DNA of 64,000 nucleotides from assembly GCF_017084525.1 (NCBI RefSeq), contig NZ_CP070950.1:3348001-3412000 (forward strand). The letters run 5' to 3'. The notes under the pieces were generated by a model, which did not search any database, was not told the origin of the DNA, and saw only the letters and a list, made by a program, of their open reading frames with translations. The position numbers and the translations under genes are program-made. Shown here in pieces: positions 1 to 64,000 of the stretch. How positions within the stretch are numbered: position 1 is the first letter of the stretch; every line of letters starts with the position of its first letter. The stretch is from Conexibacter sp. SYSU D00693. GTDB lineage: Bacteria; Actinomycetota; Thermoleophilia; Solirubrobacterales; Solirubrobacteraceae.

Positions 1-485
1 ACCGCGAAGGGCGCGACGAGCGGCGCGTCCGCGGCGAGCAGCGCACCCGTGCCGAGGCTCGCCACGACGACCATCGCCGAGAACGCGGCGTGCGAGCGGG
101 TGACGACGGGGCCGCCGTGCGCGCGCTCGGCCGCACCGGCGGCGGTGTTGATCGCCACGTCGGCGGCGCCGGACGCCGCGCCGAGCGCGAGCAGCAGGAC
201 CGCGAGGGCGACGAGGTCGTGGGCGGCCGCGACCGCGACGACCCCGACGACGCCCAGGGCGACGAGCAGCGCGGCGGTCGCCCCCGCCCGGGCCCGGTCG
301 ACCGCGCGGCCGGCCAGGAGCATCGCCGGCAGGGCGCCCGCGCCGATGCACAGCAGCGCCCCGCCGAGCTGGCCCTCGGTCACGCCCGCCTGGTCGCGCA
401 GCGCCGGCAGGGCGGCGCCCCACGCGCCCCAGAACGCGCCGAACACGGCGAACCCGGCGTATGCGGCCCAGCGGGGCACCCCCAT
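1..485 (-). CDS. MFS transporter, N-terminal part (runs off left edge)
   Basis: The minus strand is open from an ATG at 485 to the window edge, about 161 codons. The product starts MGVPRWAAYAGFAVFGAFWG and has about five hydrophobic helices separated by short charged loops (for example a GRAVDRARAG loop after helix 2, the usual place of the MFS loop 2-3 motif). The helix spacing and the ALPALRDQAGVTEGQLG stretch after helix 1 resemble FucP/YbjJ-type major facilitator permeases. The substrate cannot be told and the C-terminal half is outside the window. It is divergent from the beta-propeller gene with only about 42 bases between them, so the two may share a promoter region. Confidence 0.75.
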   Translation of the reverse strand, partial: MGVPRWAAYAGFAVFGAFWGAWGAALPALRDQAGVTEGQLGGALLCIGAGALPAMLLAGRAVDRARAGATAALLVALGVVGVVAVAAAHDLVALAVLLLALGAASGAADVAINTAAGAAERAHGGPVVTRSHAAFSAMVVVASLGTGALLAADAPLVAPFA

Positions 486-527
486 CGGCTACCCACGGCG
501 GCCGGACCGACGATGCTCTGCGTTCGC

Positions 528-1973
528 ATGCCCGTCCGCCGCGCCGTCGCCCTCCCCCTCTGCGCCCTCGCCCTCGGCGCGCCCGCCGCCCAGGCCGACG
601 TCCAGGGCCCGGCCAAGGGCCGGGAGGTCGTCCTCGTCGCCAACGCCGAGGGCGGCACTGTCTCGATCCTCGACGCCCACACCGCGAAGGTGCTGCGCAG
701 CGTCGACGTCCTCCCCGACGGCGCGCGGCCCTCGGTCGACCAGGGCGACCCGCCGTTCGCGCTGGTCAACCAGCAGCTCATCACCGGCGTCGGCGGCGTC
801 AACGTCGCCCAGGACCAGGACCTCTCGCCCGACGGCACGACGCTCTACGTCTCGCGCGGGCACCGCGGCGACGTCGCCGCCTTCGACCTGCGCACCGGCG
901 ACCTGCGCTGGAAGGTCCCGATCCCCGGCCTGCGCGCCGACCACATGACCCTCAGCGCCGACGGGCGGCGGCTCTACGTCTCGGCGCTCACCGCCAACGA
1001 GGTCGTGGTGGTCGACACCGGCCGGCGGCGGATCGTCGGCGCCGTCCCGACCGGGCAGTGGCCGCACGACAACCACCTCAGCGAGGACGGCTCGCGTCTC
1101 TACAACTCGAGCATCGGGACGATCGTCCTGCCCGAGCCCGCGCGCGCGGCGCTGACCCCGCCGCCCTACCAGCTGACCGTCGTCGACACGGCCTCCCTGC
1201 GCGTGGTCCAGCGCTTCACGTTCGACCGCGGCATCCGGCCGACGGCCTACACCAAGGACGGCGCCACGCTCTTCGCCCAGCGCTCCCTCGAGAGCTCCAT
1301 CATGCGCGTGCGCCTCGCCGACGGCCGGGTCGAGCGGGTCGCCCAGCTGCCCGTCAAGGACGGCACCACCGAGGCGGACTTCGACTTCGAGGCGCCCCAC
1401 CACGGCCTGGCGCTGTCATCCGACGAGCGGACGCTGTGCGTCGCCGGCCGCGTGTCGGACTACGTGGCGCTCGTCGCGACGGACACGCTCCAGCCCCGGC
1501 GCATCATCCCGGTGGGCGACGCGCCCGGCTGGGCCGTCACGAGCCCGGACGGCCGCCGCTGCTTCGTCACGAACACCCGCGACGACACGGTCTCCGTCAT
1601 CGGCCTGCGCGAGGAGCGCGAGCTGGCGCGCGTGCGGGTGGGCGACGGTCCGAAGCACGCGGAGGCGGCGCGCATCCCCGAGGCCGTCCTGTGCACCAGC
1701 CAGCGCATCGCGGGCTGCGCGGGCGACCTGCGCTTCGCGCGACGCTGCGTGCGCGGCGGGCGCCTGCGGCTCACCGTCGGCGGGGACGTCGACGCCGTGC
1801 AGCGCGTGCGCTTCCGCCTGGGCGGCAACGTGCTGGCGACGGACTCGGCGCCGCCGTTCGAGCGCACGGTCCGCGCGCCGCGCCGCCATCCCGGTGAGGC
1901 GCCCCTGGTCGCCGCGATCACGACGTCCGAGGGCGTCGTGCGCCGCGAGCGCTCCGCGCCCGTCTGTCGCTGA
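528..1973 (+). CDS. Secreted YVTN/YncE-type beta-propeller protein
   Basis: About 481 residues. The N-terminus (MPVRRAVALPLCALALGAPA...AQA) is a clear Sec signal peptide, which is why I choose the ATG at 528; an in-frame ATG at 513 would only add five residues. The mature part has repeated blades of the surface-layer/YncE type, such as GGTVSILDAHTAKVLRSVDV, NEVVVVDTGRRRIVGAVPTG and DTVSVIGLREERELARVRVG, each with a GxxP/DGxxxYV turn. A cysteine-containing C-terminal tail (about 390-481) follows the propeller and may be a small beta domain held by disulphides. The gene ends six bases from the convergent SDR gene. It probably works outside the membrane; the ligand is unknown. Confidence 0.7.
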   Translation: MPVRRAVALPLCALALGAPAAQADVQGPAKGREVVLVANAEGGTVSILDAHTAKVLRSVDVLPDGARPSVDQGDPPFALVNQQLITGVGGVNVAQDQDLSPDGTTLYVSRGHRGDVAAFDLRTGDLRWKVPIPGLRADHMTLSADGRRLYVSALTANEVVVVDTGRRRIVGAVPTGQWPHDNHLSEDGSRLYNSSIGTIVLPEPARAALTPPPYQLTVVDTASLRVVQRFTFDRGIRPTAYTKDGATLFAQRSLESSIMRVRLADGRVERVAQLPVKDGTTEADFDFEAPHHGLALSSDERTLCVAGRVSDYVALVATDTLQPRRIIPVGDAPGWAVTSPDGRRCFVTNTRDDTVSVIGLREERELARVRVGDGPKHAEAARIPEAVLCTSQRIAGCAGDLRFARRCVRGGRLRLTVGGDVDAVQRVRFRLGGNVLATDSAPPFERTVRAPRRHPGEAPLVAAITTSEGVVRRERSAPVCR

Positions 1974-1979
1974 CGCGGC

Positions 1980-2816
1980 TCAGCGAGCCGCGTCGCGGTG
2001 GCGGGCGACCAGCGTCGCCGCCAGGGGCGCGCCGTCCAGCGCGCCCGCCCGCACGCGGCCAGCGAGCGTCCGGGCCACGATGCGGTCGGCCAGCCGCGGC
2101 AGGTGGCGCGCGAGCGCCAGCTCGAGCCCGCCGCGACGGGTCGTCGGGACGTCGCGCAGCACGCGCTGGCTGAGCGCCGCGCGCAGGACCGCATCGACCA
2201 CGCCCTCGAGCGGCTCGAGCTTGCTCATGCCCTCGAGCGAGAGGCCCGCGGCGGCGGTCGAGTCGTGGATCGGGCTGCGGACCGCCGAGGGGTAGACGCA
2301 GCTCACGCCCACGTGGGTGCCGAGCTCGTGGCGCAGCGCGTCGGCGTAGGCGACCATGGCGCGCTTCGAGGCGCCGTACGCGGCGGCCAGGGGCAGCTGC
2401 AGGACAGCCATGCGCGAGGCCACCATGACGACGCGCCCGCGGGAGGCGACGAGCGGGTCGACGGCGGCGGCGGTCACGCGCCACGTCCCGAGGAGGTTGA
2501 CGTCGAGCTGGCGTCGCGCCTCCTCACCGGGCGCCAGCGCCGCCGGCGCCGGACCGCCGATGCCGGCGTTGTTGACGAGCACGTCGAGGCGGCCGCCCAG
2601 GGCCGCGACCGCCGCGGCGACCGCGCCCGGCACCGCGTCGTCGTCGGTGAGGTCGCAGCGCAGGACCGCGAACGGGTCGTCGTCGCGCGGTGCGGCGTCG
2701 AGGCCGGCGACGCGCGCGCCGCGGGCGACCAGCGCCTCGCCGACGGCACGGCCGAACGTGCCCGACGCCCCGGTGACCAGGACCCGCATGCCCGTCGCGT
2801 CGCGCAGCCGCGTCAT
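1980..2816 (-). CDS. Short-chain dehydrogenase/reductase (SDR)
   Basis: 278 residues with all classical SDR landmarks: the TGxxxxxG nucleotide-binding loop at 15-22 (TGASGTFG), NNAG at 82-85, Ser134, and the Tyr147-x-x-x-Lys151 pair in YGASK. It should oxidise or reduce an alcohol/carbonyl with NAD(P)H; the substrate is not visible. The start ATG at 2816 is preceded by a GAAGGTGG ribosome site and overlaps the stop of the monooxygenase gene by four bases (ATGA), so the two proteins are probably made together. The C-terminal extension after residue 240 is helical and basic. Known FMO-SDR pairs act in steroid, terpene or ketone oxidation, which makes that a reasonable but unproven guess. Confidence 0.88.
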   Translation of the reverse strand: MTRLRDATGMRVLVTGASGTFGRAVGEALVARGARVAGLDAAPRDDDPFAVLRCDLTDDDAVPGAVAAAVAALGGRLDVLVNNAGIGGPAPAALAPGEEARRQLDVNLLGTWRVTAAAVDPLVASRGRVVMVASRMAVLQLPLAAAYGASKRAMVAYADALRHELGTHVGVSCVYPSAVRSPIHDSTAAAGLSLEGMSKLEPLEGVVDAVLRAALSQRVLRDVPTTRRGGLELALARHLPRLADRIVARTLAGRVRAGALDGAPLAATLVARHRDAAR

Positions 2817-4144
2817 GCCGCCACCTTCGCGCGCCGGCGTCCGCGGCTGCCGCCCCGCAGCTCGCGGCCCAGCTCGGCGACGTAGGCGTCGAAGTCGATG
2901 CGCATCGCGGGCCGGCGATCGCCCCACCGGCGCGTGGCGGCGGCCAGCGCGCGCTCGGCGTCGCGCCGCTGCGCCGCGGCGGGCGGGAGCGGGTAGCGGG
3001 CGGTGAACCCGGCGGCCGCGAGCTTGGCCTGCGCCTCGACGACCGGCAGCGCGGCACCGGTCGACTGCATGAGCCCGACGAAGGCGAGCGTCGGGTCGTC
3101 CAGGTGGAAGACGCGCTTGAACAGCAGCAGCCGCTCCGGGTCGCCGCCCGTCCAGCGCTGCGCCAGGAAGGGGATCGTCACCTGGTAGCCCGTCGCCCAC
3201 ACCACGACGTCGGCGGGGTCGGTGCGCCCGTCGGTGAAGTGCACGCGGTCGCCCTCGAAGCGCGCGATGCCGGGCCGCGCCTCGACCTCGCCGTGCGTCA
3301 GGCGGTGCAGGATCGTGTCGCTGATCGTCGGGTGGTTCTGGAAGAGGCCGCTGGCGGGCGCGGGCAGCCCGTAGCGCTGCGGCGGGCCGACCGCGATGCG
3401 CAGCAGCGTCTCGGCGACGACCTGGCGCACGCGCCAGGGCAGGACGGTCATCGCCGCGCCCGTGGCGTCCGCGGGCCGGCCGAGCAGCGTCTTGGGGACG
3501 ATGTGGACCCCGCGCCGGGCCGAGAGCAGGACCGGGCCCGCGGACACGTAGGAGGCGTCCACGGCGATGTCCATCGCCGAGTTGCCCATGCCGACCACGA
3601 CGACGCGGCGGTCGCGGAAGACCTCGGGGTCCTCGTAGTCGTGGGCGTGCAGCTGGGTACCGTCGAAGGGGCCGGGCGGTGCCGGCTCGGGCCAGCGCGG
3701 GTCCCAGTTGTGGCCGTTGGCGACGACGACCGCGTCGAAGCGCTCCGCCGCGCCGTCGTCGGTGGTGAGCAGCCAGTCGCGCGTGGCGTCGTCGCGGTCC
3801 AGGGCCGTGACGGTGCTGCCCAGCCGCAGGCTCTCGTGCAGGCCGAAGCGCTCCGCGTAGTCGGCGAGGTAGCCGGCGACCGCCTCGGCCGACGGGAAGT
3901 GCGGCCAGTCGGCCGGCATCGGGAAGTCGGCGAACTCCGTGCGGCCGCGGCTGGTGTTGAGGTGCAGCGACCGGTAGGCGGACGTCGTGCGCGTCGCGTC
4001 GCGCGCCCACAGCCCGCCGGGGCGGTCGGCGCGTTCGTGGCAGACGACCTCGAGGCCGGCGTCGCGCAGGGCCTTGGTCGCCGCCAGGCCGGCGGCACCG
4101 GCGCCGACCACGGCGACGCGGGAGATGGCGGAGACGTGGGTCAT
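2813..4144 (-). CDS. Flavin-dependent monooxygenase (FMO/Baeyer-Villiger type)
   Basis: 443 residues. The FAD-binding GxGxxG is at 14-19 (GAGAAG), the NADPH-binding GxGxS/A motif at 185-190 (GMGNSA), and between them residues 160-170 read FDGTQLHAHDY, which fits the FxGxxxHxxxY/W fingerprint of class B monooxygenases. A late ATGYQ motif is also present. The enzyme should use NADPH and oxygen to insert one oxygen atom into a soft nucleophile or a ketone. The ATG at 4144 is the first in-frame start that keeps the FAD motif at the normal distance from the N-terminus. It is followed by the overlapping SDR gene and is divergent from the PucR-like regulator, which likely controls it. Confidence 0.88.
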   Translation of the reverse strand: MTHVSAISRVAVVGAGAAGLAATKALRDAGLEVVCHERADRPGGLWARDATRTTSAYRSLHLNTSRGRTEFADFPMPADWPHFPSAEAVAGYLADYAERFGLHESLRLGSTVTALDRDDATRDWLLTTDDGAAERFDAVVVANGHNWDPRWPEPAPPGPFDGTQLHAHDYEDPEVFRDRRVVVVGMGNSAMDIAVDASYVSAGPVLLSARRGVHIVPKTLLGRPADATGAAMTVLPWRVRQVVAETLLRIAVGPPQRYGLPAPASGLFQNHPTISDTILHRLTHGEVEARPGIARFEGDRVHFTDGRTDPADVVVWATGYQVTIPFLAQRWTGGDPERLLLFKRVFHLDDPTLAFVGLMQSTGAALPVVEAQAKLAAAGFTARYPLPPAAAQRRDAERALAAATRRWGDRRPAMRIDFDAYVAELGRELRGGSRGRRRAKVAA

Positions 4145-4240
4145 GTGCTCGCGTCCAACGCTAGGCCGGTGAGCGCGGCGGATCCAGGGTGCGCGCCACC
4201 GTCTTGCGGCGCGGGGGTGTGGCGCACCACAATCGGTGAC

Positions 4241-5353
4241 GTGGACGAGTGGGTCGAGGTCGTCGAGCTGGTCGAGCGCGTCGTGGCCGACGAGGAGCTG
4301 CTGCCGACGGTCGTCGCCGGCGTGCAGCGCGCGGTCGCGGAGGTCGCCGTCCTGCCGCCGTCCGACATGGCGGGCCACACGCGCGCGCTGCTCACGGCGG
4401 CGGTCCGCGCCGTGGGTGACCGGCGCCTGCCCACCGAGGCGGAGCTGTCGTTCGTCGCCGGGCTGGGGACGACGCGGGCCCGGCAGGGCATCCCGATCGA
4501 GGCGGTGCTCGCCGCGATCCACGTCGCCGAGCGGGCGATCTGGACGCGGGCGCGCGAGCTCGCCCCGCGGGCCGGCGTCTCACCCGAGCGGCTGCTCGAC
4601 GCGCGCGAGCTCTACGACGACTGGTCCGACGCGGTGCGCACCCGGCTCATCCGGGCCCACCGCGAGGCGCGCAGCGCCCAGCGCGCACCCGCCGAGGACC
4701 GCCGCGCGGCGCTGCTGCGCCGGCTCCTCGAGGGCGGGACGGCGGCGGCGCTCGCCGCCGCGGAGGCGGGGCTGCCGCTCGACGGCGGGCTGTGGGTGCT
4801 CGTCGCGCGCACGGGCGACGCGGCGTCGTCGCGGGCGCTGCGGGCGGCGGTGCGCCACCACCCGACGGCGGTGGCCGCCGAGGTCGGGGAGGTCGAGGTC
4901 GCGGTGACGGCGCGGCAGCCGGCCGAGGGCGGTGCGGGCGTCGTCGGCCTGGCCGGGCCGGTCGCCGCCGAGGACCTCGCCGCCGCGCACCGCCTCGCGG
5001 TCGCGGCCGTGCCCGCAGCGGAGGCCTCGGGGCGGGCGGGCCTCGTCCACGTGGGGCGGGTCGCCACCGTGGCGGCCGTCCTGGCGCGGGCCGACCTCGC
5101 CGCGACGCTGGCCGACCGCCACGGGCCGGCGGTGGCCGCGCTCGGCGACGAGGTGGCCCGGACGGTGCGCGTCTGGCTCGAGCGCCGCCGGGAGACCGCG
5201 GCCGCCGCGCGCGAGCTCGCGGTCCATCCGAACACCGTGCGCAACCGGGTCCTGCGCTTCGCCGAGGTCACGGGCCTGGAGCTCGCGGACCCCTTCGACG
5301 CCCTCGACGCGTGGTGGCTGTGCCGCTACCAGGAACCGGGCGAGATCAGGTGA
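4241..5353 (+). CDS. PucR-family transcriptional regulator
   Basis: About 370 residues from a GTG at 4241 (an in-frame GTG at 4217 is an alternative; neither has a strong ribosome site). The N-terminal 150 residues form an all-helical sensor-like domain (VEVVELVERVVADEELLPTV...), and the C-terminus holds the PucR-type helix-turn-helix with the hallmark AARELAVHPNTVRNRVLRF near 325-343, followed by the typical DPFDALDAWWLCRY end. Such regulators respond to small metabolites and usually control a neighbouring catabolic gene. It is divergent from the monooxygenase-SDR pair across about 96 bases, a region with several GGTG/CACC half-sites, so regulation of that pair is the simplest reading. Confidence 0.82.
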   Translation: MDEWVEVVELVERVVADEELLPTVVAGVQRAVAEVAVLPPSDMAGHTRALLTAAVRAVGDRRLPTEAELSFVAGLGTTRARQGIPIEAVLAAIHVAERAIWTRARELAPRAGVSPERLLDARELYDDWSDAVRTRLIRAHREARSAQRAPAEDRRAALLRRLLEGGTAAALAAAEAGLPLDGGLWVLVARTGDAASSRALRAAVRHHPTAVAAEVGEVEVAVTARQPAEGGAGVVGLAGPVAAEDLAAAHRLAVAAVPAAEASGRAGLVHVGRVATVAAVLARADLAATLADRHGPAVAALGDEVARTVRVWLERRRETAAAARELAVHPNTVRNRVLRFAEVTGLELADPFDALDAWWLCRYQEPGEIR

Positions 5354-5410
5354 ACGTTCCTGTACGGTTGTCCCAGTCCTCGCCGTGCGGGCGGGGCGGA
5401 GGGAGAGGGC

Positions 5411-7867
5411 ATGAGGATCCGGGTGACCACGGTCGCCGCGGTCATGGCGCTGGCAGCGCCGGCCGCGGCGCACGCCGCTGACGACGACGCGCGCTATGCG
5501 CTGGTGCACGGCTGCTACGCGCTGCAGTCCCAGGCGAGCGGGAAGTTCATCGCCCAGACCGCCACGGGGTACCGCGCGACCGCGAGTGGCGCCGGCGAGG
5601 CCGAGCCGTTCCGGATGCAGGCCACGCAGCTGGGCCAGTACCTGCTCTACGGCAAGGACCGCGACTTCCTGGCGGGCGACGGCACGGCGGTCGAGCCGGC
5701 GGCGCAGCCGTCCCCGGCGGCCGACTGGCGCGTCGACGCCGACGGCGAGCGCTACACGCTGACCCTGCCGGCGACGGGGCGCCGGCTGCGCGCGACCGCT
5801 GACGGTGCCGTCTCGCTCGCGGGCGGCGGGGTGGACGACGCGGCGCGCTTCTCCTTCGTCGAGGCCGACGGCTGCCCGGAGTACCCGGAGATTGACGCGG
5901 GCATCGAGGGGGTCCCGCCGAAGGGCCGCACGCCCTACGACCGCGTCGTCGGGACCTTCGACGGCCACCTGCACATGATGGCCTACGAGTTCCTCGGCGG
6001 CCGGGTGCACTGCGGCGCGCCGTGGCACCGCTACGGGGCGCCGTACGCGCTGCCCGACTGCATGGGCGGCGACCCGGTGAACGGCGCGGTCAGCCAGGGC
6101 GTGGACGCCGTCTACACCGGCGAGGTGGGGACCGTGCAGGAGGGCTGGCCGACGTTCGAGGGCTGGCCCAACTACCACTCGGTCACCTACGAGCAGACCT
6201 ACTGGAAGTGGATGGAGCGCGCCTGGAAGGGCGGCCTGCGCCTCGTCGTGAACCTCTTCGTCGACAACGAGGTCCTCTGCAACGTCTATCCGCTCAAGAA
6301 GAACCCCTGCAACGACATGCACAGCGTGCGCCTGCAGCACCAGCGCATCACCCAGCTGCAGGACTACGTCGACGCGCAGTACGGCGGTCCGGGCAAGGGC
6401 TTCTTCCGCATCGTGACCTCGCCGTCCGAGGCGCGGCGGGTCATCAACGACGGCAAGCTCGCGGTCGTGCTGGGCATCGAGGTCTCGCGCCTGTTCGAGT
6501 GCGGCGTGCAGCTCGACAAGCCGCAGTGCACCAAGGAGCAGGTCGACCGGCGCCTCGACGAGGTCCACCGCCTCGGCGTGCGCGGCATGGAGGTCGTCAA
6601 CAAGTTCGACAACGCCTTCTCGGGCGTCGCGGGCGACCGCGGCACGACGGGCGTCATCGTCAACGCCGGCAACTTCCTGCAGACGGGCGCCTTCTGGAAG
6701 ATGCAGACCTGCCCGGGCGACGGCCACGACCACGACCGCGAGCAGACGACCCTCGCGGGCACGGACCGCGACTCGATCTTCAACGGCCTGGCGGCGTTCC
6801 TGCCGCTCAGCGTCCCGCCCCTCTATCCGGCCGGGCCCCACTGCAACGCGCGGGGGCTCACGCCCCTGGGCGAGCACCTCGTCCGCAAGATGGTCGAGAA
6901 GGGGATGATGGTCGACCCCGACCACATGAGCGTGGTCGCGCGGGCCAAGCTCCTCGACATCCTCGAGCAGGAGCGCTACGCCGGGACGATCTCGAGCCAC
7001 AGCTGGGCCGACGACTCCTCCATCAAGCGCATCCTCGCCCTCGGCGGCGTGGTCAGCCCGATGGGCAACTCGTCCTCGAACTTCCTGCCGCAGTGGCGCC
7101 AGACCCGCCAGTCGGCCTCGGGCAAGTTCCCGTTCGGCATCGGCTTCGGGGCGGACATGAACGGCTTCGCCTCCCAGGGCGCCCCGCGCGCCAGCGCCAA
7201 GGAGAAGCCGCTCCAGTACCCGTTCAAGACCGTCGACGGCCTGACCGCCCACCGGCAGCGCTCGGGCACCCGGACGTTCGACTTCAACGAGGACGGCGTC
7301 GCGCACTACGGCCTGTGGGCCGACTGGATCGAGGACCTGCGCGTGCTCGAGGGCGACGCGGTCGTCCGCGACCTGAAGAACGGCGCCGAGGCCTACCTGT
7401 CGACGTGGGAGCGCGCCGAGGGGATCAAGGGCCCCGAGTGCCTCGCGGGCAGCGGTCGCTTCGGCCGGACGGGCTTGGGCAGCGTGCGGCTCGACCTCGA
7501 GCCGGACATGCTCCTGCGCGCCGCCGGGCAGCCGGGCGCCCGCGACGGCCAGGCCTGGCGCTGGTGCACCACCGGCGGCAAGGGCCGCGTGTCCGCGGTC
7601 TTCACGAACGCCGCGCGCGTCGGCCTCGTCCTCTCCACCGCCCGCGGCCACGCGGTCGGCGGCGTGCGGGTCGGCTCGCGCGCCTCGCGCCTGCCGCGGG
7701 CGGCCAAGCGCGTCGGCTCGGCGTTCCGCGTGCGCGCCGTTCGCGGGACGCGGTACGTCTACGGCGTCAAGGCCGGCCGCGTGCGCTTCGTGGCGGTCGC
7801 CCGCCCGTCGGTGGCCGGCAAGGCCCGCGCGCTGCGGCGGGCGGTGCGGCTGGCGGGGCTGCGCTAG
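5411..7867 (+). CDS. Large secreted peptidase M19 (membrane dipeptidase)-like metallohydrolase
   Basis: 818 residues beginning with a Sec signal peptide (MRIRVTTVAAVMALAAPAAAHA). Residues about 25-150 look like a beta-rich, cysteine-containing N-terminal domain. The central part resembles the M19/renal-dipeptidase amidohydrolase fold: His186-Leu-His188 (DGHLHMM), a GIEVS glutamate site, DPDHMS and SSHSW histidine sites, and GFGADMNGF with Asp582, the position of the conserved aspartate that closes the metal site in M19. It is more than twice the size of ordinary M19 enzymes. A basic C-terminal module (about 690-818) follows. A GGAGGGAGAGGGC ribosome site precedes the ATG. It probably hydrolyses dipeptides or related amides outside the cell; the substrate is inference. 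Confidence 0.68.
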   Translation: MRIRVTTVAAVMALAAPAAAHAADDDARYALVHGCYALQSQASGKFIAQTATGYRATASGAGEAEPFRMQATQLGQYLLYGKDRDFLAGDGTAVEPAAQPSPAADWRVDADGERYTLTLPATGRRLRATADGAVSLAGGGVDDAARFSFVEADGCPEYPEIDAGIEGVPPKGRTPYDRVVGTFDGHLHMMAYEFLGGRVHCGAPWHRYGAPYALPDCMGGDPVNGAVSQGVDAVYTGEVGTVQEGWPTFEGWPNYHSVTYEQTYWKWMERAWKGGLRLVVNLFVDNEVLCNVYPLKKNPCNDMHSVRLQHQRITQLQDYVDAQYGGPGKGFFRIVTSPSEARRVINDGKLAVVLGIEVSRLFECGVQLDKPQCTKEQVDRRLDEVHRLGVRGMEVVNKFDNAFSGVAGDRGTTGVIVNAGNFLQTGAFWKMQTCPGDGHDHDREQTTLAGTDRDSIFNGLAAFLPLSVPPLYPAGPHCNARGLTPLGEHLVRKMVEKGMMVDPDHMSVVARAKLLDILEQERYAGTISSHSWADDSSIKRILALGGVVSPMGNSSSNFLPQWRQTRQSASGKFPFGIGFGADMNGFASQGAPRASAKEKPLQYPFKTVDGLTAHRQRSGTRTFDFNEDGVAHYGLWADWIEDLRVLEGDAVVRDLKNGAEAYLSTWERAEGIKGPECLAGSGRFGRTGLGSVRLDLEPDMLLRAAGQPGARDGQAWRWCTTGGKGRVSAVFTNAARVGLVLSTARGHAVGGVRVGSRASRLPRAAKRVGSAFRVRAVRGTRYVYGVKAGRVRFVAVARPSVAGKARALRRAVRLAGLR

Positions 7868-7960
7868 CGGCTCGCGGAACCGGCCGAGGACGAAGCTCCT
7901 GGCAGCATGTAGGGATGCTGGGGAGCGGAGCGCGATGAGAGGGACGATGGTCGCGCGGAG

Positions 7961-8200
7961 GTGCTGCTGCGCGACATGCAGGAGCACTTCACGCGCGTGG
8001 CGCACACCCATTCGATCGGGCACGTCCCGGCTCCGGCGTCCGGGAGCCCCGATCTGCTGGTGGTTCCTCCGACCGCCTCACAGCCTTGGCGCACGTTCGT
8101 GACCGTCGGTCCGGCGCTCCGGGCGATCTTCGCCAGGGGGCTCGGGAAGGCATTGCGAGACATCGCGGAGCAGCTCAGGAAGGGCACCTTCCCGGGGTGA
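7961..8200 (+). CDS. Small protein with weak SUFU-domain resemblance, coupled to the next gene
   Basis: 79 residues from a GTG at 7961; an ATG at 7976 would remove five residues. The middle (SPDLLVVPPTASQPWRTFVT) is reminiscent of the DVLVxPPTxxxPxxTLVTSG core of suppressor-of-fused-like bacterial proteins, but the rest of that domain is absent, so this may be a remnant or a small relative. Its TGA is overlapped by the GTG of the following gene (GTGA), which argues that it is translated and belongs with it. Base composition is slightly less GC-biased than the surroundings. No function is assigned. Confidence 0.4.
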   Translation: MLLRDMQEHFTRVAHTHSIGHVPAPASGSPDLLVVPPTASQPWRTFVTVGPALRAIFARGLGKALRDIAEQLRKGTFPG

Positions 8201-9315
8201 CAGCAGATCTTCCGCCGCAGCCGCCGGTGCCGTGGTCTGTGCTGCAGGAGGCCCATGCACAGGCTCGAGCGCAGGTCGAGGAGTGGGCCACCGCGTGGAA
8301 GTGGGGGCCGGTCGACTCCACGTGGGAGATGGTCGAGCCGTTCATGGACGAACGGTGGGGCCGGCGTGCGCGACGGCGCCGCCCCCGGGGAAGCGTGCCG
8401 GATCCCACCGCGGCGGTGCTGTACGCGTTCGACGCGGAGGACCGTGTGATCGCCTCCCGGCAGTTCCGGCGCCCCGGGAGCGTCGAAGCCGACCGCGAGA
8501 CCTTGCGGTGGATCGATCGGGCGCACCGCGAGTTCCGCCTGACCTACTCGCGCGAGCCGCCCCGCGACGACGGAGGGCCACGCCTCGACGTCGCCCGACT
8601 GGTCACCCGCGAAGACGACCTCCCCGTCGAGCTCGTCGTATGGTCCCAGGCCCCCGACGAGCGCCTCCCCGCGGTGACGCGCGAGCGGTACCACCGCGAG
8701 GCCCGGGTGTTGCGCAGGATCGAGATCGACCGCGTTGACGCCGTTCGTGAAGGTGATGAGCCCGACGGACCGATCGGAGTAGAACGCAGCGCGCTGGTGC
8801 CGACCTACGACGCCGGAGGCACGCTCGTCCGGCTCGTCCTCGAGCGACCTGATGAGCCGCCCGACGTCCTCTACACACCGCCCGGTCCGGGCGGCAAGCG
8901 CCTGCGTCACCAGGTGGTCGAACGCCTCGCGGCCGGCGCGCGGGAGTTCGTCAGTGACGCCATGAAGCCGGTCCCTGCGGCGTTGATCCTCGCCTACGAC
9001 GCCGAGAGCGCTTCGCCGCTGCCACCGTCGCTTGGCGTTGCGCACGGCGAGGCGGCCAACGACGTCAGCGCGCTGCCGCTTCCGGCCGACCTCCCCGTCT
9101 TCGATCCCGACCCCGCGGTCTTCGCTCAGGACGAGGCGCTCCTCGGCAAGCTCCGGACGCTGCAGGGCCAGGCGACCGACGAAGCTCAGGAAGCTCGTCG
9201 CTTGCTCACGCTGTGCGCCGAGGCGCTGCGTGCCGGACCGCCTCTCCAAGACGTAGTGGCGGTCGTCGTGTGCGACCTCGAGCTCGATGATGTCGTCGTT
9301 CTCCCCCTCGGGTGA
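8197..9315 (+). CDS. Hypothetical protein, 372 aa
   Basis: I do not recognise the family. The chosen GTG start at 8197 overlaps the previous stop codon. The product has no signal peptide or membrane segment. It is acidic, with repeated Tyr-Asp-Ala/Asp-rich beta strands (VLYAFDAEDRVIASRQF at about 85, ALILAYDAESASPL at about 265), which might be two related half-domains of an immunity-like or structural protein, and a helical segment near 315-345. Codon use is less extreme than that of its neighbours, with more A and T in third positions. With its small partner it forms a two-gene unit between a secreted hydrolase and a convergent phosphotransferase gene. An acquired toxin-immunity or effector-like pair is possible but not shown. 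Confidence 0.6.
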   Translation: MTADLPPQPPVPWSVLQEAHAQARAQVEEWATAWKWGPVDSTWEMVEPFMDERWGRRARRRRPRGSVPDPTAAVLYAFDAEDRVIASRQFRRPGSVEADRETLRWIDRAHREFRLTYSREPPRDDGGPRLDVARLVTREDDLPVELVVWSQAPDERLPAVTRERYHREARVLRRIEIDRVDAVREGDEPDGPIGVERSALVPTYDAGGTLVRLVLERPDEPPDVLYTPPGPGGKRLRHQVVERLAAGAREFVSDAMKPVPAALILAYDAESASPLPPSLGVAHGEAANDVSALPLPADLPVFDPDPAVFAQDEALLGKLRTLQGQATDEAQEARRLLTLCAEALRAGPPLQDVVAVVVCDLELDDVVVLPLG

Positions 9316-9333
9316 GAGGCACGCGGCGTTGCG

Positions 9334-10461
9334 TCAGGCGAGGCTGTCCAGCGAGCCCCAGTCGTCGATGGCGGCGGTGATCCGCCGCAGGCAGCGCAGC
9401 ATGTAGTCCTTGGGCTGCATGTCGGGCTGCAGGCGCCCGGCGCCGATGGTGAACAGGGCGAAGATGAGGACGTGGAAGGGCTGCTGGCGCACACGCAGCC
9501 ACGCCTCGTCGAACGTCGGCGGGGCGCTCACGCCTTCGTCGCCCAGGCGCTGGAGGTAGCGCTCGAGCAGCTCGCGCTCCCACGCCCGGCGGTCGTCGAC
9601 GGGGAGGTTCACGCAGAGCGCGTAGGCGACGTCGAGCGCCCACTCGCCCCGGGCGGTCGCCTGCCAGTCGTAGAGGCCCATCCGGCCGCCGGGGTCGCGC
9701 AGCCAGTTGCCCTGGTGGACGTCCTGGTGCAGGACCGTCGGCGTCCCCGTGCCGTTGAGCGCCAGCGCGCGCATCGTCGTGGGCAGCAGCTGCGCCTTGC
9801 GCGCGTACACGGCGGGAGGCATCACCTCGCGGCTGCGCTCGATGCCGATCTCGGCCCGGCGGTACATGCCCAGCGCGTTGAGGCGCTCCTGCATCTCGAG
9901 CGTCGTCGCGAGCCCGGTCGGCGGCCGGCCCCAGAACGTCGCGTGGTAGTAGGCCATCTCGTCGACCATGTCCTCGGCGTCGCGGCGCGAGACCGTGTCC
10001 GCCATCGGGTCGGGGAACGACCAGCCGCCCGCGGCGAGGTCCTCGAGCACGACGATCGACCGGCCCGTGCGCTCGTCGCTGGCCGCATGGAAGGCGCGCG
10101 GGCTGCGCAGCCGGGGCAGCTGCGGGCGCAGGTCGCGGTAGAAGGTCGTCTCGCCCTGGGTCACGCCGCTGAGGACGAGCAGCAGCCGGGACTGCAGCGT
10201 CGCCGCGCTCTTGGTGAACAGCGCGGTGGGGAGCCCGGCCTCTTGGCCGGCGGCGTCGTAGCGCACGCGCAGCGCGCGGCGCGAGCTCGTGCCGTCCGAC
10301 CCGCCGACGAGCTCGTGGCCGACGACGTGGGCGCCGGGGACCTCGCGGCACAGGGCGGCGGTCAACCACGTGTCGGTGAGGGCGTCGGCCGACGGCGGCA
10401 CCTCGTCGAGCGTCGTCGGGCGCACCTTCGTGAGCCGCTCCCGCGCGACCTGCGCCGCCAT
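9334..10461 (-). CDS. Aminoglycoside-phosphotransferase-like kinase
   Basis: About 375 residues from the ATG at 10461; in-frame GTGs at 10473 and 10509 would lengthen it by 4 or 16 residues. The catalytic loop of the APH/choline-kinase fold is clear: LHQDVHQGNWL with His245, Asp247 and Asn252, then LYDWQ with Asp265 as the metal-binding aspartate. The N-terminal lobe carries FTKSA, the probable ATP-contacting lysine. It should phosphorylate a small hydroxylated compound; relatives beside TetR genes often act on antibiotics, acyl-carnitine-like compounds or steroids. The gene lies 69 bases behind the TetR gene on the same strand, with a palindromic operator between them. Confidence 0.8.
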   Translation of the reverse strand: MAAQVARERLTKVRPTTLDEVPPSADALTDTWLTAALCREVPGAHVVGHELVGGSDGTSSRRALRVRYDAAGQEAGLPTALFTKSAATLQSRLLLVLSGVTQGETTFYRDLRPQLPRLRSPRAFHAASDERTGRSIVVLEDLAAGGWSFPDPMADTVSRRDAEDMVDEMAYYHATFWGRPPTGLATTLEMQERLNALGMYRRAEIGIERSREVMPPAVYARKAQLLPTTMRALALNGTGTPTVLHQDVHQGNWLRDPGGRMGLYDWQATARGEWALDVAYALCVNLPVDDRRAWERELLERYLQRLGDEGVSAPPTFDEAWLRVRQQPFHVLIFALFTIGAGRLQPDMQPKDYMLRCLRRITAAIDDWGSLDSLA

Positions 10462-10518
10462 CCGCCCAGCCACCAGCGGCAGCCGCGCCCTCCCTCCCGT
10501 TCCGCGCACGGCAACATC

Positions 10519-10534
10519 TTGACAGCACTGTCAA
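10519..10534. promoter_or_regulatory. Palindromic operator (TetR type)
   Basis: The sequence TTGACAGCACTGTCAA has 7-base perfect arms around two central bases. It overlaps the end of the tetR gene and lies upstream of the phosphotransferase gene. Its first six bases also look like a -35 element. Repeats of this TTGACA-n-TGTCAA form are typical TetR binding sites in actinobacteria, so the upstream TetR protein is the likely ligand. Confidence 0.6.
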
Positions 10535-11154
10535 CAAGTGGGGGCGAGACGCGCGTGCAGCCGCTCGCGCCACGCACGGAGCTCGTCGGCGAGCGGGTAG
10601 TCCGCCTCGAGCAGCCAGCGGAAGACCATCCCGATGGACGCGGTCGCGAGCTCCTCGACCGCCGCCGCGCGGTCGGCGTCCGCGCGGACGCTGCCGTCGC
10701 GCACGCCCGCGGCGAGCGCCACCGTCGTCGCCTCCCGCAACCGCGTGAGCCAGCCGACGACGTGCGGGCGCAGCGCCGGCGCCGGCCCGATCGCCTCGAA
10801 CATGACCGTCAGCAGGGCCCGCAGCAGCTGCTCGTCCTCGTCGAGCAGCGCGACCACCCGGTCGATCGGCAGCAGCGCGCGACCGAGGCCGTCGGCACCC
10901 TCGGCGGCGGGGGCGACGAGCCGGTCCTCGAGCTCGCGCTGCAGCAACGCCTCCAGCAGCGCCTCCTTGGAGCCGTAGCGCGCGTTGACCAGCGTCCGGC
11001 TGTAGCCGGCCCGCTGCGCGATCGCCCCCATGGACGTCGCGTCGTAGCCGCGCTCGGCGAACAGCTCGACCGCGGCCTGCGCGAGCCGGCGCGCCGAGGC
11101 GGTGCGCCGCTCCTCCTGCGTGCGGCGACCCGGCGGGGCTGGGCTCGGGCTCAT
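10531..11154 (-). CDS. TetR/AcrR family transcriptional regulator
   Basis: 207 residues from the ATG at 11154. The N-terminal helix-turn-helix fits TetR well: RLAQAAVELFAERGYDATSMGAIAQRAGYSRTLVNARYGSKEALLEALL at about 18-66, where the second helix normally reads TVRDIAxxAGVSxGxLYxHFxSKExL. The C-terminal 140 residues form the ligand-binding, dimerising helical domain. An extended start at 11217 would add a non-TetR-like tail and is not favoured. The gene precedes the phosphotransferase gene on the same strand and is divergent from the Gfo/Idh gene, with a good palindromic operator at its own 3' end. Confidence 0.9.
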   Translation of the reverse strand: MSPSPAPPGRRTQEERRTASARRLAQAAVELFAERGYDATSMGAIAQRAGYSRTLVNARYGSKEALLEALLQRELEDRLVAPAAEGADGLGRALLPIDRVVALLDEDEQLLRALLTVMFEAIGPAPALRPHVVGWLTRLREATTVALAAGVRDGSVRADADRAAAVEELATASIGMVFRWLLEADYPLADELRAWRERLHARLAPTC

Positions 11155-11228
11155 CGCGAGGATCTTCCCAAGCGGCGGGGCGGGGCCGCATGCCACCCAA
11201 CGCGCGACGACGCGCAACGCTGAGGCGC

Positions 11229-12326
11229 ATGAGCGACTCGATCACCCACGCTCCCATCGGCGTCGGCATCGTCGGTCTGAGCGCGACCGACGGGTGGGCG
11301 GCGAGGGCGCACGTCCCCGCCCTCGCGGCAGTCGACGGCCTCGAGCTGCGCGGCCTGGTCGCGAGCTCGGCGGCGACGGGACGCGCCGCGAGCGCGACGC
11401 ATCGTGTTCCGGCCCATGCATCGGCCCGGGCGCTTGCGGCCGAGGACGGCATCGACCTCGTCGTGGTGGCGGTGAAGGTGCCGGAGCATCGCGCGCTGGT
11501 CCTGCCGGCGCTCGAGGCCGGGGCGGCGGTGCTCTGCGAATGGCCCTTGGCGGTCGACCTCCGCGAGGCAGAGGACCTCGAGCGCGCGGGGTCCCGGACG
11601 CGGACGTTCGTCGGCCTGCAAGGACGCACGACGCCCACCTTCCGCTGGCTTGCCGACCTCGTGCGCGAGGGGTTCGTCGGTGAGGTGCTGTCGGCCACCG
11701 TGGTGGCGGCGTCGGTCGGATGGGGCGACCCGACCTCGGAACGTGCGCGGTACACGCTCGACCGTGGCAACGGCGCGACGCTGCTGACCATCGCCTTCGG
11801 CCACATGGTCGATGCCGTCGCGCTGGTCGTCGGCGAGCCCGAGACGCTCGTCGCCACGACGGCGACGCGACGGCCCCTGATCCCCCACCGCGAGACGGGC
11901 GAGCTCGTCACGATGACCGCGGAGGACCAGATCGCGGTCTCCGGCACGCTGGCCGGCGGCGCGGTCTTCTCCGCCCACCACCGCGGCGGGGCGGTCTCGC
12001 CGAGCTTCTCGCTGCTCGTCGACGGCACCGAGGGGCGGCTCGAGGTCACCGCTCCCGGCCATCCGCACCTCGCGCCCGTCACGGTCCGGGGGGCGCGCGG
12101 CGAGGCCCACCTGGCGCAGCTGGTGGTCCCTGAGCGCCTCGACCCCTTCCACCGCTGGCGCGGGACGGCTGCGCATCCGCTCGTGCATGCGTACGCCGCC
12201 ATCCGCGACGACCTGCTCGAAGGCACCGGCGTGGCACCGGACTTCACGCATGCCGCGCGGCGCCACCGGCTCCTCGATGCGATCCAGCGCTCGGCGGCCA
12301 CCGGGCGACGCGTCTCCCTGGCGTGA
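11229..12326 (+). CDS. Gfo/Idh/MocA family oxidoreductase (Gal80-like)
   Basis: 365 residues from an ATG at 11229 preceded by CTGAGG. The N-terminus IGVGIVGLSATDGWAARAHVPAL is the Rossmann nucleotide-binding loop in the form seen in Gal80-like members. A CEWPLAVD segment follows at the position of the EKPla motif that marks this superfamily, although the usual lysine after Glu is replaced by Trp-Pro. The C-terminal alpha/beta domain carries the substrate pocket. It should be an NAD(P)-dependent dehydrogenase acting on a sugar, inositol or a related polyol. It is divergent from the tetR gene across 74 bases. Confidence 0.85.
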   Translation: MSDSITHAPIGVGIVGLSATDGWAARAHVPALAAVDGLELRGLVASSAATGRAASATHRVPAHASARALAAEDGIDLVVVAVKVPEHRALVLPALEAGAAVLCEWPLAVDLREAEDLERAGSRTRTFVGLQGRTTPTFRWLADLVREGFVGEVLSATVVAASVGWGDPTSERARYTLDRGNGATLLTIAFGHMVDAVALVVGEPETLVATTATRRPLIPHRETGELVTMTAEDQIAVSGTLAGGAVFSAHHRGGAVSPSFSLLVDGTEGRLEVTAPGHPHLAPVTVRGARGEAHLAQLVVPERLDPFHRWRGTAAHPLVHAYAAIRDDLLEGTGVAPDFTHAARRHRLLDAIQRSAATGRRVSLA

Positions 12327-12446
12327 TGACCCTGACCTCCTGCGGGGCCGTCCTGGACCGCACGGGCCGGGACCGAGACGACCGACCGCGGGACGCGCTG
12401 AGGGTCGCCGGGCCGGCGTCCTGCTCGCCGGGCCGGGCGATGGGGA

Positions 12447-12470
12447 CGTTGGGAGGGTTGCCGCAAAGCC
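12447..12470 (+). repeat. Left copy of an inverted sequence bounding the 12.4-17.4 kb island
   Basis: The segment contains GTTGGGAGGGTTG followed by CCGCAAAGCC. Its reverse complement (a TTTGCGGC, CAACCCTCCCAAC and GTCC order) recurs at 17331-17373 beside tRNA-Phe, where the CCTCCCAAC part is partly duplicated. The two copies are inverted with respect to each other and enclose five genes that differ in character from the flanking housekeeping genes. Confidence 0.45.
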
Positions 12471-12507
12471 GCTTGCCGACTGGCGTTCGTCCTTCCGCCC
12501 GGACGAG

Positions 12508-12918
12508 TCAGTTCACTTGCTCAGCGGTTGAGCGATGGTTCCGCGGCCGGTTGCCAGCCCCGACGGCGACGAGGCCGGCGAGCACCACGGCGACGCCGGG
12601 TGCGAGCAGGACGTCGGTGATGCTGTCGGACTCGCACTTGGTCGGGCTGCCCGGCTGGGGAGGGTCGGAGACGCCTGCGGCGGTGCAGGTCGCGACGCCG
12701 TCGAGTGCGTCTGCGAGTCCGAGCGCGACGAGGGCCAGGCCCGCGCCGATGATCGCGCCGGCTTGTCCGGGGACAGAACGGGAGGACAGCAGCGCGACCG
12801 TGATGCCCGCCAGGGGCAGGATGAACACGCCGATCGAGGCGATCCCGAGGATGGCGAGGCACAGGAGCGCGCCGGGGACGGACCAGAGCGCGGGACCGAT
12901 CAGGCGGCGTCGGTTCAC
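12508..12918 (-). CDS. Small integral membrane protein, hypothetical
   Basis: 136 residues from the GTG at 12918 (an in-frame GTG at 12963 would add 15 charged residues). After a basic start (NRRRLIGPALW) there are two adjacent hydrophobic helices at about 10-50, another at about 55-72, a cysteine-containing loop (TCTAAGVSDPPQPGSPTKC) that probably lies outside the membrane, and a final helix (VLLAPGVAVVLAGLVAVGAG). Four membrane spans with a cysteine-paired loop suggest a small envelope protein. No family is recognised. It is the first gene inside the candidate island. Confidence 0.55.
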   Translation of the reverse strand: MNRRRLIGPALWSVPGALLCLAILGIASIGVFILPLAGITVALLSSRSVPGQAGAIIGAGLALVALGLADALDGVATCTAAGVSDPPQPGSPTKCESDSITDVLLAPGVAVVLAGLVAVGAGNRPRNHRSTAEQVN

Positions 12919-13000
12919 GCGTCGAAGGTAGCTCTCGCGGCGACCGTGCGCCAGCGCTGCCACCGCGGTTCTGTGTCGGGCGTTCGCTCGGGTGCGTCGG

Positions 13001-13642
13001 TCACCCCAGCTCGACGGGGCTGGGGACGCCGGGCCCGAGGGTGAAGGAGTCCGCGCCGCCGCAGGCGCCGCCGAGGTGCAGCATGCGGGCGGTGAAGGTG
13101 ATGGTCCGCAGCGCGTCGACCGGCGGGCCGAACGGGTCGGCGGGGAGCAGCTGCTCGACGCTTCGTCCGTGCGAGTGGAGCCGTCCCTTGCTGTCGAACG
13201 AGTTGGCGATGCGCCAGGCGCGGCGCGGCGGGCCCTGGGTCTCGACGGGCTCGCCCACGCGGACGCCGCGCTCGGTCCCTTCGGTCCCGGCGTCTGGGAC
13301 GGCCTGGCGGACCACGGTCAGCGGGTCGGCCCTGCCGGGACGGATCGACAGGCGGTAGGTGACGGTCGCGCACGGCTTGGCCTTGACGGTCACGCGCCGG
13401 CCCTTCCGTGTGACGCGCTCGGACTTGGGAAACCCGAGCGTGATCGAGGATCGCGAGGTCCGACGGATGAGCTGGAAGTCGTCGGTGCGCAGCGGCAGGC
13501 GCAGCGATGTGCCGAACGAGCCGCCCGAGTCGGTCTTGGCTCCCGCGACCAAGGCCGGGAAGTACTTGGCGGCGTGCGCCGGCGGGGGCATCAGCGCGGC
13601 GCCCGTCAGCAGTGCGGCGGCGATGGTGTGAGGGGTCTTCAC
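13001..13642 (-). CDS. Exported hypothetical protein (second of a pair)
   Basis: 213 residues from a GTG at 13642, beginning VKTPHTIAAALLTGAALMPP...AHA, a Sec signal peptide. The mature part is beta-rich with basic stretches (KSERVTRKGRRVTVKAKPC) and a few cysteines, and ends in GGACGGADSFTLGPGVPSP. It follows the other exported gene after 11 bases on the same strand and is likely in one transcript with it. Such small RKGRRVTV-type beta proteins are common in Thermoleophilia as secreted proteins of unknown role. No enzymatic motif is visible. Confidence 0.6.
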   Translation of the reverse strand: MKTPHTIAAALLTGAALMPPPAHAAKYFPALVAGAKTDSGGSFGTSLRLPLRTDDFQLIRRTSRSSITLGFPKSERVTRKGRRVTVKAKPCATVTYRLSIRPGRADPLTVVRQAVPDAGTEGTERGVRVGEPVETQGPPRRAWRIANSFDSKGRLHSHGRSVEQLLPADPFGPPVDALRTITFTARMLHLGGACGGADSFTLGPGVPSPVELG

Positions 13643-13653
13643 GGGAGCGCCAG

Positions 13654-14103
13654 TCACTCGGGCCGGATGACGCCGGAGAGGCGGACGGTGTTGCGGACGC
13701 CCGACCCGTTGACGAGGTGCAGGGTGAGGCGGACCCGGAGGCTTCCGTGGCGACGCACGAGCCTTCGCCCGTACTCGTTGATCGGGAGCGCGACCAAGCC
13801 CGCCTCGGGCCGCGAGCAGGTGTAGCCGCCCTCGCTGGTGCCGCCGACCCGCCGCCCGCCGGCCTGGGTGATCGCGACCGTGACAGCGGCGGTCTGGTTG
13901 CCGATCAGTCGCATGCGGGCGCGTCCGGTGTACCGCAGGGTGAGCGTCTTGGAGGCCAGCGACGCTGTCGGCCGGGTGTCGCTCTGGGTCGGTCCTGCGT
14001 CGCCGCAGCCCGAGTGAACCGGCGGCAGCGAGCCTGCCGCTGCCGGTGCGGCGAGCGCGCCCGCGGCGCCGAGTGTGAACAACAGTCCCAGTCGATGCCC
14101 CAT
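13654..14103 (-). CDS. Exported hypothetical protein (first of a pair)
   Basis: 149 residues from the ATG at 14103, chosen because it gives a good signal peptide (MGHRLGLLFTLGAAGALAAPAAAG). The mature domain is a small beta sandwich type sequence: LASKTLTLRYTGRARMRLIG, VTVAITQAGGRRVGG, LRVRLTLHLVNGSG. Two cysteines (SGCGDAG and YTCSRP) could form a disulphide. It is followed 11 bases later by a second exported gene. Function unknown; both genes lie within the island next to tRNA-Phe. Confidence 0.6.
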   Translation of the reverse strand: MGHRLGLLFTLGAAGALAAPAAAGSLPPVHSGCGDAGPTQSDTRPTASLASKTLTLRYTGRARMRLIGNQTAAVTVAITQAGGRRVGGTSEGGYTCSRPEAGLVALPINEYGRRLVRRHGSLRVRLTLHLVNGSGVRNTVRLSGVIRPE

Positions 14104-14213
14104 GGCTGTGCAACATGCCACACGGTCTGAGGTTGCGCACACTCAGCAAGTTGGCCACCGTCACGGAGCTCTGCGGCTCTCGGCGGCGGTGCCGGGGTCG
14201 CCGTCTCCCGTTC

Positions 14214-15311
14214 TCACCCTCTGTTCTGCGCGATCTGCTGCTCGGCTTTGGTGCGCATGGCGGTGAAGCCGCCGAAGTCGGCCAGGCGTGATGGCGGCGG
14301 GCCGTTGACGTCCCGGTAGGCCTGCAGGTAGGCCTTCTGGGTGCGCTTTGCGCCAGCCGGGAGGGATCGCAGCCAGCGGGCGAGCGCGTCGATCGCTGCG
14401 GCTTCGTCCCATGTCCGCAGCGCGGGCGGGTTGGTCAGGGCGCCGGGGGCCGGCAGCACGTAGGTGGCCTTGTTGCCGCGGCCGGGGCGGGCGCGGCGCT
14501 CGGGGACGGGCAGCCCCTGCCGGCGCAGGGTCTCGCTGGCGGCGTGGACGTGCTCGGCCCACTGGCGGCCCCCGCGGTCGGTCATGCGCACCCGGGCGTC
14601 GGTGGCGTAGCGGCGCAGGATGCGGTGCGAGGGGATGTAGTCGTTGTCGGTCATGAACGCGACGAGCACGTCGACGACCGGCAGGCCGGGCGCCTGCGGC
14701 CGCCCGGGCCCGGGTCGGCTGGGCGGACGGGCGGCGAGACCGGCGTCGGCGAGCGCGGCATCCCACGTGCCGTGGACGGCGGTGATCTGGTTGGCGGTGG
14801 GCAGCAGCGTGGCGTGCAGCTGGGCGCCCTGGCCGCGGCGGGCGATCAGCTTGGCGCGCTGGGCGTCGTAGGCCGACGGTGACGGCGATGCGCCGTCGAC
14901 TCGCGCGGCGACGACGCGCAGCGCGTACCGGGTGTCGCGCGCGTCGTAGTCCAGGCGGCGGGCGCGCAGCAGCGCCTCGGAGCGCCTGCCGCGGTCGCCC
15001 TCGTCGACGGCCAGCCGCAGCACCCGCCGCCAGCCCATCCCCGCGTCGCGGCCCGCGGTCGCCAGCCGCGCGACGACCTGGCGGGCCGACGGAGCCGAGG
15101 GGTGCCCCGCGCCCGGGCGGGCGGCGTCCCACGCGGACTGGGTGACCAGCCACGGCGCGGTGCCGGCTGCCCGGGCGGCGTGTTCGGCGACGTCGGCGAC
15201 AAGGTCGAGCAGCCGGTCGTCTGCGTAGTCGGAGTTGAAGCGCCCGGCGGTCCGTTCGGCCACGTCGCACGGACCGTAGACGCCGGGCGCCGCGGCCGTC
15301 GCGGCTGGCAT
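14214..15311 (-). CDS. Protein with homing-endonuclease-associated (HNH) repeats
   Basis: About 365 residues from the ATG at 15311 (GTG at 15326 or 15347 are alternatives). Several copies of a roughly 55-residue helical repeat are visible, each ending in an FG/HG-[ST]-W-[DN]-x-A-L-x-x-A-G-L-like signature; the best is QITAVHGTWDAALADAGLAA near 200, and a C-terminal copy reads RTWDEAAAIDALARWLRSLP. These repeats are known as DNA-binding modules that accompany homing endonucleases and phage or island genes. No nuclease catalytic motif is obvious. It is divergent from the transposase-like gene, and a LexA-type box lies 30 bases upstream of its start. Confidence 0.65.
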   Translation of the reverse strand: MPAATAAAPGVYGPCDVAERTAGRFNSDYADDRLLDLVADVAEHAARAAGTAPWLVTQSAWDAARPGAGHPSAPSARQVVARLATAGRDAGMGWRRVLRLAVDEGDRGRRSEALLRARRLDYDARDTRYALRVVAARVDGASPSPSAYDAQRAKLIARRGQGAQLHATLLPTANQITAVHGTWDAALADAGLAARPPSRPGPGRPQAPGLPVVDVLVAFMTDNDYIPSHRILRRYATDARVRMTDRGGRQWAEHVHAASETLRRQGLPVPERRARPGRGNKATYVLPAPGALTNPPALRTWDEAAAIDALARWLRSLPAGAKRTQKAYLQAYRDVNGPPPSRLADFGGFTAMRTKAEQQIAQNRG

Positions 15312-15340
15312 GCGGGCGGCTGTCACCCTGCCACTGGACA

Positions 15341-15354
15341 CGAACACATGTTCG
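15341..15354. promoter_or_regulatory. LexA-type SOS box
   Basis: CGAACACATGTTCG fits the Gram-positive/actinobacterial SOS consensus CGAAC-N4-GTTCG at all ten fixed positions. It lies in the divergent promoter region between the HNH-repeat gene (start 30 bases away) and the DDE-transposase-like gene (start about 109 bases away), so both may be induced by DNA damage. Confidence 0.6.
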
Positions 15355-15462
15355 ATGCACTGTGCTGTTCGTGCAACCCCGAACCGTGGACTGCGACCTG
15401 CCAGCCGGGCACGGCGGCTGGCGGGTGCGGTGCGGGCGCCGGCGTGTCCTACAGGTCCCGCC

Positions 15463-17154
15463 GTGAGCAGCCAGCCCGAGACCGACCGCCGCCCCGGGGG
15501 CGGCCCGCGGCGCCCGGCCGGTCACCCGGTCGAGGTGCTCGACGGGGCCTGCCGGTTCTCCGACGACCCGCAGCTGACCGACCCGATCTGGGTGATCCGC
15601 GAGCTGCGCCGCCACCGGGCGTTCAGCCAGCCGCTGATCGACGCCACGACCGTCAGCGTGTGGGGCAAGCAGCAGCGGGCCGCCGGGTCGTGGGCGCTGC
15701 TGTACCTCGGCTACGTGCTGTCGGGGCAGACGTCGATGCGCCGCTTCCACGACCTGCACGCCAGCTCGCCGCTGTGGCGCGAGTGCGGCTTCGACGAGGC
15801 GCCGTCGTACTGGACGATGCGCAACCGCTTCGAGGAGCTGGAGGCCGACGGCATGGTCGAAGCGTTCGAGGACTGCGCCGGCGCGCTGATCCGCCACGCC
15901 AAGACCCGCGAGCCCGGCGTCGGCCGCTACGTCGACGTCGACGGCACCGCCTTCCAGGTCAACAGCCAGCTCGTGCACGCCTGCCCCGACCGCCGCGCCT
16001 GCCTGGCCCGGTCGCGCGCGGCGAAGTTCCTGCGCGGCGGCGGCGGCGACGAGGTCAACGCCCACCGCCACGCGCTGCAAGCAAAGCCCGCCGACGAGAT
16101 GTCCGACGGCGACCGGCTCCCCGCCGACGTCGTCGGCCGGCTCGACGGCCAGCAGGTCGCCGACCTGGGGCTCGACGACCGCTACGCCTGGTTCCGCCTG
16201 GGCGACCACCTCTACCGAAGCCGCGACACGAGCGCCGGGTGCCGCATGCTCGGCGGCGGCACGCGCCGCCGCAAGCGCTTCTGGCACGGCGGCACCGCCC
16301 TGGCGGCCACCGACCGCCTCACCGGCGGGCGCCTCGCCCACCAGATCATCGCCGCCGACGTCAACGAGCACGCCGCCTACCCCGAGCTCATCGAGGGCGT
16401 GCAGCGCGCCACCGGCCACTGGCCCGCCGCCGTCGGCGGCGACCGCGCCCTGTCCCTGGACCCGGTCTACCTGTGGAACACGCAGCAGGCGATCGGGTCG
16501 GCATTCCCGTTCCGCAAGCGCTCCGCGGGAGACAAGCGCGAGGACCACGACGGCGAGATCACCGACCGCCACGGCGTCCCGCGCTGCAAGCACTGCGGCG
16601 GCCCCGGCGACGTCGCCTCCCCGGGGCTGGGCTTCTACCGCGACGGGCGCGGCGTGCCGCGCGTGCGCTTCCGCTGCATGCTCGTCCACGTCGACCGCTG
16701 CCGCGCGGTGCAGTCGCGCAAGTGCTCCGACGCGCCCCGCGACCTGCAGCCGCTGCCGCGCCTGACCGACACCTACATGGCGCTGCGCGAGGGCGGACTG
16801 GCCGCCGAGCGCACCCACCACCACGCCCGCGACCGCTACGCGCTGGCCGGCAACGACCCCCACTTCCGCCCCCGGCGCACCGGCCTGCCCGCCGTGCGCC
16901 TGCGCGCCGCCGCCAGCCTCGTGCTGGAGTGGCTGCGCATCTGCCTGCGCCAGGGCTGGCTGACCAGCACCGCCCGGCGCAACACCAACAGCAAGCGCCG
17001 CGTCTCCGGCGCCCACCGGCTCGCACGCGTCCTCGACGCCCGCATCCGCCACCGCGTCGACCGCCCCTACGGCCCCGCCGCCGTCCGCCTCGGCCTGGTC
17101 GACGACGACCCGCCGCCCGACGCCCCGCCCGACGGCGACGAGATCCCCTTCTAG
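15463..17154 (+). CDS. Putative DDE transposase-like protein with zinc ribbon
   Basis: 563 residues from a GTG at 15463 behind an ACAGGT ribosome site. The N-terminal region (about 20-140) is helical and DNA-binding-like, including a SYWTMRNRF segment. The core has YVDVDGT near 155 and VGGDRALS near 330, which sit where the first two catalytic aspartates of IS4/IS1182-like DDE transposases lie; a later glutamate in the AAERTHHHARDRY stretch could complete the triad. A CKHCGG...CMLVHVDRC segment between them could be an inserted zinc ribbon. The C-terminus carries a recombinase-like basic helix. No matching terminal inverted repeats were found at the gene ends. It may be a domesticated or cryptic transposase; the assignment is moderate. 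Confidence 0.55.
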   Translation: MSSQPETDRRPGGGPRRPAGHPVEVLDGACRFSDDPQLTDPIWVIRELRRHRAFSQPLIDATTVSVWGKQQRAAGSWALLYLGYVLSGQTSMRRFHDLHASSPLWRECGFDEAPSYWTMRNRFEELEADGMVEAFEDCAGALIRHAKTREPGVGRYVDVDGTAFQVNSQLVHACPDRRACLARSRAAKFLRGGGGDEVNAHRHALQAKPADEMSDGDRLPADVVGRLDGQQVADLGLDDRYAWFRLGDHLYRSRDTSAGCRMLGGGTRRRKRFWHGGTALAATDRLTGGRLAHQIIAADVNEHAAYPELIEGVQRATGHWPAAVGGDRALSLDPVYLWNTQQAIGSAFPFRKRSAGDKREDHDGEITDRHGVPRCKHCGGPGDVASPGLGFYRDGRGVPRVRFRCMLVHVDRCRAVQSRKCSDAPRDLQPLPRLTDTYMALREGGLAAERTHHHARDRYALAGNDPHFRPRRTGLPAVRLRAAASLVLEWLRICLRQGWLTSTARRNTNSKRRVSGAHRLARVLDARIRHRVDRPYGPAAVRLGLVDDDPPPDAPPDGDEIPF

Positions 17155-17194
17155 CGGGACCGGCCGACCACAGACCCCCAGCAGACGCAGCACC

Positions 17195-17216
17195 AGCCCC
17201 GGCGCCAGCCGGGGCT
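17195..17216 (+). terminator. Hairpin behind the transposase-like gene
   Basis: A 9-base perfect stem (AGCCCCGGC / GCCGGGGCT) with a 4-base loop begins about 40 bases after the stop codon. There is no T-tract, as is usual for this GC content, so termination is inferred from position and stem strength. Confidence 0.5.
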
Positions 17217-17315
17217 GTCCGCGTTGCGCGCCCGACCGCCACCAGCACGCCGCGGCCAACCCGGGCGGGCCTCAGACACGCAACCCCCGACGCCCTCGCA
17301 GCAGCGCGGCGGGCT

Positions 17316-17333
17316 GCCGGGAAGCCTCCCGGC
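17316..17333 (-). terminator. Hairpin behind tRNA-Phe
   Basis: GCCGGGA and TCCCGGC form a 7-base stem around AGCC. On the minus strand it lies about 45 bases past the 3' end of tRNA-Phe and is a plausible tRNA terminator. Confidence 0.4.
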
Positions 17334-17373
17334 GCTTCGCGGCAGCAACCCTCCCAACAACCTTCCCAACGTC
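17331..17373 (-). repeat. Right copy of the inverted sequence bounding the island
   Basis: Contains GCTTCGCGGC, CAACCCTCCCAAC and TCCCAACGTCC. Compared with the copy at 12447-12470 (read on the other strand) the CCTCCCAAC part is present almost twice in tandem. It ends six bases from the 3' end of tRNA-Phe, a common target for integration of mobile DNA. Confidence 0.45.
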
Positions 17374-17378
17374 CGCGA

Positions 17379-17451
17379 TGGCGAGACCCGGACTCGAACC
17401 GGGGACACCACGATTTTCAGTCGTGTGCTCTACCAACTGAGCTATCTCGCC
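17379..17451 (-). tRNA. tRNA-Phe (GAA)
   Basis: The minus strand folds as a full cloverleaf of 73 bases: acceptor stem GGCGAGA/TCTCGCC, D-arm with AGCTCAGTTGGTAGAGC, anticodon stem CACGA/TCGTG with loop CTGAAAA giving anticodon GAA, and T-arm CCCCGGTTCGAGTCCGGG. The discriminator base is A; CCA is not encoded. The gene stands between the transposase-like gene and the ceramidase gene. Confidence 0.95.
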
Positions 17452-17508
17452 GCGGCGGGGAAGGGTAGCGCGACGGGGCGCTTCGCGAGTCCGCGAGAAT
17501 GGCGGCTG

Positions 17509-19749
17509 ATGGCGGGGCGGACGAGCAGGGCGCTGCGGCGCACGGGATGCGCGGTGGGGGTCGGGGTGGTCGCCCTCGGGACCGCCGGGCCCGTGCAGGC
17601 GGCGTCGCCGGTCAAGCCCAGGAGCAAGCCGGGGGTGCTGCGCGCCGGGGCGGGGCAGGCGGACATCACGCCGCCGAAGCTCGGCTACTTCCTCGGCGGC
17701 TGGACGCGCGCCGACCGGCTGGCCAAGGGGCAGTCGACGCGCCTGTACGCGAACACGCTGGTGCTCCAGCGCGGCACGCAGAAGGTCGCGCTGGTCGCCG
17801 CGGAGCTCTTCGCGATCCCGGCGGGGCTGCAGGCCGATGTCGCCAAGGAGGTCGCCGACCTCGGGTACACGCGCGCGTCGGTGGTCATGGCCGCGTCGCA
17901 CACGCACTCCGCGCCCGGGGGCTTCGCGAACAACCCGACGTACAACACCGCGGCGCCGAGCCTCCAGACCATCACCGAGCCCTCGTCGTTCGTCGAGCTC
18001 CTCGACCCGGCGCCGGCCGACCGCCAGCTCTACACGTTCCTGGTCCGGCAGATCGCCGCCTCGATCCGGCGCGCGGACGCCGACCGGACGCAGGCCGCGG
18101 CGGCGTGGGGCCAGGCGAAGCTCAGCGGGCTGACGATGAACCGCTCGATCGAGGCGCACCTGCGCGACCACGGCATCACCGTGGCGCAGGGTGCGGGCAG
18201 CGCGGCGCAGGACCCCGGCGGCTACGAGCACACGATCGACCCGCAGGTCGACCTCCTGCGCGTCGACAAGGTCGTCCGCCATGGCCGCAGGACCCGCCGG
18301 GTGCCGATCGGCGCCTGGTCGTCGTTCGCCAACCACGGCACCGTTGTGAAGTCCGAGACCGAGGCCTACAGCGGCGACCACCACGCCGCGGCGTGGCGCG
18401 TCTTCGCCGACCGGGTGCGCAAGGAGGCCAAGGTCCCCAAGCGCCAGACGGTCGTCAACGTATACCCCAACGGCGCGGAGGGCGACCAGACCGCGGGTCT
18501 CACCTACACCGGGCCGGCGGGTGCGGCGGAGGTCGGCGGCCGGGAGGCCGACGCGATGCTCGCCGCGTGGCGCGACGCGGGCAAGCGCCTGGACCGCGAG
18601 CCGGCGCTCGGGCTGCGGTGGACGAACGCCTGCTTCTGCGGCGCGGACACCGCCACGGGCCCCGTCGACGCGACCGGCAAGCAGGGCCTCGGCTTCCTGA
18701 CCGGGTCCGAGGAGGGCCGCGGGCCGCTCTTCGAGCTGACGCGGATCCCGTTCGAGGGCGTCACGAGCCCGATCGACGACCCCGTCCAGGGCCCGAAGGT
18801 CGTCGTGCCCGTCGGCTCGCCGCCGAAGGCCGTGCCGGTCACCGTCCTGCGCATCGGCGACGTCGCCATCGCGACGATCCCGGGCGAGCCGACGAAGGAG
18901 GTGGGCGTGCGCGTGCGCGCGGCGGTCCTCGACCGGCTGCGCGGCGCCAGCGTCTCGCGCGTGGCGATCGCCGGCCTCGCGGGCGACTTCATCCAGTACG
19001 TCGTCACGCCCGAGGAGTACGGCGCGCAGAGCTACGAGGGGGCGTCGACGCTCTTCGGCCGCAACCAGGCGACGTTCCTCCAGGAGCGCCTCGCGGACCT
19101 GGCGGGCGCCCTGGCGGCCGGCGCTCCCGCGCCGGAGCCGTTCGCGGAGGACCCGTCGTACGGCGTCAAGCCCGACGGCCCCGGGTTCTCCGAGGGCGCC
19201 GCCAGCGGGCGCATCGTCGGCCAGCCGGCGGGCCGCGTCGAGCGCCTCGGGCAGGTCCGGCTCAGCTGGACGGGCGGCGGCGACGGCGTCGACCGGCCCG
19301 TCGACCGCGCCTTCGTGCGCGCGCAGCGGCTGGTCGGCAAGCGCTGGCGGACGGTCGACACCGACCTCGGCCTGCACATGCTCTGGCGGGCGACGAGGGC
19401 GGGGCGCTACACGCTCGAGTGGGAGGTCCCGGCCGACGCGCCCGCGGGGCGCTACCGCCTGCAGGTCACCGCGTCGCGCTACGAGCTGACGTCCGACGAG
19501 TTCGACGTCGCCGTCTCGCGCGCGCTGCGCGTCGAGGCGGCCCGTGCGGTCCCCGGCGGGTGGCGCGTGCGCCTGGCCTTCCCGCCCGCGCGCGCGGGCG
19601 TCGACCTGAGCGCGCGGCCGGAGCCGGTCGTCGTGCAGGTCCCGGACGGCGCGCTGCGGCGCGCGGGGGCCACCGTCCTGCTGCCGGCGGGCGCGGCGCG
19701 CGACGGCGCGGGGAACACGACCGGCGTGACCGTCGCCCTCGGGCGCTGA
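17509..19749 (+). CDS. Neutral/alkaline ceramidase, secreted
   Basis: 746 residues with an N-terminal signal peptide (MAGRTSRALRRTGCAVGVGVVALGTAGPVQA). It matches the neutral ceramidase family: GQADITPPKLGYFLGGWTR at the start of the catalytic domain, the zinc-site ASHTHSAPGGF with His131 and His133, SSFANHGTVV, and YPNGAEGDQTAG at the place of the catalytic-serine loop, where the classical family reads NxGDVSPN. The C-terminal 170 residues are an immunoglobulin-like beta domain usual for the family. Activity would be hydrolysis of N-acyl amides such as ceramide outside the cell; the altered serine loop leaves the exact substrate open. One base separates it from the next gene, so the two are probably co-translated. 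Confidence 0.82.
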   Translation: MAGRTSRALRRTGCAVGVGVVALGTAGPVQAASPVKPRSKPGVLRAGAGQADITPPKLGYFLGGWTRADRLAKGQSTRLYANTLVLQRGTQKVALVAAELFAIPAGLQADVAKEVADLGYTRASVVMAASHTHSAPGGFANNPTYNTAAPSLQTITEPSSFVELLDPAPADRQLYTFLVRQIAASIRRADADRTQAAAAWGQAKLSGLTMNRSIEAHLRDHGITVAQGAGSAAQDPGGYEHTIDPQVDLLRVDKVVRHGRRTRRVPIGAWSSFANHGTVVKSETEAYSGDHHAAAWRVFADRVRKEAKVPKRQTVVNVYPNGAEGDQTAGLTYTGPAGAAEVGGREADAMLAAWRDAGKRLDREPALGLRWTNACFCGADTATGPVDATGKQGLGFLTGSEEGRGPLFELTRIPFEGVTSPIDDPVQGPKVVVPVGSPPKAVPVTVLRIGDVAIATIPGEPTKEVGVRVRAAVLDRLRGASVSRVAIAGLAGDFIQYVVTPEEYGAQSYEGASTLFGRNQATFLQERLADLAGALAAGAPAPEPFAEDPSYGVKPDGPGFSEGAASGRIVGQPAGRVERLGQVRLSWTGGGDGVDRPVDRAFVRAQRLVGKRWRTVDTDLGLHMLWRATRAGRYTLEWEVPADAPAGRYRLQVTASRYELTSDEFDVAVSRALRVEAARAVPGGWRVRLAFPPARAGVDLSARPEPVVVQVPDGALRRAGATVLLPAGAARDGAGNTTGVTVALGR

Positions 19750-19750
19750 G

Positions 19751-21265
19751 GTGGCGCGCCGGCGGGCGCTCGGCTGGGCCGCCGCGGCGGTCGTCGGGGT
19801 CCTCGGGCTCGGCGTCGGCATCGGCCTGCTCACGGCCGAGGAGGACGACGGCCCGCGCGTGGCCGACCCCGTCGGCGCCGTGCTGCGGCGCATGCCGGCG
19901 GACGCGGCGCTCGTCGCGCTGGTGAACACCGACCCGCAGGGCGGCCAGGAGCGGCGCGTCGGCGCGCTGCTCGAGCGGATCCCCGGGTCGACGATCGCGC
20001 TGGGCGAGCTCGGCGGGCTGCTGCGCCTCGGCGACGCCGGGGTGGGCGGCGGGCTGCCTCGGGCGCTGGCGGGCGACCCGGCCGCGGTGGCGGTGACGGG
20101 CGACCTGCGCGAGCGCGTCGCGGCGTGGGTCGTTCGTGATCCGGGCCGGCTCGGCGAGGCGCTGGACGACGCGGTGGGCGACGGGCGGCTGCGCGACGCC
20201 GGCCGTGCTGGCGACGCGCGGGTCCTCGCGCTGCGCCGGCCGCTGCCGGCGCCGCTGCGGATCGCCGCGCTTGCGCACGCCGGGCCGGTGCTCGTGGCGG
20301 CGACCACGGTCGAGCTGGCGCGCAGGACCGCGGCCCGGCGGGCCGGCCCCGGCGCGGGCGTCGTGCGCCGCCTGCGCGCGCTGCGCGCCGCGGCGCTCGT
20401 GCGCTTCGCGGGGGACGGCCGGCGCCTCGCGCGGCTGCCTGCGGCGGCGGCGCTGCGCGACGTCGTCCCGGAGGTCGTCCGCGGCGTGCGGGAGGTCGAC
20501 GGCACGCTGGAGGCGGCGGGCGGCGCGTTCACGGGGCGGGCCGCGGTGCGCCTGGCGCCCGGCAGCGGCGTGCCGCTCGCGCTCGGCGGCGCGCCCGCGC
20601 GGGCCGCGGCGTTCGCCACGCCGCTCGTCGTCGGCGTGCGCGACCCGCGGCCGGCGTTCGACGCGCTGCTGCGCTGGCTGGGCGCCCAGCGGACCTACGA
20701 CCGCGCGAGCGACGTCCTGCGCCTCCTGCGCCGCGACGACCTCGACGCCGTCCTGCGCGACCAGCTCACCGGGACGGCGACCGCGGCGGTGACGCCGAGC
20801 GGTCGCCTCGCCCCGACCGACACGACGGACGCGCGCGTGGCCGTCCAGGCGCCGCTGCGCGACGGCGGCGACCTCGCCGACCTCCTCGAGGACGTCGCCC
20901 GCGTGCCCGACCTCCTCCTGGGCCGTGCGGACGTCGACGTCGACCGCGACGGGGACGTCTACACCGTCCGGCTCGGCGAGACCGAGGTCCGCGTTGCCGT
21001 CGTCGGCGACCGCCTCGGCGTCGTCCGAGGGCCGGGTGACCCGGTCGCCGTCGCGACGCGCGGACCCGTCCGGTCCACGCCGCCCGGGGCCGGCGCGCTG
21101 GCCGCCCGCCTCGACGCCGACGCCGTCCGCGAGTGGCTCGTCGCCCGCCTCGGCCTGCCGCGCCTGGCCGCCCTCGCCCTCGGCCCGATCGGCGACCCGA
21201 CCCTCGCCCTGCGCGCCGAGCCCGGCCGCCTCGACCTGGAGCTCACCGTCCCGATCACCGACTGA
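19751..21265 (+). CDS. Membrane-anchored DUF3352-like protein
   Basis: 504 residues from a GTG one base after the ceramidase stop. A single N-terminal membrane anchor (ALGWAAAAVVGVLGLGVGIGLL) is followed by a large exported region of repeated alpha/beta units rich in Arg, Ala and Val, as in the DUF3352 family: ADAALVALVNTDPQGGQ near the start, a LPAAAALRDVVPEVV segment in the middle, and a C-terminal ALGPIGDPTLALRAEPGRLDLELTV stretch. No catalytic motif is visible. Its coupling to the ceramidase gene suggests that it works with it or is anchored near it. The TGA stop is the first three bases of a REP-like palindrome. Confidence 0.6.
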   Translation: MARRRALGWAAAAVVGVLGLGVGIGLLTAEEDDGPRVADPVGAVLRRMPADAALVALVNTDPQGGQERRVGALLERIPGSTIALGELGGLLRLGDAGVGGGLPRALAGDPAAVAVTGDLRERVAAWVVRDPGRLGEALDDAVGDGRLRDAGRAGDARVLALRRPLPAPLRIAALAHAGPVLVAATTVELARRTAARRAGPGAGVVRRLRALRAAALVRFAGDGRRLARLPAAAALRDVVPEVVRGVREVDGTLEAAGGAFTGRAAVRLAPGSGVPLALGGAPARAAAFATPLVVGVRDPRPAFDALLRWLGAQRTYDRASDVLRLLRRDDLDAVLRDQLTGTATAAVTPSGRLAPTDTTDARVAVQAPLRDGGDLADLLEDVARVPDLLLGRADVDVDRDGDVYTVRLGETEVRVAVVGDRLGVVRGPGDPVAVATRGPVRSTPPGAGALAARLDADAVREWLVARLGLPRLAALALGPIGDPTLALRAEPGRLDLELTVPITD

Positions 21266-21285
21266 AAGGTGCCAGGCACCCTTCA
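21263..21285. repeat. REP-like palindrome, GTGCC-A-GGCAC family, copy 1
   Basis: Arms TGAAAGGTGCC and GGCACCCTTCA around one A, with one mismatch. It begins at the stop codon of the upstream gene and can act as a terminator. Confidence 0.65.
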
Positions 21286-21308
21286 CCGGGTTCAATGACT
21301 GCGCATGG

Positions 21309-21335
21309 AGTGAAAAGTGCCTGGCACCTTTCACT
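21309..21335. repeat. REP-like palindrome, GTGCC-T-GGCAC family, copy 2
   Basis: Arms of 13 bases (AGTGAAAAGTGCC and GGCACCTTTCACT) with one mismatch, in inverted orientation to copy 1. It contains the stop codon of the M23 peptidase gene on the minus strand. Confidence 0.65.
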
Positions 21336-22281
21336 CCCAGGCGCGCAGGAGCGGCAGCGGGTCGGCCGGCTTGCCCTGCTTCCAGCCGAGCGGCCAGACC
21401 TCGAAGTGCAGGTGCGGGCCGGTCGAGCGGCCGGTCGAGCCGACCTGGCAGAGCGGCGTGCCCGCGGCGACGACCGCGCCACGCCGGACCGCGACGGAGC
21501 CCGACTTGCAGTGGGCGAAGAAGAACGCGCGGCCCGTCGCCTGCGTGACGACGACGTAGTGGCCCGCGCCGCCCGCCTGGTAGTCGACCGTGGTGACGGT
21601 CGCCGGCAGGGGCGACACGACCGGCGTGCCCTCGGCGGCCGCGAGGTCCTGGCCCTCGTGGCGGTGGTCGCCGCGATCGACGCCCAGGCCCTCGCCGTAG
21701 GTGAACGGGCCCTGCACCGGGAAGACGCCGCCGTCGGCCGCGCCCGGCGAGGGCGGGGCGGCGGGCGTCGCCGGCGCGGGCGGCTGCACGGCGGCCCGCG
21801 GCGGCGCGACGACGGTCAGCGCCGCGCGGCCCGAGGCGCGGGTGGTGCGCTGGAGCGTCTGGCCGCCCTCGCCCTTGACGTGCAGCCGCACGGTGTAGGT
21901 GCCGATCGCGAGCATCGTCCCTCGCGGCCAGCGCAGCGTGACGGCGCGGCCCACGCGCACGCGACCGGCGTCGACGCGCAGGACCTTCCCGCCGTGCGTC
22001 GGCCACAGCACGATCCGGGCGCGCACGGTCCTGGCCCCGGTCTGCTCCACGCGCAGGCGGACCGTCGGGAGCGCCTTGCCGCTCACGACCCGTCGCGGCG
22101 CGACGGAGAACGCGCGCGCCACGGGCCGCTTGGCCAGCAGGGCGCCGAACTCCGCGCCGCCCGAGCCCGACGGCGCCGCCGCCCCGCCCGCGTAGGCGAG
22201 CGATGCAGCGGGACCGCCCAGCAGCACCGCGACCGCCACGAGGCCTCCTCCCAGAAGGCGCTGTGTGGCGGACGACGGCAT
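21331..22281 (-). CDS. Secreted M23 (LytM-type) peptidase
   Basis: 316 residues from the ATG at 22281, which gives a signal peptide (MPSSATQRLLGGGLVAVAVLLGGPAASLAYA). A beta domain of unknown role (about 50-165) and a Pro/Ala linker precede the C-terminal LytM domain, where the zinc-binding H-x(3)-D site (HRHEGQDLAAAEGTPV) and the HLH motif (TGPHLHFEVWP) are both intact; FFFAHC corresponds to the middle strand. It should be a peptidoglycan endopeptidase or an amidase regulator acting in the cell wall. Its stop codon lies inside a REP-like palindrome shared with the convergent gene. Confidence 0.85.
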   Translation of the reverse strand: MPSSATQRLLGGGLVAVAVLLGGPAASLAYAGGAAAPSGSGGAEFGALLAKRPVARAFSVAPRRVVSGKALPTVRLRVEQTGARTVRARIVLWPTHGGKVLRVDAGRVRVGRAVTLRWPRGTMLAIGTYTVRLHVKGEGGQTLQRTTRASGRAALTVVAPPRAAVQPPAPATPAAPPSPGAADGGVFPVQGPFTYGEGLGVDRGDHRHEGQDLAAAEGTPVVSPLPATVTTVDYQAGGAGHYVVVTQATGRAFFFAHCKSGSVAVRRGAVVAAGTPLCQVGSTGRSTGPHLHFEVWPLGWKQGKPADPLPLLRAWE

Positions 22282-22375
22282 GCCCGCACCATCGGGCGCC
22301 GGGCGCCGCGCGCACACCCGCGCGCGTGATGACGTGCAGGTTCCGCGCGGCGAACCTGCAGCGAACCCGCACCGG

Positions 22376-23404
22376 CTAGCCGGCGGCCGCGACGAGCGCC
22401 AGCTGCTGGAGCATCGACCGCTCGGGCCGTGCGTCGCCCCAGAACTCCCGTTGCGCCCGCGCGCCCGCCAGCTCGTAGCCGACCCGCGCACCGACGCCCA
22501 GCGGGTCCCAGGACCCGACGTCCCGGATCCACCCCTCGCCGACGACGAGCCGGGAGACCGCGCGTCCCAGGAAGTGGCCCTCGTGCGTGACGAGCTCGAC
22601 CGCGGCCCGCACCGGCCCGACCTCGTCCTCCACCACGCGCGCGCCGGCGACGCGCTCGAGCCCGCGGGCGTAGGACGCCGCCGCCGCGCCGGTCAGCACC
22701 CGCACCGCCGTGACGTAGCCGCGCGTCCAGGCCGGCGCCCGCGGCACCGCCCGCACGGCGACCTCGATCTCGAAGGTCTGGCCCTGGAGCCCGCCCGAGC
22801 GCAGGGGCGTGAAGCGCCCGAGCTCCGCCGCGAAGTCCGGCCAGCGCGACGGCTCGCGCAGCAGCCCCAGCGCCGCGTCGGTGTCCGGCAGGGCGGTCCA
22901 GGGGTAGGTGTGCCAGCACTGGCGCGCGAGCGGCCGGCGCGGGGGCGTCAGCCGGCGCAGCGCCGCGTGCTCGAGCCGGCGCTCGGGCACGAACGCGGCG
23001 CGCTCCCGCGCCGTCTCGAAGACGACGCCCCAGCCGCGCCGGCGCGGGTCCTCCCAGGCCGCCGGGAACCACGGACCCACGAGCCGCGCACCGCCCTCGA
23101 GCAGCGCCGCCCGGTCCAGCGTCCCGAAGCGCCCGCCGCGTGCGCCCGTCAGGCGCAGCGGCCCGAACGCCCGGTGCAGCGCCGGCAGGTCCCGGGCGCC
23201 GAGGCGCCGGCCGGTCCGGGCCCAGCGCGTCGCCAGCACCGCGTGCGCGAGACGGAGGTCGTCGACGTCCCGGGCGGCGGCGGGCCGGGCGAACCAGGCG
23301 GCGGCGAGCAGGTCGGTGGCGAAGGGCATCGCGGCGGGCGCGACGACCGACGACCCCGCCATCCGCGCGAGCAGCACCTCACCGGCCAGCGGGAGCCCGG
23401 GCAT
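22376..23404 (-). CDS. Conserved hypothetical protein, 342 aa
   Basis: ATG at 23404. I do not recognise the family. The protein is Arg/Ala-rich, has no signal peptide, and shows alternating helices and strands (ALRRLTPPRRPLARQCWHTYPW, EIEVAVRAVPRAPAWTRGYV, VELVTHEGHFLGRAVSRLVVGEG). A nearby charged cluster EDEVGPVRAAVELVTHEGH might be a metal or acid site, but this is speculation. It follows the MrfA-like helicase gene by 16 bases on the same strand, so co-transcription is likely and a link to DNA repair is possible. Confidence 0.6.
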   Translation of the reverse strand: MPGLPLAGEVLLARMAGSSVVAPAAMPFATDLLAAAWFARPAAARDVDDLRLAHAVLATRWARTGRRLGARDLPALHRAFGPLRLTGARGGRFGTLDRAALLEGGARLVGPWFPAAWEDPRRRGWGVVFETARERAAFVPERRLEHAALRRLTPPRRPLARQCWHTYPWTALPDTDAALGLLREPSRWPDFAAELGRFTPLRSGGLQGQTFEIEVAVRAVPRAPAWTRGYVTAVRVLTGAAAASYARGLERVAGARVVEDEVGPVRAAVELVTHEGHFLGRAVSRLVVGEGWIRDVGSWDPLGVGARVGYELAGARAQREFWGDARPERSMLQQLALVAAAG

Positions 23405-23420
23405 GACGCCGGCCAGGCCC

Positions 23421-25703
23421 TCAGCGCTCGAGCATCCGCGCCATCACCTCGACCGCCCCGGCCTTCGCCAGCGGCTCGTTGAGGTTGCCGCACTTGGGCG
23501 ACTGCACGCAGGACGGACAGCCCGACTCGCACGGGCACTCGCTGACCAGCCGGTGCGCGTCGGCGACGAGCCGCTCGAACTCGCGGAAGCCCTGCAGCGT
23601 GATCCCCACGCCTCCCGGGTGCCCGTCGTAGATGAAGATCGTCGGCCGCCCGGTCTGCGGGTGCGCGTTGGTCGACAGCCCGCCGATGTCCCAGCGGTCG
23701 CACATCGCCAGGAGCGGCAGGACGGCGATCTGGGAGTGCTCGGCGGCGTGGAGGGAGCCGAGGAGCTTGTCCAAGGGGAAGTCCTCGCGCACGATCTCCT
23801 CGGGGAGCTCGTACCACAGCGCCTGCGTCGTGAACGACGTCTGCGGCAGGTCGAGCCCGACGAGGTCGAGCACCTCGTGGTCGCGCAGCCGCTTGCGCTG
23901 GTAGGCCAACACCTGCTCGGTCACCGTGACCATCCCGAAGCTGAGCTGCACGCCGAGCGCGTCGCGGCGGTCGAGCAGCCGCTCGATGACCGTGTCGGTC
24001 TCCTTCTTGGGCTGCGTGTACCAGTCGCCGCTGAACGCGCGCACGAGCGCGCGACGCGCGTGCAGGTCGAGCTCGACGACCTCGTAGGAGCGGCCGAGGT
24101 GCAGGTAGATCGCGCCGTCGTGGGTCGAGGAGAACGCGCGCGAGCCCTCGACCGACCCCAGCACCTCGCCCTGCTCGACGTCCACCACCGCGAACGAGTC
24201 CGGCGACGCGCTGCGCAGGGACACGCGCGCGGCGGGGTAGTCCTCGGGCTGGCGCAGGACGAACACGCCGCGGCGCTCGACCAGGTCGCCCACCGCCACG
24301 AGGTGCTCGCAGTGCGCGCGCAGCCGCGGCCCGAGGAACGGGTCGTCGGCCTCCGGGTCGATCGGCCCCTCGTGCGCGGCGCAGACGAGGTGGGGGTCGA
24401 GCACCTGCTCGTTCTCGTGGTTGATGATCGCCGCCTCGACCGGGCGGTCCAGGAACGTGTCCGGGTGGCGGCAGAAGAACTGGTCCAGCGCGTCCTCGCC
24501 CGCGACGTAGACCGCCAGCCCGCGCCCGCGCCGGCCCGCGCGTCCCCACATCTGGCGCAGCGACGCGACGGTCCCGGGGAACGTGACGCACACCGCCGCG
24601 TCGAGGGAGCCGATGTCGATCCCGAGCTCCAGCGCGTCGGTCGCGATGACGGCCAGCAGCTCACCGCGCTGCAGGCGCTCCTCGAGCGCACGGCGCTGCT
24701 GGGGCGTGTAGCCCGCGCGGTAGGGGGCGACGCGGTCGGCGAGCTCCGGGTCGGTGTCGCGCAGCCCGTCGGCCACCATCCGGGCGACGAGCTCCACCCC
24801 GCGCCGGGACTTCATGAAGCAGATCGTCCGCGAGCCGGCGCGCACGAGCTCGGCCACGAGGTCGGCCGCCTCGCCGAGCGGGCTGCGCCGCGTCTGCAGC
24901 GCCTCGTCGATGACCGGCGGGTTCCACATCGCGATCTGGCGCCGCGCGCCCGGGGAGCCGTCGCGCGCGATCCAGCGGATGCCCTCGAGCCCGGTCAGCG
25001 CCTGCGCGTGCTCGACCGGATTGGCGATCGTGGCGCTGGCGAGCATGAACCGGGGCTCGGTCCCGTAGGCCGCCGCGATCCGCCGCAGCCGCCGCAGGAC
25101 GTTGCCCACGTGCGAGCCGAAGACCCCGCGGTACACGTGCGCCTCGTCGACCACCACGACCGCGAGGTTGGCCAAGAAGGTCCCCCACTGGCGGTGGTGG
25201 GGCAGGATCCCGACGTGCAGCATGTCCGGGTTGGTCAGGACGAGGTTGCTCTTGCGCCGGATGGCGAGGCGCTGCTCGCGCGGGGTGTCGCCGTCGTAGA
25301 TCGCGGGGCGCACCTGCTTGGCCATCCCGAAGGCGTTGATCGCCCGCGCCTGGTCCTGCGCGAGCGCCTTGGTCGGGTAGAGGTAGAGCGCACGGGCGTG
25401 CGGGTCCGTCGCCAGGACGTCGAGCGTCGGCAGCTGGAAGCACAGCGACTTGCCCGACGCGGTGCCCGTGGTGACGACGAACGGCCCCTGCGCCGCGGCC
25501 TCCCACGCCTCGGCCTGGTGGGCGTACAGCGCGTCGACGCCGCGCTTGCCCAGTCCGTCGCGCACGAGGGGGTGCAGGTCGTCGGGCAGCGGCGCGAGCA
25601 CCGGGTCGCGCGCGCCCTCGTAGGCCTCGCGCACCAGCCGCTCGTCGGCGCGCCCCGCCTCGAGCAGCGCGCTCCAGGGCTCCTTGACGCGGGCGACGGC
25701 CAC
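23421..25703 (-). CDS. mrfA: MrfA-like DEAH-box DNA repair helicase (YprA/DUF1998)
   Basis: 760 residues from a GTG at 25703. The helicase core has TGTASGKS (Walker A, 79-86), YLYPTKALAQDQ (Ia), VVVDEAH (motif II), LASATIANP (III), ATDALELGIDIG and QMWGRAGRRG (V and VI). The C-terminal half is the MrfA/DUF1998-type domain ending in a cysteine cluster at 723, 725, 729, 732 and 738 that can bind zinc. Length and domain order match Bacillus MrfA (about 750 residues), a 3'-5' helicase for repair of mitomycin C damage and crosslinks. The gene is divergent from the HAD phosphatase gene by 23 bases. Confidence 0.85.
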   Translation of the reverse strand: MAVARVKEPWSALLEAGRADERLVREAYEGARDPVLAPLPDDLHPLVRDGLGKRGVDALYAHQAEAWEAAAQGPFVVTTGTASGKSLCFQLPTLDVLATDPHARALYLYPTKALAQDQARAINAFGMAKQVRPAIYDGDTPREQRLAIRRKSNLVLTNPDMLHVGILPHHRQWGTFLANLAVVVVDEAHVYRGVFGSHVGNVLRRLRRIAAAYGTEPRFMLASATIANPVEHAQALTGLEGIRWIARDGSPGARRQIAMWNPPVIDEALQTRRSPLGEAADLVAELVRAGSRTICFMKSRRGVELVARMVADGLRDTDPELADRVAPYRAGYTPQQRRALEERLQRGELLAVIATDALELGIDIGSLDAAVCVTFPGTVASLRQMWGRAGRRGRGLAVYVAGEDALDQFFCRHPDTFLDRPVEAAIINHENEQVLDPHLVCAAHEGPIDPEADDPFLGPRLRAHCEHLVAVGDLVERRGVFVLRQPEDYPAARVSLRSASPDSFAVVDVEQGEVLGSVEGSRAFSSTHDGAIYLHLGRSYEVVELDLHARRALVRAFSGDWYTQPKKETDTVIERLLDRRDALGVQLSFGMVTVTEQVLAYQRKRLRDHEVLDLVGLDLPQTSFTTQALWYELPEEIVREDFPLDKLLGSLHAAEHSQIAVLPLLAMCDRWDIGGLSTNAHPQTGRPTIFIYDGHPGGVGITLQGFREFERLVADAHRLVSECPCESGCPSCVQSPKCGNLNEPLAKAGAVEVMARMLER

Positions 25704-25726
25704 CCGGCCATGCTAGGACCCGTCCC

Positions 25727-26548
25727 GTGGACGCCGTGTACCTGGACCTCGACGGCACCCTGCTCGGCCCGGGCGGCGCGCTCGTGCGCGACGAGGAGGG
25801 CGGCTGGTCGCTGCAGGCGCTGCGGGCCCTCGAGGCCTGTGACCGCGCGGGCGCGGAGGTCGTCCTCATGTCGGGACGCGGGCGCCAGACGCTGTCCGAG
25901 GACGCCCGGCTGCTCGGCCACCGCGCGTTCATCTTCGAGGCGGGCGCGTGCGTCGTGCTCGACGGCGAGGAGCACTGGCTGACCGGCGAGCTCGTCCCGA
26001 GCGCGGAGCGCGGGACGATCCACGACCAGATCGAGGCCTCCGGCGCCCCCGCGCTGCTGCTCGAGCACTTCGCCGGCCGCTTCGAGCACCACGCGCCGTG
26101 GCACCTGGGCCGCGAGGTCTCGCACCTCTTCCGCGGCCTGGTGGACGCCTTCGAGGCCGACGAGCTGCTCGCGCGCCACGGCCACGACGGCCTGCGCCTG
26201 GTCGACAACGGCGTCGTGCACCGGCGCTCGCCCGCGCTCGGGCACCTCGAGCAGGTCCGGGCCTACCACCTGGTCCCGCGCGGGGCCTCGAAGGCGGCGG
26301 GCGTCGCCCTCCACCTGCGCGCCCGCGGCTACGACCCGGCCCGCTGCCTGGCGGTCGGCGACTCGCGCGAGGACCTCCAGGTCGCGACGCAGGTCGGGTC
26401 GTTCTGGCTCGTGGGCAACGCGGTGCGCAAGGACCCGACCATCCGGGAGGCGCTCGCCCGCCACTCCAACGCCCGCGTGGCCGAGGCCGGCCACGGAGCG
26501 GGGGTCTACGAGGCGGTCATCACGACGCTGGCGGAGCGCCGGGGCTGA
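25727..26548 (+). CDS. HAD-superfamily (Cof/MPGP-like) hydrolase
   Basis: 273 residues from a GTG at 25727. Motif I is YLDLDGTLLGP with the catalytic Asp7 and Asp9; motif II is the Ser in VLMSGRG; motif III Lys in RGASKAAGVAL; motif IV VGDSREDLQV. The cap domain between about 80 and 190 is of the C2 type found in Cof-like and mannosyl-3-phosphoglycerate phosphatases. It is probably a cytoplasmic phosphatase for a sugar phosphate or a phosphoglycerate derivative. Its 3' end overlaps the convergent gpsA gene by 29 bases. Confidence 0.85.
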   Translation: MDAVYLDLDGTLLGPGGALVRDEEGGWSLQALRALEACDRAGAEVVLMSGRGRQTLSEDARLLGHRAFIFEAGACVVLDGEEHWLTGELVPSAERGTIHDQIEASGAPALLLEHFAGRFEHHAPWHLGREVSHLFRGLVDAFEADELLARHGHDGLRLVDNGVVHRRSPALGHLEQVRAYHLVPRGASKAAGVALHLRARGYDPARCLAVGDSREDLQVATQVGSFWLVGNAVRKDPTIREALARHSNARVAEAGHGAGVYEAVITTLAERRG

Positions 26549-27671
26549 GGTCCCCGACGGCCGCGGCGACCTCGTCGCGGCGCCGGCGGCGGGCCCACCA
26601 CGCGCGCACGCGGGCGACGGGCCCGCGCTCGCCGTCGCGCTGGCGCCGTCGGTCGCGCCAGCGGGCGGGCGGCGGCGGGACGGTCGTGCGCACGAGCGCG
26701 ACCCACTCGTCGAGCGGGAGCTCGCCCTCGATGAGCCGGACCAGGCCGCTCGTCACCGGGGCGTCGATGCCGGCGCGCTCGAGCGCGACCGACAGCAGCG
26801 GGACGGACTCCAGCGACTCGACGGCCTGGCCGATGCGGCCCGGGATCTCCGCCGTCGGGACGCCCTCGGCGAGCAGCTCGCCGGCGCGGCGGTTGCGGCT
26901 CATGGGGGCCAGCGCCGTGGCGACGAGGTCGCCCGTCCCGGCGAGCCCGATGAGCGACTCGGGGCGCGCGCCCTGCGCCTCGGCGAAGCGCCAGACCTCG
27001 GCGAAGATGTGGCCCGCCGCGGCACCGGCCGCGTTGAGGCCCTGGCGCTCGGTCGCGCCGGCCGCGAGCGCGGCCGCGTTCTTCGCCGCACCGGCGAGCT
27101 CGACGCCGACCGGGTCGTTGGACGCCTCGCAGACGACGCCCGCGCGCTGGAAGACCTGGGCCAGCGTGCTCGCGAGCTCCTCGCTGGCCGACGCGGCGAC
27201 GAGGCCGGCGCCGTCGTGGACCATCTCGCGCGCGTGGGCGGGGCCGCCGATGCAGGCCGTGCGCTGCTCGCCGAAGGCCTCGCGCAGCAGGACGGTCGGG
27301 GCGATGCCGTCGGGCGGGACGAGGCCCTTCGCGAGCGAGACGATCGCCGTCCGGCGCCCGAGACCTCGCTGCAGGAGCGTGGCGATGACCTCGCGCAGGC
27401 CCTGGCTCGGGACGCCGAGGAAGACGTAGTCGGCCTTGGAGACCCCGGCGTCGGCGTGCTCGATGCGCAGCTGGGGCGGGAGCTCGACGCCGGGGAGGTA
27501 GACCTCGTTGGCGCGGTCGGCCTGCAGGCGCTCGGCCTGCTCGGCGGTGCGGGTCTGCAGCGTCGTGCGGAAGCCGCCGCGGGCGAGCAGGACGGCGACC
27601 GCGGTGCCGAACGAGCCGGCGCCGATGACGACCGCGCGGCGCGCCGTCGGCAGGGCGAGGTTGGCCGGCAT
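26520..27671 (-). CDS. gpsA: Glycerol-3-phosphate dehydrogenase [NAD(P)+]
   Basis: 383 residues from the ATG at 27671. The Rossmann loop VVIGAGSFGTAV (15-26) and the catalytic region ELAGAAKNAAALAAG are those of GpsA, as is the FLGVPSQGLREV segment. The enzyme reduces dihydroxyacetone phosphate to sn-glycerol 3-phosphate for phospholipid synthesis. A 50-residue Arg/Trp-rich C-terminal tail beyond the usual family end (about residue 335) is unusual. The gene is convergent with, and overlaps, the HAD gene, and is divergent from the Tat-amidase operon across about 200 bases that contain a strong palindrome. Confidence 0.92.
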   Translation of the reverse strand: MPANLALPTARRAVVIGAGSFGTAVAVLLARGGFRTTLQTRTAEQAERLQADRANEVYLPGVELPPQLRIEHADAGVSKADYVFLGVPSQGLREVIATLLQRGLGRRTAIVSLAKGLVPPDGIAPTVLLREAFGEQRTACIGGPAHAREMVHDGAGLVAASASEELASTLAQVFQRAGVVCEASNDPVGVELAGAAKNAAALAAGATERQGLNAAGAAAGHIFAEVWRFAEAQGARPESLIGLAGTGDLVATALAPMSRNRRAGELLAEGVPTAEIPGRIGQAVESLESVPLLSVALERAGIDAPVTSGLVRLIEGELPLDEWVALVRTTVPPPPARWRDRRRQRDGERGPVARVRAWWARRRRRDEVAAAVGDLSPGAPPAS

Positions 27672-27758
27672 CGGCCTCGGGATGGAGCGGCGCTCGGCCA
27701 AGGACGGGAGCGTGGCACAGCGCGCCGCGCGGGGGGTGTCCGAGTCGCAGCTGTGCGC

Positions 27759-27779
27759 GGTTCGACCGTCGGTCGAACC
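27759..27779. promoter_or_regulatory. Perfect palindrome, probable operator
   Basis: GGTTCGACCG and CGGTCGAACC flank a single T. It lies between gpsA and the amidase operon, about 90 bases before the first gene of the operon, without any gene end next to it, which fits an operator better than a terminator. The binding protein is not in view. Confidence 0.5.
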
Positions 27780-27869
27780 CGGTTGGGACCGTCGGCGCGT
27801 TCCAGAACCCACAGTCACCGTCCAGAGTGCGCGCCTCTCCGCAACCGCCAACCAGAACGGGAGGTCCTG

Positions 27870-28154
27870 GTGGCCATCACACCGCCCACCGACGACGAGC
27901 TGCGTCAGCTCGTCCGCACCCAGCTGCGCCAGTACGGCGTCGACATCTCTGTCCTGCACGCGACGGGCCCGAGCGACCCGGCGACGGGCCTGCCGTCCCA
28001 GGCGTCGCTCGTCGACGGCGTCGTCAACCTCATCAAGGGCTCGGTCACGACGATCGCCGGCTTCCGCGCCGGTCCCGGCTACCGCCAGGACGTGCAGGAG
28101 CACCCGCCGGTCGAGTACCCGGCGCCCTTCAGCGCGTGGACGGAGCAGCTCTGA
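27870..28154 (+). CDS. Small hypothetical partner of the amidase
   Basis: 94 residues from a GTG preceded by an excellent GGGAGG site. No signal peptide or membrane segment. The sequence starts AITPPTDDELRQLVRTQLRQYG, a helical, acidic region, and ends VEYPAPFSAWTEQL. A Gly/Val-rich middle (SLVDGVVNLIKGSVTTIAGF) may form a hydrophobic patch for a partner protein. Its TGA overlaps the ATG of the amidase gene (TGATG), so equal production with the amidase is likely. I do not recognise the family. Confidence 0.7.
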   Translation: MAITPPTDDELRQLVRTQLRQYGVDISVLHATGPSDPATGLPSQASLVDGVVNLIKGSVTTIAGFRAGPGYRQDVQEHPPVEYPAPFSAWTEQL

Positions 28155-29788
28155 TGCGCGAGCTCCAGCACGACGACGAGGTCCGCGAGGAGGCGCCGAG
28201 CGACGGCGTCGACCGCCGCGGCTTCCTGGGCCGCATGGCGGCGCTGTCGGCCGGCGCGGGGGCGCTGGGCGTCCTGGCGCCGAAGGCGATGGCGGCGATC
28301 CCGGGATCCGACGCGGTCGTGGTCGACGTCCGGCCCGAGGCGCTGGCCGACCCGGTGGAGGCGACGATCGCGGAGGCGGCGACCCTCCTGCGCTCGAAGA
28401 AGCTCGACCCGGTGGACCTCGTGCAGGCGCACGTGGACCGCGTGCAGGCGCTCGACGGGACGCTCAAGGCGTTCAACGCGGTGGTGGCCGAGCAGGCGCT
28501 CGCCAAGGCCAAGGCGCTGCGGGGCACGAGCCCGCGCAGCGCGCTGGCGGGCATGCCGCTGAACATCAAGGACAACTACTACACGGCCGGCATCGAGACG
28601 ACGGCCAACTCGACGATCTACCAGGGCTTCGTCCCGGACTACGACGCGACGTGCGTGGCCCGCCTCACCGCGGCGGGCGGCATCGTCCTGGGCAAGGGCC
28701 AGATGGGGCCGCTGGCGACGACCCGCGCGACGCTGCCCAACGGCACGGTCACGACGGTCAACGCGTGGACGCCGGGCAACCCGAGCTACGACCCGGGCGG
28801 GTCGTCGTCGGGCCCCGCCACGGCGGTCGCCTCGCGCATGGCCAAGAGCTCGATCGGCACGCAGACCGGCGGCTCGATCACGAGCCCGTCCAACCAGCAG
28901 GGCCTGACCGGGCTCAAGCCGACGATGGGCCGGACGTCGCTGTACGGCGTCATCCCGCTCACCTACACGCGCGACCACTGCGGGCCGATCGCCCGTGACG
29001 CGCTGGACGCGGCGATCATGCTCACGGCGCTCGCGGGCGCCGACCCGCACGACCCGCGCACGCAGGGCCTGCCGGCGCCGACGGACTACATCACCGCGGC
29101 CAAGCCGGTGAAGCCGACCAAGACGGCGGCCGGTCCGCAGGTGCGGTTCAAGACCAAGCTCGGCGTCCTGCCGGACTACCTCACGGGCAACGCCACGACG
29201 GTCGCGCTGCGCCAGGCCTTCCTCGACGAGATGGTCAAGGCGGGCGTCACGATCGTCCAGATCCCGTTCCCGGACGACTGGTCGACGCTCACCGGCACGG
29301 CGTTCAACAACGTGCGCCTGCCGGAGCGCTCCGAGCCGTTCATGGACGTCCTGCGCACCGACGTCACGAAGTTCGGCGTCTCGCTGAACTCGTGGATCCA
29401 GGGGCTGTTCCTGACCGGTGACACGTACCTCAAGGGCCAGCGCATGAAGCAGGACCTGCTCCAGAAGTCGCTCGAGCAGATCTTCGACAAGTGCGATGTG
29501 GTGACCCAGACGTCGAACCAGCCGTTCGACATCATCGGCCTGCCGGAGATCGCGTTCCCGATCGGGTTCACGACCTCGGGCGGCTCGGCGGTGCCGGTCG
29601 GCACGATCCTGGGCGCGGCGCCCTACGCCGAGGACCGCCTGCTCGCGATGGCCGGTGCGTGGCAGGCGCGGACGGACTTCCACACCCGCCGTCCGCCGGA
29701 GCCGGCGGCGCCGACGCTGCGCGCGGCGCGGTCGGCGGCGGCGACGCTGCGGCTCACGCCGGAGGAGGTCGCGGAGACCACCGCCTAG
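28154..29788 (+). CDS. Tat-exported amidase (amidase signature family)
   Basis: 544 residues. Residues 20-48 form a twin-arginine signal (DRRGFLGRMAALSAGAGALG...AMA), so the enzyme is folded in the cytoplasm and exported. The Ser-cisSer-Lys triad of the amidase signature family is intact: Lys139 (PLNIKDNYY), the GGSSSG loop with cis-Ser at 217-219, and nucleophile Ser241 (TQTGGSIT). Family members hydrolyse amides such as acetamide, indoleacetamide, peptide amides or acyl amides; the substrate is unknown here. It is the second gene of a two-gene operon with a small protein of unknown function. Confidence 0.88.
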   Translation: MRELQHDDEVREEAPSDGVDRRGFLGRMAALSAGAGALGVLAPKAMAAIPGSDAVVVDVRPEALADPVEATIAEAATLLRSKKLDPVDLVQAHVDRVQALDGTLKAFNAVVAEQALAKAKALRGTSPRSALAGMPLNIKDNYYTAGIETTANSTIYQGFVPDYDATCVARLTAAGGIVLGKGQMGPLATTRATLPNGTVTTVNAWTPGNPSYDPGGSSSGPATAVASRMAKSSIGTQTGGSITSPSNQQGLTGLKPTMGRTSLYGVIPLTYTRDHCGPIARDALDAAIMLTALAGADPHDPRTQGLPAPTDYITAAKPVKPTKTAAGPQVRFKTKLGVLPDYLTGNATTVALRQAFLDEMVKAGVTIVQIPFPDDWSTLTGTAFNNVRLPERSEPFMDVLRTDVTKFGVSLNSWIQGLFLTGDTYLKGQRMKQDLLQKSLEQIFDKCDVVTQTSNQPFDIIGLPEIAFPIGFTTSGGSAVPVGTILGAAPYAEDRLLAMAGAWQARTDFHTRRPPEPAAPTLRAARSAAATLRLTPEEVAETTA

Positions 29789-29825
29789 AGGGAGGCGCAT
29801 GGGGCACGCTCGCGGCGCCCGCTCG

Positions 29826-30824
29826 TCAGAGCAGCGCCGCGAGCCGCTCCCCGGCGTCCTCGAGCTCCGCGATCGTCCCGGCCTCGAGGAGGACCTGGAG
29901 GTCGAGGATCCGGCGCTCGAGCAGGCCGAGGGCGTCCTGGCCCACGACGGCGTGGCACGGGACGCCGGCCTGGCGGGCGCGCGTGGCGGCCTCGCCGAGC
30001 GCCTTGCCCTGCAGGGTCGTCGCGTCGAGGCGGCCCTCGCCGACGACGACCGCGCGTGCGGCGCGCATGCGGGTGTCGTAGTCGAGCTCGTCGAGGACGA
30101 CGTTCGCGCCGTTGACGAGGCGGGCGCCGTGGGTCGCCCACAGCCCGCCCGCGAGGCCGCCGGCGGCGCCGGTGTGGGGGACGCCGCGGGGGTCCCTGGG
30201 CAGGCGGGCGGCGTGGTCGTGCAGGCGCTCGGTGAGGAGCTCGACGGTCGGCGGGTCGGCGCCCTTCTGCGGCCCGAAGCGCACGGCCGCCTCCTCGAAG
30301 GGCGTGCGGACGTCGCACAGGACGACGAGCGTCGTCGCACCGAGCCCCCCGGCGTCGGCGATGGCCTCGAGGGCGCCGGCGCCGCCGTCGGTCGTGGCGC
30401 TGCCGCCGGCGGCCACGAGGACGACCTCGGCGCCGGCCGCGGCGGCGGCGACGATGAGCTCGCCGGTGCCGCGGGTGGAGGCGGTGACGGGGTCGCGCTC
30501 CTCGGGGGCGACGCGCGCCAGGCCGCTGGCCTCCGCGACCTCGACGATCGCCGTCCCGCCGCCGTCGACCAGGGCGAACCCGGCCTTCAGGGGTCGGTCG
30601 AGCGGGTCGGTCGCCGGCGCGGCGCGGACCTCGCCGCCCATCGCGAGCAGCAGCACCTCCGCCGTGCCGTCCCCGCCGTCGGCGATGGGGCAGAGGTCCG
30701 GCGGGTGCAGGCCGGCGCGCTCGAGCCCGCGCCCGATCGCCGACGCGACCTCCGTCGCGCGCAGCGTCCCCTTGAACGAGTCGGGCGCGACGAGGACGGG
30801 CGGCGGGTCGTGAGCGGCGGCCAT
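29826..30824 (-). CDS. Glycerate kinase (type I, GlxK/GarK family)
   Basis: 332 residues. The family signatures are present: VLVAPDSFKGTLRATEVASAIGRG at the N-terminus, PIADGGDGTAEVL, VEVAEASGLA, GGSATTDGGAGAL, and VVGEGRLDATTLQGKA near the C-terminus. It phosphorylates glycerate with ATP to 2-phosphoglycerate. The ATG at 30824 is the only sensible start. A REP sequence begins on the first base of that codon and occupies the place of the ribosome site, so no Shine-Dalgarno sequence is available; translation may be weak, leaderless or altered by insertion of the REP. Confidence 0.88.
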   Translation of the reverse strand: MAAAHDPPPVLVAPDSFKGTLRATEVASAIGRGLERAGLHPPDLCPIADGGDGTAEVLLLAMGGEVRAAPATDPLDRPLKAGFALVDGGGTAIVEVAEASGLARVAPEERDPVTASTRGTGELIVAAAAAGAEVVLVAAGGSATTDGGAGALEAIADAGGLGATTLVVLCDVRTPFEEAAVRFGPQKGADPPTVELLTERLHDHAARLPRDPRGVPHTGAAGGLAGGLWATHGARLVNGANVVLDELDYDTRMRAARAVVVGEGRLDATTLQGKALGEAATRARQAGVPCHAVVGQDALGLLERRILDLQVLLEAGTIAELEDAGERLAALL

Positions 30825-30854
30825 GCGAACCAGGGGACAGTCCCCGTCGTCGCA
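30824..30854 (-). repeat. REP sequence, GGGGACTGTCCCC family, copy A
   Basis: 31 bases with core GGGGAC-A-GTCCCC and outer TGCGA / TCGCA ends. It is inverted relative to the two copies around the RAYT gene and abuts the glycerate kinase start codon. Confidence 0.75.
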
Positions 30855-30914
30855 CGCTAGACGGCGAGGCGCGTGCAAGGTCCGGCGCCCTGCCGGCAGA
30901 GGGAGGATGTGCCC

Positions 30915-31544
30915 GTGCTCCGCTGCAGCGCCGACCGCGACGCCGCCCGCTGGGCGGTGTACGAGGAGCACGTCGCCGCCGTCCGGGCCTACGCGGCCCG
31001 GCGGGTCGAGCGCGACGCCGTGGACGACGTCGTGGCCGAGACCTTCGCCGTCGCCTGGCGCCGGCTGCCGGCGGAGGCCGACCCGCTGCCGTGGCTCTAC
31101 GGCGTGGCGCGCAAGGTCGTCCACGGCCACCGGCGGTCGACGGCGCGCCGCGCGGCGCTCGTGCTGCGCCTGGGTGGCCACGAGGCCCGCGCCGCCCCGG
31201 ACCTCGCCGACGGCGTCGGTGGGGACCCGACGCTCGCGCGGGCCTTCGCGGCGCTGAGCGAGCGCGAGCGGGAGGCGATCCGCCTCGTCGCCTGGGAGGG
31301 CCTCGACCACGCCGGCGCGGCCCGTGCCTCGGGCTGCAGCGTCGCGACGTTCACCGTGCGCCTCTCCCGCGCCCGCGCACGCCTGCGCCGCGCGCTCGAC
31401 GCCGCCGCCGACGACCCGCCGGCCGTGCCGGCGCCGCCGCCGGACGCGGCCGTCTCGTCCCGAGGGGCCTCGCGGCCTCGCGGCCCTCACCCGCTGCCCG
31501 CCACCAGCCTGCCCACCGCCCAGGAGCCCTCGCATGCCCGCTGA
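30915..31544 (+). CDS. ECF RNA polymerase sigma factor
   Basis: 209 residues from a GTG at 30915, which has a GGGAGG site eight bases upstream; GTGs at 30909 and 30873 are less well placed. Region 2 is RWAVYEEHVAAVRAYAARRVERDAVDDVVAETFAVAWRRL with the DVVAETF motif, then the WLYGVARKVV segment, and region 4 is FAALSEREREAIRLVAWEGLDHAGAARASGCSVATFTVRLSRARARLR. It should direct RNA polymerase to a small regulon. A Pro/Ala-rich tail extends past region 4. The next gene overlaps by 11 bases and encodes a probable membrane anti-sigma factor. Confidence 0.88.
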   Translation: MLRCSADRDAARWAVYEEHVAAVRAYAARRVERDAVDDVVAETFAVAWRRLPAEADPLPWLYGVARKVVHGHRRSTARRAALVLRLGGHEARAAPDLADGVGGDPTLARAFAALSEREREAIRLVAWEGLDHAGAARASGCSVATFTVRLSRARARLRRALDAAADDPPAVPAPPPDAAVSSRGASRPRGPHPLPATSLPTAQEPSHAR

Positions 31545-32406
31545 CCTCGACGATCCGATCCTCGACCGCGTCCGCGCCGCCGACCCCGCGCACGCCACGC
31601 CGCCCGGGGGCCGGGCTCACGCGGGTCGCCAGGCGGTGGTCGCCGCGCGTCGTCGCCGGTCCGTCGCACGCGCCGGGGCCGGTGGCGCCGGGAGCCTGCT
31701 GGCCGTCGGCGCGCTCGCCGCGGTTCTGTCCCTCTCCCCGGCCGGCGAGCAGGGCCTCGACGCCCTCGTCGTGCGCGCCGCCGAGGCGTCCGCGCCGCCG
31801 CCGAGCTCCGTGGTCCGGGTGGTCAGCGAGGTCGACGTGCGCTGGACCGGCTCGCAGGGGCCGGGCGGGCTGTCCCAGCGCAAGGTGGTGTGGGTCCGCG
31901 TCGGCCCCGACGGCCGCGCCCGCGACGTCCGCGAGCTCGTGACCCGGGCCGACGGCGAGGGCGTCGAGCCGGTCGACGAGACCACGACCTACGGCCCCGA
32001 CGGTCCCGTGCACCGCAGCTTCGACCCGTCGACGGGGAGGACGAGGACCGAGCGCGGCATGCGGCAGGTCCCGTCGCTCGTCTTCCGCGCCCACGAGCTC
32101 CTCCGCCTGGCTCGGGACGGCCGCGGCGAGGTCCGCGACGCCGGCACCACCGTCGTCGACGGCCGCACCGTCCAGCGCCTCACCGTCACCGGCATCCAGG
32201 AGCGGCCCGTCCCCGGCGACCGCGAGGAGCTCCTCGTCGACGCCCTGACCGGCGACCCCGTCGGCCGCACCAGCCACTCCGCGGGCCGCGACGTCCACGG
32301 CGACCCCTTCACCTGGGACCTCACCGAGCGCGTCGTCTCCCACGACGTCCTCCCGGACGACCCCACCACCGCCCGCCAGCTCACCCTCCGCGGCCCCACC
32401 GGATAG
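31534..32406 (+). CDS. Probable membrane-bound anti-sigma factor/regulator
   Basis: 290 residues from an ATG at 31534 that overlaps the sigma gene. A short cytoplasmic N-terminus (PADLDDPILDRVRAADPAH...) is followed by basic residues, one membrane helix at about 47-68 (GAGSLLAVGALAAVLSLSP), and a beta-rich exported part (RVVSEVDVRWTG, VDGRTVQRLTVTGIQERPV, LLVDALTGDPVGRTSHSAGR) resembling outer-face sensor domains such as those of RsiW/MucB-like regulators. The gene order and overlap argue for an anti-sigma role; the N-terminal sigma-binding domain is too short to prove it. It ends six bases before a REP. Confidence 0.6.
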   Translation: MPADLDDPILDRVRAADPAHATPPGGRAHAGRQAVVAARRRRSVARAGAGGAGSLLAVGALAAVLSLSPAGEQGLDALVVRAAEASAPPPSSVVRVVSEVDVRWTGSQGPGGLSQRKVVWVRVGPDGRARDVRELVTRADGEGVEPVDETTTYGPDGPVHRSFDPSTGRTRTERGMRQVPSLVFRAHELLRLARDGRGEVRDAGTTVVDGRTVQRLTVTGIQERPVPGDREELLVDALTGDPVGRTSHSAGRDVHGDPFTWDLTERVVSHDVLPDDPTTARQLTLRGPTG

Positions 32407-32411
32407 ACGCC

Positions 32412-32442
32412 TGCGACGAAGGGGACTGTCCCCTTCTTCGCA
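32412..32442 (+). repeat. REP sequence, GGGGACTGTCCCC family, copy B
   Basis: 31 bases with 15-base arms (TGCGACGAAGGGGAC and GTCCCCTTCTTCGCA, one mismatch) around a T. It lies 45 bases upstream of the RAYT start and six bases behind the anti-sigma-like gene. It matches copy C at 29 of 31 positions in the same orientation. Confidence 0.85.
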
Positions 32443-32487
32443 CGGAGGGGGGGGGCGAAGTCGGGTGCTCGCCGGCCTACAGAGGGC

Positions 32488-33219
32488 ATGGCGAGACATC
32501 CACGGATCGAGATGGCGGGAGCGGTCCACCACGTGACGGCGCGCGCCCCGTCGAACCTCGTGCTGATGCGCGACGACCACGATCGCCGGGCCTACCTGGC
32601 GATGCTGGAGTCCGCCGCGGCGGACTTCGGGTGGTCGGTCCTGTCCTACTGCCTCATGAGCAACCACGTCCACGTGCTCGTGCTCACGCCTGAGGCGAAC
32701 CTCGGCGAGGGCATGCGCCAGGTCCACGGCCGCTTCGCGGTGCACTGCAACCGGCGCTACGAGGAGCACGGCCACGTCTTCGGCGGACGCTTCAAGAACA
32801 AGCTCGTCCTGGACGAGCGCCACTTCCACGCCTGCCTGCGATACATCGCGCGCAACCCCGTCGAAGCCGGTCTCTGCGCGGGCGTCGACGACTGGCCGTG
32901 GAGCGCCCACCGCGCGATCGCCGGCGCGGCGCCGCTGCCGGGCTTCCTCGACGTCGCCGCGTTGTACGCGCGGCTGGGCGTCCCGCGTGAAGAGGGCCGA
33001 CGCCAGTACCTGGCGATCGCCGGCGAGACCGACGACGAGCTCCTGGAGCGGCTGCGGACGACCGGTGGCGCGACGTGGGTCGCGCGTGCTGTCGACGGGC
33101 ACCGCATCCCGGTCGCGAACGTCGCGGCGTTCCTCGGCGTCACCGTGTCGACGGCGTACCGGCGTCTGGCGGACGCGCGTGCGAAGCAGGGGACTGTCCC
33201 CTTCTTCGCAGGTCGCTAG
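32488..33219 (+). CDS. REP-associated tyrosine transposase (RAYT, HUH family)
   Basis: 243 residues from the ATG at 32488 behind AGAGGG. The Y1 transposase signatures are intact: SYCLMSNHVHVLV with the HUH-type His60 and His62, GGRFKNKLVLD, and LRYIARNPVEAGL, with Tyr119 as the probable nucleophile. A C-terminal helix-turn-helix-like part (NVAAFLGVTVSTAYRRLADARAKQ) follows. RAYTs nick single-stranded REP hairpins and are tied to REP spread, mostly as domesticated single-copy genes. Unusually, the last ten or so residues (KQGTVPFFAGR) are encoded by REP copy C. Its stop codon overlaps that of the convergent ligase gene. Confidence 0.9.
   Translation: MARHPRIEMAGAVHHVTARAPSNLVLMRDDHDRRAYLAMLESAAADFGWSVLSYCLMSNHVHVLVLTPEANLGEGMRQVHGRFAVHCNRRYEEHGHVFGGRFKNKLVLDERHFHACLRYIARNPVEAGLCAGVDDWPWSAHRAIAGAAPLPGFLDVAALYARLGVPREEGRRQYLAIAGETDDELLERLRTTGGATWVARAVDGHRIPVANVAAFLGVTVSTAYRRLADARAKQGTVPFFAGR
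33180..33210 (+). repeat. REP sequence, GGGGACTGTCCCC family, copy C
   Basis: 31 bases with arms TGCGAAGCAGGGGAC and GTCCCCTTCTTCGCA around a T, one mismatch. It lies inside the 3' end of the RAYT coding region. Confidence 0.85.
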
Positions 33220-34166
33220 AGGTCGAGCTGGTCGGTGGTGCAGGCGGCGGGGGACTTGTCGTCGCGCCAGCGGACGAGCTTGGCGCCGTGGCGGATGCGG
33301 CCGTCGGAGACGTGGTCGAAGGAGACCTCGACGACGAGCTCGGGGCGCAGGCCGACCCAGGAGAGGTCGCGGCCGCGGGACCAGCGGGAGGGCTCGCCGG
33401 TGCCGCGTTCGCCGTTCTCGTAGGGCTCGAGCTCGGCGACGAGCTCGCGCTTGCGCTTGGCGGTGAAGCCGGAGGTGTGGCCGATCTCGCGGAGGTCGCC
33501 GGCGTCGTCGTAGGCGCCGAGGATGAGCGCGCCGACGGTGCCCTCCTCCTTGCCGGGGCGCCAGCCCAGGACGACGGCGTCGAGCGTGCGCACGCGCTTG
33601 ACCTTGACCATCCCGGTGCGCTCCCCCGGGCGGTAGGGCGCGTCGGCCTCCTTGGCGATGACGCCCTCGGCGGAGTGCAGCCACCGCTCGGCCTCCTCCG
33701 CGGTGCGCACCATCTCGGTCAGCCGCGTCCAGTCACCGAGCGAGAGCTCCTCCAGGACGGCGCGGCGCTCGAGGTAGCCGCGGTCGAGCAGGACCTCGTC
33801 GCCGCGCGCGAGCACGTCGAAGGCCAGGAACGTCGCGGGCGTCTGCTCGGCGAGCATCGCCACGCGCGACGCCGCCGGGTGGATGCGCTGGCCGAGCAGG
33901 TCGAACTCCGTCCCGCCCTCCTCGTTGAGCACGACGATCTCGCCGTCGAGCACGAGCCGCTCGCCCGCCGGGAACGCCAGCTCGGGGAAGTAGCGCGTGA
34001 GCGACTTGCCGTTGCGCGACTGCAGCTCGACGTCGTCGCCGTCGACGAAGACCACCGCGCGGAAGCCGTCCCACTTGGGCTCGTAGGCCCAGCCGTCACC
34101 GGTCGGCAGCGCGGCGCGCGGGCGGGCGAGCTGCGGGAGGACGGGCGGCGAGAGCGGCAGCGGCAC
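33216..34166 (-). CDS. ATP-dependent DNA ligase (LigC-like)
   Basis: 316 residues from a GTG at 34166. The adenylation site is EPKWDGFRAVVF with Lys31 as the nucleophile (motif I, KxDGxR), followed by LDGEIVVL (motif III), LAFDVLARGD (IIIa), EGVIAKEADAPYRPG (IV) and MVKVKRVRTLDAVV (V). The C-terminal OB-fold is present. There is no primase or nuclease domain, which matches LigC of mycobacteria (a back-up ligase in base-excision and end-joining repair). The TAG stop overlaps the RAYT stop on the opposite strand (CTAG). Confidence 0.88.
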   Translation of the reverse strand: MPLPLSPPVLPQLARPRAALPTGDGWAYEPKWDGFRAVVFVDGDDVELQSRNGKSLTRYFPELAFPAGERLVLDGEIVVLNEEGGTEFDLLGQRIHPAASRVAMLAEQTPATFLAFDVLARGDEVLLDRGYLERRAVLEELSLGDWTRLTEMVRTAEEAERWLHSAEGVIAKEADAPYRPGERTGMVKVKRVRTLDAVVLGWRPGKEEGTVGALILGAYDDAGDLREIGHTSGFTAKRKRELVAELEPYENGERGTGEPSRWSRGRDLSWVGLRPELVVEVSFDHVSDGRIRHGAKLVRWRDDKSPAACTTDQLDL

Positions 34167-34192
34167 GCGGCGAGCGTACCGGGGGCAGGCGG

Positions 34193-34233
34193 GCGCGCCG
34201 TCCGGCGTGAGGGGCGAAGGCCGGACGGCGCGC
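34193..34233 (-). terminator. Strong hairpin, 14-base stem
   Basis: GCGCGCCGTCCGGC pairs perfectly with GCCGGACGGCGCGC over a 13-base loop. It lies between the ligase start and the end of the small membrane-protein gene on the minus strand, where a terminator for the latter would be expected. Confidence 0.6.
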
Positions 34234-34286
34234 TGGGCCTGGGGGGAGGAGGAGCGACCGCTGCCCGGGGCGGGGCGGCGGACTGC

Positions 34287-34391
34287 TCAGACGGCGCGGC
34301 CGTCGCGGGGACGACGCGAGTCGGCACCGAAGGCCAGCGCCAGCACGTCGACCACGGCGACCACGCCCATGAAGGCGAAGAAGGCGGTCAT
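34287..34391 (-). CDS. Tiny single-span membrane protein
   Basis: 34 residues: MTAFFAFMGVVAVVDVLALA makes one membrane helix with an embedded Asp, followed by a basic, arginine-rich tail (FGADSRRPRDGRAV). The frame ends at a TGA 54 bases from a strong hairpin, and an ATG at 34391 (or a GTG two codons earlier) is a fair start. Short proteins of this kind with an FGxDSR tail are, as far as I recall, found in other high-GC actinobacteria, which is why I report it although it is short. It is divergent from the LysR gene. Role unknown. Confidence 0.5.
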   Translation of the reverse strand: MTAFFAFMGVVAVVDVLALAFGADSRRPRDGRAV

Positions 34392-34412
34392 GGCCACATG
34401 ATCGGCGTTCGT

Positions 34413-34438
34413 GGCATCCAGGTGTAGCCTTGGATGCC
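34413..34438. promoter_or_regulatory. LysR-type binding site
   Basis: GGCATCCA and TGGATGCC form a perfect 8-base inverted repeat with a 10-base spacer, 25 bases before the lysR start and 22 bases before the divergent small gene. Position and shape fit a LysR autoregulatory site. Confidence 0.55.
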
Positions 34439-34463
34439 TTCACGATCCATAGGCACGACCTAG

Positions 34464-35420
34464 ATGACGCTCCAGCAGCTCGAGTACTTCCTGCAGACGC
34501 TGCGCAGCGGCTCCTTCACCGCCGCCGCCGAGACGCTCCTGCTCGCCCAGCCGAGCCTGTCGGAGCAGGTCCGCCGCCTCGAGGCCGAGCTCGGCGTGGT
34601 CCTCTTCCAGCGCGTCGGCCGCGGCATCGTCCCCACGGACGCCGCCCGCGCGCTCGAGCCGCACGCCGAGTCGGTCCTGGCCGGCGTCGAGGCCGCCCGC
34701 GAGGCCGTCGTCGCCCAGCGCGAGCTGCGCGGCGGCCACGCGACCTTCGGCGTCTTCGGCACCTCCCGCCTCTACCCCGGCACCGCCGTCGTGACGGAGT
34801 TCCGCCGCCGCCACCCCCGCGTGAAGGTGCGCTTCGTGGGGCGCAACTCCTCCGAGGTGGCCACGGCCGTGCGCGGCGGCGAGCTGGAGGCCGGGATCGT
34901 CGCCCTGCCCATCGACGACGACGGCCTCGACGTCCGCCCCGTCATGCGCGACGAGGTCGTCCTCGTCTCCGCCGACCCCGCCCACCTCCGGCACACGGCG
35001 ACCGTCGAGGCGATGGCGCAGATGCCGCTCGTCCTCGCCGACACGAGCTTCCGCCACGAGGACCCGACCCGCCGGCAGTTCAGCGAGCTGGCCCAGCGCG
35101 TCGGCATCACCCTGGAGCCCGAGCTCGAGGTCGAGGACGTCGAGGTCGCCCTCGGGCTCGCCGCCGAGGGCCTCGGCGCCACGGTGGCCACCCGGGGGAT
35201 CCTCCTCGGCCTCGGCGACGCCCTCGACCCGCGCCTGGGCTGGGTCCCGTTCGACGACCCCGTCTACGACACGTTCGCCCTGATCTCGCGCCGCGGCGCG
35301 CGCGTCTCGCCCGCCGCCCGCGAGCTCCTGGCGCTCTCCGAGGCGCAGCTCACGAAGACCGCCCTGACCCTCCGCCGCAGCCTGCCGAGACGGCGCCGCG
35401 CCAGCGCTGCCGGTGGGTAG
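34464..35420 (+). CDS. LysR family transcriptional regulator
   Basis: 318 residues from the ATG at 34464. The N-terminal helix-turn-helix is textbook LysR: LQQLEYFLQTLRSGSFTAAAETLLLAQPSLSEQVRRLEAELGVVLFQRVGRGIVPTDAA. The periplasmic-binding-like effector domain covers about 90-300. The end is Arg-rich. Effector and targets are unknown; the only candidate target in view is the tiny membrane-protein gene on the other side of the inverted repeat and the lysR gene itself. The dtxR gene starts 10 bases after its stop and may be co-transcribed. Confidence 0.92.
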   Translation: MTLQQLEYFLQTLRSGSFTAAAETLLLAQPSLSEQVRRLEAELGVVLFQRVGRGIVPTDAARALEPHAESVLAGVEAAREAVVAQRELRGGHATFGVFGTSRLYPGTAVVTEFRRRHPRVKVRFVGRNSSEVATAVRGGELEAGIVALPIDDDGLDVRPVMRDEVVLVSADPAHLRHTATVEAMAQMPLVLADTSFRHEDPTRRQFSELAQRVGITLEPELEVEDVEVALGLAAEGLGATVATRGILLGLGDALDPRLGWVPFDDPVYDTFALISRRGARVSPAARELLALSEAQLTKTALTLRRSLPRRRRASAAGG

Positions 35421-35430
35421 GATCGGGCCC

Positions 35431-36141
35431 ATGGCCGATGCCACCGTCGCCGAGGAGGAGTACCTCCAGACGCTGTTCTGGCTGCACGAGGCCGGGTTGG
35501 CGATGACCGGCGCCAACGTGGCCCGCGCGATGCAGCTGTCCCCGCCGACCGTCCACGAGATGATCGGCCGCCTCGAGCGCGACGGCTACATCACGCGCGA
35601 CGCCCAGAAGGCCATCTCCTTCACCAGCGAGGGCCAGGAGCACGCGGAGCAGATCGTCCGCCGCCACCGCCTGATCGAGCGGTTCCTCACCGACGTCCTC
35701 GGCATCCCGTGGGACGAGGTCCACGAGGAGGCCGAGCGCCTCGAGCACGCCATGAGCCCGGTCCTCGAGGAGCGGATGCTCGCCGCCATCGGCGACGCCA
35801 AGACCTGCCCGCACGGCCACCCGATCCAGGTCGGCCATCGCGTCGAGGGCGTCCCGCTCGCCGACGTCTCCCAGGGTGCCGAGGTCACCGTCCTGCGCTT
35901 CGAGAACGAGGCGGAGGACCTCCTGCACTACCTCAAGGACTCGGGCCTCGAGCCCGGCGTGGCCGGCACCGTCGCCGAGACCGATGAGGAGCGGGTCGTC
36001 GTCGAGAGCCAGAGCGGCGACCGCCACACCGTCTCCCGCAGCGTCGCGGAGACGGTGTCGGTCCTGGCCGACCCGTCCCCGCCGCCGCGGGTGACGCTCC
36101 CCGAGCAGCTGGTCCTGGCGAAGGACCGCTGGGGGATGTAG
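35431..36141 (+). CDS. DtxR/IdeR family metal-dependent regulator
   Basis: 236 residues from the ATG at 35431. The N-terminal winged helix (VAEEEYLQTLFWLHEAGLAMTGANVARAMQLSPPTVHEMIGRLERDGYITRD) and dimerisation domain with RHRLIERFLTDVLGIPWDEVHEEAERLEH are those of DtxR. The TCPHGHPIQ motif has the metal-binding Cys, Glu/His surroundings typical of iron-sensing IdeR/DtxR. A C-terminal FeoA/SH3-like domain (about 145-215) completes the long form of the family. It probably represses iron or manganese uptake genes when metal is sufficient. It follows the lysR gene closely. Confidence 0.9.
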   Translation: MADATVAEEEYLQTLFWLHEAGLAMTGANVARAMQLSPPTVHEMIGRLERDGYITRDAQKAISFTSEGQEHAEQIVRRHRLIERFLTDVLGIPWDEVHEEAERLEHAMSPVLEERMLAAIGDAKTCPHGHPIQVGHRVEGVPLADVSQGAEVTVLRFENEAEDLLHYLKDSGLEPGVAGTVAETDEERVVVESQSGDRHTVSRSVAETVSVLADPSPPPRVTLPEQLVLAKDRWGM

Positions 36142-36156
36142 CCCCCGAGGGCGCCG

Positions 36157-37257
36157 CTAGGCCGCCGCGCGCGAGCGGGCGGCCTCGACGGCCTGCGCCA
36201 GCCGGCGCACGCCCTCGTCGATCTGGTCCGCGGTCACGCCCGAGTAGGCCAGGCGCATGGTGTTCTCGCCGCCCTCGAGCAGGAAGTCCGTGCCCTTGAC
36301 GAACTGCACGCCGAGGCCCTTGGCCTCCTCGAAGACCGCGTCGACGTCGGTGCCCTCCGGCAGCGACACCCACATGAAGTAGCCGCCCTCGGGGGCGACG
36401 TACTCCGCGTCGGGCAGCTCGCGGTCCAGCGCGGCGGTCAGCAGCTTGACGCGCTCGGCCAGCGCCTCCTTGACGGTCGCGACCGAGCGGTCCAGGGCGC
36501 CCGAGTCGCAGAACTGGAAGACCGTCGCCTGCGCCAGCATGTTCGGCGCGATGTAGGTGTTCGTCGCGAGCTTCGTGATCTGGGCGATCCGCTCGGCCGG
36601 GCCCACCAGGTAGCCGACGCGCACACCCGGGCAGACGGTCTTGGAGAACGACGACGCGTAGACGACCGTCCCCGCGTCGTCGAGCGACAGCATCGTCGGC
36701 AGCGTCTCGCCGGCGAAGCGGATGTCGACGTACGGGTCGTCCTCGAAGACGACGAACTCGTGCCGGCGCGCGAGCTCCAGCAGCCGCTGGCGCTTCTCGA
36801 GCGACAGCGTGTAGCCGGCCGGGTTCTGGAAGTTCGGGATGACGTGCGCGAGCGTCGGGCGCAGCCCGTCCTCGAGCAGCCCCGCGAGCTCGTCGACGTC
36901 GATGCCGTCGGGCTGCAGCGACACCATCCGGACGTCCGCGCCGCGCGCCCGCAGGTTGAGCAGCGTGCGGTCGTAGGTCGGCTTCTCGACGACGACCGGG
37001 TCGCCCTGCTGGACGAGCGTCTCGAACAGGAACGCGTCGGCCTGCATCGAGCCGTTGGTGACGAGGACCTGCGAGACGTCGACGCCGTGCTTGGCGGCGA
37101 TCCACTCGCGCAGCGGGACGTAGCCGACGGCCGTGCCGTAGGCCGTGACGCCGGCGGGATCACGCTCGAACGCGCGGACCGCGGCGTCCTTGAGGCCCTC
37201 CACGTCGACGATGTCCAGGGACGGCGCCCCGCGGGCGAAGGAGATCGTGTCGGCCAT
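36157..37257 (-). CDS. PLP-dependent aminotransferase, class I/II (2-aminoadipate type)
   Basis: 366 residues from the ATG at 37257. Fold type I features are clear: VLVTNGSMQADAFLFETL, IPNFQNPAGYTLS with the PLP-ring Asn, FEDDPYVDIRF with the Asp for the pyridine nitrogen, and YASSFSKTVCPGVRVGYLVG with the Schiff-base Lys in SSFSKT. The closest relatives by motif are 2-aminoadipate/aromatic aminotransferases without a GntR domain. The gene is convergent with dtxR and lies at the end of the glycan operon without obvious relation to it; 27 bases separate it from the PstS-like gene upstream. Confidence 0.88.
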   Translation of the reverse strand: MADTISFARGAPSLDIVDVEGLKDAAVRAFERDPAGVTAYGTAVGYVPLREWIAAKHGVDVSQVLVTNGSMQADAFLFETLVQQGDPVVVEKPTYDRTLLNLRARGADVRMVSLQPDGIDVDELAGLLEDGLRPTLAHVIPNFQNPAGYTLSLEKRQRLLELARRHEFVVFEDDPYVDIRFAGETLPTMLSLDDAGTVVYASSFSKTVCPGVRVGYLVGPAERIAQITKLATNTYIAPNMLAQATVFQFCDSGALDRSVATVKEALAERVKLLTAALDRELPDAEYVAPEGGYFMWVSLPEGTDVDAVFEEAKGLGVQFVKGTDFLLEGGENTMRLAYSGVTADQIDEGVRRLAQAVEAARSRAAA

Positions 37258-37284
37258 GTGGCCGCATGCTACGCGGCGGGCGGT

Positions 37285-39015
37285 CTAGGGCCGGGGCAGC
37301 CCCGGGCGCGCGCTGACGCCCGGGATCGCGCTCTCCGGCGCCGGCTCCACCGCGGCGGGCGTCGTGGTCGCCGGCGCACCAGCCGCGGCCGGGGTCGTCC
37401 CCCTGCCCGAGCCGGCGCCGGACGCCGGCTCGACGCCGCGCGCGCCCTCGGCGATCCGGATCTGCTGGTCCAGCGTGCGCCCGTGCACCGTCGCCAGGGC
37501 CTGGGCCTCCTGGCGGTCGGTGATCGCCACGAGCCCGCGCTCGCGCGCCGCGCCCTGCAGGGTGGGCACGAAGGCGTCGAGGAACCGGCGGACCTCGCCG
37601 CGGCGCAGGCCGCGGTCGGTCGTGACCAGGAAGGTGCGGCGCGCCAGCGGGTACGTGCCGGCGCTGATCGTCTGCTCGGAGGGGAAGACGCAGCTCGGGC
37701 CGGCGAGGACCTCGCGCCCGGCGGCGGTGCGCCGCGCCGGGAGCCCGCCGTCCGGGGCGGGGCGCAGCGGCCGGCGCAGGGCCGCGGCGTCGGCCACCGG
37801 GTCGGGCGTGTGCCCGATGATGCGGCGCTGGTCGGCGCCGGACAGGTCGCCGACGCGGACCGGGCGACCGGACGGGTCCTGGGCCACGCCGAAGTCGACC
37901 TCCATCGGCCGCAGCTGCTCGGTGAAGCGCTGGTAGGTCGCCCAGCGCAGGGCGCCGAGCGTGCCGGGACGCTCCGCGGCACGCAGCGCGCGCTCGTAGA
38001 ACGCCTGGGCCTCGCGGACCAGCGCCGCGTCGAAGCGCGCGGCCGCGGCCTGGCGCGCGGCGCGCTTGGCGCGCTCGACCGTCGCCGCGTTGCGCGCCTC
38101 CAGCGCCTCGGGGTCGGCGACCGACCGCCCCGCGCGGACGCGCCGGCGGTTGGCCTCCTGGATGGCGGCCAGCGCCCGCCGGTCGGCCGCGCGCTCGGCC
38201 CGGCGCACGGCGGCGTCGCGCGCGTCACGGCGCGACCGGCGCAGCTCGCGCAGGTGGCGCCGGGAGCGCGCGGTCGCCTCGGCCACCCGCGCCTCGCTGG
38301 TGACCTCGCGGCGCAGCCGCACGTCGCTGCCGCGCACGACGTAGTCCGAGCGCACGTCGGCCAGCGACGCGTTCGGGCGACCGAGGAGCTCGAAGCCGAG
38401 GAGGTCGAAGGCCGCCGTGCCGTCCTCGCGGCCCGTCACGTACAGCGGAACGTCCTCGAAGCCGAACTGGGACCAGCTGCGGATCGTCGAGCCGGGGCGC
38501 AGCGCGTCGTGCGCCTGCCCGACGGTGATGCAGTCGCCGCCGATGTCGCGCTCGCTGCGCGTGGCGAGGACGAGCGCGTCCGCGGCCAGCTGGATCGGCT
38601 GCTCGACGCGCAGGTCGCGCAGCCCGCAGGCCTCGAAGATCGTCGTGTCCGGCTCCGTGGTGACCTCGGCGAGGTCGACGCGGCCGGCGCACAGGTCGGC
38701 GTACGCGCGCTCCGGCGCCGTGCGCGACACGGTGACCCGCGGCGAGCTCGCAGCGGCCGCGTGCCCCGCGGTCAGCGACTCGTCGCCCACCGCGCTGGCG
38801 ACCTCCACGACGCCCGGCGGCCGGCCGGGGAGCGGCTGGGTGCTGCGGCGCTGGGCGTCGCGACGGCGCTGGGTGGCCTGGGCGGACTCCCGCGCGCGCT
38901 CGCGCGAGACGGCGGTCGGCTCGCCGTCCTCGGCGGTGTCGACGCCGCAACCGGCCAGCGGCGCGGCGGCCGCGACGACGGCGGTCGCGAGCAGGAGGCG
39001 GCGGCGGGCCGTCAT
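37285..39015 (-). CDS. PstS-like substrate-binding lipoprotein with Arg-rich insert
   Basis: 576 residues. A lipoprotein signal ends in PLAGC at about 24. The N-terminal third (DLCAGRVDLAEVTTEPDTTIFEACG) and the C-terminal third (SEQTISAGTYPLARRTFLVTT) resemble the two lobes of PstS-type binding proteins; ISAGTYPLAR is the PstS-like ISDGTYPLxR hinge. Between them about 130 residues (roughly 240-380) form an Arg/Ala-rich helical insert. Its ATG overlaps the stop of the preceding lipoprotein gene (ATGA). As last gene of the glycan operon it might bind a glycan or phosphate at the cell surface. A Pro/Ala tail of about 50 residues ends the protein. Confidence 0.68.
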   Translation of the reverse strand: MTARRRLLLATAVVAAAAPLAGCGVDTAEDGEPTAVSRERARESAQATQRRRDAQRRSTQPLPGRPPGVVEVASAVGDESLTAGHAAAASSPRVTVSRTAPERAYADLCAGRVDLAEVTTEPDTTIFEACGLRDLRVEQPIQLAADALVLATRSERDIGGDCITVGQAHDALRPGSTIRSWSQFGFEDVPLYVTGREDGTAAFDLLGFELLGRPNASLADVRSDYVVRGSDVRLRREVTSEARVAEATARSRRHLRELRRSRRDARDAAVRRAERAADRRALAAIQEANRRRVRAGRSVADPEALEARNAATVERAKRAARQAAAARFDAALVREAQAFYERALRAAERPGTLGALRWATYQRFTEQLRPMEVDFGVAQDPSGRPVRVGDLSGADQRRIIGHTPDPVADAAALRRPLRPAPDGGLPARRTAAGREVLAGPSCVFPSEQTISAGTYPLARRTFLVTTDRGLRRGEVRRFLDAFVPTLQGAARERGLVAITDRQEAQALATVHGRTLDQQIRIAEGARGVEPASGAGSGRGTTPAAAGAPATTTPAAVEPAPESAIPGVSARPGLPRP

Positions 39016-40208
39016 CGGGAGGTCTCCTCGCCGGTGTCGCGCAGGCCGGGGAAGCGGCGCAGCTCGCCGGCCTGCACGACCTCGAAGTCGCCGAGGCGCA
39101 GCTGCTCGACCTCGTTGCCGCGCAGCTGGGGGGTCGAGACGTCGCCCGGCTGGGACAGGCGGGCACGGGACAGCGGGCGACGCGTGCGACCGTCGAGCAG
39201 GGCGCCCCGCGCGTCGCGCAGTGGCTGGGTCCAGTCGTGGTTGAGCTGCGCGTACAGGGTCGGGACGCGGGCGCGGTCGACGACGATGGCGCCGTAGCGG
39301 CGCAGCGCGTCGGTCACGGCGCGCGCCGCGCAGGTGTTCGTGCGGTCGGGCAGGCGGTCGAGCCGCACGCCGGGGCGCAGCCGCAGCCGTGCGCCGAGCG
39401 GCAGCGCGTCCGCGCTGCCTCGGGGGTCCGCCGACGACGCGGGCGCGACGTAGAGCCCGCCGGCAGGCTCGGGCACCGAGATCGCCAGCGCGTGCTCGAT
39501 GCGGCAGGCGGCGACCTCGTCCGGCGTGATGAGCCCCGCGAACAGCGGCAGGCCCGAGGCGCGGGCGCCCACGCGGCCCGGGGCCTGGGCGCCGCGGCCG
39601 CCGAGGTCCCAGCGGCGCAGGAGCTGGTAGCTGATGACGCCGTCGGCGCCGCGGCGCGCGCGCCACAGGTCGTAGGCGACGCCGGCCGGGCGGTCGAGCA
39701 CCGTGAACCAGCCGTCGAACTCCGGTCGCGGGTCCTGGCCCGGCGGGACGGGCAGCTCGCGCACGCGGCGCCCGTCGCCGCAGAACGCCGGAAGCTGGCG
39801 GCAGACGACGCGCGTGGGGCGCCCGCCCTCCTCGGTGACGACCGGCACCGACCAGCGGCTCGTGTTGACGAAGAGCCCGCTGCCGGCACTGTCGCCGGCC
39901 GCGAGGGCGATCCAGCGCGAGGAGCGCGCGTCGGTCGGGCGGTCCTCGATGCGCGTGTTCCACGGAGCGTCGGACGCGAACGGGCGGCCTGAGGACCCCG
40001 GCGCGCCGGTGGCGACGCCGGCCTGGCCCGCGGCCCCGACGGCCGGCGCGCCCGCCGACGTCGTGGCGGCCGGCGTCCTGGCCGCCGTGGTGCTCGCGGC
40101 CGTCGCGCCCCGCGGATCGTCCCCGCCGTCGTCGTCGCCGCACGCGGCCAGGCCGCCCGCGAGGGCGACGGCGCTCAGGGCGCCGGCCAGCAGCCGGGCG
40201 GTCCTCAC
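39012..40208 (-). CDS. Lipoprotein of unknown function
   Basis: 398 residues from a GTG that overlaps the preceding stop (GTGA) behind GGAGGAG. The signal ends in the lipobox LAAC at about 23, followed by an Asp/Gly and Thr/Ala-rich tether to residue 70. The folded part contains FASDAPWNTRI, LFVNTSRWSVPVV, DGWFTVLDRPAGVAYDLWRA, ACRIEHALAISVPE and a C-terminal NHDWTQPLRDARG. This set of motifs recurs in actinobacterial lipoproteins that may handle polysaccharide, but no enzyme activity is established to my knowledge. Position in the operon suggests a surface role in glycan assembly. Confidence 0.65.
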   Translation of the reverse strand: MRTARLLAGALSAVALAGGLAACGDDDGGDDPRGATAASTTAARTPAATTSAGAPAVGAAGQAGVATGAPGSSGRPFASDAPWNTRIEDRPTDARSSRWIALAAGDSAGSGLFVNTSRWSVPVVTEEGGRPTRVVCRQLPAFCGDGRRVRELPVPPGQDPRPEFDGWFTVLDRPAGVAYDLWRARRGADGVISYQLLRRWDLGGRGAQAPGRVGARASGLPLFAGLITPDEVAACRIEHALAISVPEPAGGLYVAPASSADPRGSADALPLGARLRLRPGVRLDRLPDRTNTCAARAVTDALRRYGAIVVDRARVPTLYAQLNHDWTQPLRDARGALLDGRTRRPLSRARLSQPGDVSTPQLRGNEVEQLRLGDFEVVQAGELRRFPGLRDTGEETSR

Positions 40209-40717
40209 AACTCCTCCTTCAGGGGCAGGTCCGGCACCGCGCGCGGGCGCTCGCCGCGGCGCACGGGGCGCACCATGGGCGCCGGCGCATCGGGCGGCGC
40301 CCCGGTGTCCTCGAGCGCGGCGCGGGCCGCGTCGCGCACGGCGACCACGAGCTCCTCCACGGCGCGGCGCGCCTCCCCCGCGGCGTCGAGCTGGACGCTG
40401 AGCGCCTCGGCGCGCGCGAGCAGCCCGTCGGTCAGGTCGGCCAGCCGCTCGACGCGCTGCGCGACGTGGGCGTCGGCCCGCCGGCGCGCCTCGGCCAGGT
40501 AGGCCTCGGCCTGCTGCTCGGCGGTGCGGCGGATGCGCTCGGCCTCCTCCTCGGCGGCCGTGCGGACCTCGGCGGCGCGGCGGACCGTCGCCTCCTCGAC
40601 CTCGCGGCGCAGCCGCTCGGCGGCGGCCTCGGCCTCGGCCATGACCTCGCGCACGCGCGCGGTGACCGACGCGGTCAGCGCGTCGGGCGCGAAGGGCTCC
40701 TGCTCGGGCCCGGCCAT
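40205..40717 (-). CDS. Coiled-coil protein
   Basis: 170 residues. Residues about 15-115 form one long amphipathic coiled coil (REVMAEAEAAAERLRREVEE, AAEEEAERIRRTAEQQAEAY) of the DivIVA/ATP-synthase-b-subunit kind, without a membrane segment. The C-terminus is short and Pro-rich. It is likely a cytoplasmic scaffold or tether. Its start overlaps the stop of the glycosyltransferase gene (TGATG) and its end overlaps the next gene, so it is made as part of the glycan operon. A link to polar positioning of the synthase is a guess. Confidence 0.65.
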   Translation of the reverse strand: MAGPEQEPFAPDALTASVTARVREVMAEAEAAAERLRREVEEATVRRAAEVRTAAEEEAERIRRTAEQQAEAYLAEARRRADAHVAQRVERLADLTDGLLARAEALSVQLDAAGEARRAVEELVVAVRDAARAALEDTGAPPDAPAPMVRPVRRGERPRAVPDLPLKEEL

Positions 40718-42426
40718 CACGGCGTCGCTCCCTGGGTGCTGGGCGCGGGCCCCGCGCCCGGCCGCCGCGCGGCGACGCGCAGCAGCACGTAGCGGTCGGT
40801 CCGGTAGGCGACGTCGAGCCCGTCCACGCCACCGGTCCCGGCCGCCGGGTAGCGCTGGGCCACGATGTCGCCGCCGTCGTTGCCGCGCGTCGTCATCAGC
40901 AGGTACTGCACCCGGCCGAACGGCGCGTCGAGCACCCGGCGGAAGGCGGAGTCGCCGCGGTCGACGCGGTCGAGGAAGACCTGCGGGCGGCCGCTGAGCA
41001 TGATCACGCCGAAGGTCTTCGAGTTGTCGGTGAGGATCGCGTCGCCGCCGCGCACGTTGCGCTTGACGTACTCGGCCATGCCGGCCTCGGAGCGGATGCC
41101 GACCGTGTAGCCGCCGATCGACGGGCGGTCCTGCTGGTCCTCGCCGTCGGCGATCACCCGCGTGAAGGCCTGCTCGAGCGACTGGAACGGGTGGTCGCGC
41201 ATGCCCTGCCACGCCGTGACGAGGCCGACCGCGAGCACCGCCGCGCTCAGCGCCCACGCCACGGGACGCAGCGCCGGGAAGCTGCGGAACAGCCAGGCCG
41301 CGCCGACGAACGAGACGACTGTCATCGGCAGCGCGTCGCGCAGCGTCAGCAGGCCCTCGTTGTCGGAGATGAGCGCGTCGGCGCCGATGATCACGACGCC
41401 GAGGACGACGAACGCCGCGAGCCACAGCGCCAGGTCGTTGCGCTGCACGACGAAGGTGACGAGCAGCGCGGGCACGACGAAGAACGCCAGCGGGAAGACG
41501 GCGACGTTGAGCTCGATGAGCCGCTGGGCGACGTCGTCGAGCCCGAGCGCGCCGGTCGTGTCGATGCCCGTCGCGTTGACCGCCTGGGTGCTCGTCGCCG
41601 CGTCGACCCAGCCGAACGGGTCGCCGATGATCAGCGCGTTGAACAGGACCCACAGGACCGTGACGTAGAAGACGGGCGCCGCGAACGCGATGACGGACCC
41701 CTCGACCTCCGCCTTGCTCGCGCGCCGGCGGGCCAGCGCCACGCCGATGAGCACCATCAGCAGGGCGGCCCAGATGAGGAAGCCGTAGCGGGTGAGCACC
41801 AGGACGCTCATCCCGAAGCCCGCGGCGATGAGGAAGCGCGGCTCGGTCGTCGTGTACCAGGACACGAACGCGTAGAGGCTGAAGGCCAGCAGGGCGCAGT
41901 ACAGCGCCTCGCTCATGCCGTTGCCGGCGTAGAAGACCCACAGCGGGTTGAGCGCGAAGAGGGCGAGCAGCGGCAGGCGCAGCAGCGGCGCCATGTCGCA
42001 GCGGGCCAGCGTGCGGTCGAGCAGGACCACGGTCAGCGCGGCGAACAGCGCGCTGGACAGCGGCAGCGCGATCAGCGACGTCGCCAGTGGCTTGACCACC
42101 GCGAAGGGCAGCAGCGCGAGCGTCGCGACGGGCGGGAAGACGAAGCCGATCGCCGCGAGCTTCGGCGGGTCGTTGTGCCAGACCATGTAGGCCCGCGTGA
42201 GGCGGTCCAGCGCGTCGAACACCACGACGTGGTGGTCGATCGTCACGACGTAGCCGATCCACGTGTAGGCGACCGCGAGGACGAGGAAGAGCAGCAGCGC
42301 CCAGCGCCAGCTGGGCAGGTTGCGCTGGGAGGTGTCCGGCGCGTCGGCCAGCGCGGTGCCGGCGACGTGGCCCTGGTGGCCGGCGGCGACCGTCGACGTC
42401 GTCGGGGGCGGCGGGGCGACGGCCAC
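40717..42426 (-). CDS. GT-C-like integral membrane glycosyltransferase
   Basis: 569 residues from a GTG at 42426. A Pro-rich cytoplasmic N-terminus of about 40 residues is followed by about eleven membrane helices. The first large loop has TIDHHVVVFDALDRLTRAYM, with acidic residues where GT-C enzymes such as PMT/ArnT keep catalytic aspartates, and a DPPKLAAIGFVFPPVAT region in the usual place of the second loop. The C-terminal 130 residues are exported (GGYTVGIRSEAGMAEYVKRN...). It should move a sugar from a polyprenyl-phosphate donor. It lies one base behind the GT2 gene. Confidence 0.7.
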   Translation of the reverse strand: MAVAPPPPTTSTVAAGHQGHVAGTALADAPDTSQRNLPSWRWALLLFLVLAVAYTWIGYVVTIDHHVVVFDALDRLTRAYMVWHNDPPKLAAIGFVFPPVATLALLPFAVVKPLATSLIALPLSSALFAALTVVLLDRTLARCDMAPLLRLPLLALFALNPLWVFYAGNGMSEALYCALLAFSLYAFVSWYTTTEPRFLIAAGFGMSVLVLTRYGFLIWAALLMVLIGVALARRRASKAEVEGSVIAFAAPVFYVTVLWVLFNALIIGDPFGWVDAATSTQAVNATGIDTTGALGLDDVAQRLIELNVAVFPLAFFVVPALLVTFVVQRNDLALWLAAFVVLGVVIIGADALISDNEGLLTLRDALPMTVVSFVGAAWLFRSFPALRPVAWALSAAVLAVGLVTAWQGMRDHPFQSLEQAFTRVIADGEDQQDRPSIGGYTVGIRSEAGMAEYVKRNVRGGDAILTDNSKTFGVIMLSGRPQVFLDRVDRGDSAFRRVLDAPFGRVQYLLMTTRGNDGGDIVAQRYPAAGTGGVDGLDVAYRTDRYVLLRVAARRPGAGPAPSTQGATP

Positions 42427-42427
42427 G

Positions 42428-44767
42428 TCAGGCCTCCACGCGCTGCGGCTGGATGGGCGCCGCGTGCGGGTCGTCGAGGCCGTGGATCGTCTTCTCCCAG
42501 TAGAACGGCTTGGTCACGAGCTGGCCGAAGCCCTTCCACGCGGCGATCGACATCAGGCCCCAGTAGAGGGGGCTGAGCAGCGCGTACTTGGCCAGGTCGA
42601 AGTACCCCCGCTGGACCGAGCCGGCGACGTTGAGGTACATGAAGACGAAGTTGCCGATGAAGAGTTGGAACGCGGCGGCGTAGAAGACGAAGCTCGGGAA
42701 CAGCTCCTCGATGAAGCCCGCGTTCGAGAAGAAGAACAGCGTGGTCAGGCCCCAGAAGATCGGGTTGAGCAGGAAGATGAACGTCCCGCCGACGATCAGC
42801 TGGAAGGAGATGAAGCTCTTGAGGCCGATCTGGCGCAGCAGCCGCGCCGGGTTGCGCATGTGGACCAGCCAGGTCTGCAGGTAGCCCTTGATCCACCGCG
42901 AGCGCTGGCGGATCCAGTTGTCCAGGACCGAGTTGGCCTCCTCGAGCGTCGTCGAGTCGACCATCGCGGTCTTGTAGCCCGCCTTGTGCAGGCGGATGCC
43001 GAGGTCGGCGTCCTCGGTGACGTTGAACGGGTCCCAGGCCGCGAGCTCGATCAGGCGGTCGGTGATGAAGTGGTTGGAGGTGCCGCCCAGCGGGATCGGC
43101 ACGCCGGACGCGTCGAGGCCCGGCAGCATCAGGTCGAACCACATCGAGTACTCGGTGGTGAACCACCGGGTCAGCAGGTTCTGGTCCGCGTTGAAGTAGT
43201 TGAGCTTCGCCTGGATGCAGGTGACGCGCGGATCGGCCTTGCGGAAGGCGATGACGACCTTCTTGAGCTGGTCGCGGTCCGGGATGTCCTCGGCGTCGAA
43301 GATGACGACGTACTCGCCGTCGGCCTGCAGCAGGCCGTAGTTGCACGCCTTGGGCTTCGTCTTGGGCTGCGCGTCCGGGACGACCACGAGCTTGAAGTGC
43401 GGCGGCAGGTCCATCTCGCGGATGGCGGCCGGCGTCTCGGGGTCGTCCTCCTCGCAGAGCAGGCGGACGTCGAGCTTCGTCTTGGGGTAGTCGAGGCCCT
43501 CGATGCCCTTGGTGAGCTTCGGGAGGACCGCGGCCTCCTGGTAGAGCGGCACGAGGATCGTGTAGACGGGCAGCTCGCGCTCGTCGAGCGCCGCGACCTC
43601 CTCGGGGGTGACGTCGATCTCGTACTGGTGCCCGAGCGCCCGGTAGGTGAGGACGAACTTGTAGACCGAGGTCGCCGTGTAGAAGATCGACGAGGCGCCG
43701 ATCAGGCCGATGAGCGTCGGCACCGGGAAGAGGATCAGCGCGGCGACGAGCAGGACGGCGCCGACGACCAGGACCGCCCGCTGCGCGGGCGTGACGACCT
43801 GGTTGGCGCTGTCCTCGGGGAAGCGCGTGAGCAGCTCGGACTTCGCCACGGCGACGTACTCCTCGCCGTAGATGCGCTGCAGCAGCTCGTCGATCGAGTT
43901 GCGGCTGGCCAGGAAGCCGCGCAGCTCCAGGTGCGTGTGCTCGCGCAGCGCGGCCACGGTCTGGTCGTCGAGGACGTCGGCGATCGCGAGGTAGAGCGTC
44001 GTGTCGTCGACGGCGAGCGGGACGGCGCGCAGCGTGCGCGCCAGCGGCTCGGGGACGAGCTCGAGCGCGGCCGGGTCCGGGTCGTACTCGCTGAGGTCGA
44101 CGAGCGGGAGCTGGAAGTGCTCGGCGAGGATCGCCACGAGCTCGGGTTCGGAGACCACGCCCTTGGCCATGAGCACGTCGCCCAGGCGCGAGCCGGTGCG
44201 CGCCTGCTCCTCCAGCGCGGCGGCGACGTCCTCGTCGGTGGCCACGCCGCGGGCGACGAGCAGGTCGCCGAGGCGGGTCGGGAAGCTCGGGTCGGTGACC
44301 GGGCCGCGGTCGTCGGGCTGTTCGTCCTCGAAGGCGGCCTCCTCCTCCGCGCTCTCGGCGGCGGCCGCCCGGCGGGGCGGCAGGGTCGGGTGGCTCGCGG
44401 AGGGCACGGCCGCTGCGGCGCCCGCGTCGGTGGGGGCGGCGCCGAACAGCCGGTCGATCGCGGCGAGCAGCTCGTCCTCGGCCGCGACGACGAAGCGCAC
44501 GGGACGGCCGGTGAGCGAGGCGGCCACCTCGCGCGAGAGGTCGTCGGCGGGCGCCGCGGTGGCGACCGTGACCACGCCGTCCACGTAGGCCACCGGCAGC
44601 ATGAGGTACTGGCGGCAGACCTCGGGGCCGAGCAGGCGGGCGGCCAGCGGGTTGACGGCCTGGTGGTCGGGCGCGCCGGCGTCGGCCGGGTCGAGCACCA
44701 CGAACGGCAGGCCGGCGTGGTCGGCCAGCCGGCGGTAGAAGGCGCGCGAGGCCTCGGTCGCGCTCAT
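42428..44767 (-). CDS. Cellulose-synthase-like GT2 with N-terminal MshEN (c-di-GMP-binding type) domain
   Basis: 779 residues. Residues 1-110 resemble the second half of a GspE N-terminal domain. Residues 164-300 are a full MshEN domain: RLGDLLVARG at 165-174 and RLGDVLMAKG at 194-203, each followed by a Leu-x3-Leu-x2-Gln-like helix, which fits the RLGxxLxxxG...Q c-di-GMP-binding signature. Two membrane helices lie at about 330-375. The GT2 domain has FDAEDIPD (491-494 metal/UDP site), TEDAD (584-588, catalytic base) and QRSRW (621-625), the mark of processive synthases. Three or four more helices follow. It likely makes and translocates a beta-linked polysaccharide under c-di-GMP control. 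Confidence 0.82.
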   Translation of the reverse strand: MSATEASRAFYRRLADHAGLPFVVLDPADAGAPDHQAVNPLAARLLGPEVCRQYLMLPVAYVDGVVTVATAAPADDLSREVAASLTGRPVRFVVAAEDELLAAIDRLFGAAPTDAGAAAAVPSASHPTLPPRRAAAAESAEEEAAFEDEQPDDRGPVTDPSFPTRLGDLLVARGVATDEDVAAALEEQARTGSRLGDVLMAKGVVSEPELVAILAEHFQLPLVDLSEYDPDPAALELVPEPLARTLRAVPLAVDDTTLYLAIADVLDDQTVAALREHTHLELRGFLASRNSIDELLQRIYGEEYVAVAKSELLTRFPEDSANQVVTPAQRAVLVVGAVLLVAALILFPVPTLIGLIGASSIFYTATSVYKFVLTYRALGHQYEIDVTPEEVAALDERELPVYTILVPLYQEAAVLPKLTKGIEGLDYPKTKLDVRLLCEEDDPETPAAIREMDLPPHFKLVVVPDAQPKTKPKACNYGLLQADGEYVVIFDAEDIPDRDQLKKVVIAFRKADPRVTCIQAKLNYFNADQNLLTRWFTTEYSMWFDLMLPGLDASGVPIPLGGTSNHFITDRLIELAAWDPFNVTEDADLGIRLHKAGYKTAMVDSTTLEEANSVLDNWIRQRSRWIKGYLQTWLVHMRNPARLLRQIGLKSFISFQLIVGGTFIFLLNPIFWGLTTLFFFSNAGFIEELFPSFVFYAAAFQLFIGNFVFMYLNVAGSVQRGYFDLAKYALLSPLYWGLMSIAAWKGFGQLVTKPFYWEKTIHGLDDPHAAPIQPQRVEA

Positions 44768-45054
44768 GGGACGCGGGCCTCGAGCCGTCCGAGGACGGCG
44801 TCCATCTCGGGCTCGGGAGCCACCACGAGGTCGATGGTCAAGCCGGGGAAGGCGTCGGTGACGGCGTGCAGGTCGGGGTGCGCGGTCGCCGAGGCGACCT
44901 TCAGCGTGTCGCCCACCAGGACGACCGGGACCACCTTCTGCTCGCGCGCGACGCGCGGGGGGACGTAGCGCAGCAGGCGGGCGTCGGGCGTCACGTCGCG
45001 CAGCCCGCTGTAGGGCAGGCCGGCGGCGTGGGCGATGGCGAGGGCCGGGTCCAC
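44764..45054 (-). CDS. Stand-alone MshEN/GspE-N-like domain protein
   Basis: 96 residues from a GTG at 45054. The sequence LPYSGLRDVTPDARLLRYVPPRVAREQKVVPVVLVGDTLKVASA matches the second half of GspE/PilB N-terminal domains (lPf-dL...lip...A....vPl...g..L.vA). It lacks the RLGxxL helix bundle. It seems a split-off relative of the domain at the start of the GT2 protein that follows it, whose ATG overlaps its stop (ATGA). It may assemble with the GT2 protein as a regulatory subunit. Confidence 0.65.
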   Translation of the reverse strand: MDPALAIAHAAGLPYSGLRDVTPDARLLRYVPPRVAREQKVVPVVLVGDTLKVASATAHPDLHAVTDAFPGLTIDLVVAPEPEMDAVLGRLEARVP

Positions 45055-45065
45055 GGGCGGCCGTC

Positions 45066-45278
45066 CTACCCGCCGCCGCGGCGCCCGCGGCCCGCCACGG
45101 CGAAGCCGACGTAGAACAGCACGAGGACCGCGAGCGGCGCGACGAGGAACGAGAGGAACAGCGCGGCGAAGAGGACGAGCGCGAGGACGACGACGCCCAC
45201 CAGCGCGAGCGGGTTGTAGTGCTCGTCGGCGTCCGCGGTCGTGTGCACGAGGCCGTCGTGGCGCTGCTGGTCAGCCAT
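45066..45278 (-). CDS. Small two-span membrane protein
   Basis: 70 residues. After a polar N-terminus (MADQQRHDGLVHTTADADEHYNPLAL) comes one long hydrophobic stretch, probably two helices (VGVVVLALVLFAALFLSFLVAPLAVLVLFYVGFAVAG), then a GRGRRGGG tail. The first eight bases overlap the preceding gene. As part of the operon it may be a small subunit of the synthase complex. Family not recognised. Confidence 0.6.
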   Translation of the reverse strand: MADQQRHDGLVHTTADADEHYNPLALVGVVVLALVLFAALFLSFLVAPLAVLVLFYVGFAVAGRGRRGGG

Positions 45279-45993
45279 GGAGCTGCACCTCGAGGCGCCC
45301 GGCGCCCGCGTCGAGGACCGAGAAGGCGACGGGGCTCGTGGACTGCAGCTCGGCCGCGAGGGCCACGGGCTGGTGGAGCTGGACGTCGATGAGCGCGCGG
45401 TCCTCGTCGAAGCCGCGGACGTAGACGTCGTCGACCGCGGCGACGGAGGCGAGGGCCTGCTCGAAGGCGCCGAGGACGGCGATGTCGTGGAACGGGCCTG
45501 CGACGACGGTGACGAGGCCCTCCTGCACCGCGGCGGGACCGCCGGGCACGGCGGCCTGGCCGGGCGCGGCGGGCGCCGGGGCGGGGGGACGCGGCGTGGG
45601 CGGCGGGGGGACGGCGAGCGAGCCGCCGAGGGCCGGCGAGGACGAGGTGGGCGCGGCGGGCGGCACGAGCGGCGGCACCGGGGTGGTGGGCGCCGCGGCG
45701 ATCGCGCGGTCGACGGACTCGAGGACGCGGTTGAGGTCGGCCAGGAGCTCGTGCGTCGTGGCCGCGAGCCGATCGCGGAAGGCGCGGAGCTCGGCGAGCG
45801 CGGCCGGGTCGGGGGCGGTGGGCGCGGTGACCGGCGCAGGCGGCGGGGGTGCGGACGCGGCTGCGGGTGCCGGGGCAGCGGTCGCCGGCGCCGGGGAAGG
45901 CGCGCCGTCGTCGTCGAACGAGCGCAGCTCGCGCTCCAGCTCCTGGAGCTTGTGCTCGAGCTCGCTCAGCGTCTGGCCCACGTCGGGCGGCAC
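45271..45993 (-). CDS. First protein of the glycan operon: coiled coil, Pro-rich linker, C-terminal alpha-beta domain
   Basis: 240 residues from a GTG at 45993 (ATG at 46044 would add 17). The N-terminus is a short coiled coil (GQTLSELEHKLQELERELRS), a Pro/Ala-rich linker follows to about 60, a second helical segment at 70-100 (FRDRLAATTHELLADLNRVLES), another Pro-rich linker, and a C-terminal 70-residue alpha/beta domain (GLVTVVAGPFHDIAVLGAFEQALASVAAVDDVYVRGFDEDRALIDVQL) of ferredoxin-like shape. Such domains bind partners rather than catalyse. It may recruit or tether the synthase. It opens the operon that ends at 37285. Confidence 0.65.
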   Translation of the reverse strand: MPPDVGQTLSELEHKLQELERELRSFDDDGAPSPAPATAAPAPAAASAPPPPAPVTAPTAPDPAALAELRAFRDRLAATTHELLADLNRVLESVDRAIAAAPTTPVPPLVPPAAPTSSSPALGGSLAVPPPPTPRPPAPAPAAPGQAAVPGGPAAVQEGLVTVVAGPFHDIAVLGAFEQALASVAAVDDVYVRGFDEDRALIDVQLHQPVALAAELQSTSPVAFSVLDAGAGRLEVQLHG

Positions 45994-46083
45994 GGCGCGA
46001 ACCCTACCCAGGGAGGGGTGTGCTGCAGCCACGACAACGCCCATCGGCAGGACGCCCGCAGCGGTTGAGCGCTACGGCGCCAT

Positions 46084-46108
46084 CCGTCCCCGGCCGGGCC
46101 GGGGACGG
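46084..46108. terminator. Terminator hairpin behind sucD
   Basis: CCGTCCCCGG and CCGGGGACGG form a perfect 10-base stem with a five-base loop, 14 bases after the sucD stop codon on the minus strand and just upstream of the glycan operon. Confidence 0.7.
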
Positions 46109-46121
46109 GGCGCCCGGACGC

Positions 46122-47006
46122 TCAGGAGGGGCTGCCGAGGAGCTCCATGGCGAGCTCCGCGACCTGGGTCGGCGTGCGGCCGACCTTCACGCCCACGGCC
46201 TCCAGGGCCTCGGCCTTGGCGGCCGCGGTGCCCTTCGAGCCCGACACGATGGCGCCGGCGTGGCCCATCGTCTTGCCGGGGGGCGCGGTGAAGCCGGCGA
46301 TGTAGCCGAGCACGGGCTTGGAGACGTTGTCGCGGATGTACTCCGCGGCCTCCTCCTCGGCCGAGCCGCCGATCTCGCCGCTCATCACGATGAGCTCGGT
46401 CTCGGGGTCGGCCTCGAAGAGCTCGATGACGTCGATGAACGACGAGCCCGGCACCGGGTCGCCGCCGATGCCGACGATCGACGAGTTGCCGAAGCCGCGC
46501 TGGGCCAGCTCGTTGCCGATCTGGTAGGTCAGCGTGCCCGAGCGCGACACCACACCGACGTTGCCCGGGCGGAAGAACGACGCCGGGATGATCCCGACGT
46601 TGGCCTTGCCCGGCGACAGGATGCCGGGGCAGTTGGGGCCGACGACGCGCGTGCCCGGGTGGTCGCGCTTGACGGTGTTGTAGAGCTTGAGCTCGTCGTG
46701 GGCGGGGATGCCCTCGGTGATGATCACCACGAGCTCGACGCCGGCCTGCGCGGCCTCGAGCGCGGAGGCCGCCGCGAACGGCGGCGGCACGAAGATCATG
46801 GCCGTGTTGGCGCCCGACTCGGCGACGCAGGTCGCCCAGTCGGCGAACACCGGGATGCCCTCGACGTCGGTGCCGGCCTTCTTCGGGTTGATGCCGCCGA
46901 CGACGTTCGTGCCGTACTTGCGGTTGTTGAGGGTGTGGAACGAGCCCTCGCGGCCGGTGATGCCGGCGACGGCGAGCTTCGTGTCCTCGGTGACCAGGAT
47001 CGCCAT
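46122..47006 (-). CDS. sucD: Succinyl-CoA synthetase (ADP-forming) subunit alpha
   Basis: 294 residues from the ATG at 47006. All SucD features are present: GITGREGSFHTLNNRKYGTNVVGGINPKK (CoA-binding), VVGPNCPGILSPGK, SRSGTLTYQI, GIGGDPVPGS and KTMGHAGAIVSG with the active-site histidine that is phosphorylated in the reaction. It joins SucC in the TCA-cycle step succinyl-CoA to succinate with formation of ATP. It directly follows sucC with no gap. Confidence 0.95.
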   Translation of the reverse strand: MAILVTEDTKLAVAGITGREGSFHTLNNRKYGTNVVGGINPKKAGTDVEGIPVFADWATCVAESGANTAMIFVPPPFAAASALEAAQAGVELVVIITEGIPAHDELKLYNTVKRDHPGTRVVGPNCPGILSPGKANVGIIPASFFRPGNVGVVSRSGTLTYQIGNELAQRGFGNSSIVGIGGDPVPGSSFIDVIELFEADPETELIVMSGEIGGSAEEEAAEYIRDNVSKPVLGYIAGFTAPPGKTMGHAGAIVSGSKGTAAAKAEALEAVGVKVGRTPTQVAELAMELLGSPS

Positions 47007-48155
47007 CTAGCTCTGCTCCTTCGCGAGCGCGACGACCTGCTCGGCCGCCCCGTCCATCGTCTTGGCCGCGTGCACGTTGGGCAGCGCGGCCTCCTCCAGG
47101 ATGCGACGTCCTTCGACGTCGTTGGTGCCGTCGAGGCGGACGACGAACGGGACCTCGGGCTTGAGGTCGCCGAACGCGGCCACCAGGCCCTTGGCCACCT
47201 CGTCGCAGCGGGTGATCCCGCCGAAGATGTTGAACAGCACGGCCTTGACGTTCGGGTTGGAGAGGATCAGCGCGACCGCCTGCTTGACCTTCTCGGCGTC
47301 CGAGCCGCCGCCCGCGTCGAGGAAGTTGGCCGGGGAGCCGCCGTGCTGGGCGACGACGTCCAGGGTGCTCATGACGAGCCCGGCGCCGTTGCCGAGGATC
47401 CCGATGTCGCCGTCGAGGGCGACGTACGTGACGCCCTCCTCCTTGGCCTTCAGCTCGATCGGGTCCATGTTGGCCGTGTCGCCCAGGCCCTGGTTCTCCT
47501 CGTGGCGGAAGAGCGCGTTGCCGTCGAGCGTGACCTTCGCGTCGAGCGCCTTGACCTGGCGGTCGGGCGTGACGATCAGCGGGTTGATCTCGGTGAGGGA
47601 GGCGTCCTCCTCGATCCAGACCTCGTAGAGCTTGACCAGCGCGTCGGCGACGCCCTCGACGACGTCCTCGTCGGCGCCGCCGGCCTTGGCGATCTCGAGC
47701 GCCTGCTCGCGCGTGAGGCCCTCGAGCGGGTCGACCGTCTGCTTGATCAGCTTCTCGGGCGTCTCCTCGGCCACCTGCTCGATGTCCACGCCGCCCTCGA
47801 CGCTGAACATGACCAGCGGCTTCTTCTCGGAGCGGTCGAGGAGGACCGACGCGTAGTACTCCGTGGCGATGTCCGACGCGTGCTCGATCCACAGCGTCCG
47901 GACGATGTGGCCCTTGATGTCCAGCCCGAGGATGTTCGTCGCGTGCTCGCGCGCCTCGGCCTCGTCGGCGGCGAGCTTCACGCCGCCCGCCTTGCCGCGC
48001 CCGCCGATGAGCACCTGCGCCTTGACCACGACCGGGTAGCCGATCTCGTTGGCCGCCGCGACCGCGTCCTCGACGCTGGTCACCGCCTTGCCGTCGGAGG
48101 TCGCGAGCCCGTGCCGGGCGAAGAGCTGCTTGCCCTGATGTTCGAGGAGGTCCAT
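47007..48155 (-). CDS. sucC: Succinyl-CoA synthetase (ADP-forming) subunit beta
   Basis: 382 residues from the ATG at 48155. The N-terminal ATP-grasp part begins MDLLEHQGKQLFARHGL and carries VVKAQVLIGGRGKAGGVKLA; EINPLIVTPDRQVKALDAKVTLDGNALFR and FNIFGGITRCDEVAKG are the usual ATP-grasp metal site and CoA ligase loop. Length agrees with the family. It is divergent from the HAD gene across 32 bases and is followed without gap by sucD. Confidence 0.95.
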   Translation of the reverse strand: MDLLEHQGKQLFARHGLATSDGKAVTSVEDAVAAANEIGYPVVVKAQVLIGGRGKAGGVKLAADEAEAREHATNILGLDIKGHIVRTLWIEHASDIATEYYASVLLDRSEKKPLVMFSVEGGVDIEQVAEETPEKLIKQTVDPLEGLTREQALEIAKAGGADEDVVEGVADALVKLYEVWIEEDASLTEINPLIVTPDRQVKALDAKVTLDGNALFRHEENQGLGDTANMDPIELKAKEEGVTYVALDGDIGILGNGAGLVMSTLDVVAQHGGSPANFLDAGGGSDAEKVKQAVALILSNPNVKAVLFNIFGGITRCDEVAKGLVAAFGDLKPEVPFVVRLDGTNDVEGRRILEEAALPNVHAAKTMDGAAEQVVALAKEQS

Positions 48156-48187
48156 GAGCGGGCGCGGACACTAGCTGGAATGGCAGA

Positions 48188-48880
48188 ATGCCCGCCCTCA
48201 TGGCGGCACTGCCCAAGAACATCGAGTGGGTCACGTTCGACGTCTACGGGACGTTGATCGACTGGGAGAAGGGCGTCGCCGATGCGTTCGCCAAGGAGGC
48301 GGCCCGGGACGGGGTCGAGATCGACCGCGACCAGGTCGTCGACCTCTTCCTCCAGGTCTCGCGCGAGATCGAGGGCGGCTCGTACGAGCTCTACGCCGAG
48401 GTCCTGCGCCAGACCGCCGTCCGGGTGGCCAAGGAGATCGGCTGGGACCTGGAGACCTCGCGCGCGGGGTTCCTGCCCGACAGCCTCCACCGCTGGGCGC
48501 CCTACAAGGAGACGATGCCCCAGCTGCGCAAGATCCTGGGCAAGTACAAGACGGGCGTCATCTCGAACATCGACGACAAGCTGCTGGGCCAGACGCGCCG
48601 GCACATGGCCGCCGACTTCGACCTCGTCGTCACGGCCCAGCAGGTGCGCTCCTACAAGCCCGACCCGGCGCACTTCAACGAGTTCGCCCGGCGCATCGGC
48701 GGCAAGAAGGGGTGGGTGCACATCGCCTCGGGCGTGCCGACCGACATCGAGCCCTGCGCCAAGCTCAAGGTGCCCACGATCTGGGTCAACCGCCGCAAGG
48801 AGGAGCTCGAGCCCGGCCAGAAGAAGCCGACGCTCGAGGTGAAGACCCTCCTCGAGGCGGCCAAGGCGCTCGGGCTCTAG
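48188..48880 (+). CDS. HAD hydrolase, haloacid-dehalogenase type II-like
   Basis: 230 residues from the ATG at 48188 (an internal ATG at 48200 is possible). Motif I is VTFDVYGTLIDWEKG with the nucleophile Asp18, motif II VISNIDDK, motif III YKPDPAHFNEF with Lys, motif IV IASGVPTDIEPC. The cap is of the small helical C1 type of L-2-haloacid dehalogenases, but the motif IV serine-rich loop is altered, so phosphatase activity is as likely as dehalogenase. It is the first gene of a plus-strand row leading to the adenylate cyclase. Confidence 0.82.
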   Translation: MPALMAALPKNIEWVTFDVYGTLIDWEKGVADAFAKEAARDGVEIDRDQVVDLFLQVSREIEGGSYELYAEVLRQTAVRVAKEIGWDLETSRAGFLPDSLHRWAPYKETMPQLRKILGKYKTGVISNIDDKLLGQTRRHMAADFDLVVTAQQVRSYKPDPAHFNEFARRIGGKKGWVHIASGVPTDIEPCAKLKVPTIWVNRRKEELEPGQKKPTLEVKTLLEAAKALGL

Positions 48881-48888
48881 CCCGCGCC

Positions 48889-49656
48889 ATGCAGGTCGTC
48901 GCGCTGCACGAGGGCGTCGTCGTCGCCCGCAGCGTGAAGTGGCAGACGACGTGCACGATCCTGCACCAGGGCGAGGAGACCTTCGTCCTGGACTCGCTCG
49001 TCTACCAGGACGAGCTCGACGCGCTGCCGGGCATCCTCCAGCAGGCGGGCTGGTCGCTCTCGGGCCTGCTGTGCACCCACGGGGACTTCGACCACCTGCT
49101 CGGGCGGCTGGCGTTCCCCGACGCGCCGCTGGGCGTGAGCGAGACGACGGCCGCGCGGCTGCGGGCCGAGCCGGGCGACGCCCAGCGCCACCTGCGCGAG
49201 TTCGACGAGGACGACTACGTCGTGCGCCCGCATCCGCTCGCGCTGGGGTCGGTCCAGGCGCTGCCGGTGCCCGGCAAGCTCGAGATCGGCGACGCGGAGC
49301 TCGAGCTCCTGCCCGCCGAGGGCCACACCGAGGACGGGATGGCGGTGTGGGCGCCCTTCGCGCGGGTGCTGTGCTGCGGTGACTACCTGTCCCCGGTCGA
49401 GCTGCCGTGGCTGCAGGAGCAGGGGTCGCGCGACGCCTACCTCGCCACCCTGCGCCGGCTGGCGCCCTACGTCGAGCAGGCCGACTGGGTCGTGCCGGGC
49501 CACGGGTCCCCGCTGGACCCGCAGCGGGCGCTGGCGATCCTGCGCGAGGACGTCGCCTACCTCGAGGGCCTGCCCGACGAGGCGAAGCTCCCGCTCGCGC
49601 GGCGAGATCGCCGGCAGAGGGAGATCCACGCCGACAACGTCCGTAGAGTCGGCTGA
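48889..49656 (+). CDS. Metallo-beta-lactamase-fold hydrolase
   Basis: 255 residues from the ATG at 48889. The metal site is LLCTHGDFDHLLG, where the usual first His of HxHxDH is His but the second is Asp-Phe-Asp-His order (THGDFDH), followed by EGHTEDGMAVW, CCGDYLSPVE and VVPGHGSPLD, which supply the remaining ligands. This is the glyoxalase II-like branch of MBL hydrolases. The substrate is probably a thioester or lactone. It follows the HAD gene by eight bases and its stop overlaps the VOC gene (TGATG). Confidence 0.85.
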   Translation: MQVVALHEGVVVARSVKWQTTCTILHQGEETFVLDSLVYQDELDALPGILQQAGWSLSGLLCTHGDFDHLLGRLAFPDAPLGVSETTAARLRAEPGDAQRHLREFDEDDYVVRPHPLALGSVQALPVPGKLEIGDAELELLPAEGHTEDGMAVWAPFARVLCCGDYLSPVELPWLQEQGSRDAYLATLRRLAPYVEQADWVVPGHGSPLDPQRALAILREDVAYLEGLPDEAKLPLARRDRRQREIHADNVRRVG

Positions 49657-50006
49657 TGCTCCAGCACGTCGCCCTCGAACTGCGCGAGGACGACGTCGAG
49701 GCCGAGGCCGCCTTCTGGGCGCTCCTCGGGTTCGCCCGGGTTGACCCGCCGGCCGGGCTGCGTGACCGTTCGGTGTGGGTGCAGCGCGGCGAGCAGCAGA
49801 TCCACCTCCTCCTCGCGGACACGCCCGTGGTCCCGCCGCAGGGCCACGTGGCCGTCGTCGCCGAGGACCACGCGGCGACCGTCGCCACCCTGCGCGACGC
49901 GGGCCACGAGGTCGAGGACCGGGCGCGCCACTGGGGCGCGGCGCGGTGCTTCGCGCGCACGCCGGCCGGCCACCGCGTCGAGGTCATGGAGTTCGCCCCC
50001 TCGTGA
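49656..50006 (+). CDS. VOC-superfamily (glyoxalase/bleomycin-resistance-like) protein
   Basis: 116 residues with the paired beta-alpha-beta-beta-beta modules of the VOC fold: LQHVALELREDDVEAEAAFWALLGFARV, QIHLLLADTP, HVAVVAEDHAATVATLRDAGHEV and CFARTPAGHRVEVMEF. His4 and the final Glu are placed as metal ligands. It is likely a small isomerase, lyase or drug-binding protein, possibly acting with the MBL enzyme encoded upstream as a glyoxalase I/II-like pair. It overlaps both neighbours by stop-start overlap. Confidence 0.78.
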   Translation: MLQHVALELREDDVEAEAAFWALLGFARVDPPAGLRDRSVWVQRGEQQIHLLLADTPVVPPQGHVAVVAEDHAATVATLRDAGHEVEDRARHWGAARCFARTPAGHRVEVMEFAPS

Positions 50007-51526
50007 GCCCGTCCTGGCGGTGGGTGGAGCGCCGGCTCATCGTCTGGAGCCACCTCGTCAACTTGGGCGGGGCGGCGGCGGTGTCCGTCTACTTCCTCGT
50101 GATCCTGCCGCCGGACACGCAGGAGACGAAGGTCTTCAGCGTCCCGATCGGCATCGCCCTCGCCCTGACCGCGGCGCTCGTCGGGGGCTGGAGCGCGCGG
50201 CGCAGCGTGCGGCTGCACGCCCAGCCGGTGCTCGACTGGCTGCCGACGGGCACGCCGCCGACCGACCAGGTGCGCGACATCGCGCTGCGCCTGCCGGCGT
50301 TCATGGCGCGCATCACGGTCGTGCGGTGGGTCCTGGCCGCGGTGGTCTTCGGGCCGCTGGCGCTCATCGACTCGTCGACGCTCGCCGTCGAGCTCGGCAC
50401 GACGCTCCTGGCCAGCGCGTTCACCGTCGCCGCCGCGGAGTTCCTCGTCGCCGAGCGCGTGCTGCGCCCCGTCGTCGCGCGGGTGCTCGACTGGGAGGCG
50501 CCGCCGAGCGCCGGCTCCCTGGGCGTCGGCACCCGCCTGCTGCTGGCGTGGATCCTCTGCACGGCGATCCCCGTCGTGATGCTCGCGATGATCCCGGTGG
50601 GGCGCGACGTCGAGACGGCCGACGAGCTCGTCGCGCCGATCTGGTTCGTCGCCGTCGCCACCCTGTGCGCCGGCTTCCTGGCGACGAAGCTCGCGACGAA
50701 CCGCGTCGCCGTGCCGCTGCGCGAGCTGCGCGAGGCGACCGACGCCGTGGGCCGCGGCGACCTGCGCGTCCGCGTCCCGGTCGACGACGCGTCCGAGGTG
50801 GGTCGTCTCCAGGCCGGCTTCAACCAGCTCGTCGCCGGCCTGCAGGAGCGCGAGCGCCTGCGCGACCTCATGGACCGCTCGATGGGGCGCGACGTCGCTC
50901 GCGAGGCGCTCGAGCGCGGCGCCGCCCTCGGCGGGCAGGTCCGCACGGTGAGCGTCCTGTTCGTCGACGTCGTCGGCTCGACCGCGCTGGCCTCCCGCGA
51001 GCGCCCCGAGCGCGTCGTCGAGCTCCTCAACGCGTTCTTCACGAGCGTCGTCGAGACCGTCGAGCGCCACGGCGGCTTCGTGAACAAGTTCGAGGGCGAC
51101 GCGGCGCTGTGCATCTTCGGCGCGCCCGCCGACCAGCCCGCCCACGCGACGTGCGCGCTGGCCGCGGCCCGCGACCTGCGCGGCGTGCTCGACGCCTGGC
51201 GCGGGCTCGACGCCGGCATCGGGGTCTCCTGCGGCGAGGCGGTCGCCGGCTGGATCGGCGCGGAGTCGCGCTTCGAGTACACCGTCATCGGCGACCCGGT
51301 CAACGAGGCCGCACGCCTCACGGAGCTGGCCAAGGACCGCGACGGCGGGCTGCTCGCCAGCGCCACGACCATCGACGCCGCCGACCCCGAGGAGCGCGAG
51401 CACTGGCGCGTGGACGGCGAGGTCCTGCTGCGCGGCCGGCCGGCACCGACGCGGCTGGCGGTGCCGCGGCTGACGGCCGAGCCGACGGCTCCGGCCCCCG
51501 CGGAGGCGGTGCGGCGCGAGGTGTGA
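50003..51526 (+). CDS. Membrane-bound class III adenylate/guanylate cyclase with HAMP domain
   Basis: 507 residues from a GTG that overlaps the VOC stop (GTGA). Six hydrophobic helices (about 10-240) are followed by a HAMP linker (ATKLATNRVAVPLRELREATDAVGRGDLRVRVPV) and a class III cyclase domain: VSVLFVDVVGSTALASRE with the first metal Asp, NKFEGDAALCIFGAP with Lys and second Asp, and FEYTVIGDPVNEAARLTELA with the base-recognition and transition-state residues Asn and Arg. The six-helix-HAMP form is typical of actinobacterial Rv1318c-like cyclases. Its TGA lies inside a large palindrome at 51517-51567. Confidence 0.88.
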   Translation: MSPSWRWVERRLIVWSHLVNLGGAAAVSVYFLVILPPDTQETKVFSVPIGIALALTAALVGGWSARRSVRLHAQPVLDWLPTGTPPTDQVRDIALRLPAFMARITVVRWVLAAVVFGPLALIDSSTLAVELGTTLLASAFTVAAAEFLVAERVLRPVVARVLDWEAPPSAGSLGVGTRLLLAWILCTAIPVVMLAMIPVGRDVETADELVAPIWFVAVATLCAGFLATKLATNRVAVPLRELREATDAVGRGDLRVRVPVDDASEVGRLQAGFNQLVAGLQERERLRDLMDRSMGRDVAREALERGAALGGQVRTVSVLFVDVVGSTALASRERPERVVELLNAFFTSVVETVERHGGFVNKFEGDAALCIFGAPADQPAHATCALAAARDLRGVLDAWRGLDAGIGVSCGEAVAGWIGAESRFEYTVIGDPVNEAARLTELAKDRDGGLLASATTIDAADPEEREHWRVDGEVLLRGRPAPTRLAVPRLTAEPTAPAPAEAVRREV

Positions 51527-51567
51527 CCGTTCGAGCATCCCGTGGATGCTCGAACGGTCACACCTCG
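51517..51567. repeat. Perfect 24-base inverted repeat, left end of DUF559 cassette
   Basis: Arms 51517-51540 and 51544-51567 are exact reverse complements around CGT. The palindrome carries the stop codons of both convergent genes: TGA at 51524-51526 (cyclase) and the minus-strand TGA at 51558-51560 (DUF559 gene). The part 51520-51540 recurs exactly at 52402-52422. Confidence 0.9.
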
Positions 51568-52424
51568 GCGAGCGCGGCCCGCAGCGCGGCGATGACGGCT
51601 CCAGGCTGCTCGCGGATCTGGACGCGGTTGAAGCGCAGCAGCTGCCAGCCCTTGGCCACGGCCCGGGCGTTGCGCTCGTGGTCGGCGAGCCACTGGCGCT
51701 GGTTGCCGTGGAACGTCCAGCTGTCGGCCTCCAGGGCCACCTTGCGCTCGGGCCACGCGAAGTCGACGTGGTGCCGCGGCCCCAGGCGGAACTGCCCGAC
51801 GGGCATCGGCAGGCCCGCCGCCCGGCAGAGCTCCCGCACGTCGACCTCGAGGGCGGAGTGCGTGCCGTCCGCCAGCCGGCCCAGGAGGACGTCGATCGTG
51901 CGCGCGCCGCGGTGACCCCGGAGGTCGGCGCCGCGAAGCCGCTCGACGTCGAGCACCTTGCGGTGGAGCGCCTCCATCGCCGCGTCCAGCACCAGGGCCT
52001 CGGGCAGCACGCCGGCCAGGTCCAGGATCGTCCTCGTCGCCGTCGTGAAGGCCATCCCGTCGCGACGCTGGACGTCGGCCGCGGGCAGCCGACGTGTGCG
52101 ATGGACGACGATGCCGGGCTGGCTGCGCGCACGCCTGAGCGTCAGGACGTGGACCGGCCCGTCTCGCCACGCGAGAAGTCGGTGCCAGGCCGCCGCGGAC
52201 TCGTGGCTCAGGACGCCGCCCGTGGCCAGCACCGCCGCGACGCATCGGGCGGAGGGCGTCAGCGTCGGCGTGACGCTGTAGACGCCGACGTGCACGAGGT
52301 GCAGCCAGCCCGAGCGTCGGGCCGACTCGATCGCGCCGCGCCCCCAGCCCGCCTCGACGAGCTGGACACGCGTCACGAGGTTCTGCTGCCGGCGAAGGTG
52401 GGGTGTGACCGTTCGAGCATCCAC
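51558..52424 (-). CDS. DUF559 (Vsr-like endonuclease) protein with AbiEi-type N-terminus
   Basis: 288 residues from a GTG at 52424 that lies within the repeat; a GTG at 52376 would remove the first 16 residues. Residues about 15-120 are a winged-helix and beta domain like those of AbiEi-type antitoxins (LVTRVQLVEAGWGRGAIESARRSGWLHLVHVGVY, HESAAAWHRLL). Residues 185-288 are the DUF559/Vsr-like PD-(D/E)XK nuclease: Glu193 (ALEVDVREL), Asp221 (HHVDFAWP), Glu232-x-Asp234 (ALEADSWTFHG), and RNARAVAKGWQLLRF. The nuclease residues look intact. The eight first codons and the stop codon are part of the flanking palindromes. Confidence 0.78.
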   Translation of the reverse strand: MDARTVTPHLRRQQNLVTRVQLVEAGWGRGAIESARRSGWLHLVHVGVYSVTPTLTPSARCVAAVLATGGVLSHESAAAWHRLLAWRDGPVHVLTLRRARSQPGIVVHRTRRLPAADVQRRDGMAFTTATRTILDLAGVLPEALVLDAAMEALHRKVLDVERLRGADLRGHRGARTIDVLLGRLADGTHSALEVDVRELCRAAGLPMPVGQFRLGPRHHVDFAWPERKVALEADSWTFHGNQRQWLADHERNARAVAKGWQLLRFNRVQIREQPGAVIAALRAALAEV

Positions 52425-52446
52425 TGCATGCTCTAGGGGTCACACC
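52402..52446. repeat. Decayed palindrome, right end of DUF559 cassette
   Basis: Arms 52402-52420 and 52428-52446 pair with three mismatches over a seven-base centre. The left arm plus two bases (52402-52422) is identical to 51520-51540. The centre holds the GTG start of the DUF559 gene. Confidence 0.8.
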
Positions 52447-52469
52447 TCCCGAGTTCGCCCCCCTGAGCG

Positions 52470-52949
52470 CTACTCCTCGTCCAGGCGCCCGCGCAGGAAC
52501 AGCCGCCGCGGCCCGCCCGGGACGCGCTCCGGCGTGAGCCCGAAGGACGCGTAGAGGGCCAGCGCCGGGGCGTTGTCCTCGTGCGTGTCGAGCTCGAGGA
52601 GGCGCGCGCCGCGCTCGTGCGCGCGGGCGACGACCGCCTCCATCATCGCCCGGCCCAGGCCGGTCCCGCGGGCGTCCTCGCGCACGAAGAGGTCCTCGAG
52701 CAGGCACTCGGTCCCCGCGCGCCAGATGCCGAAGCGGTAGCGCAGCTGGGCGACGGCCGCGGGCGGCGCGTCGTCGTGCGGGGCGCCGAGCAGGAAGTCG
52801 GCGTTGCGGTCCTCCATGACGCGCTCGACGCCGGCGAGCATCGCGTTGTCCGAGGGCCAGTCCTCCTCGAAGTGGTTGCGGAAGGCGATGAGGAGGTTCG
52901 CCACGTGCTCGGCCTCGTGCGGGCCGGCGAGCCAGGTGCGGGCGGTCAC
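52470..52949 (-). CDS. GNAT family N-acetyltransferase
   Basis: 159 residues from a GTG at 52949. The GNAT motif A is ECLLEDLFVREDARGTGLGRAMMEAVVARAHERGARLLELDTHEDNAPALALYASFGL, with the acetyl-CoA pyrophosphate loop RxxGxG/A as ARGTGLG and the C-terminal NxxAxxLYxxxGF signature. It should transfer an acetyl group to an amine of a small molecule or protein. It lies downstream of the alpha/beta hydrolase gene by 21 bases on the same strand, and in front of the DUF559 cassette. Confidence 0.88.
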   Translation of the reverse strand: MTARTWLAGPHEAEHVANLLIAFRNHFEEDWPSDNAMLAGVERVMEDRNADFLLGAPHDDAPPAAVAQLRYRFGIWRAGTECLLEDLFVREDARGTGLGRAMMEAVVARAHERGARLLELDTHEDNAPALALYASFGLTPERVPGGPRRLFLRGRLDEE

Positions 52950-52970
52950 CCCGCCAGCCTATGGGTCGCG

Positions 52971-53885
52971 CTAGGCGGCCACGGCGCGCCCGGCGTCCGC
53001 CGCGGCCGTGCGGCGGGCGTTGCGCTCGATCGGGTCGAGCACGAGCGGCCACGCCCCGATCGGCAGGTCGTGGCCGAGGCCGTCGACCATGACGAGCTCG
53101 GCGCCCGGGATCGCCTTCGCGGTGGCCCGGCCACCGCTGGGGTTGACCAGGCGGTCGTTCGTGCCGTGGATGACGACGGTCGGCGCCTCGATGCGCCGCA
53201 GCTCCCGGGTGCGGTCACCCGACGCGAGGATCGCCATGAGCTGGCGCCCGGCGCCGGCGGTGTCGCCGCCGCTGCGCTCCTGGCCGAGGTAGGCGAGCCG
53301 GCGGATCTCGGCCTCGTCGCGGTCGAAGCCCGGGGAGCCCACGAGGCGGAAGAGCGAGACGGAGCGCTCCACGGCGGCGTCGACCGACTTGGGCGGCGGC
53401 GAAGCGAGGTAGCGCATCGCCGGCAGCGACGGCAGGCCGGTGAGCAGCGCGCCGGTGTTGGACATGATCGACGCGAGGGAGCGCGTGCGGTCCGGGTGCC
53501 GGGCGGCGAAGGTCTGGGCGATCATGCCGCCCATCGACGCGCCGACGACGTGGGCGCGCTCGATGCCCAGGGCGTCGAGCAGGCCGGCGGCGTCGTCGGC
53601 CATGTCCTTGAGCAGGTACGCCGCAGCGCTCTTGCGCCGCAGCAGCAGGTCCGTGAGCGACGGCGGGCGCTTGTCGCTCATCTTCGTCGAGCGGCCCGCG
53701 TCGCGGTTGTCGTAGCGGGTGACGAAGAAGCCGCGGCCGGCCAGCTGGCGGCAGAACTCGTCCGGCCAGGCCAGCATCTGGGCGCCGAGGCCCATGACGA
53801 GCAGGAGCGGCTCGTCGGCCGGGTCACCGAGCTGCTCGTAGCAGAGGGTGATCCCGTTCCCGAGGTCCGCGAAGCGCTCGTCCAT
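52971..53885 (-). CDS. Alpha/beta hydrolase
   Basis: 304 residues from the ATG at 53885. Nucleophile elbow GASMGGM (Ser at about 122), acid IHGTNDRLV, and terminal His in DGLGHDLPIG form the catalytic triad. The oxyanion strand LLLVMGLGAQMLAWPDEF and the RYDNRDAGRSTKM segment are those of the epoxide hydrolase/aclacinomycin methylesterase-like branch (RdmC/EstB). It probably hydrolyses an ester or a lactone in the cytoplasm. The next gene on the same strand, GNAT, is 21 bases away, so they may share a transcript. Confidence 0.88.
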   Translation of the reverse strand: MDERFADLGNGITLCYEQLGDPADEPLLLVMGLGAQMLAWPDEFCRQLAGRGFFVTRYDNRDAGRSTKMSDKRPPSLTDLLLRRKSAAAYLLKDMADDAAGLLDALGIERAHVVGASMGGMIAQTFAARHPDRTRSLASIMSNTGALLTGLPSLPAMRYLASPPPKSVDAAVERSVSLFRLVGSPGFDRDEAEIRRLAYLGQERSGGDTAGAGRQLMAILASGDRTRELRRIEAPTVVIHGTNDRLVNPSGGRATAKAIPGAELVMVDGLGHDLPIGAWPLVLDPIERNARRTAAADAGRAVAA

Positions 53886-53897
53886 CCCCTCAGTGTC

Positions 53898-53927
53898 GCA
53901 CCAGCGCGCACTTCGGCGCGCTGGTGC
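53898..53927. terminator. Terminator hairpin behind the carboxylase gene
   Basis: A 12-base perfect stem (GCACCAGCGCGC / GCGCGCTGGTGC) with a six-base loop starts 10 bases after the carboxylase stop on the minus strand and ends just before the alpha/beta hydrolase start. Confidence 0.7.
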
Positions 53928-53936
53928 TGGCCGCAC

Positions 53937-55748
53937 CTACTCGGCGGCCGCGGCGACGATCTTGGCGATGGGGGCGCCCGTCTGGATCGGCTCGCCCTCC
54001 TTCACGTGGAGCTCCTCGACCACGCCCGCCTTGGGCGCCGTGATCTCGTTCTCCATCTTCATCGCCTCGATGATGCAGATGAGCTGGCCCTCCTCGACGG
54101 ACTGGCCCTGCTCGACGAGCACCTTCCACATGTTGCCCTGCAGCGGGGACTCGACGAGGTCGGGGCCGCCCGCGGCGCCGCCCTTGCGCTCACCGCGCTT
54201 GGGCTTGCGCCCGCCGCCCGCCGCCGGGGCCGCGCCGTTGGCGGGCGCCGCGACGACCCCGGCCGACAGCGCCGGCCCGACGACGCGCACGTCGAAGCGC
54301 TTGCCGCTGACCTCGACGAGGTACTTGGACTCGGCGGTCTCCTCGTCCTCGTCCTCGACGACGGGCTTGGGCGCCTCGGCCGGAGCGGTGGACTTCAGCC
54401 ACTCCTTGTCCTCGAGCAGCTCCTTGCAGGTGTCGCCCTTGGCCCACTCCTCGGTCTGCAGGAGCGTCTTGTGGAAGGGGATGAGGGTCGTCAGGCCCTC
54501 GATGAGGTACTCGTCCAGCGCGCGGATCATGCGCTTGGTCGCCTGCTCGCGGTCGGCGTCCCAGACGATGAGCTTCGAGACCATCGGGTCGTACATCGGC
54601 GAGACCTCGCCCCCGGCCTCGAGGCCCGAGTCGACGCGCACGCCGGGGCCCGTGGGCTCCTTGTAGGAGCCGACCTTGCCGGGCGCCGGGGCGAAGTTGC
54701 GGGCCGCGTTCTCGGCGTTGATGCGGCACTCGATCGCGTGGCCGCGCAGGACGACGTCCTCCTGCTGGTAGTCGAGCTCCTCGCCGGCGGCGGCCTTGAT
54801 GCCCTGCTTGACGATGTCGATGCCGGTGACCATCTCCGTGACGCAGTGCTCGACCTGCACACGGGTGTTCATCTCGAGGAAGAAGTACTCGTTCGTGTCG
54901 CTCGAGAAGAGGCCCTCGATGGTGCCCGCGCCGACGTAGTCGACGGCCTTGGCGGCGTCGACGCCGATCTTGCCGATCCGCTCGCGCGTCTCCTCGTCGA
55001 CGACCCACTCCGGGGCGGGCGCCTCCTCGATGACCTTCTGGTGACGGCGCTGGATGGAGCAGTCGCGCTCACCGAGGTGGATGACGTTGCCGTGCTTGTC
55101 GGCGAGGACCTGGACCTCGACGTGGCGCGGGTTCGGCAGGTAGCGCTCGAGGTAGACGGTCGGGTCGCTGAAGAACTTCTCGCCCTCACGCGAGGCGCCC
55201 TCGAAGGCGCCCTGCAGCTCGTCCTCGGTCAGCGCGACGCGGAAGCCCTTGCCGCCGCCGCCGCCCGACGCCTTGACCGCGACCGGGAAGCCGATCTCGT
55301 CCTTGGCGATGCGCATGGCGTCCTCGACGGTGTCGACCGCCTCGGTGGTGCCGGGCACGATCGGCACGCCGGCCTCCTTCATCAGCTCGCGCGCGCGGGT
55401 CTTCGAGCCCATGGCGTCGATCGCGCTGGCGGGCGGGCCGATGAAGACGACGCCGGCCTCGTCGCAGGCGCGCGCGAACGGCGCGTTCTCGGCGAGGAAG
55501 CCGTAGCCCGGGTGGATGGCCTCGGCGCCGGACTCCTTGGCGACCTGGAGGATCTTCTCGATGTTCAGGTAGTTGTCCGCCGCGGGTCCGTCCCCGAGGT
55601 TGTAGGCCTCGTCGGCCATCTTGGGGTGCAGGGCGTCGCGGTCGGTCTCCGAGTACACGGCGACCGTGGCGATCCCCATCTCGCGGCAGGCGCGGAAGAC
55701 GCGGATCGCGATCTCGCCGCGGTTGGCGACCAGGATCTTGCTGAACAT
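53937..55748 (-). CDS. Acyl-CoA carboxylase alpha chain (biotin carboxylase + biotin carrier)
   Basis: 603 residues from the ATG at 55748. Biotin carboxylase part: FSKILVANRGEIAIRVFRACREMG, KASGGGGGKGFRVA (ATP-grasp loop), RDCSIQRRHQKVIEEAPA, FLEMNTRVQVEHCVTEMVTGIDIV. An acidic Glu/Asp linker and Lys/Gly-rich hinge (about 445-530) lead to the biotinyl domain with EAMKMENE, biotinylated Lys564. The fused form is the actinobacterial AccA/PccA alpha chain that works with separate carboxyltransferase beta subunits to make malonyl- or methylmalonyl-CoA. No beta-subunit gene is in the window. A terminator follows. Confidence 0.93.
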   Translation of the reverse strand: MFSKILVANRGEIAIRVFRACREMGIATVAVYSETDRDALHPKMADEAYNLGDGPAADNYLNIEKILQVAKESGAEAIHPGYGFLAENAPFARACDEAGVVFIGPPASAIDAMGSKTRARELMKEAGVPIVPGTTEAVDTVEDAMRIAKDEIGFPVAVKASGGGGGKGFRVALTEDELQGAFEGASREGEKFFSDPTVYLERYLPNPRHVEVQVLADKHGNVIHLGERDCSIQRRHQKVIEEAPAPEWVVDEETRERIGKIGVDAAKAVDYVGAGTIEGLFSSDTNEYFFLEMNTRVQVEHCVTEMVTGIDIVKQGIKAAAGEELDYQQEDVVLRGHAIECRINAENAARNFAPAPGKVGSYKEPTGPGVRVDSGLEAGGEVSPMYDPMVSKLIVWDADREQATKRMIRALDEYLIEGLTTLIPFHKTLLQTEEWAKGDTCKELLEDKEWLKSTAPAEAPKPVVEDEDEETAESKYLVEVSGKRFDVRVVGPALSAGVVAAPANGAAPAAGGGRKPKRGERKGGAAGGPDLVESPLQGNMWKVLVEQGQSVEEGQLICIIEAMKMENEITAPKAGVVEELHVKEGEPIQTGAPIAKIVAAAAE

Positions 55749-55804
55749 GAGGGGCGGGAATGTACCTGTGGGCGGCGCTCGGACGCCGTCTCGTCGGGAC
55801 GCCC

Positions 55805-56299
55805 TCAGGCGGCGTCGGCCAGCGCGCCGCCACGCGGCGCGTGGGCGACGAAGACGGCGATCGGCGCGTGGTGCAGCACGTGGTGGCTGACGCTGCCCAT
55901 GAGGGCGCCGACACGGCCGACGCCGCGTGCGCCGAGCAGGACCGCGTCGAAGTCGCCCGACGCGGCGAGCTTGGCGACCTCGGGTCCGGGGCGGCCGTGG
56001 CGCAGGACCGTCGTGACGGGGATGTCCTGCGGGACGCGGGCGACCGCGTCGCGCAGGGTCCGGTCGGCCGCCGCGTCGGCTTCGGCCTGCGGCATGGCCG
56101 GCATCGTGAAGCCGCCGGGCCAGCGCGCCGCCTCGGCCACGGTGTCGGGCGCGACGGTGACGAGGGTCAGCGAGGCGTTGTCCCGCCGGGCCGCCGTTAC
56201 GGCCGCTGCGAGCGCGAGGTCGCTGCTGGCCGAGCCGTCGACGGCGACGAGCAGGCGGTGCAGGTGCAGCTCGCCGAGCTCCTGGGGCAGCGCGCTCAT
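55805..56299 (-). CDS. Universal stress protein (UspA family)
   Basis: 164 residues from the ATG at 56299. The Usp fold is visible in HRLLVAVDGSASSDLALAAAV at the N-terminus and in the ATP-binding loop LLGARGVGRVGALMGSVSHHVLHHAPIAVFV (the G-2x-G-9x-G(S/T) pattern). ATP-binding, stress-linked cytoplasmic protein. It is the third gene of the marR-MFS-USP operon and overlaps the end of the MFS gene by four bases (ATGA). Confidence 0.88.
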   Translation of the reverse strand: MSALPQELGELHLHRLLVAVDGSASSDLALAAAVTAARRDNASLTLVTVAPDTVAEAARWPGGFTMPAMPQAEADAAADRTLRDAVARVPQDIPVTTVLRHGRPGPEVAKLAASGDFDAVLLGARGVGRVGALMGSVSHHVLHHAPIAVFVAHAPRGGALADAA

Positions 56300-57927
56300 G
56301 CCGCCGCCCCACCGGCCGCCGCCAGCTCGCGGCCGCTCTTGGTGCCCAGCGGCTGCTCGCGCAGGAGCAGCAGGGCGAGGAACGCGATGAGCCCGAGCGG
56401 CGCGGCGACGAGGAACATCTCGGCGATGCCGGTGCCGTAGCCGTGCTCGACGACGCGGGCCACGGGCTCGGGCAGCGCGCTCACGTCGGGGATGTGACCG
56501 GCGCCGCTGGCGCCCAGCCGGGCGGGGTCGACGCCCTGCGCGGCCAGGCCGTCGGCGATCGCGTCGCGCGCGTGGTGGGCGAGGAGCGCGCCGAGGACGC
56601 TGACGCCGATCGCGCCGCCGAGGGAGCGGAAGAACGCGATGAGCGACGAGCCGGCGCCGATGTCCTGCTGGCGGACGGTGTTCTGCACCACCAGCACGAG
56701 GTTCTGCATCGTCATGCCGACGCCGGCGCCGACGAGGAGCATGAAGGCGCCGACCTCGACGAGGCTCGTGCGCTCGTCGATGGTCCCCATCAGCGCGAGG
56801 CCGACGGTGAGCGAGAGCGTGCCCGCCAGCATGAAGCGCTTGTAGCGGCCGGTCCTGGTGACCAGGCGGCCGACGATCGTCGAGGCGACGAAGAGGCCCA
56901 CGACCATCGGGATCGTCAGCAGGCCCGACTCGATGGGCGACTTGCCGCGGGCGATCTGCATGTACTGGCTGAGGAAGACCGTGGTGCCGAACATCGCGAT
57001 GCCGACGGCGATCGACGCGACGACCGCGAGGACGACGGTGCGGTCGCCGAAGAGGCGCAGCGGCACGAGCGGCTCGCGGACGCGACGCTCGACCGCGACG
57101 GCGGTGGCGCAGAGGACCACGCCGAGGCCGACCAGGAGGGCGGTCTGCCACGAGAGCCAGTCGTACTCCTGGCCGGCGAGCGAGACCCAGATCAGCAGGC
57201 TCGAGACGCCTGAGGCGATGAGCAGCGCGCCGGGGACGTCGATGTGGGCCTCGCGGCGGCGGCGCGGGAGGTGCAGCGTGCGCTGGAGGACGACGAACGC
57301 GGCGGCGGCGAACGGGACCCCGACGTAGAAGCACCAGCGCCAGCCGAACGCGTCGGTGACGAGCCCGCCGAGGAGCGGGCCCGCGACGGTGCCCAGCCCG
57401 AAGACGGCGCCGAGGTAGCCGCTGTAGCGGCCGCGCTCGCGGGGCGAGACGAGGTCGCTGAGGATGACCTGGACCAGGGCGGTGAGACCGCCGACGCCCA
57501 GGCCCTGGACGACGCGGCAGCCGATGAGCCAGCTCGTGCTCTGCGACAGCCCGGCGAGGATCGACCCGGCGACGTAGATCGTCAGCGCGGTCTGGACGAG
57601 GAGCTTGCGGTCGTGGAGGTCGGCGAGCTTGCCCCACACCGGCGTGCTCACGGTGAGGGCGAGGAGGGTCGAGGTGACGACCCACGTGTAGGAGGACTGC
57701 GTGCCGCCGAGGTCGCCGATGATCTCGGGCAGCGCCGTGGTGACGACGGTGCTCGAGAGGATCGCGACGAACATCGCGAGCAGCAGGCCCGACAGGGCCT
57801 CGAGGACCTGGCGGTGGGTCATGCCGGAGTCGAGGACGTGGTCGCGCGCCCTTGTGGGGGCGGGGCTGCCGGCCGGGGTGATGCGCGCGTCGCGCGCCTG
57901 CGCGTCGGTGGCGGAGTCGGGGGTCAT
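56296..57927 (-). CDS. MFS multidrug exporter, DHA2 (14-helix, EmrB/QacA) type
   Basis: 543 residues from the ATG at 57927. Fourteen hydrophobic helices are apparent. Motif A is GKLADLHDRKLL; motif C-like GAVFGLGTVAGPLLGG in helix 5 marks an antiporter exporter; ILSSTVVTTALPEIIGDLGG in helix 1 is the D1-type signature of drug:H+ antiporters. It should pump hydrophobic compounds out using the proton gradient. It overlaps the marR gene upstream and the usp gene downstream (ATGA at both joins), so the MarR protein very likely controls it. Confidence 0.9.
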   Translation of the reverse strand: MTPDSATDAQARDARITPAGSPAPTRARDHVLDSGMTHRQVLEALSGLLLAMFVAILSSTVVTTALPEIIGDLGGTQSSYTWVVTSTLLALTVSTPVWGKLADLHDRKLLVQTALTIYVAGSILAGLSQSTSWLIGCRVVQGLGVGGLTALVQVILSDLVSPRERGRYSGYLGAVFGLGTVAGPLLGGLVTDAFGWRWCFYVGVPFAAAAFVVLQRTLHLPRRRREAHIDVPGALLIASGVSSLLIWVSLAGQEYDWLSWQTALLVGLGVVLCATAVAVERRVREPLVPLRLFGDRTVVLAVVASIAVGIAMFGTTVFLSQYMQIARGKSPIESGLLTIPMVVGLFVASTIVGRLVTRTGRYKRFMLAGTLSLTVGLALMGTIDERTSLVEVGAFMLLVGAGVGMTMQNLVLVVQNTVRQQDIGAGSSLIAFFRSLGGAIGVSVLGALLAHHARDAIADGLAAQGVDPARLGASGAGHIPDVSALPEPVARVVEHGYGTGIAEMFLVAAPLGLIAFLALLLLREQPLGTKSGRELAAAGGAAA

Positions 57928-58391
57928 GGGGTCTGGGTCTCCTGGGTCTCGGCCTTCCCGGCCTCGAAGTCCGCCCGCAGCCGGTCGAGGCCGGCGGCCA
58001 GCGCGCCGACGTCGTCGGCGGCCCACCCGTGGAGGGCGGCGGCGAAGCGCTCGACCATGCGCCGGTGGCTCTCGGCGAGCACGCGGCGTCCGTCGTCGGT
58101 GACGGACACGCGCTGGGCGCGGCGGTCGTCCTCGTCGGCCTCGCGGCGCACGTACCCGGCCTTCGCGAGCGCCGCGACCTGGCGGCTGGCGACGGACAGG
58201 TCGACCGCGAGCGCCCTGGCGACGTCGCTGATGCGCACCGGCCCGTCGCGATGCACGACGCCGAGCGCGACGAAGCCCTGTGAGCCGAGCTCGGCCATCG
58301 CCTGGCGGGCGATGTCGCGCTGGACCATCCCGAGCCGGTACAGCGACCGGACGAGGTCCTCGACGGGGGCGGCGGTGGAGGTGGAGGTCAT
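57924..58391 (-). CDS. MarR family transcriptional regulator
   Basis: 155 residues from the ATG at 58391; an earlier in-frame start at 58415 would place the operator inside the gene. Winged helix: VRISDVARALAVDLSVASRQVAALAKAGYVRREADEDDRRAQRVSVTDDGRRV, where the DxRxxxVxLT wing motif appears as DDRRAQRVSVT. MarR proteins repress export pumps and are released by phenolic or drug ligands. A perfect inverted repeat stands 10 bases upstream of the start, and the next gene is the pump. Confidence 0.9.
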   Translation of the reverse strand: MTSTSTAAPVEDLVRSLYRLGMVQRDIARQAMAELGSQGFVALGVVHRDGPVRISDVARALAVDLSVASRQVAALAKAGYVRREADEDDRRAQRVSVTDDGRRVLAESHRRMVERFAAALHGWAADDVGALAAGLDRLRADFEAGKAETQETQTP

Positions 58392-58400
58392 GGTGAAGGA

Positions 58401-58417
58401 GCTTGCTCGTAGCAAGC
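58401..58417. promoter_or_regulatory. MarR operator
   Basis: GCTTGCT-CGT-AGCAAGC, seven-base perfect arms with a three-base centre, 10 bases before the marR start codon. The TTGCnnnnnGCAA shape is common to MarR sites, so autoregulation of the marR-MFS-usp operon is expected. Confidence 0.65.
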
Positions 58418-58461
58418 AACCAACAAGATAGCACCACTATGCAACACCGCCCCGAGCGCGG

Positions 58462-58487
58462 TGCGACGGGGTCTGACCCCGAGCGGC
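58462..58487. repeat. Single GGGGTC-T-GACCCC palindrome (REP-like)
   Basis: Core GGGGTCTGACCCC at 58468-58480 with a TGCGAC left flank and a degenerate right flank. It lies between the marR promoter and the end of the quinone oxidoreductase gene and could also be its terminator. Related in design to the other two REP families but different in sequence. Confidence 0.45.
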
Positions 58488-58489
58488 GA

Positions 58490-59485
58490 TCAGGGCAGCA
58501 GGACGGTCTTGCCGGTGGTGGCGCGGGCCTCGAGGGCGCGGTGGGCGCCGGCGGCGTCGTCGAGGGCGAAGCGGCGGCCGACGTGCGCGACGAGGCGTCC
58601 GGCGGCGCCCTCGGCGAGCGCGCGGGCCGACCAGGCGCGCTGGTCCTCGGCCGAGGGCGGGCCGGCGCCGCCGACCACGGGCAGGAGCGCCACGCCGCGG
58701 GCGGCGAGCTCCCCGGCGGAGGCGGTGGTCGGGGTGCCGGCGGCCCAGCCGACGACGACCTGGCGCCCGCCGCGGCCCAGCAGCGCGAGGGCCCGCTGAC
58801 CGGCGTCGCCGCCCACGCCGTCGACCACGACCGTCACGCCGTCCGGGCCGGCCGCCTCGCGCACCTCCTCGTCCCAGCCTGCGACGGCGTAGTCCACGGC
58901 GAGGTCCGCCCCGAGCGCCCGGACGAGCGCGGTCTTCTCGGGACCGCCTGCCGCGCCGACCACCAGCCGCGCGCCGGCCAGCCGGGCGTGGCCCACGAGC
59001 ATCGCGCCGATCCCGCCGGCGGCCGCGAGGACGAGGACGGCGTCGTCCCGACCGATCCGGGCGACGTCGGCGACGCGGATCGCCATCCGCCCGGTGCCCA
59101 GGAGCGCCACCGCGGCCTCGAGGCCCAGGCCGTCGGGCACGAGGTGCAGGAGCTCGAGCGGCACCGCGGCGAGCTCGGCGTAGCCCCCGCCCCCGCCCGC
59201 CGCCGAGGTGTTGGCGACGACCTGCCGGCCGACGAGTCCGGCGTCCACCCCCTCGCCCACCGCGACGACCTCCCCTGCCACCTCGCGGCCCGGGACGTAG
59301 GGGAGCGTCGGGCGCAGGTGGGGCGGCACGCCGTCGCCGCCGCGGCGCACCGTCGCCTCGACGAGGTGCACGCCGTTGACCGCGGCGCGCACCAGCGCCT
59401 GCCCAGGACCGGGCGCGGGGTCCGGCAGCTCGGTCGGCTCCAGCACCTCAGGGCCGCCGTGGCGGCGCACGACGATCGCCCGCAC
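58490..59485 (-). CDS. Quinone oxidoreductase-like MDR-family enzyme
   Basis: 331 residues from a GTG at 59485. It begins VRAIVVRRHGGPEVLEPTELPDPAPGPGQALVR, the typical quinone oxidoreductase start, and has the NADPH loop VLAAAGGIGAMLVGHARL (AxxGxxG). There are no zinc-ligand cysteines, as in QOR/zeta-crystallin. It should reduce quinones or enones with NADPH. It follows the MFS exporter gene by eight bases and is likely controlled by the same SoxR-type promoter, which fits defence against redox-active compounds. Confidence 0.88.
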   Translation of the reverse strand: MRAIVVRRHGGPEVLEPTELPDPAPGPGQALVRAAVNGVHLVEATVRRGGDGVPPHLRPTLPYVPGREVAGEVVAVGEGVDAGLVGRQVVANTSAAGGGGGYAELAAVPLELLHLVPDGLGLEAAVALLGTGRMAIRVADVARIGRDDAVLVLAAAGGIGAMLVGHARLAGARLVVGAAGGPEKTALVRALGADLAVDYAVAGWDEEVREAAGPDGVTVVVDGVGGDAGQRALALLGRGGRQVVVGWAAGTPTTASAGELAARGVALLPVVGGAGPPSAEDQRAWSARALAEGAAGRLVAHVGRRFALDDAAGAHRALEARATTGKTVLLP

Positions 59486-59493
59486 CCCTGGAC

Positions 59494-60936
59494 CTACGCC
59501 TCGGCCGGCGCGGGCTGCGGGACCCGGCCCGCCGGCCGGTCGGGGGGCGGCAGCAGCCACGAGAGCAGCGCCGCGACCGCGATCGTCGCCGCCGCGACGA
59601 GGTACGCGTCGTCGAACCCGGCCACCAGCGCCGCGGGGTCGGGCGGGGCCCCGTCGGCGGCGTCGCGCGTCGTCGACGTCGCCACCGTGGCGAGGATCGC
59701 CAGGCCCAGGCCGCCGCCCACCATCCGCGCGGTGTTGAGGATCCCCGACGCCAGGCCGTGGACCTCGGGCCCGACCCCCGCCGTCGCCGCGCCGATGATC
59801 GGCGGGAACGAGATCCCCGCGCCGAGCATCACGAGCGCGCCCGGCAGGGCCACGTCGGTGACGTAGGAGCCATCGGCCTCGGCCCGCGCGAGCAGGAGGA
59901 AGCCGACCGCGGCCATCGCGAGGGCGAGCGAGACGACGACGCGCGGGTCGCGCGCGCCCAGCCAGCGGGTGGTGATCTGCGTGCCGGCGATGATCGCCAG
60001 CGTGTGGGGCAGGAACCCGACGCCGGCCTCGAGCGGGCCGAGGCCGAGCACCTCCTGCATGTAGAGCGTGAGGAAGAACCAGACGGCGAACAGCCCGGCG
60101 CCCGACACGAGCGTCACGAGGTTCGCCACCGCCAGCCCTGGCAGCCGCAGCACCGGCAGCGGCATGAGCGGCTCGGCCGTGATGCGCTGCAGCTGCACGA
60201 ACGCCCCGAGCAGGACGACCGCGGCCGCGACCGGCACGACGACCTCCGTCGCCGTCCACCCGTGCGCCTCGATCTGCGTGATGCCCAGGACGAGGGCCGC
60301 CAGGCCGGTCGTGGCGGCCACGGCGCCCGGGACGTCGAGCCGCGGCCGGCGCACGACCACCCCGTCGCGCAGCATCCGCGCCGCGAGCACGAGGACCGCC
60401 GCGCCCACCGGCACGTTGACCAGCAGGACCCAGCGCCACGACAGCCACTCGGTCAGCGCGCCGCCGACCAGGCCGCCCGTCGCGCCGCCGGCCGCGCCGA
60501 TGGCCATCCACCAGCCCATCGCCTTCGCGCGCTCGGGCCCCTCCGGGAAGGCGCCGAGCAGGATGGTCAGCGTCGCCGGCGACAGCACGGCCGCGCCCAG
60601 GCCCTGCACGACGCGCCCCACGAGCAGCACGCCCGAGCTCTCGGCCAGGCCGCCGACGAGCGAGCCCACGACGAACAGCCCGAGCCCCGCGAGGAACGCC
60701 CGGCGCTGGCCCAGCACGTCGCCCAGCCGGCCGCCGAGGAGCAGGAAGCCGGCGTAGGCGATCGTGTAGCCGTTGATCACCCACTGCAGCCCGGTGGCGC
60801 TAAGGCCCAGGCCGGACTGCATGTCGGGCAGCGCGACGTTGACGACCGAGACGTCGAGGACGACGAGGAACTGGCCGAGGAGCAGCAGCGCGAGCAGCGC
60901 CCGCGGGGAGGTGGAGGCGGGGACGGCGGTGGACAC
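59494..60936 (-). CDS. MFS drug exporter, DHA2 type
   Basis: 480 residues from a GTG at 60936, chosen because the predicted transcript begins on this codon; a TTG at 60957 is possible but would lie within the operator. Fourteen helices. Helix 1 carries FLVVLDVSVVNVALPDMQ, the drug-exporter D1 motif, loop 2-3 GGRLGDVLGQRRAF (motif A), and helix 5 GAAGGATGGLVGGAL (motif C-like). It should export redox-active or hydrophobic toxins. The quinone oxidoreductase gene follows eight bases downstream. Confidence 0.9.
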   Translation of the reverse strand: MSTAVPASTSPRALLALLLLGQFLVVLDVSVVNVALPDMQSGLGLSATGLQWVINGYTIAYAGFLLLGGRLGDVLGQRRAFLAGLGLFVVGSLVGGLAESSGVLLVGRVVQGLGAAVLSPATLTILLGAFPEGPERAKAMGWWMAIGAAGGATGGLVGGALTEWLSWRWVLLVNVPVGAAVLVLAARMLRDGVVVRRPRLDVPGAVAATTGLAALVLGITQIEAHGWTATEVVVPVAAAVVLLGAFVQLQRITAEPLMPLPVLRLPGLAVANLVTLVSGAGLFAVWFFLTLYMQEVLGLGPLEAGVGFLPHTLAIIAGTQITTRWLGARDPRVVVSLALAMAAVGFLLLARAEADGSYVTDVALPGALVMLGAGISFPPIIGAATAGVGPEVHGLASGILNTARMVGGGLGLAILATVATSTTRDAADGAPPDPAALVAGFDDAYLVAAATIAVAALLSWLLPPPDRPAGRVPQPAPAEA

Positions 60937-60949
60937 GTCCCCAGTGTGC

Positions 60950-60971
60950 GACCTCAACCGCGGTTGAGGTC
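60950..60971 (-). promoter_or_regulatory. SoxR-type box in a 19-base-spacer promoter
   Basis: A perfect 22-base palindrome with CCTCAA and TTGAGG half-sites six bases apart, as in SoxR boxes. On the minus strand it lies between TTGACC (60973-60968) and CACACT (60948-60943), a spacer of 19 bases, as MerR-family activators need. The expected start of transcription coincides with the GTG at 60936. Confidence 0.7.
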
Positions 60972-60988
60972 AAGCGCGCGGTCGCGCG

Positions 60989-62227
60989 CTAGCGCACCAT
61001 CCCGCCCGCGACCGTCTCGTTCGTCGCCTCGTCCACGAGGATGAACGCGCCGCCGGCGCGGTTGGCCTCGTAGGGGTCGACGACGAGCGGCGTCCGGGTG
61101 CGCAGCCGCACCCGGCCGATGTCGTTGAGCTCGAGCTGCGCCGGGGCCGGCGCGCGGTCGAGCGTCCCGACGTCGACGCGGTCGACGAGCTGGTCGACCA
61201 GGACCGGCTCGGTGCGCGTGTGGTGCTTGAGCAGCAGGCGGGCGCGCGGGGTCAGCGGCCGGTCGGAGAACCAGCAGACGTCGGCCTCGAGCTCGCGCAC
61301 CGGCTCGACGCCGGCGTCGGCGTGCACCAGCACGTCGCCCCGCGAGGCGTCGACGTCGCGGTCGAGCACCACCGTCACCGCCATCGGCGGCTCGGCCGCC
61401 TCGAGCGGGCCGTCGTACGTGCGCACCTCGGCGACCGTCGCCTCCACGCCCGACGGCAGCACCCGCACCGCGTCGCCGGGACGCAGGGTCCCGGACGCGA
61501 GTGAGCCCGCCAGGCCGCGGAAGTCGCTCTGGCCCTCGCGGATGACGTACTGGACCGGGAAGCGCAGGTCCGTGGTGTTGCGGTCGCGCGCCACGTCCAC
61601 CGTCTCGAGGTGCTCGAGCAGCGCCAGCCCGCCGTACCACGGCATCGCCTCGGACCGGTCGACGACGTTGTCGCCCCTGAGCGCGCTGATCGGCACGAAG
61701 GCCACGTCGCGCGCCGCCAGGCGGTCGCGGAACGCGCAGAAGTCCCGGACGATCTCGTCGAAGCGCTCCTCGGCGAAGTCGACGAGGTCCATCTTGTTCA
61801 CCGCGACGACGAGGTGCGGGATGCCGAGCAGCGACGCGAGGAACGCGTGGCGGCGGGTCTGCTCGACCACGCCGTGGCGCGCGTCGACCAGCACGATGGC
61901 CAGGTCGGCCGTCGAGGCGCCCGTGACCATGTTGCGCGTGTACTGCACGTGGCCCGGCGTGTCGGCCAGGATGAACCGCCGCCGCGGCGTCGCGAAGTAG
62001 CGGTAGGCGACGTCGATGGTGATGCCCTGCTCGCGCTCGGCGCGCAGGCCGTCGGTCAGGCGCGAGAGGTCGAGCTCGCCGTCACGGCCGCGCAGGTCGT
62101 CCTCCTGGTCGCTGAGGATCGCCTTGGCGTCCCACATCAGCCGGCCGATGAGCGTCGACTTGCCGTCGTCGACGCTGCCGGCGGTGGCCAGCCGGACGAG
62201 CTGGGTCTCGGTCACGGTCTCGCTCAT
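60989..62227 (-). CDS. cysN: Sulfate adenylyltransferase subunit 1 (GTPase)
   Basis: 412 residues from the ATG at 62227. The GTPase motifs are GSVDDGKSTLIGRL (P-loop, about 17-30), DTPGHVQYTRNM, NKMDLV and SALRG. The EF-Tu-like domains 2 and 3 follow (LRFPVQYVIREGQSDFRGLAGSLASGTLRPGD). There is no APS-kinase fusion at the C-terminus, so it is CysN and not CysNC. It drives APS formation from sulfate by CysD through GTP hydrolysis. It follows cysD with two bases between. Confidence 0.95.
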   Translation of the reverse strand: MSETVTETQLVRLATAGSVDDGKSTLIGRLMWDAKAILSDQEDDLRGRDGELDLSRLTDGLRAEREQGITIDVAYRYFATPRRRFILADTPGHVQYTRNMVTGASTADLAIVLVDARHGVVEQTRRHAFLASLLGIPHLVVAVNKMDLVDFAEERFDEIVRDFCAFRDRLAARDVAFVPISALRGDNVVDRSEAMPWYGGLALLEHLETVDVARDRNTTDLRFPVQYVIREGQSDFRGLAGSLASGTLRPGDAVRVLPSGVEATVAEVRTYDGPLEAAEPPMAVTVVLDRDVDASRGDVLVHADAGVEPVRELEADVCWFSDRPLTPRARLLLKHHTRTEPVLVDQLVDRVDVGTLDRAPAPAQLELNDIGRVRLRTRTPLVVDPYEANRAGGAFILVDEATNETVAGGMVR

Positions 62228-62229
62228 CT

Positions 62230-63135
62230 CTAGAAGTACCCCGCGACCTTGCGCTCTTCCATGGCCGCCTCGGAGGTGCGGTCGTCGGCGCGCGTCTCGC
62301 CGCGCTCGGTGACGCGCGTGGCGCGGATCTCGTCGACGACCGCCTCGAGCGTCCCCGCGGTCGAGGCGACCGCCCCGGTGCACGACAGGTCCCCGACGGT
62401 GCGGTAGCGCACGCTCGTGCGGAACGGGTCGCCGTCGCGCTCGTCGCGCTCCACGAAGTCGCTGGTCGCGTAGAGCATCCCGTCGCGCTCGAACACCTCG
62501 CGCTCGTGGGCCAGGTAGATCGACGGCACCTCGATGCCCTCCTCGAGGATGTACTGCCAGACGTCGAGCTCGGTCCAGTTGCTCAGCGGGAACGCGCGCA
62601 GGTGCTCGCCGCGGCGGATGCGCGCGTTGTAGAGGTTCCAGAGCTCGGGCCGCTGGTTCTTGGGGTCCCAGCCGCCGAAGTCGTCGCGGAAGGAGAGGAT
62701 GCGCTCCTTCGCCCGCGCGCGCTCCTCGTCGCGGCGCGCGCCGCCGAAGGCGGCGTCGAACTCGTGCTCCTCGATCGCGTCGAGCAGCGTCACGGTCTGC
62801 AGCCGGTTGCGCGACGCGCGCGGGCCGGTCTCCTCGACCACGCGGCCCTTGTCGATCGACTCCTGCACGGAGGCGACGACCAGGCGCTCGCCGAGCGACT
62901 CGACCATCCGGTCGCGGAACTCGATGACCTCGTCGAAGTTGTGGCCCGTGTCCACGTGCATGAGCGGGAACGGGAAGCGCCCGGGCCGGAAGGCCTTGAG
63001 CGCGAGGTGCACGAGGACGATCGAGTCCTTGCCGCCGCTGAAGAGCAGCACGGGCTTCGAGCGCTCGGCCGCGACCTCGCGCATGATGTGGATGGCCTCC
63101 GCCTCGAGCAGGCGCAGGTGGTTGAGCGGGGTCAT
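62230..63135 (-). CDS. cysD: Sulfate adenylyltransferase subunit 2
   Basis: 301 residues from the ATG at 63135. The PP-loop is LFSGGKDSIVLVHLALKAF (SGGKDS at 33-38), followed by HVDTGHNFDEVIEFRD, GARRDEERARAKERI and SNWTELDVWQYI, all diagnostic of CysD. It makes adenylyl sulfate from ATP and sulfate with CysN. The start overlaps the stop of the TauE/SafE gene by four bases (ATGA), so the three genes form one operon for sulfate uptake and activation. Confidence 0.95.
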   Translation of the reverse strand: MTPLNHLRLLEAEAIHIMREVAAERSKPVLLFSGGKDSIVLVHLALKAFRPGRFPFPLMHVDTGHNFDEVIEFRDRMVESLGERLVVASVQESIDKGRVVEETGPRASRNRLQTVTLLDAIEEHEFDAAFGGARRDEERARAKERILSFRDDFGGWDPKNQRPELWNLYNARIRRGEHLRAFPLSNWTELDVWQYILEEGIEVPSIYLAHEREVFERDGMLYATSDFVERDERDGDPFRTSVRYRTVGDLSCTGAVASTAGTLEAVVDEIRATRVTERGETRADDRTSEAAMEERKVAGYF

Positions 63136-64000
63136 GCGGGGACGGCCTCCGGCAGGGGGGAGCGGGAGCGGTGGATGAGCCAGGCCCCGACGCCGACGGC
63201 GGCGGGGATGCCCACGATGGCGGCGCCGGGGACGTCGACGCCGGCCTTGGACAGGACGCCCAGCGCGCTGCCGAGCAGCACGCAGCCCAGCGCGGGGCGC
63301 AGGACCTGGGCGGGGACCTTGTCGATGAGCGCGGTGCCGATCAGCACGCCCGGCAGCGAGCCGATGAGGATCGTGCCCATCAGGCCGAAGTCGACGTTGC
63401 CGCCGACCCAGTGGGCCAGCCCGGCGCTCCACAGCAGGATCGCGGCGTGGAAGACGTCGGTGCCCACGACGCGGTGGGGCGTGAGGCGGAAGACGAGGAT
63501 GAGCGCCAGGCCGATGAGCGCGCCGGAGCCCACGGAGGTCACCCCGAGGATGACGCCGAGCACGGCGCCCATCGACACGGCGCCGGCCTTCACCTTCGTG
63601 GTCAGCTCGACGGTGTGGCGCTCGCGGTCGACCGCGGCACGCAGGAACAGCGCGCGGAAGAGGATGGACAGCGAGACGACCAGCAGCGCGCCGGCGACGG
63701 CGCCCAGCAGCTGGTCCTGCAGGTCGTCGCCGAAGGTCTCGAGGACCCAGACGCCGACGAGCGAGCCCGGCACGCTGCCGAACGCCAGCCACTTGGAGAC
63801 GCCGAGGTCGACGGTCCCCTTGCGCAGGTGCCGCCAGCCGCCCAGCGTCTTGGTGACCGCGCCGTAGGCGAGGTCGGTGCCGATCGCCACCGTCGGCGGG
63901 ACGCCCGCGAACAGGATGAGCAGCGGCGTCATGAGCGAGCCGCCGCCGATCCCGGTCAGGCCGACCAGGACCCCGACGCCCAGGCCGAAGACGATGACGA
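63132..64000 (-). CDS. TauE/SafE family permease, 5' end outside window
   Basis: At least 289 residues, open to the right edge. The reading runs on past an internal Met at 63932 into VGVLVGLTGIGGGSLMTPLL, the hallmark GlTGiGGG motif of the family, so the true start lies beyond 64000. Seven or more membrane helices are visible, including a second VILGVTSVGSGALIGLAL repeat. Members move sulfite, sulfoacetate or sulfate-related anions. Overlap with cysD indicates a role in sulfur uptake or sulfite export for assimilation. Confidence 0.88.
   Translation of the reverse strand, partial: VIVFGLGVGVLVGLTGIGGGSLMTPLLILFAGVPPTVAIGTDLAYGAVTKTLGGWRHLRKGTVDLGVSKWLAFGSVPGSLVGVWVLETFGDDLQDQLLGAVAGALLVVSLSILFRALFLRAAVDRERHTVELTTKVKAGAVSMGAVLGVILGVTSVGSGALIGLALILVFRLTPHRVVGTDVFHAAILLWSAGLAHWVGGNVDFGLMGTILIGSLPGVLIGTALIDKVPAQVLRPALGCVLLGSALGVLSKAGVDVPGAAIVGIPAAVGVGAWLIHRSRSPLPEAVPA

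What the first reader, a model, noticed from the sequence alone, without database searches (positions are those of the whole stretch)
51517..52446. DUF559 endonuclease gene whose start and stop codons are inside copies of one large palindrome
Seen: a perfect 24-base inverted repeat at 51517-51567, a decayed copy at 52402-52446, and an exact 21-base direct repeat inside both. The endonuclease gene begins in the centre of one and ends in the other; the convergent cyclase gene also gets its stop codon from the repeat. Nuclease residues are intact. Known: DUF559 is a Vsr-like nuclease fold. Inferred: a mobile cassette with its own hairpin ends, similar in logic to REP/RAYT but based on a PD-(D/E)XK enzyme, possibly inserting at gene ends.
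Basis: partly seen in the sequence, partly recalled or inferred. Interest (0 to 1): 0.78.

Follow-up and report, generated by a model that had tools for sequence, protein, structure and literature searches.

The report
Nuclease genes bracketed by scattered palindromes
A bacterial DNA-cutting enzyme gene starts and stops inside two copies of its own roughly 50-base palindrome, the same palindrome is scattered elsewhere in that genome, and other genes of this family across Actinobacteria have their own different palindromes, so the enzyme probably spreads or acts on these repeats as RAYT enzymes are thought to do with REP repeats.

Summary
The 51-nt palindrome at 51517-51567 is the only strong one in the window; its decayed partner at 52402-52446 holds the gene's only available start codon. 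The gene encodes an AbiEi-type DNA-binding region plus a Vsr/EDxHD-type nuclease. In this genome 8 AbiEi-DUF559 genes each have a different flanking palindrome; 7 of the 8 families have dispersed copies (41 in all). Of 87 DUF559 genes across Actinobacteria, 36 have matched ends, against 4 of 116 control ORFs. Palindromes of other genomes recur in their own genome and hardly elsewhere. RAYT-type Y1 transposases are absent from several genomes with the pattern. At the fumC locus, related species carry palindrome-gene-palindrome where one carries a single palindrome without the gene. Best reading: a REP/RAYT-like enzyme-repeat partnership with an unrelated enzyme. The architecture is shown; binding, cutting and movement are inferred. 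No description was found in the open-access library searched.

The parts
51517..51567 (.). Palindrome at the 3' end of the nuclease gene (24-nt perfect arms, 3-nt spacer); contains the stop codons of the nuclease gene and of the convergent cyclase gene
52402..52446 (.). Decayed copy of the palindrome at the 5' end; its centre holds the only available start codon (GTG 52422-52424)
51558..52424 (-). AbiEi-DUF559 protein, 288 aa
   Evidence: AlphaFold2 pLDDT 93.7
51870..52424 (-). Residues 1-185: AbiEi antitoxin fold (DNA-binding domain plus second domain)
   Evidence: 6y8q Z 12.6 over 177 residues; PADLOC AbiEi E 2.9e-23
51561..51857 (-). Residues 190-288: Vsr/EDxHD-type nuclease domain; D221 and E232 invariant in 56 relatives
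   Evidence: 3r3p Z 13.8, 3hrl Z 12.9, Vsr 1cw0 Z 10.8
49775..51526 (+). Neighbour: HAMP plus adenylate/guanylate cyclase (mechanical ORF start; its stop lies in the palindrome)
52470..52949 (-). Neighbour: GNAT acetyltransferase

Best explanation
AbiEi-DUF559 proteins are the dedicated partners of dispersed palindromic repeats, in the way RAYTs are of REPs, but with an unrelated enzyme. The single-copy gene sits between two copies of its own 40-60 bp palindrome. The AbiEi region probably binds the palindrome as a dimer; the Vsr/EDxHD nuclease domain probably nicks or cuts at it; repair or copying then seeds solo palindromes (alone or inside larger mosaic repeats) at other places in the same genome, mostly outside genes. 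The palindromes at the two ends of one gene stay matched while their sequence turns over fast, so each gene ends up with a private repeat family. Shown: domain make-up, matched ends, private and dispersed repeat families, largely extragenic location, independence from Y1 transposases, and a gene-less palindrome site. Inferred: binding, cutting, mobilisation and the copying route.
For: Matched ends: 20 of 56 DUF559 genes in the order and 18 of 38 in a phylum sample exceed 99.9% of mismatched pairs; 36 of 87 against 4 of 116 control ORFs, Fisher p about 1e-11. Dispersed copies: own genome 53 palindrome places, 12 at genes and 41 elsewhere, in 8 families, of which 7 have dispersed copies; other genomes likewise, almost only in the genome of their own gene. 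Unbiased census of 1.2 Mb: 50 palindromes against 0 in 0.3 Mb of Markov sequence; 12 belong to DUF559-linked families. 23 of 24 solos examined lie outside called genes against 28% of random positions. Y1 transposase genes absent from G017, G020, G011, G002, which have dispersed palindromes. fumC site: palindrome-gene-palindrome in G001, G002, G005, G006 and probably G004, one 41-nt palindrome and no gene in G003. Fold: AbiEi plus I-Bth0305I/Vsr nuclease; AbiEi binds inverted repeats (PMC7319586), and I-Bth0305I dimerises on a target of nearly 60 bp (PMC3943268), the size of these palindromes.
Against: No movement was observed, and no closely related strains were available to show presence or absence of a solo at one site. 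About 60% of DUF559 genes have no detectable matched ends. The L031 palindrome has no dispersed copies. The G003 palindrome at fumC belongs to a different family from those at that site in other species, so it is not a simple loss of the same element. Three paralogues 66-72% identical (L028, L030, L032) have unrelated palindromes, so specificity would have to change very fast. Solos of the L032 family often lie in larger repeats of 100-400 nt, so the mobile unit may not be the palindrome.
Confidence: 0.6

Rival explanations
1. Homing-type element: the nuclease cuts solo palindromes and its own gene is copied into them by break repair; solos are vacant targets or remnants left when the two flanking palindromes recombine.
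For: Closest solved nuclease is the EDxHD homing endonuclease I-Bth0305I; gene lies between two copies of the presumed target; one gene-less single-palindrome site (G003 fumC).
Against: Homing should give several gene copies per palindrome family; none was seen, while solos reach about 11-25 per family. The intact palindromes beside the gene would not protect it from its own enzyme.
Confidence: 0.18
2. The palindromes are binding sites (operator, regulon or chromosome-organising sites) of the AbiEi-DUF559 protein and are not mobilised by it.
For: AbiEi proteins autoregulate by binding inverted repeats (PMC7319586); one palindrome covers the start codon.
Against: Only 1 of 24 solos lies between divergent genes; most follow genes. 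Copies extend into shared flanking sequence of 100-400 nt, so they spread by copying. A second palindrome at the gene's 3' end is not expected of an operator.
Confidence: 0.12
3. The palindromes are moved by a RAYT (Y1 transposase) or another transposase, and DUF559 genes merely tend to lie near them.
For: The genome has three Y1 transposase genes, one in the window with its own palindromes.
Against: G017, G020, G011 and G002 have dispersed DUF559-linked palindromes without any PF01797 match. The Y1-linked palindromes are a separate family. The one-to-one, gene-specific pairing would be unexplained.
Confidence: 0.04
4. Ordinary transcription terminators or chance palindromes.
For: Convergent stops lie in the palindrome.
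Against: No T-run on either side of the window palindrome; far beyond chance; gene-specific families; copies at both ends of the gene.
Confidence: 0.02

Closest known systems
REP/RAYT (REPtrons) and TIRtrons
   Same: One enzyme gene between two copies of a palindromic repeat; repeat dispersed mostly outside genes and specific to the enzyme; doublets and mosaic clusters
   Different: Enzyme is AbiEi plus Vsr/EDxHD nuclease, not a HUH Y1 transposase; palindromes are about 40-60 nt and differ from gene to gene
EDxHD homing endonucleases (I-Bth0305I) and Vsr
   Same: Nuclease domain fold and acidic active-site residues; long target reported for I-Bth0305I
   Different: AbiEi DNA-binding region; no intron or intein; one gene with many solo sites
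AbiE type IV toxin-antitoxin system
   Same: N-terminal AbiEi fold that in known cases binds inverted repeats
   Different: No AbiEii toxin beside it; fused to a nuclease; repeats dispersed over the genome
CGTC-tagged REPs, box C-like and RIME-like repeats of Proteobacteria
   Same: Dispersed palindromes; box C- or RIME-like repeats flank some short DUF559 genes
   Different: Those DUF559 genes lack AbiEi; link seen in a few loci only; a clear CGTC REP was not found beside them

Membership tests
RAYT/REPtron | Enzyme with Y1/HUH transposase domain | tested here: not met
   Pfam finds AbiEi_4 and DUF559 (with the related MTES_1575 nuclease model), no Y1 domain; fold is AbiEi plus Vsr-like
RAYT/REPtron | Enzyme gene flanked by copies of a dispersed palindrome | tested here: met
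RAYT/REPtron | Short REP with GTAG (or CGTC) tag | tested here: not met
   Six window-family copies are about 50 nt and show no shared GTAG/CGTC tag on inspection; not tested systematically in other families
RAYT/REPtron | Demonstrated binding or cleavage of the repeat | not testable with these tools
   needs biochemistry
EDxHD homing endonuclease | Catalytic domain fold | tested here: met
   3r3p Z 13.8, rmsd 2.0 over 93 residues
EDxHD homing endonuclease | Gene copies itself into its cut site | tested here: inconclusive
   No palindrome family seen with more than one gene, but one gene-less site
AbiE type IV toxin-antitoxin | Adjacent AbiEii (DUF1814) toxin gene | tested here: not met
   Adjacent genes are cyclase and GNAT
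AbiE type IV toxin-antitoxin | AbiEi antitoxin fold | tested here: met
   6y8q Z 12.6; PADLOC AbiEi

The most novel reading that the evidence does not exclude
DUF559 nucleases are a second, non-HUH class of enzymes that generate and maintain dispersed bacterial palindromic repeats, across Actinobacteria and perhaps for box C-, RIME- and CGTC-type repeats of Proteobacteria that have no known enzyme, with an enzyme-repeat specificity that is continually re-invented.
Probability: 0.45. Interest if true: 0.93.

Novelty: categorically new. Interest (0 to 1): 0.83.

Why it matters
Dispersed palindromes are common repeats of bacterial genomes, and the dedicated enzymes proposed for them are RAYTs; [quoted passage not shown] A nuclease family without known function, present in many copies in some Actinobacteria, would gain a role; the question of what makes RAYT-less palindromes becomes directly testable; and the naturally matched enzyme-palindrome pairs would be a source of new long-site DNA-binding nucleases.

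Tried and rejected
No relative of the window protein in the phage collection or viral contigs; five weak plasmid relatives. Rfam gave only implausible microRNA matches to the hairpins. The genome-contig scan returned one relative, a Conexibacter MAG contig with the same length as a contig of a same-genus genome. The cyclase neighbour has no close syntenic relative in the genus, so no empty-site test at the window locus. The own-genome fumC locus has another neighbour and is uninformative. E. coli ycjD presence/absence involves replacement by an efflux operon, not a clean empty site. A clear CGTC REP was not found beside proteobacterial DUF559 genes. The start codon at the centre of the upstream repeat holds for about 10 of 22 genes in the order, not for the phylum. 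Four control ORFs with matched ends were not followed up.

Full report
Observation. The palindrome at 51517-51567 has 24-nt perfect arms and a 3-nt spacer; the copy at 52402-52446 is decayed (82% complementary) but shares an exact 21-nt stretch and 87% identity over 47 nt. It is the only palindrome of score 14 or more in the 64 kb (score 24); ten Markov shuffles of the window gave one palindrome, at score 14, in all. The DUF559 ORF (51558-52424, minus strand) takes its stop codon from the first copy. Its frame opens at a TGA inside the second copy, and the GTG in the centre is the only start codon available there. The convergent cyclase stop is also in the palindrome.

The protein. Pfam finds AbiEi_4 at residues 8-51 and DUF559 at 218-284. 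An AlphaFold2 model from 56 relatives has mean pLDDT 93.7. Residues 1-185 match the AbiEi antitoxin 6y8q (Z 12.6); residues 190-288 match the homing endonuclease I-Bth0305I 3r3p (Z 13.8), the Neisseria protein 3hrl (12.9) and Vsr 1cw0 (10.8). D221 and E232 are invariant and D234, H239, D248, R251 nearly so. Published AbiEi proteins bind inverted repeats (PMC7319586), and I-Bth0305I is described as dimerising on a target of nearly 60 bp (PMC3943268), which is the size of these palindromes. The coupling of the two is inference.

The pattern in this genome. The genome (4.43 Mb, one contig; genus probably Conexibacter, by a relative named) has nine DUF559 matches. Eight of these genes have a large palindrome at one or both ends, and each sequence is different. 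Searches with these palindromes against the genome give 53 places: 12 at the genes and 41 elsewhere. The L032 family has 11 solo copies, L027 seven, L028 six, L029 five, the window family five, L026 four, L030 three, L031 none. A census of 60 evenly spaced 20-kb pieces, not chosen by these families, found 50 palindromes of score 14 or more against none in 0.3 Mb of second-order Markov sequence; 12 belong to DUF559-linked families, five to the family of the window's own Y1 transposase, and ten to a GGTGCCTGGCACC family, one copy of which lies beside another Y1 gene. Of 24 solos examined, 23 lie outside called genes against 28% of random positions: 9 between convergent, 13 between tandem and 1 between divergent genes (gene calls are a GC-pattern heuristic). 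Different families cluster within 70-330 nt of each other, and many solos of the L032 and L027 families lie in larger shared repeats, as in mosaic REP elements.

The pattern elsewhere. For 56 DUF559 genes of the window's genome and its relatives in the order, 20 have start-region and stop-region sequences that match each other better than 99.9% of mismatched pairs. In a phylum sample, 18 of 38 do. Against other ORFs of the same loci the counts are 36 of 87 and 4 of 116. The stop codon lies in the downstream repeat in 27 of 38 cases; the start codon near the centre of the upstream repeat is common only in the order. Palindromes of genes in other genomes recur in their own genome: G036 about 18 places, G050 about 25 for one family, G037 about 13, and G001, G003, G005, G006, G008, G017 several each; in the window's genome these two query sets gave one weak match and none. 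In G017 the copies come as doublets about 61-68 nt apart.

What moves. No palindrome family was found with more than one gene, while solos reach about 25. Paralogues L028, L030 and L032 are 66-72% identical yet have unrelated palindromes, so the repeat changes faster than the protein while the two ends stay matched. Between fumC and a convergent glycosidase-like gene, G001, G002, G005, G006 (and G004, seen from one side) carry palindrome-gene-palindrome; G003 carries a single 41-nt palindrome in a 60-nt gap, from the family whose gene lies elsewhere in G003. This is a site without the gene and with one palindrome, but as the palindrome families differ it may be an independent insertion rather than a loss.

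Is it a RAYT effect? Unlikely: the Y1 transposase family is not found in G017, G020, G011 and G002, which have the pattern. The window itself holds a Y1 gene between two other palindromes, a useful internal comparison.

Mechanism. Most likely the protein binds its palindrome as a dimer, cuts it, and repair or copying spreads it, as RAYTs are thought to do for REPs. A homing mechanism and a purely regulatory role are less well supported. No mobility was observed here.

Novelty. No paper in the open-access library pairs DUF559 with palindromes in a relevant way, with AbiEi, or with ycjD, and searches for nuclease-linked palindromic repeats returned RAYT work only. Most subscription journals and bioRxiv were not searched, so novelty is provisional. 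By sequence and fold it is not a RAYT; it works like one. A weaker, separate lead is that short DUF559 genes without AbiEi in Sinorhizobium, Neisseria, Azospirillum and Deinococcus also lie beside or between copies of box C- or RIME-like repeats.

Noticed in passing
window 32412-32442, 32575-32850, 33180-33210: A Y1 transposase (RAYT-like) gene between two copies of a GAAG-AGGGGACTGTCCCCTTCTTCGCA palindrome; members of that palindrome family recur in the genome.
   Followed up: partly
window 21269, 21317, 30833; L365:1837; ten places: GGTGCCTGGCACC palindromes form a dispersed family in this genome, one copy beside the Y1 gene at G000:C1:2918729; the window has two close copies, and one more GGGGACTGTCCCC-type site at 30833.
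   Followed up: partly
L294, L293, L291, L297, L299: Short DUF559 genes without AbiEi in Sinorhizobium meliloti, Neisseria, Azospirillum, Deinococcus and E. coli (ycjD) lie beside or between dispersed CCCTCACCCTAACCCTCTCCC-type palindromic repeats; the S. meliloti repeat has at least 39 places in its pSymB record.
   Followed up: partly
L097, L106, L109, L115, L116, L136, L137: A second repeat motif CACYGAGGRGGGGAA, often in inverted pairs, surrounds many L032- and L027-family solos, so these palindromes sit in larger mosaic repeats.
   Followed up: partly
L300, L301, L302, L303: Next to sapF in E. coli the ycjD region is replaced in some strains by an MFS/RND efflux operon or a SMI1/KNR4 gene.
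   Followed up: no
upstream flanks, e.g. window 52447-52463, L045, L038, L069, L043: A GGGGGGCGAGTTTC-like stretch (window plus strand: CCCGAGTTCGCCCCCC) precedes the upstream palindrome in several genes whose palindromes differ; possible promoter or element end.
   Followed up: no
L251 (G021): A DUF559 gene with inverted repeats of about 230 nt built of several shorter repeat units at its two ends.
   Followed up: no
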